20,189 nucleotides of DNA from contig JAADVB010000301.1 in NCBI GenBank assembly GCA_023334545.1, positions 1-20,189 of the forward strand, given 5' to 3'. Under the pieces are notes generated by a model. That model searched no databases and was not told the origin of the DNA. It saw only the letters and a program-made list of their open reading frames with translations. Numbering within the stretch: position 1 is the first letter of the stretch; each line of letters begins with the position of its first letter. Both the position numbers and the translations under genes were made by a program. Of the stretch, positions 1 through 20,189 are shown piece by piece. The DNA comes from Salisapilia sapeloensis (Eukaryota; Oomycota; Peronosporomycetes; Peronosporales; Salisapiliaceae).

Positions 1-72
1 GAGTCACATGCTTTGGACTTGCTACCTCGGCAAAGCAAACTCGGATGATGTGCTGCATTAGTCTTGTGACTC
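1..72. other. 72-bp segment closed by an 8-bp inverted repeat
   Basis: Bases 1-8 (GAGTCACA) are the exact reverse complement of bases 65-72 (TGTGACTC). Inside, GCTTTG at 10-15 can pair with CAAAGC at 31-36. The size and closing stem resemble a tRNA, but there is no TTCRANY T-loop or paired T-arm, so I do not call a tRNA. It lies just downstream of the kinase stop codon on the minus strand, so it could be a 3' UTR fold, part of a structured RNA cut by the window edge, or chance. No gene is supported in bases 1-128. Confidence 0.2.
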
Positions 73-128
73 CTACTTGAAGCAGCATCCTCTAAGTTTC
101 TACACACACTGCAATCATCTTCCACAGA

Positions 129-1685
129 CTATTTGTGCCTGCCCTTAGATAAAGTTGTTAATGGTGTGGCAGCTCTGCACTCTTTCGTTGGATCCATGAA
201 GTTGCTGTCAGAGTTCTCTTTTTGTTTAACGTCTGGAGAAACAACGGGGGTGAAATATGCGAAAGGATATCGTTTTGCCAACGCTGCAAAAGGCGGTGGA
301 TCAATTTCGCAAGTAGAAGGCTTTGACTTATCAGGACCTGATAAAGTATGAAGACAGTCAGTCGTGCTGAAATGCTCACACTCGTTGAAGACTTTCTTGC
401 CGTCATGTTTGTCCTTGGGGTTTTGTAGCGTCTCTTGTGGTGCCACGGGTACTATCCCTTCACCTACTGTGTCCTCTTCTCGGACAGAATTGCTCCTACT
501 AGAGCTCAGTTTACTTGACGAGAGACTCGGTTGAGCATCTAAAGAAGATTTTACGTTTCCATCAACGACAAGTGGTAACTTGCCCAGTGGCTCAGTCGTA
601 GAAACCTGGAGGTTTCGATGAACGATCTTGCGTCGAACACCAGCAAGTCGAGAGGCCATTTTGATCTTCAAACTCGCCATGAGAATGAAATTATTCACAG
701 GTGTAAATGCTTCGTCGATATCCTTTTTCGTGACGACAACGTGTTCAGGTGCTTCGAGATAGATGGAGTCAATGCATGATTTGATCCATGAATGAGACTT
801 GATGTCTTCTATCGTCGCTCTTTTCTCTGGATCCTTTTCCAGCATCTTCTTTAACAGATCTAAGCTCTCTTCGTCCAGACCTTGATCAAATGAAGTTTCG
901 ATCGGATCTTCCCGAATGGAAGTCATGACTTCTGTCACGCTCTGATTCATTTGGCCGAAAGGAAGTTTCCCATTGTGAAGCAAAGCATACATGGTAACAC
1001 CAACTGCCCATATGTCCACTTTAAATGGATCAAATTCTTCTCCACTTGTGCATTCCGGTGCCTGGAAATGATAGGTGCCTTCTGTGCTCCGAATCCGCTT
1101 GCTAGGATTGTCGTCCAGCATATCTGCGACACCAAAGTCGGCTAGCTTACACGTTCCTTCCAGTGTTTGCAAAATGTTTTCTGGTTTGATGTCTCGATGG
1201 CAGATCTGGTTACTGTGTAGATACTCTAATCCGACGATCACATCTCGGATGCACATCTGGGCATGCGACCGCGACGTTTTCGTTATGAATTCATAGCAAA
1301 AATCCCGATTATTCCATTGCATGATCTGACCACCTTGTATAAGGTCTAGCACAAGGTACATCCTGTCGTTATTCGGGTTGTCAATGACTTCATGAAGCTT
1401 GATAAGATTGACATGATGAAGTTTCTTCATAATCGCCACCTCCTTTTGTACCTTTTGAAAAGCATTGCAAAGGACCATCTTGCCATTCACGCGCTTAAAC
1501 TCTCTCTTTCGTTTCAAAAAGGACTTGTTAAGCACCTTTAAAGCGTACTGATGTCCGTGCTCGTCTGAACATTGATAGACTTTCGAAAAGGTACCTTCAC
1601 CCAGAAACCCACCAACGACATAGTTATTGACTTGTCTCGGCATCCCATCGTCTGGTTCATCCGATAAAGATGCCTCGGTACTCAT
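129..1685 (-). CDS. CaMKK/SNF1-activating-type serine/threonine protein kinase
   Basis: This is a single-exon gene of 518 residues with a complete kinase domain at about residues 20-300. Visible landmarks are the glycine loop GEGTFSKV (29-36), the ATP-binding lysine of YALK (K50), HRDIKPEN (163-170), DFG (183-185) and APE (209-211). The activation loop runs STEGTYHFQAPE. The long insert after the lysine (about 51-78), the NPNNDRMYLV strand and the post-domain segment VVVTKKDIDEAF resemble CaM-kinase kinases, which phosphorylate the activation loop of AMPK/SNF1-type kinases. A substrate here is inference. A basic stretch around residues 340-355 follows the domain, then a serine-rich, probably disordered tail. 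No classical calmodulin-binding site is obvious. The start at 1685 is the first ATG of the frame. The gene is divergent from the RasGEF gene across a 670-bp spacer. Confidence 0.9.
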   Translation of the reverse strand: MSTEASLSDEPDDGMPRQVNNYVVGGFLGEGTFSKVYQCSDEHGHQYALKVLNKSFLKRKREFKRVNGKMVLCNAFQKVQKEVAIMKKLHHVNLIKLHEVIDNPNNDRMYLVLDLIQGGQIMQWNNRDFCYEFITKTSRSHAQMCIRDVIVGLEYLHSNQICHRDIKPENILQTLEGTCKLADFGVADMLDDNPSKRIRSTEGTYHFQAPECTSGEEFDPFKVDIWAVGVTMYALLHNGKLPFGQMNQSVTEVMTSIREDPIETSFDQGLDEESLDLLKKMLEKDPEKRATIEDIKSHSWIKSCIDSIYLEAPEHVVVTKKDIDEAFTPVNNFILMASLKIKMASRLAGVRRKIVHRNLQVSTTEPLGKLPLVVDGNVKSSLDAQPSLSSSKLSSSRSNSVREEDTVGEGIVPVAPQETLQNPKDKHDGKKVFNECEHFSTTDCLHTLSGPDKSKPSTCEIDPPPFAALAKRYPFAYFTPVVSPDVKQKENSDSNFMDPTKECRAATPLTTLSKGRHK

Positions 1686-2355
1686 GGTCTAGCTTCCCTT
1701 TCAACTGACAAAGAACGCGAATGGATCGATGCAAAATGCTCTCGTCTATTGTCGACTTCGTGATCTTATTCCGCCTTACCAAACCTTATTCATCTGTTCT
1801 CATCTAAATTCTACATGCTATGCGACAACCTTCTACCTACTGATGCCAGTCAATTGCACACGTAAAAACTGGTCTCGAAGAGCATGCTCGACGCCATTCG
1901 CACCTCTTGAGGATATACGTTCGTGCAACCTACCTCTTTGACTTGTCGTTTGTATACCGCTCGAAGACACCAAGTGCTGAACACGTCGTACCACCGCGAC
2001 GCTGCCAAGCCTTCTCCTTCCATCCGTCTACTATCCTTTGTGTGCACACTAGGAGCTATCACACCTTCAGCATACAAAGGTATCTACTTGCATTGCTAGC
2101 AACAACGAAGAACTGTACGAGTTTCGAAAAAGAAGCGAGTCCAGTAGCTTTCTAGCTCGAAACGCTTTCTCCCTCACGCACTTTTCACCTCACGCTTTCT
2201 TCATCTTTGCATCTAGGACGTAACTTCTTCTTACATTTGCAAAGCACTTGTACCTCGTCTACGAGTAATATCATACCTTATATCGCGTCGATCGTCATAG
2301 CGATCAAACAACTCGATTGAAAAACTTGGAAAAAAGAGGCCAGCTTAAAGACGGC
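1686..2355. promoter_or_regulatory. 670-bp divergent spacer between kinase and RasGEF gene
   Basis: No credible coding region is seen; the short open frames here have no recognisable content. The right half (about 2160-2210) is pyrimidine-rich and carries small direct repeats: ACGCTTTCT at 2162-2170 and 2192-2200, and CCTCACGC at 2172-2179 and 2188-2195. It presumably holds both promoters and 5' UTRs. I found no clear initiator element for either gene. Confidence 0.5.
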
Positions 2356-5300
2356 ATGCACGAGCAGGAAAATGACAGGCGTGAAGGCTCAAGCCAGCGC
2401 AGTTATACGACGTCATCTGCAGCATCATCTGCACCAACGATGAGCGACTCGAACATGTCTCCGTCCTTTCGAGCCTTCCTTGTCGATGACATGCCTTCCC
2501 AACGCAAGTCTCGAAATCCATCGCAGGATGCCATGACGAACTTTGCAAACTACAGCTTTGGACAGATACCGACTGCAATGCCTCCGGACGTCCAGTCCAG
2601 TCGCATGGCACGATCCAGGACCATCAGTCGAGACGACGAAATTCCTGTGCTACAAGCAGGTCGAGGGACATTCGGATCCGAGACAGATTCCGATGAAGGC
2701 GAGAATCCGATGCTCCTTCGAAATATATCTGGTGATCGACGACCACATCCGCGCATGCGTGGCGACAGTGCTCAAGCGAATTTAGATAACGACTTGCATC
2801 GTATCTCGCCGTCGCTCATCATGGGCGACGCTGCAGGTGATTTAGAAAACATTGCTCTTTTGCAAACACCAGAAGACGCTCGAGCGAACGCATTTAAAAT
2901 CGATAAAAAGAAATCGACAGTCTCGATGAAAAGCAGTCGCCTCGGTACGTCGGCCGACGGACCGTCCACTTCTGCCCATCTTTTACACCGGATGAAGTCT
3001 AGCGGACGGCAGATGTTTGGGTCGGACGTAGGCTCCTCAACGATCCCTCCGATCATTGCGAACGGTCCATCCGTCTCTCGATCTCGTAATTCTACTATCG
3101 ACTCATCCATCCTCAGTACTACACAAGACGAATCGAGTTATGGACAAAAGAGCATGATATCGAGTCACTCTGACGCTCAGATCGATCGAAAGCTGATTCA
3201 GTGTGGCTGGTTGAACAAACAATCGGACGTTTGGAAAGCTTGGAAACGACGTTTCTTCGTCTTAATCAAACGTACGAATGCTCAGACAGGAGAGTACACT
3301 GCTTCGTTACAGTACTACAAAGGTAGTAACTATGAAAAGCTACGTGGTGAGATTAACTTAAAAGACGGACCGTTGCGTGTACGTTTCGTCGATGCGTCGA
3401 TTACAAAGAAACCTTATTGCTTTGAAATTGCACGCGGTGATATCTCATTCGTATGTCAAGGCAAGAGCGATGAAGACGTTAGTGCGTGGGTTTTACATCT
3501 ACAGACACTCGCAGGTAACCGTACGAATGACGTCGTACCATCCACTACAGCATCCATCCGTACGTCCGTCATGCGCATGTCGACTTTATCCTCCGGTATG
3601 GACGATCGAAACATTCGTATCGTTGCTGAATTACGTCGTATCTTACATACGCCCAAGATGCCAGAAGCGACACAAGTGCGTGACTTTATTAAATCCTTTG
3701 ATGCACGTGCTATCGATGCCATGCGTTCTTTCCATGACTTTCAACAGTCTCTCACGCATGAAGTCATGAATGCACATGGCGATCGTATATTACATCTCCT
3801 CGAAGCATCCGGCACTTCTGTTCTTGATGATCCGCCGTCGCTTGAAACCGTTCGTATGACGATAGCGAGGCACATTGAAGAGCTCCTTTATCTCCCTCTC
3901 CAAGAGCAGATCGAGAATCAACTACGACGAACGTATCAGGAAGATGAAGCAGCGATTAGTCGCAAGGTACGATGGCTGCAAGGGAAAGATCAGACGTACT
4001 TTAACATCCCGTTGGAACATATCTCGAATAAAGAATGGCGTCGTCCTTCAAAGACACTAGCTCAAGTCACACGCGTGACACTCCCGTCGGCCAAGTACGA
4101 CGTCCTCGTCACAGCATTGCAGTCCATCCAATCGACGTACGCCGAAGAGCATGCACAACAAGAAGAACCGGTGCAACCGCTTACGACAGAAGAGATGCAG
4201 CCAATCTTTACCTACGTCCTATCGAACAGCGCGTTAGAGAATCTCTTGTCCCTTCGTGTGATACTAGCTGAGCTCAACGGCTCCTACGCGGCAGACGCAG
4301 CGCTTGATGACGGCACGGCGCTCAAGCTCTTCACAGGTGCCGTCGAGTACATCAGCAGTGTCACGATCCCTGCGGTCCTCGAAGACATCTTCAAAGACCA
4401 GACGACAGTCACGATCGATGGCAGCTGGAGGAAACTCATGGACTTTGAGCCAGAGTCGACGTATCGCTACGGTGCTGTCATCGATACGATCTCGGCGCAT
4501 GGATTGACGGCTGTAGGTAGTAATATAGCACGTGGCCATGTCCTTGTGACTGTAAACGGCCTGAACGTTGTCCTTTGGCCTTTCAACGCCATCCAAGCAC
4601 TTCTCCAAGCCTCTTGTCCTCCCCATCGTCTCGCTTTCATTCGCAACGTCACGTACTTTCGTATCCTATCGATGAACAAGTCGCTCTGGAACGTCGCACT
4701 CATGCACGCTTGTCAACGTGGTGACTTGGGTAGCGTCCAAATGCTTCTCGCGAACGGAGCGGACGTGAACTACGTTGCGCACGAGTGTTATGGCAATACA
4801 CCTCTCCACGTCGCCGTGAGTGCGAAGCACTATCGTGTCGTATCTTTCCTCTTACAACATGGAGCTATGGTCCGGACACTTGGCGAGCACGATCGTAACG
4901 TCCTTCATTTCCTCGGCTCACAATGTACCTTGCCGACGCAGATGGCAACGTCTCCATCTGACCTTGCAGCAGGACAAATCGCGCAGTTGTTAGATGCAGA
5001 CAAGCAAGGCTTATCGACTGTCGAGCGTGTCGTCATGATCATACGAAAGCTCCTTGCGTACAATACGCCGACACAGACGGTGGATGTGTATGGCTACACG
5101 CCGTTGATGCTCGTAGCTGCGAAAGGGTACATTGATGCTGTGGACATGATCGTCGAGTCGACGGAAGGACAGATCGATCTGGATGCACGTAGTTGGCAAA
5201 GAGGCATGAGCGCCTTGACATTAGCTGCTCAAGGCGGTCATGTCGAAGTCGTCGAAGCGCTGCTGGATTACGGTGCGGACGTCGATAACGCGACGTTATA

Positions 5301-7433
5301 TGGCGAGACAGCGATTCACTTTGCTGCTGCACTTGCGTCGGAAGAGCTCGTGAAGCTCTTGATTGATCACGGGTGTGAGATTGATGCCAAGACAAGAGAA
5401 GGAGTAACGCCATTGATGGTGGCTGCTGGGAAAGGGCTGGACATTGGCAAGACAGATGAGGATACTGCTTCCTCCCGTCTAGATGATACGCGTTTGATGC
5501 GGACGATCGACATATTGCTCCAGTCTGGAGTCGATCAAGACCTTGTATGCAAGCAGTACAGATGTGCACTGCACTATGCGTCCATGTACGGAGGTGCGAA
5601 TGTCTTTGATCATCTCCGGACGTACTATAACAACGGATCGGAAGAGCACATGCGGGATCTACATGGCAAATCAGCTGCTTCAGTGGAAGAGCCGCTGACG
5701 TCATGTGAGCAGCAGGCAGAACAGGCAGAAGATAGTGACGATGATGATGAAGATGATGAACGAGAGGAAAGACCATCGGATATTGCTGTGCTGCTAAGTG
5801 CGCCGCAAGACCCAGAGAGCGGCGTGACTTTGTCAGAGGAATTGGCGACGGAGAAACATGAAGGAGACATCGAGGTGATTGCCGGTACGTTTTCTGCCAT
5901 TGCCGATACGCTCATGCGATACGAACGCTATCGTGTTGAAGATGTCGATGCACTCGTGTGGTACTGTCAGTACGCTCAATGCTATCAAGACATGCTCGTC
6001 TTCCTCCAGTCTTTACTCACTCGTCACGCTGACACAACGAGACTCATTTACATTCGTCGAATGGTACTCGATGTCGTTGATAAACTCGTCGAAACGATTC
6101 AGCATCAAGTCGTAAGTGACCCGGACGTTGTAGCATCAATTGGATCCTTCTCTCGCGAACTATTTCCATTCGTGATTAAGGATGATCCTCAATGTGCCCA
6201 ATGGCTCAGTTCGTCATTACTTCCTCATTTTCTAGAAGCCTGTCGTTCCGATGTGATGCGTGACTTTCAAGTGCTTTCGTTCTGTGATGATCAGTATAGC
6301 ATGTTAATCGACTACTTGTCATATGCGCGACAGAAAGATCCGAACATGTCGTTCGTTAGTGACGAAACCTTTGCCTCTGGATCCCGACAGACGAGATTAA
6401 GGCGGCAACGATCGTTGGCTCGGAATAATAGTGTCGCGCAGAATGGAGCGTCGAAGCGTAGTGAGTCGAGCACGAAATTCGATCGGAATGGTCGAGCGGT
6501 GTTCTTGAGCATTGATCCGAACGTCCTTGCGCATCAAATTACGTTGCTACAACACTTTTTGTTCAGCAAATTAAAGGCGTCGGAGGTGCTCGTGATGAAG
6601 AAGAGTGCGACGGGTACGCCTGCGTACGACCGACTGCGAATGCTGCATAATCGCATCTCGATGTGGGTCGTCGGTCAGATCCTCCTAGGCGACGATCCAG
6701 ATCAGCGAGCGGAAACACTTGCTCACTTTATCAAGGTGACTTACTGACACATTCTTCTGCTTTGACGTTGTTTCATCCATATTTCCTTGTAGATTGCTGG
6801 TGCGTTGCTATCTCCTCTACAGAATTTAGACGGGTTCATGGCTGTCATGAACGCCACGAATGATTCGTCGATCTTTCGACTGAAGAAGACGTGGAATCGA
6901 TTGAGTGCACAGAGTCGAAACGAATGGCATGATCTGAAAAAGTATACCGAGAACGGCGCGAGGTACTGTTTCCTCATTCTACGGGACGTCGCATAGAACT
7001 AAAGGCTTATTGTATGATGCTATAGACCACTGAACAAACTGACCAAGGAAGGATCACCGCCGCTTATTCCGTACATGGGTCTCGTGCTGCAGAATATGGT
7101 TGCTGTCCATGAATTCCCAGATCGTGTCCAAGGAAACTTGATCAACTTTAAAAAAGTAAGACCGACAGGTTTCTAGACGAAGAGCCTGCTTACTTAAGAT
7201 ACATGCTAGATCCGATTCATTGGCGAGTTAGTCCGAAGGCTCATGCGCTTCCAAAAAGTGCCGTATCTACTCCCACTGGACAAGCGTATTATGGTAATTT
7301 TGCATCCCTTAATCATCTACCTGCATATACTCATACGCTACTATAGGACGTCATTTGTGCACCATTGAATCTCCCTTCTCCAGAGGCTTGCTTTGCACGA
7401 TCATTGCATCTAGAACCTCGACCAAATGCATGA
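2356..7433 (+). CDS. PH-VPS9-PDZ-like-ankyrin-RasGEF multidomain protein
   Basis: Five exons join in phase: 2356-6735, 6793-6962, 7026-7155, 7210-7293 and 7347-7433. The introns are 57, 63, 54 and 53 nt, and the protein has 1616 residues. Order: serine-rich disordered N-terminus (1-275); PH domain (about 279-387, opening CGWLNKQSDVWKAWKRRFFVL); VPS9-type Rab5-GEF region (about 459-670, with PIFTYVLSNSALENLLSLRV); PDZ-like fold (about 676-765, with ARGHVLVTVNGLNVV); about seven ankyrin repeats (777-1095, e.g. YGNTPLHVAV and GMSALTLAAQGGHVEVVEAL); acidic run (about 1126-1141); possible REM region (about 1176-1320); CDC25-type RasGEF (about 1386 to the end). The RasGEF signature is clear: SSIFRLKKTW, PPLIPYMG, LINFKK and FQKVPYLLP, the last ones split over exons 2-4. 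PH suggests membrane phosphoinositide binding; a Ras-to-Rab5 link is inference. I start at the ATG at 2356, because the frame upstream offers only TTG. It converges on the topoisomerase gene with 161 bp between stops. Confidence 0.85.
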
Positions 7434-7594
7434 GACTTGCAACTAGTGTCATCTGTACACGATGCTCGAATGCACGAGCAAAGATAAAGATCGGAGCAGC
7501 TCAAGTAGTTGTAGAACGTGATACTTTTGCTTAGCTCCAGAGAACGTAATTCTATTCATGACGAAAGAGAAAAGCTTTGTCCATTGCCGTTGTT

Positions 7595-10296
7595 TCAAAA
7601 ATCTTCTGGAGCTAATAAACCTCCCTTCTTCCCACGTCCTCGACCTCGGCCTCGTCCTCGACCTCTTCCACGTCCATGACCACGCTTCGTCAGCTCAATG
7701 TGCTTCATCCGACCACGCTTGAGCTCCGTCAAGTTGTTTAGAAAGTCATCACACAGTAGACATCCTTCGTACGTCGTGGTTCCATCTTTCAACGGTGACT
7801 TGTCCTTGTGGAACTCTACCTTTAGAGGCGTCGACCCACATGTATCACAGCTTTCATCAGACAGAGGCGTGATGTTGTGCAATGGTGTCGTGGACGTTTG
7901 AAACTTGACTAGTAGATTGCATGTGTTACATGCCAATTTCCAGTTCGGTTTACTCGTAACGTCCAGGACCATCGTGCCTTGACATACTTTCGTCTCTTCC
8001 TTCCCATCGTCTTCTCCAGGACAAGGAATGACCCCATTCTTGGTTAGTGAGTGCTTACACGTTGGATGGAGACACTGGTCACATCCCATCTTTCCATCGA
8101 CATTCTCAAACGGAGGATAGTTATAGCAGTAGGGACATAATGGATACGACTTGCCCATCGCCTTGGCCGAGTTACCAAGTGAAAACAAGACGAGTTCGAA
8201 CTGATCTAATGGACACTTGAGCTCCTTGTAGAGCTTGATCGTACCGTTCTGAGGTAACCCATACGTCTCGTTACAAGTAGGACAATGGAGACGTTGTGGC
8301 TTGAGCTTGACGTACTTCATGTACCGAAGACACTTGCCACACTTGGCAAGCGGTTTACCAGTCGCAGCAAGTGGAGAGAAAGTTGCCTCGAAGAGCGCAT
8401 CCATGAAGGCAATCTTGTCGGTAAAGTAACGAAACTTCTTTTCGAACAAACTAAGCGAATGCTTCAAGACATCCGTCTTAGATGCTTTCCCCTGCGCAAT
8501 CAATGTACATTGCTCTTCAATTGCAGCTCGAACACGAGGAAGCACGAGCTCCGGGTCCACTTGTTGATACCCATGCACGAGGACAATGCCTAATGCTGTC
8601 GGTACGAGCGTTCGACCGGATGACAGCTGGACGTAATTACGTTCACAAATGTTATTAATATGCGTCGGAATAGAAGCATCGGTACCAATGCCTCGTTTCT
8701 CCATGAGTCCAATCAACTCGGATTCGGTCAAGTACCCTGGAGGACTCGTCTTTCCAGCTCGAACGTTTAGTGATTTTAGCGGCAGTAACTCTCCTTCTGT
8801 AAAGCCAGGCAACGATGTATCGCTCAGCGTTTGAGACGTCAGTACTTCTGTAAACCCTTTCGACAGAACCTGATGACCGGAAACACTGAATCTTTCTCCA
8901 CCGCATCCGAACATCACTTTAGTCGCGAGTAGCTTTGCATCGGAAGAGACGGTAGCGATAAAGTAGCGAGCGATGAATTCATACAGACGATCCATATCGC
9001 CTGACAAGTCACCAGGCTGAGGTGTCCGCACTGGTGTAATAGGCGGATGGTCACCGACGTCTACACCTTTCTTCGGCCGGTTGAAACCTGCCTGCAATAG
9101 ACGTTGGACGTATGGACCCCAGTATGGGTTCGCCGTATGATGCGCAAGAGTAGACCGGATGTCGTAGCTCTCCGGATACGCCGTGCTCTCCGTTCGAGGG
9201 TACGAGATGAATCCCTGCAAGTAGAGCCTTTCGGCTATCTGCATCGTCGTAAAAGGACCCATGGCAAGAGACTTGGAAGCATGCTGCAGCAACGCTACAG
9301 TATTCAATGGCGTAGGACGAGTGCGACTTGTATTGGACTCTTTCACAGACAACACTTCGGCCATACCAGCCTCTGCGACGACACTATGGAAGGTATATGC
9401 AGCTTCTTGATCAAATAATCTAGAACGCTCCCACTCGGGACGTACGGTATGTCCATCTTTACTCAACTCTATATCCAGCGTCCAGAAAGATTCTGGCTGG
9501 AATTGCTGGATTTCGTCATGTCGATCGACACAGAAGCCAAGCGTTGGTGTCTGACAAGGACCGTAGGATACAAGCTTGGAGTCTAGATCGCCATAGCGGC
9601 CTTGGAAGTATCTAGTCTGGAAACGAGAGAATGCGACGCCGACCTTTAAATCTAATTCTTGCCGAGCATCCACTGACAAGGATTCCTATTTCAGAAATGA
9701 GACTTTTGCTAAAGAGTTTGTGATACATCGTTGTGTTACATTTTCATCGGGCTCGACCAGAGACTTGATAGCCTTTTTAATGTCACTCGGATTCACTGCA
9801 GAGAACTTGGCACGCTTGATGAGAGGCTCACCGTTGGCTTGTTTCTTCATCCGAGGCTTCACGCATTCTATCGTTTCGAAGCATATATTTTCACCTTCGC
9901 GATCACAATCCAGCCATAGGACTAGAGCATCGACATTCTTCCCTTCCGTCTGCAGTTGCCTGTATTCAGATTATCTTCGTATCGAATCGAATGGAAATGA
10001 TACATATATATCTACCTAAAGACGCCATTAGACTCCAATTTCTTCACCGTTCGAGCCGAGAAGAGATCTTGCGGATCCACGGTATCCCAATTCGAATATT
10101 CCGGTGGGAAATCGCAAGAATACATGTGACCGGTCACGGACGTCACTTTAAATGTACATGGCGAGCCCTGGAATTCACCTGGAAACTCATGAATAGGTGT
10201 CTTCCCACTGCGTGGCTTATAAGGTGACGTTGCCAGTGCCTTTGCAATTGCATCAGCAATGCTAGGCTTCTCAGCTACCATCAGCACGGTCTTCAT
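7595..10296 (-). CDS. TOP3B: DNA topoisomerase III beta (type IA)
   Basis: Three exons (10016-10296, 9740-9959, 7595-9685) with introns of 56 and 54 nt give 863 residues, close to the human enzyme's length as I recall it. The N-terminus MKTVLMVAEKPSIADAIAK and LWLDCDREGENICFE form the Toprim metal-binding domain. The catalytic tyrosine lies in GFISYPRTEST at about residue 329. The family segments DHPPITP and LMEKRGIGTDASIPTHINNI are intact. The C-terminal part has several Cys-rich zinc-ribbon-like modules (CGKC..CPTC, CPYC..CDQC, CNTC, CDTC..CLLC), then a tail of RG dipeptides. It passes one DNA strand through a transient break. Animal TOP3B also acts on RNA with TDRD3 through an RG-rich tail, so a similar role here is inference. 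Intron 1 interrupts the Toprim region. The exon frames read alone look like two broken genes, but splicing restores one enzyme. Confidence 0.95.
7631..7684 (-). repeat. RG-dipeptide coding repeat at the TOP3B C-terminus
   Basis: Eighteen codons encode RGHG followed by seven consecutive RG pairs, about residues 835-852 of the topoisomerase. Arginine and glycine codons vary (CGT, CGA, AGA with GGA, GGT, GGC, GGG), so the peptide is more regular than the DNA. This argues for selection on the peptide and against very recent DNA slippage. RG/RGG tails typically bind RNA and are targets of arginine methylation. Confidence 0.85.
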
Positions 10297-10620
10297 GACT
10301 AGATCACCTCCTGGTCCGATGTACGATTGACCTCACCACCAAAACTCATACTCTCATATCTAGCCACTTTATCTTGTAAAATACTAACAACAAACATTTA
10401 CCATATAAATAAACGCATTTGTAATTCAAGATATTGCAAATATAGCCGATTTAAACAAATTAACAAGAGTAGAAACGAAATGATGCAATAAAACGTATCC
10501 CAGGAAGGCTAGAAAACGAAATAATTGGATGCAAAAGCCTTGTTCCTGTTTATCTTCTATGGACGGCCTAGAGGCTCAACGCAGACGCAGCTACACTCTT
10601 CTGTTACCATATCATCCGTA
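10297..10620. other. 324-bp AT-rich spacer, TOP3B 5' side and EMC2 3' side
   Basis: Both neighbours are on the minus strand, so this stretch should hold the EMC2 3' UTR and the TOP3B promoter. It is visibly AT-rich (about 10370-10500). I see no open frame of note, RNA gene or clear initiator motif. Confidence 0.5.
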
Positions 10621-11787
10621 TTAATGACTATATAATAACATACTGATTTCAGCAAGGTCCGACGATGCCGAGTTGGTATAGTGTCCATGAATGTAGTCCA
10701 ATGCAAACTTTTGCACACGCTCATTTAGTTCCGCATCCTCCGGATCCGATTTTTGAATCTTCTGCGCTGATATCGCTTTCGTGCACACGACTAGACCAAA
10801 GTATGCTCTCAGGTTATTCGTCTTATTGATCGAAATCGAATGCGAGTAGTGCTTCCTCGCAGCACGTAGATTCGCTAATCCACCCAACGTCGTGTAGATC
10901 TAGAGACAAAAAACACGTCACTTAAGATCCTTATGCAGCTATAGACTAGACATACGTCAGCGAGACGACAGTGGAAGATGGCGTCCATAGGAGTGAGCAG
11001 CACGAGCTCTTCGAAGCAGAACGCAGCGTAGCGATATGCACCAGTCGAGAGATAAAGCTCACCCAATTCAGTCCACTAGCACCACATCTGTCAAGTAATA
11101 TCGACTTGTACAATTGAAAAGCTACATACAGCAGCTGCATCCGTCTGGAAGGTCTTTAGGAGCTCATTAAGCGCTGCGATAGCGTCTTGCGTTCGGTCTT
11201 GGGCTTTTAAGATTGCAACTTTACGCTTCATCGCGAGCATATTGGCCGGATTCTCTTCCAATAGCTTGTTGTACACTGCCTCAGCTTTCGCGAATTCGCC
11301 CTTTTGCTCCTATATGGTGCTACGTAAGACATGGTAGGAGGTCTCCAGGCGTACAAGACGAACCAATTGGGTGCCTTCGAGACGAGCGACACGAGTACTG
11401 TTAGGGAACTTGTCCTGGAGAGCCTACGAGTAGATTGAATGATGATAAGCTATGCTAGAAGACACGAGTCGAGTGACTACCTTGAGGCATTTGCCACTAA
11501 GAGCGTCGTCATGGGTATCCAGTGCGGCTAGAAAGACCTGTTCATAGATCGTCCACACTAGACAATTCCCATAAAGCGTTAAGCTACTCCAATAACTGTA
11601 CAAGGAGATAGAGCACACCTTCGTCGCCGAGTCGCCACGAGTACTTGTCTAACAAAGTTTGACCGAACTTGACCGTGACATTCGATGCACGGATCTTGTC
11701 CTTTCGGATTTGCTTTAACAAGTCTTTGATAGCATCATACGACTTGGTATCCTCCGCGAACGATAGCTTTTGCTCATAGATCGACAT
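10621..11787 (-). CDS. EMC2: ER membrane protein complex subunit 2 (TPR protein)
   Basis: Six exons join in phase: 11619-11787, 11481-11557, 11364-11423, 11130-11309, 10956-11075 and 10621-10899. The introns are 61, 57, 54, 54 and 56 nt, and the protein has 294 residues, near the usual length. The joined protein follows EMC2 throughout: VWTIYEQVFLAALD, CLKALQDKFPNSTRVARLEG, NKLLEENPANMLAMKRKVAI, ELGELYLSTGAYRYAAFCFE and ARKHYSHSISINKTNNLRAY. These are TPR helices; EMC2 is the cytosolic scaffold of the EMC insertase, which places transmembrane segments into the ER membrane. No signal peptide or membrane span is seen, as expected. Intron 3 uses a weak donor (GTTCGT). The alternative GTACGC donor would add three residues and leave a 45-nt intron, so I prefer the first. 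The gene is head-to-head with the golgin gene. Confidence 0.93.
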
Positions 11788-11893
11788 GTCCTCCCTTATC
11801 TCGTGTCCGGAATGAGGAGTCTTGCATACAAAAATATATACTCTCGTACAAGTACGATCATATTACTTGGAGCATAAGTACGAGTACTCGATT
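11788..11893. promoter_or_regulatory. 106-bp bidirectional promoter, EMC2 / TMF1-like golgin
   Basis: The whole spacer between the two ATGs is 106 bp, so the two promoters must overlap or be shared. On the minus strand CTCATTCC (bases 11816 down to 11809) fits the oomycete initiator pattern YTCANTYY and would give EMC2 a 5' UTR of about 26 nt. On the plus side there is a TATA-like AAAATATATA near 11830, about 65 bp before the golgin ATG. Motif matches this short can arise by chance. Confidence 0.45.
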
Positions 11894-14476
11894 ATGTCTT
11901 CTTCCTGGCAAGGCTGGGGATCCCGCTTTAACGTCTCCTCTTTTGTGTCCCAAGGTCTTGAACAAGTGAATAAGATTAAGGAAGATGTCGAAAAGCAATT
12001 TGATGAAGCAGTTGCTGGAAAAGTGGATGTCACGCAACAATCAAATGGACTTGATCGTGCTTCGAGCGATACACAAGCACCATTGAGTGTTGATAGTAAC
12101 GTAGCAAAGGATAGGCCGATAGAGACAATGGACGATCTGCATGTCATGACTGTATCGCCTTCGGCCAAGGCAATGGAGCCAGCGACAGCTCAGCCTCCTT
12201 TATCGGAGAATGTCCAGAGGAGGGAGACGCTACAAGCTCTTATGGCTGAAGTCTTTCGTGAAGCTCAGTCGGAGGAGGCAGTCGAACACGAACCTATCAA
12301 GACATCGGTAGCTGCAGAGGAAGAAGAAAAGGAAGAACCATCTACGACTCCAAAGGGCTCGTCAGATCCGGATGATGAGGAAGAATCCACTAGCGAAAAA
12401 GCAGAAGTGGAAGATGAAAGTGATGAGAAGTTTACAGTCGTGCAGGAAGAGAGTAGTAATGATAACAGTAACCTGGAGGATTCCACCGAAGCTCCGGAAG
12501 AGCATTTACATTACAATAGCGAAGCGAGTAGTAGTGATCATGAAGATGATCCGCCTGTAGATGACGATACAGGTCAGGTAGAAGACGAGTCTACCATCCA
12601 AGAAGACACAACCATTGTCACCTCCCATCCTCTCCAGCAAGACGATAGTGATGATCAAGCTTCTTCGCTCCAACACCAGCTCCAGCAGCGTGAAAACCAA
12701 TTAATCTCCATGTCATCCACCATCCAAGGTCTTCACGATGAGCTAGAACAGGCAAGTCAACGAGAATCTGCAGCCGTAGCTACTTCCCGCAGTCTCTCAG
12801 ACCAGCTAAAGTCATTAGAAGCAAAACTTTCGCAACGAGCTCAACAACAATCGACCCAACGCTCGAACGACATGTCTGCACTTCAGTCTGCTTTAGCTGA
12901 GAAAGAAGAGAAGCTTAAGGCTCTTTTAGACGAAGGTCAGGCACTGTCGATCAAACAATCGCAGCTAGAACAACGTGCTCGACAGCTTCGAAAGGAGAAA
13001 AGTGAGGAAGAAGAGAGACGTAAACGTGCTGAATCAAGCCTCGAACAGACATCAATGAAGCTTCAAGATATTACAAATAAGTTCAAAGCTACGGAACAAC
13101 AGAATGGACAGTATCTCCAGCGCCTTCGGAGTATGGAACAGAGTCGAGATGAACTGATGAAACGCGTCGCAACGTCTGAGAAGACGCTCGAGGAAAGAGG
13201 TACAGAAGTAGACAAGTTACGTGCGACGAATGCGAATTTATCTGCAACCAAGAGAGAGTTGGAGAAGGAATTGGAGACATTAAAGACAGCTTCGCAGTCG
13301 AATGCACAGCTGAATGCTCAGACACGAGAGCTACAGGATACGATCGATGCACTCAGTCAGAACGTACGTGACTTGGAAGAAGAGTCAAGTCGAAGAGAAG
13401 AGCAGCATCGTCGACAGGTGCAGGATTTGAAAAAGAAATGGCAAGATGCTCTTGCACGTGTTGATTCGATGGGTACGAGCATTTCAGACGCGACACAACC
13501 ATTGCTAAAGCAGATTCATACGTTCAAGGAAGAGTCTCGACAACGAGACAAGGAATGGCAAGAGAAGGAGCAAGAGTGGAGGAGTCGAGTGGATGCAGAG
13601 ACAGCAAAGGTGCATTCCATCGAGACGGAGCTTCAGGAACAGAAAGACCAGATGACAGCATGGGGGGAACAAGTCTCAGCACTTGAGAATCAAGTCGCAT
13701 CCACCTCACAAGAACTTTCGGATGCGTTAGAAGCAGTGGAGACAGCTAAGAAACTTGAACGAGATGCACGTGGACAAACGAGTGCTCTACAAGTCGACCT
13801 CGAAGGTCTCTATTCTCGTCTCGAGGAAGAGAAGAACGCTAGGATTGCAGCTGAAAAGCGACTAGAAGAGCAGACGGAATCCACTCGCAAGACATCATCG
13901 AGTGAATCGCTCTTAGAAGAAGCCAAATCGACGGAATCGGATCTTCGGAAGCAGCTCGAGTGGTACAAACGCGAGGTCAGTCGCTTGCAGTCAGCTGCAT
14001 CCACACCTCTAGATGCTTCAGGTGACGAATCGACACTTCCAAAGGTGCCGAGCTTTTCCAGGCGAGATGATCCGGCAGCACAAGCATCTATCTTGCAGCA
14101 AACGATGGATGAAGAGCCTTCCGAGTCCAGAGCTACGTCTGTGCTTGGACTCAGCCAGCTACAGCAGCGCGTTCGGCTGCGTGAAGGCGAAAGTCGGATG
14201 CTACGACAACAGCTCGCGTCTCTAGAAGCTCGACAGAAGCAGTCGGCAGAGGAGATCGTCCGATTGAGTACTCGTAACGCGTTGCTCGAGACGAACGAAA
14301 AGACGTTTGAGCAGACCAAGGCAGAGCTCGAAGAGCTCAAGCAGAAGCAGCAAGTCTTGTTGGAACTACTTGGCGAGAAGGAAGAACAGGTCGAGGAACT
14401 CCAAGAAGAAGTGAGTGAACTAAAAACTTTCTATCGGAAGCAATTAGATATGCTCGCATCTTCAGATCAAGCATGA
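11894..14476 (+). CDS. TMF1: TMF1-type golgin, long coiled-coil protein
   Basis: This is a single-exon gene. I start at the ATG at 11894, giving 860 residues, because the protein then opens SSSWQGWGSRFNVSSFVSQG, like TMF-family N-termini (aromatic and glycine-rich, then an amphipathic helix). An upstream in-frame ATG at 11822 lies inside the short shared promoter and adds an unlikely leader. Residues about 100-250 are acidic and low in complexity (E, D and S runs). From about 256 to the end the sequence is almost all heptad coiled coil rich in E, Q, K, R and L. The last about 110 residues (LREGESRMLRQQL, ELLGEKEEQVEELQEEV, LKTFYRKQLDML) match the C-terminal TMF domain, which in animals and yeast (Sgm1) binds Rab6/Ypt6-type GTPases. 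Expected role: tethering vesicles at the Golgi. Its stop is 80 bp from the convergent glucanase gene. Confidence 0.85.
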   Translation: MSSSWQGWGSRFNVSSFVSQGLEQVNKIKEDVEKQFDEAVAGKVDVTQQSNGLDRASSDTQAPLSVDSNVAKDRPIETMDDLHVMTVSPSAKAMEPATAQPPLSENVQRRETLQALMAEVFREAQSEEAVEHEPIKTSVAAEEEEKEEPSTTPKGSSDPDDEEESTSEKAEVEDESDEKFTVVQEESSNDNSNLEDSTEAPEEHLHYNSEASSSDHEDDPPVDDDTGQVEDESTIQEDTTIVTSHPLQQDDSDDQASSLQHQLQQRENQLISMSSTIQGLHDELEQASQRESAAVATSRSLSDQLKSLEAKLSQRAQQQSTQRSNDMSALQSALAEKEEKLKALLDEGQALSIKQSQLEQRARQLRKEKSEEEERRKRAESSLEQTSMKLQDITNKFKATEQQNGQYLQRLRSMEQSRDELMKRVATSEKTLEERGTEVDKLRATNANLSATKRELEKELETLKTASQSNAQLNAQTRELQDTIDALSQNVRDLEEESSRREEQHRRQVQDLKKKWQDALARVDSMGTSISDATQPLLKQIHTFKEESRQRDKEWQEKEQEWRSRVDAETAKVHSIETELQEQKDQMTAWGEQVSALENQVASTSQELSDALEAVETAKKLERDARGQTSALQVDLEGLYSRLEEEKNARIAAEKRLEEQTESTRKTSSSESLLEEAKSTESDLRKQLEWYKREVSRLQSAASTPLDASGDESTLPKVPSFSRRDDPAAQASILQQTMDEEPSESRATSVLGLSQLQQRVRLREGESRMLRQQLASLEARQKQSAEEIVRLSTRNALLETNEKTFEQTKAELEELKQKQQVLLELLGEKEEQVEELQEEVSELKTFYRKQLDMLASSDQA

Positions 14477-14556
14477 ACGTATATAAGAATCGAATTGATT
14501 TTCAAAAGCGTCATTTACTGTTGTATCAAAAGCTATTACAAAATATCTAGGAGATA

Positions 14557-15591
14557 TTACATGGCAACGTCAAACTTCTTACGTCCGTCCGCATAGTTTA
14601 AACCAAAGTACGGCTCAAACCCGAACGACTTGTGCGGTTGATCGAACATTTGGAAAAAGTAAGCACGGTCGTCTGCGAGGTGTTGAACTTGCCACGCACG
14701 GAATTGATCAAAGTACGCCTTAGCACTGTCCGGACTACCGTAGTTCCCTCCGAGCGAACCACCAGAAGGCCAACCGGTTTCCGTGATCGCAATCTTCTCA
14801 CCGACACCAGGGAAGATGGCGTTCACTTCGTCACTGTGGAGCTCTTTCCATTGCGCTTCGACTAACCACATGGCGTTCTCGCCTCGAGTCGAAGGCGTAA
14901 AGCACGTGTGGAGATTAACGCCAGCAACGTCACATGCAGCAATGAGTTCCTGGAAACCTCTGATGTTGCCTTGACGAGACTTGTCAAGGTACTCGGTGTT
15001 GCGTTGGACTGTTCCGATTTCAGTCTCTGGACATTCGTTTTGGAGCCACCAAACGTAATCGATCATCTCGCGAGGCACCTATAGACATATGTTAGTGATA
15101 GTCTTTAGAGGATATGGTCGTAGTGCTTACCTCGTCGACATTGGCCAAGTTCTCATTGCCCACCATGATCTATAAAGAGGATATGTCAGTATTATAATAA
15201 ATATAGAGATATGGTAACCTAGACGTACTTGTTGGACTCTGGCTCCATTGTTGAGCTCCTTTGCATAGTGGACAGCATCGATAGCAGCATAGATATGGGG
15301 CTTGCTAGCCTCTGGATTCGCGTTATCGTACGGAATGGTCATGCACACATTCATCCCTTTAGCTAGTGCTTGACGAGGGAGGTTGATAGGTCCAGCTTCG
15401 ACGTAATACGTTCGCACAGCGTCGAAGCCTTCTGCCTTGATTCGGGACATATCAGCATCCACCGTCTCGGGGGTCACGTAGTCAACGTGTTCGGGATCGT
15501 AGCAGACACCGAGTGCCGATGTCGTGTGCAAGGAGGTGCATGCAATAGCTGCAGCAATTGCCAAGGCAGAGCGGAGGATGGAGAAGTTCAT
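14557..15591 (-). CDS. Secreted GH17 glucan 1,3-beta-glucosidase
   Basis: Three exons (15229-15591, 15131-15169, 14557-15078) with introns of 59 and 52 nt give 307 residues, normal for GH17. The N-terminus MNFSILRSALAIAAAIACTS is a signal peptide, with cleavage likely after TTSA near residue 26, so the enzyme is secreted. The proton donor is E127 in IMVGNEN, carried by the 39-nt middle exon; the nucleophile is E234 in ITETGWPSGG. Further GH17 marks are YDNANPEA, NLHTCF and the end YFGLNYADGRKKF. It should cut or remodel beta-1,3-glucan, which is the main oomycete wall glucan and is also made by plants as callose, so a wall-building or host-directed role cannot be told apart here. No GPI signal or carbohydrate-binding module is visible. 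Confidence 0.93.
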
Positions 15592-16465
15592 CTCGAGTCT
15601 TGAGACGTTAGCGGCGAATGCGAAAGTGAACCAGGATCGATCAAAGTCAAGTACGTTGTAATGGTGGCTGGATTACCATCGACTCTCCATTCCGCATGTC
15701 CGTCACAGAAGTGTCCGGTGGAAACTATGTTAATAGCGCAGAGTAACTGCCCCTCAAGCAGGCGGAGAAAAGCTCTGGATCAACATAGGAGATGCGATAT
15801 GAATGTTAACTGTCACTGGCGCGTCTGCTGTCTGTTCGAAGGGACGGGAAGAAGATGAGACGGAAAGTATGCATCCCTTGGGTGCCAGACGCACTATGTG
15901 ACAGGTTCTGTCGACTAGATAAATAGATCGGTATTTAGATCAGCAGCCAGACCATATTGTAGCCAGTGTCAATTGAAAACAATCGGCGACAGAGGTGAAG
16001 CTGACATCTAGATTCCCATCCAACTCCGAGCTCATTCATCCTGGTAGATCAGAATGGTCCTATCTCCAGCGATTACAGCAATTAATTTATCCATTGGTTT
16101 TTTTATCTACCTCGACTATTCGTACATTAATCGAAGCTTTGATGCGACCAGTATGGAGGAAATGCTGGTTCATATCTAGCACTAAAATCCGTATACTCAT
16201 CGGCTGGAAATTTGACATATCCTTACTCTAATCCTTCCTTTGGCAAGTATATTGATTCTCACTTCTAACTCGACTTTCCTAGGGTTTTCATCGTTTCATC
16301 TTTGGATCGCTTGGCAGCAAACTTTCGTAGGCAGTTTCGAAAGCAAAACGCTTTCCATGAACAGGCAAGAGGTTCGAATCGAAGCGTAAGAAGGAGATCA
16401 TTCCGACACTTTGGCCCAGCATCCTAACTTTTATTACAGTTCGCCTCTAGCCTCTTGGACCATCC
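15592..16465. other. 874-bp gap, GH17 promoter plus unexplained segment
   Basis: The left part (15592 to about 15950) should be the GH17 promoter. The rest is the largest gap between genes in this compact window. On the plus strand an initiator-like CTCATTCA (16031-16038) lies 15 bp before an ATG at 16054. That ATG opens a 41-codon frame (16054-16179) with a hydrophobic start (VLSPAITAINLSIGFFIYL). A GT-AG intron of 58 nt (16122-16179) could be removed from it. A second open stretch (16269-16437, rich in R, S and F) ends 28 bp before the TRM112 stop. I cannot join these into one convincing protein or name a family. Confidence 0.35.
15623..15630 (-). promoter_or_regulatory. Initiator-like element of the GH17 gene
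   Basis: Read on the minus strand this is TTCACTTT, which fits the oomycete initiator pattern YTCANTYY. It lies about 32-39 bp upstream of the ATG at 15591, a typical position. The match is short and could be chance. Confidence 0.35.
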
Positions 16466-17130
16466 TTACATCTCATCCTCTTCTAAAAGCATGTTGGGCA
16501 CGGCATGCTGAATCGGGTAGCTTCGAGCACAGTTATTGCAGATCAATTCACCTTCGACGATATTTGTCTATAGACGACAGTTAACTTTTGAATTCTTGTA
16601 CTTGAGGATATAAAAACGTTTCGTGCGTACGTCAAAGATGACTTTATGAATGAGCTGGAGAAGCTCGTCAGCATTTTCATAGTCTTCTGGTAATTGTTCA
16701 GGCAATACTGGAACATCAGGATGGTTGAGCTATTCCATTCGAAACCCAAGCTAAGGCTATGCCGTCATCATACAAGTACATGAGAAGAATATACCTCCTT
16801 AGTGGTTTGCACGAGCGCACTGTAGTCAATCGACTTGAGAATATGGAGCATAAAGGGTTTGCTATAAAGCGTCTCGGCAACGACGACACCATCCATAGAC
16901 GGCTGGATCTATAGCACCACGAAATAATTAGCTATTCATTCCAAACGCTTCAAACTCCTTTTGGCATACTCGCAATGGGAAGTTGCGTGGACGCTCACTA
17001 ATGTCTTGAGTAGCCGTCTCTACGCATGCCTTTCACAAAAAATATCAGTCCACATAAACAACATTCTCCACATGCGATTGCACTCTACCTTGACATTGCA
17101 GACCATCATATTGTGCGTTAAAAGCCTCAT
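16466..17130 (-). CDS. TRM112: TRM112, activator subunit of tRNA/rRNA/eRF1 methyltransferases
   Basis: Five small exons, each too short to stand out as an open frame, join in phase: 17089-17130, 16970-17029, 16795-16908, 16631-16729 and 16466-16567. The introns are 59, 61, 65 and 63 nt, and the protein has 138 residues. It opens MRLLTHNMMVCNVKAC and continues NFPLRIQ, LHILKSIDYSALV and LLQLIHKVIFD, then IVEGELICNNC and VPNMLLEEDEM, a clear TRM112 pattern. C11, C16, C115 and C118 form the four-cysteine zinc site known from yeast Trm112. The family partners several methyltransferases (yeast Bud23, Trm9, Trm11, Mtq2), stabilising them for 18S rRNA, tRNA and eRF1 methylation. Intron 1 falls between C11 and C16, and its acceptor is the unusual GAAAG. 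The next TAG and AAG acceptors break the frame, and VKAC at the joint matches the yeast protein, which supports my choice. Confidence 0.9.
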
Positions 17131-17324
17131 ACTCGTCTTCTATGGCACGTCGCTCTGATCTCTTGACCACGCACTCGATTTTGAATGGCTACACTAGGTC
17201 GTATTGGCTAAAAGTCGAAATTAATCCCAGCCATTGGCTGAAAAGACCCAACTTCAAATACGTCAGCATTGGTTGGAAGCGCTTCCACCGACACTAAGCA
17301 CTCCGACTTCCGTCGTCTAGCACC
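17131..17324. promoter_or_regulatory. 194-bp bidirectional promoter with three ATTGG boxes
   Basis: This spacer separates the TRM112 and nucleostemin-like ATGs. ATTGG, the reverse complement of the CCAAT box, occurs at 17203-17207, 17233-17237 and 17268-17272, all in the same orientation and spaced 30 and 35 bp. The first two share the longer ATTGGCT. CCAAT boxes are bound by NF-Y in other eukaryotes and often mark divergent promoters; use here is inference. Confidence 0.5.
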
Positions 17325-18785
17325 ATGGTCAAGAAGAAGTATCAAAGTAAGCGATTGACTGTGCACAAGAAGCACAAGATTGCCAAGAAAGTCAAGGAGC
17401 ATAATCGGAAAGAACGCAAGAAGGAACGTCTTGGACACTCGAAAAAACAAAAGGACCCAGGCATTCCCAATAGCTGGCCTTTCAAGGAAGAGCTTCTAGT
17501 CCAAGCAGAGCAAGCTCGTTTGGCAGAGAAAGCCAGTCAAGAAGAAGCAAAGGAACTGCGGAAGAAGGAGAAGAAGGAACGTAAATTGAAAGAACGAGAG
17601 CAGCTCCAGGCCGATGCGTCCGGTGGAGATATCGCTCTGACGCCGCAATACGTCTTCCTCCAAGCACGTAAAGAGCTCAAGGTTAGTGTACAGAAAGCAG
17701 ACATCGTCTTCATCGTTCTCGATGCAAGAGACCCTCAAGGCTCTCGCTCGTTATCGCTTGAAGACGGTTTGATTGGCAAAGCAAACAAAAAGGTCGTTCT
17801 ATTGCTCAACAAGATCGACTTGGTGCCGTCGGACGTCGCTCAAAAGTGGCTCTCGTATCTTCGTCGCTTCCACCCGACGATCCCTGTGCGTGCTCTGAAT
17901 CACAGCCCGGTCGACTTGTCCGGCAAGAAGAAGCCGAACAAGCAAGCCAAGTACCAAGCAGCTCTCCAAGAGCGATCACAGCAGCTCAAGGATCTACGCG
18001 ACAATGGTGATCTACGTGCTCTCCGCCACTTTCTCGATGACCTGACGAAAGCACAGGACGGTAAACAGATCCACGCTGTATTCGTCGGCTATCCTAACGT
18101 CGGGAAAAGCACGCTCCTTAACTCGCTCAAGAAGCGGAATGTCTCGGAAGCATCGTCTGCGCCGCACACGACAAAGAGAATTGTCGAAGTGCACTACAAT
18201 CAGACTATCACGTTGCTCGATGCGCCTTCTCTAGATGCCTCTTTGAGCGACGAGTCTGCGGTCATCACTCGCCACGGCATCGCTAACGTCTTCTTAGATG
18301 ACCCTGTTCCAGCCGTGCAAGCGCTACTAGAACGTTGCGATGGTAGCAACCTCATGCATACGTTGCAACTACCTCTATTCCGTAGTCATGAAGAGTTCCT
18401 ATCGAAACTAGCCATTCGTCGTGGCCTTAAGAGGAAAGGTGGTGATCCAGACCTCTTGGCTGCAGCTCGATTTTTCCTTCGAGCTCTTGGTAACGGAACG
18501 TTGGAGACGGCATGCAATCCACCTAGTAAATCCAAGGCTCGATTCGAGTTACCAGAGTGGTACACTGAGCTTCCGTTGGCTCAATTAACCGAATTTGAGT
18601 CCTTGCTCTTTGCTTCGAATGAAAAGAAGGAGCATGATCCGAAACGTACGATCGTGATTAACTACATCGCACCGAACCATGCTGTTGGTGACACGACTGA
18701 ATTTGACGCTGTCATGGGCCAACGACCAGAAGACGACGGCTTAACTTCAGAAGATGAAGAGCAGGATGAAGACATGGACGAATAA
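17325..18785 (+). CDS. GNL3: Nucleostemin/GNL3-family nucleolar GTPase
   Basis: This is a single-exon gene of 486 residues. The lysine/arginine-rich N-terminus (1-45, opening VKKKYQSKRLTVHKKHKIAK) matches the Grn1-type N-terminal domain and should act as a nucleolar localisation signal. A charged helix follows (about 55-95). The GTPase motifs come in circularly permuted order: DARDP (133-137), G4 NKID (162-165), then G1 GYPNVGKS (255-262), a G2 threonine near 282-283, and G3 DAPS (299-302). This order defines the YlqF/YawG group (Nug1, Grn1, GNL3, GNL3L, Lsg1), which works in 60S ribosomal subunit assembly and export. The RRGLKRKGGDPDLLAAARFF segment matches the helical region after the GTPase in GNL3/GNL3L. 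The C-terminus is acidic (EDEEQDEDMDE). Whether it is closer to GNL3 or GNL3L is uncertain. The ATG at 17325 has a purine at -3 (ACCATGG). Confidence 0.92.
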   Translation: MVKKKYQSKRLTVHKKHKIAKKVKEHNRKERKKERLGHSKKQKDPGIPNSWPFKEELLVQAEQARLAEKASQEEAKELRKKEKKERKLKEREQLQADASGGDIALTPQYVFLQARKELKVSVQKADIVFIVLDARDPQGSRSLSLEDGLIGKANKKVVLLLNKIDLVPSDVAQKWLSYLRRFHPTIPVRALNHSPVDLSGKKKPNKQAKYQAALQERSQQLKDLRDNGDLRALRHFLDDLTKAQDGKQIHAVFVGYPNVGKSTLLNSLKKRNVSEASSAPHTTKRIVEVHYNQTITLLDAPSLDASLSDESAVITRHGIANVFLDDPVPAVQALLERCDGSNLMHTLQLPLFRSHEEFLSKLAIRRGLKRKGGDPDLLAAARFFLRALGNGTLETACNPPSKSKARFELPEWYTELPLAQLTEFESLLFASNEKKEHDPKRTIVINYIAPNHAVGDTTEFDAVMGQRPEDDGLTSEDEEQDEDMDE

Positions 18786-18854
18786 GTCGAGATGTTGTAA
18801 TACATTGATTTCTTACACTCTTTCAAGCTACCAATTTACACTCCCATTGGTCAT

Positions 18855-18874
18855 TAGATCATATACATGATCTA
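18855..18874. repeat. Perfect 8-bp inverted repeat with 4-nt loop
   Basis: TAGATCAT and ATGATCTA flank ATAC. It lies about 70 bp after the stop codon of the GNL3-like gene, so in the transcript it could form a small 3' UTR hairpin. The stem is AT-rich and weak. Confidence 0.4.
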
Positions 18875-19486
18875 GAAGTCGATGGCACCGCACCGATACA
18901 TCTACTCGACAGCTAAACTCTTTTGTTGAAGATCTCAATAGGAATGAACTAAACTGCTTCATTTTGTATGCCAAGATAAACTTCTAAGGGTACAAAGCGT
19001 CAAGCCTATGACTTTCGGTCATGCAAGGAGTAGAATCTTACTGTTCTTTAGCCTTGTAATTGGAATGCCGAGACTTTAATATAGCGTCTGTAGCTGGCAC
19101 CTGCCGCAAGGAATTAAATGAAGTCTTTGATCCATACATCCCACGGCTATTTGCACAGCCAAATGTAGCAATGGATTTGACACCAGAACTATACTTGCCA
19201 TATTCAGTCGTGAAGTAGTCACAGTGATGCAAGGTCAAATGCCATTATAGCCGGTCAAATAAAGCTCTCACAGGTATAACCGTACTGATGGAGATGTTCA
19301 TAGTAAATAGCTTTTATGTATTACACTCACAACGTAATGAAATGAAAGTGGACGTGATATGAATATGTGAAGTGGAATAAACAAGTATATTAACTTCGTC
19401 TTATCGACACTTCTGTCAACGTAAACAACTTGAGACGATGATGTCAACGTAAGCAAATTTGAATTCAAAAGATGCTCTTTTGTGTA

Positions 19487-19500
19487 TCATTTCGCGATTT
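19487..19500 (+). promoter_or_regulatory. Initiator plus flanking element (Inr-FPR-like)
   Basis: TCATTTCGCGATTT matches the combined oomycete core promoter pattern TCATTYYNCAWTTT at all but one position (G for A). It ends two bases before the ATG at 19503, which would make the 5' UTR only about 14 nt. The true start codon could be further in, but the next Met in frame directly follows the first. Confidence 0.45.
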
Positions 19501-19502
19501 GT

Positions 19503-20189
19503 ATGATGGAAGTGAAGGATATTGGACCGTATATGCTCAAAAAGGAGCGTCAGACCGGTGACGTGAACGTCTCGGAGCTCACAAACCTGCTGCAGGGTGG
19601 GGAGAAACGGAATGCTCGTCGAAAGGAGTTCCTGAGCATGCTGAAGAAGCACCCAGTACTCTCGGATCGAGACATGATGTTCCGAAACCACACGGAGCGA
19701 TACAATACTGGTCTGAAGAAATCCTACCACTATGTCAAGCTGCTGAGCGATGAGAATATCACCGACAAGGATGATAAGCAATTGCTCTACAGCCTCATCG
19801 GTGAGCCCCTACCCATCGATGTCCATCGAGCGATGTTCACGCCGACGCTCGAGAACCAAGCCGACGATGAGCAGCAGAAAAAGTGGCTGCCGCTCGCCTA
19901 CAACTACAACATCCTCGGTGCATACGCCCAGACGGAGCTCGGTCATGGCTCCAACGTCCAAGGTATCGAGACCACGGCGACCTACGACAAGAAGACGCAA
20001 GAGTTTGAGATTAACTCGCCGACGCTCACAAGCCGCAAGTGGTGGCCAGGTGGACTCGGCAAAACGGACAACTACGCCATCGTCCATGCTCGTCTGTATA
20101 TCGACGGCAAGGACCATGGTGTCCAGGCTTTCCTCGTCCAACTGCGATCGTTGAAAGACCACCAGCCTCTTCCTGGCATCGAAGTCGGC
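19503..20189 (+). CDS. Peroxisomal acyl-CoA oxidase, 5' part
   Basis: An open frame of 229 codons runs to the window edge without a stop. The ATG at 19503 is the first Met after an in-frame TGA at 19431. The N-terminal helical region (KRNARRKEFLSMLKKHP) is followed by the acyl-CoA oxidase middle domain: GAYAQTELGHGSNVQGIETT (FAD and substrate binding), then INSPTLTSRKWWPGGLGK, AIVHARLYIDGK and LKDHQPLPGIEVG. These follow plant and animal ACOX1-type enzymes closely. The enzyme oxidises acyl-CoA to trans-2-enoyl-CoA, passing electrons to oxygen as H2O2, the first step of peroxisomal beta-oxidation. The catalytic Glu and any C-terminal peroxisome signal lie outside the window. Codons are richer in C/G-ending forms (CTC, CTG, ATC, AAG, TAC) than in neighbouring genes, which usually goes with high expression. 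Confidence 0.93.
   Translation, partial: MMEVKDIGPYMLKKERQTGDVNVSELTNLLQGGEKRNARRKEFLSMLKKHPVLSDRDMMFRNHTERYNTGLKKSYHYVKLLSDENITDKDDKQLLYSLIGEPLPIDVHRAMFTPTLENQADDEQQKKWLPLAYNYNILGAYAQTELGHGSNVQGIETTATYDKKTQEFEINSPTLTSRKWWPGGLGKTDNYAIVHARLYIDGKDHGVQAFLVQLRSLKDHQPLPGIEVG

Follow-up and report, generated by a model that had tools for sequence, protein, structure and literature searches.

A predicted multidomain RasGEF of the oomycete Salisapilia sapeloensis carrying a VPS9-fold unit devoid of the catalytic tyrosine

A stretch of 20,189 nucleotides from the oomycete Salisapilia sapeloensis, referred to as the window, harbours a gene (2356..7433, forward strand) which encodes a protein of 1616 residues composed of a PH domain, a helical bundle with a VPS9 fold, a PDZ domain, a block of ankyrin repeats and a C-terminal REM-CDC25 unit (Table 1), which confirms the initial observation. 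The reading we favour, with moderate confidence, is that of an oomycete cytosolic multidomain RasGEF, in which the VPS9 unit most likely represents a docking or regulatory module for Rab5-family GTPases with weak or no exchange activity. According to this scheme, the REM-CDC25 unit, which displays the expected fold and the catalytic Glu, would exchange the nucleotide of a Ras-family GTPase, and the PH and PDZ domains together with the ankyrin block (a protein-binding scaffold) would, from the nature of these domains, bring the protein to a membrane and into a complex. The helical-bundle/VPS9 unit, folded and conserved but deprived of its catalytic Tyr, would bind a Rab5-family GTPase, and such a docking would tie Ras activation to endosomal membranes.

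Table 1. Gene structure, domains and key residues of the Salisapilia sapeloensis protein (window positions).
Feature	Position	Strand	Size or basis
Gene exons (stop included)	2356-6735, 6793-6962, 7026-7155, 7210-7293, 7347-7433	+
Intron 1	6736..6792	+	57 bp
Intron 2	6963..7025	+	63 bp
Intron 3	7156..7209	+	54 bp
Intron 4	7294..7346	+	53 bp
N-terminal tail, residues 1-280	2356..3195	+	no best-listed Pfam stretch within
PH domain, residues 281-384	3196..3507	+	Pfam PF00169, E 4.2e-8
Helical bundle and VPS9-fold domain, residues 415-680	3598..4395	+
Glu612, position of catalytic Asp313 of Rabex-5	4189..4191	+	alignment
Thr654, position of catalytic Tyr354 of Rabex-5	4315..4317	+	alignment
PDZ domain, residues about 679-772	4390..4671	+
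Ankyrin repeat block, residues about 773-1090	4672..5625	+	Pfam Ank_2, E 3.7e-37
Acidic low-complexity linker, residues about 1091-1156	5626..5823	+	sequence; low conservation
REM domain, residues about 1157-1339	5824..6372	+	mapped from orthologue P0047
CDC25 catalytic domain, residues about 1382-1616, over five exons	6499..7430	+	Pfam RasGEF, E 1.6e-33
Catalytic helical-hairpin stretch, residues 1531-1551	7066..7128	+	alignment

A search with residues 270-790 retrieved 47 relatives, and all those deposited with an organism name come from species that we take to be oomycetes. Their precomputed Pfam calls comprise both VPS9 and RasGEF in 32 proteins, VPS9 only in 11, RasGEF only in three and neither in one; judging from their length, some relatives without a RasGEF call are probably partial proteins. 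Three relatives (P0031, P0083 and P0094) are deposited under unrelated names such as 'Uracil phosphoribosyltransferase' or 'alternate phospholipase', perhaps owing to fused gene models or transferred names. The S. sapeloensis assembly contains at least three RasGEF matches, two of them of the fused kind. The second fused gene, L004:3383-7363 on contig C49 of the assembly (G000), has no introns; its ORF of 1326 residues, whose stop ends at 7363, repeats the window gene's order of PH, VPS9 (sub-threshold, at 23.1 bits for a cut-off of 27), ankyrin and RasGEF. The initial annotation had announced two exchange-factor folds on one chain and suggested looking for the same order in other oomycetes; both points are borne out by these relatives and by the paralogue.

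Searching with the C49 paralogue gave another 47 relatives, which form a second clade (clade B) distributed in Phytophthora, Pythium and downy mildews; RasGEF is called in 29 of them and VPS9 in none. In a tree built from window residues 276-840 for 35 hand-picked rows out of 96 aligned, the group of the window protein (clade A) and that of the paralogue split as deep clades (100/100). The window protein falls inside a 14-row set of Peronosporales/Pythium type (96/94) with a weak closer placement (84/57), and long branches lead to the C49 paralogue and three other rows. No named non-oomycete protein with both VPS9 and RasGEF occurred among the matches of three protein searches, which were based on shared short exact words, with the best ~7990 candidates scored in two of them and some matches lacking an organism name. 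For four matches outside the family (P0096-P0099), REM and RasGEF are called, without VPS9.

The RasGEF half is complete. Its Pfam score reaches 116.5 bits for a cut-off of 23.1, and a CDC25 profile matches RasGRF1 (2ije) with an E value of 9.8e-43, which identifies a CDC25 domain. The REM domain was assigned by mapping from a structure model of the orthologue P0047, in which residues 649-1150 align over REM and CDC25 with the chains of RasGRP2, Rlf, Cdc25 and SOS1; Pfam RasGEF_N gave no match in the window protein, nor did the sequence profile hit a REM domain in the PDB. A protein lacking REM was considered and rejected in view of the P0047 model. Residue Glu1546 occupies what we take to be the position of Glu942 of SOS, where clade A shows Glu in 36 and Asp in one of the 37 rows with letters (48 in total) and clade B shows Glu in 30 of 30 (48 in total). 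The well-formed RasGEF domain expected after splicing has thus held up in full. At the presumed position of SOS Thr935, a Gln occurs in all rows with letters (36/36 in clade A, 30/30 in clade B), which makes even Ras uncertain as a substrate; the predicted substrate could be any member of the Ras family. In C113, the third RasGEF match, a Lys occupies this position and the Glu is kept, as read by eye, and this site therefore appears variable in S. sapeloensis. SOS1, RasGRF1, RasGRP2 and yeast-type Cdc25 have the REM-CDC25 unit in common with the window protein but differ by the residue at the Thr935 site, and to our knowledge none of them contains a VPS9 domain, a PDZ domain or an ankyrin block.

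Of the profile searches suggested by the initial annotation, those for PH, ankyrin and RasGEF gave confident matches, whereas RasGEF_N failed and VPS9 stayed at 20.0 bits, under the curated cut-off of 27; 43 of the 47 relatives carry a precomputed PF02204 call. The helical bundle and the VPS9 fold typical of a VPS9 Rab5-family GEF are both present. Mutation of the conserved residues 313, 317, 354 and 357 hampers exchange (cited in PMC8773251). The window protein lacks both the catalytic Asp (Asp313) and the catalytic Tyr (Tyr354), retains the equivalent of Pro317 and shows a Lys at position 357. Within clade A, the Asp is found in 45 of the 47 rows with letters, a Glu replacing it in the window protein and in P0046 from Albugo, and the Pro in 47 of 47. 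At the Tyr354 position, a Tyr occurs in none of the 48 clade A rows and in none of the 46 clade B rows with letters, these site counts being taken from a single MAFFT alignment (96 rows), in which the Tyr column borders a loop and the rows, including strains and close species, are not independent. The whole segment is free of Tyr in 46 of the 48 clade A rows; the two others are P0043 and the window protein, whose Tyr lies far upstream. Among the 46 clade B rows, 43 display a Tyr at the segment start, at a good distance from the site. The VPS9 site of clade B exhibits Asp in 8 and Glu in 35 of the 47 rows with letters, and Pro in none. The Pro is lost in the C49 paralogue too. The exchange domain of VPS9 type originally proposed is present as a fold, with a site where Tyr never occurs and with Glu612 in place of the Asp.

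The loss of the catalytic Tyr makes a binding module with weak or no exchange the most likely role of the unit. Measured as mean majority share in clade A, conservation amounts to 0.81 for PDZ, 0.78 for CDC25, 0.75 for VPS9 and for PH, 0.73 for ankyrin, 0.68 for the helical bundle and 0.62 for REM, and falls to 0.57 over residues 1091-1165, which comprise the linker between the ankyrin block and REM. The VPS9 and PDZ segments are thus about as conserved as CDC25, so that the VPS9 module is not apparently decaying; conservation without the Tyr fits a module retained for binding or for an altered exchange.

A true dual exchange factor, in which VPS9 would activate a Rab5-family and REM-CDC25 a Ras-family GTPase, was the original proposal for this gene and now appears doubtful. 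Both folds do occur on a single chain, the VPS9 segment is well conserved, and the persistence of Asp and Pro in clade A, apart from the Asp of the window and one Albugo protein, argues for some residual exchange activity. A low VPS9 activity has also been reported despite the replacement of Pro317 and Glu351 (PMC4379102), but that protein retained both the Asp and the Tyr, whereas the family studied here has no Tyr at position 354 and the window protein has in addition Glu612 for Asp and the Lys at 357. The proposed Ras-Rab5 coupling by dual exchange is accordingly sustained for the two folds on one chain and for the complete RasGEF, and weakened by the missing VPS9 catalytic residues. Its extension to an oomycete-wide dual exchange factor with a VPS9 site re-engineered to work without the Tyr, which would set Ras signalling and early endosome identity together, is likewise unlikely. 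A third explanation, that the VPS9 fold is a structural spacer or an intrachain regulator of REM-CDC25 with no Rab involved, seems rather improbable: it agrees with the sub-threshold Pfam score and with clade B, where no relative has a VPS9 call, the Pro has vanished and the Asp is rare, a loss compatible with either a structural or a binding role, but it hardly accounts for the retention of Asp and Pro in clade A.

That the architecture is a gene-model artefact, with separate genes fused through wrong splicing, is practically ruled out, because exon 1 already extends from the PH domain into CDC25, the paralogue is one intronless ORF with the identical domain order, and most relatives possess both Pfam calls. 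Exon 1 lies in an ORF (2317-6747, forward strand) of 1476 open codons with the ATG of the gene model at 2356, all four introns are of the GT...AG type and measure 53 to 63 bp, and the stop codon ends at 7433. The relatives are contiguous across junctions 1 to 4 (16 letters in 16 columns) in 32/38, 35/36, 36/37 and 30/39 of the clade A rows with letters, in agreement with the four short introns and the 1616-residue product of the first description.

The fusion gene is adjoined on the opposite strand by a complete protein kinase ORF (129-1685, reverse strand, ATG to stop, Pkinase E 1.6e-57). Other ORFs of the window encode a DNA topoisomerase 3-beta-like protein (7595-9679, reverse strand) with a zinc ribbon and a C-terminal tail rich in Gly and Arg, an ORF which begins within the topoisomerase domain and likely has an upstream exon, a coiled-coil protein with a C-terminal domain of the TMF TATA-binding type (11822-14476, forward, E 1.3e-23), a GTPase of the GNL3L/Grn1 type (17325-18785, forward), and the start of an acyl-CoA oxidase gene (19482-20189, forward) that continues past the window end.

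As a control, the VPS9 site was compared with the six further VPS9 matches of the genome. Read by eye, Asp, Pro and Tyr are kept in five (C100, C380, C22, C2 and C52); the sixth, C4, a weak sub-threshold match (21.8 bits), keeps the Asp but neither Pro nor Tyr. The C380 gene (L043:11-2594) is a PX-VPS9 ORF with the three residues in place; its VPS9 domain is, by its sequence, related to the helical-bundle/VPS9 region of the fusion (28% identity over 211 columns, with 35 gaps). It was discarded as a third fusion since the ORF stops after VPS9 and the contig contains no RasGEF match. The ORF upstream of it has a CUE-like match of 19.6 bits, slightly below the cut-off of 21.1, and four tRNA genes (2716-2792, 3825-3897, 4638-4712 and 6299-6373 of L043; two Ile, the copies of which look nearly identical, and two Asn) occur within 3.8 kb downstream. 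A P-loop screen of 30 loci fetched out of 66 matches revealed P-loop and effector segments of GTPases that, from their motifs, we take to be of Ras type at C22, C279 and C420 and of Rab5 type at C60 and C215, which makes these GTPases candidate substrates. Searching those 30 loci for Ras/Rab5 effector-loop motifs gave no match.

Among known systems, VARP (ANKRD27) and the VPS9-ankyrin proteins of the stramenopiles Ectocarpus and Aureococcus show VPS9 followed by ankyrin, as here (PMC6032885), and the window protein differs from them by its additional RasGEF, PH and PDZ domains. An orthology with Varp was rejected, since the retromer motif CHPLCxCxxC of VARP, described as holozoan (PMC6032885), is absent from the window protein. 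Compared with Rabex-5 and AtVps9a, the window protein has lost the equivalent of Tyr354, replaced that of Asp313 by Glu and gained an attached RasGEF. GAPVD1/RME-6 also unites a Ras regulator and VPS9 in one chain (PMC6032885), but its RasGAP switches Ras off, whereas a RasGEF switches it on; no RasGAP catalytic domain matched the window protein in Pfam up to E 1, the PH region giving a non-significant PH_RASGAP match (E 0.18). Alsin (ALS2) similarly combines two exchange-factor folds, one of them VPS9 (PMC8773251), but with DH/PH instead of CDC25, a C-terminal VPS9, and RCC1-like and MORN repeats; its Rac1 activity is disputed in cells (PMC8773251). RIN1-3 link Ras to Rab5, as may be the case here, but bind Ras through a Ras-association domain, no activation of Ras being described in that survey (PMC6032885). 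GAPVD1/RME-6 and alsin are closer precedents than the proteins listed in the initial annotation, which omitted both.

In the survey of VPS9 evolution, stramenopiles are described as having VPS9-ankyrin proteins of independent origin and a VPS9 clade of their own, and VPS9 proteins with RasGAP, PH, or PDZ plus PX are also recorded (PMC6032885); the terms RasGEF, CDC25, Phytophthora, Saprolegnia, Pythium and oomycete do not occur in its main text. Unusual domain combinations are a known trait of oomycetes (PMC3681718). The parts of the protein are already named in public records, e.g., a Plasmopara entry called 'putative pleckstrin domain, VPS9 domain, ras-like guanine nucleotide exchange factor', and no dedicated paper on the VPS9-RasGEF architecture was found among the papers listed by a literature search, judged by titles and abstract openings. 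Multidomain regulators of Ras and Rab5 are known (GAPVD1, RIN), and alsin associates VPS9 with another exchange fold; the window protein adds a predicted Ras-activating version.

With two of the at least three RasGEF matches of the assembly being fused, this family may be a main Ras input of these organisms. The VPS9 unit kept without the catalytic Tyr in Peronosporales, Albugo and Saprolegniales offers a natural test of the role of this residue. If the coupling is real, oomycetes would have hard-wired Ras activation to endosomal Rab identity, a connection that animals establish with other proteins (RIN, GAPVD1).
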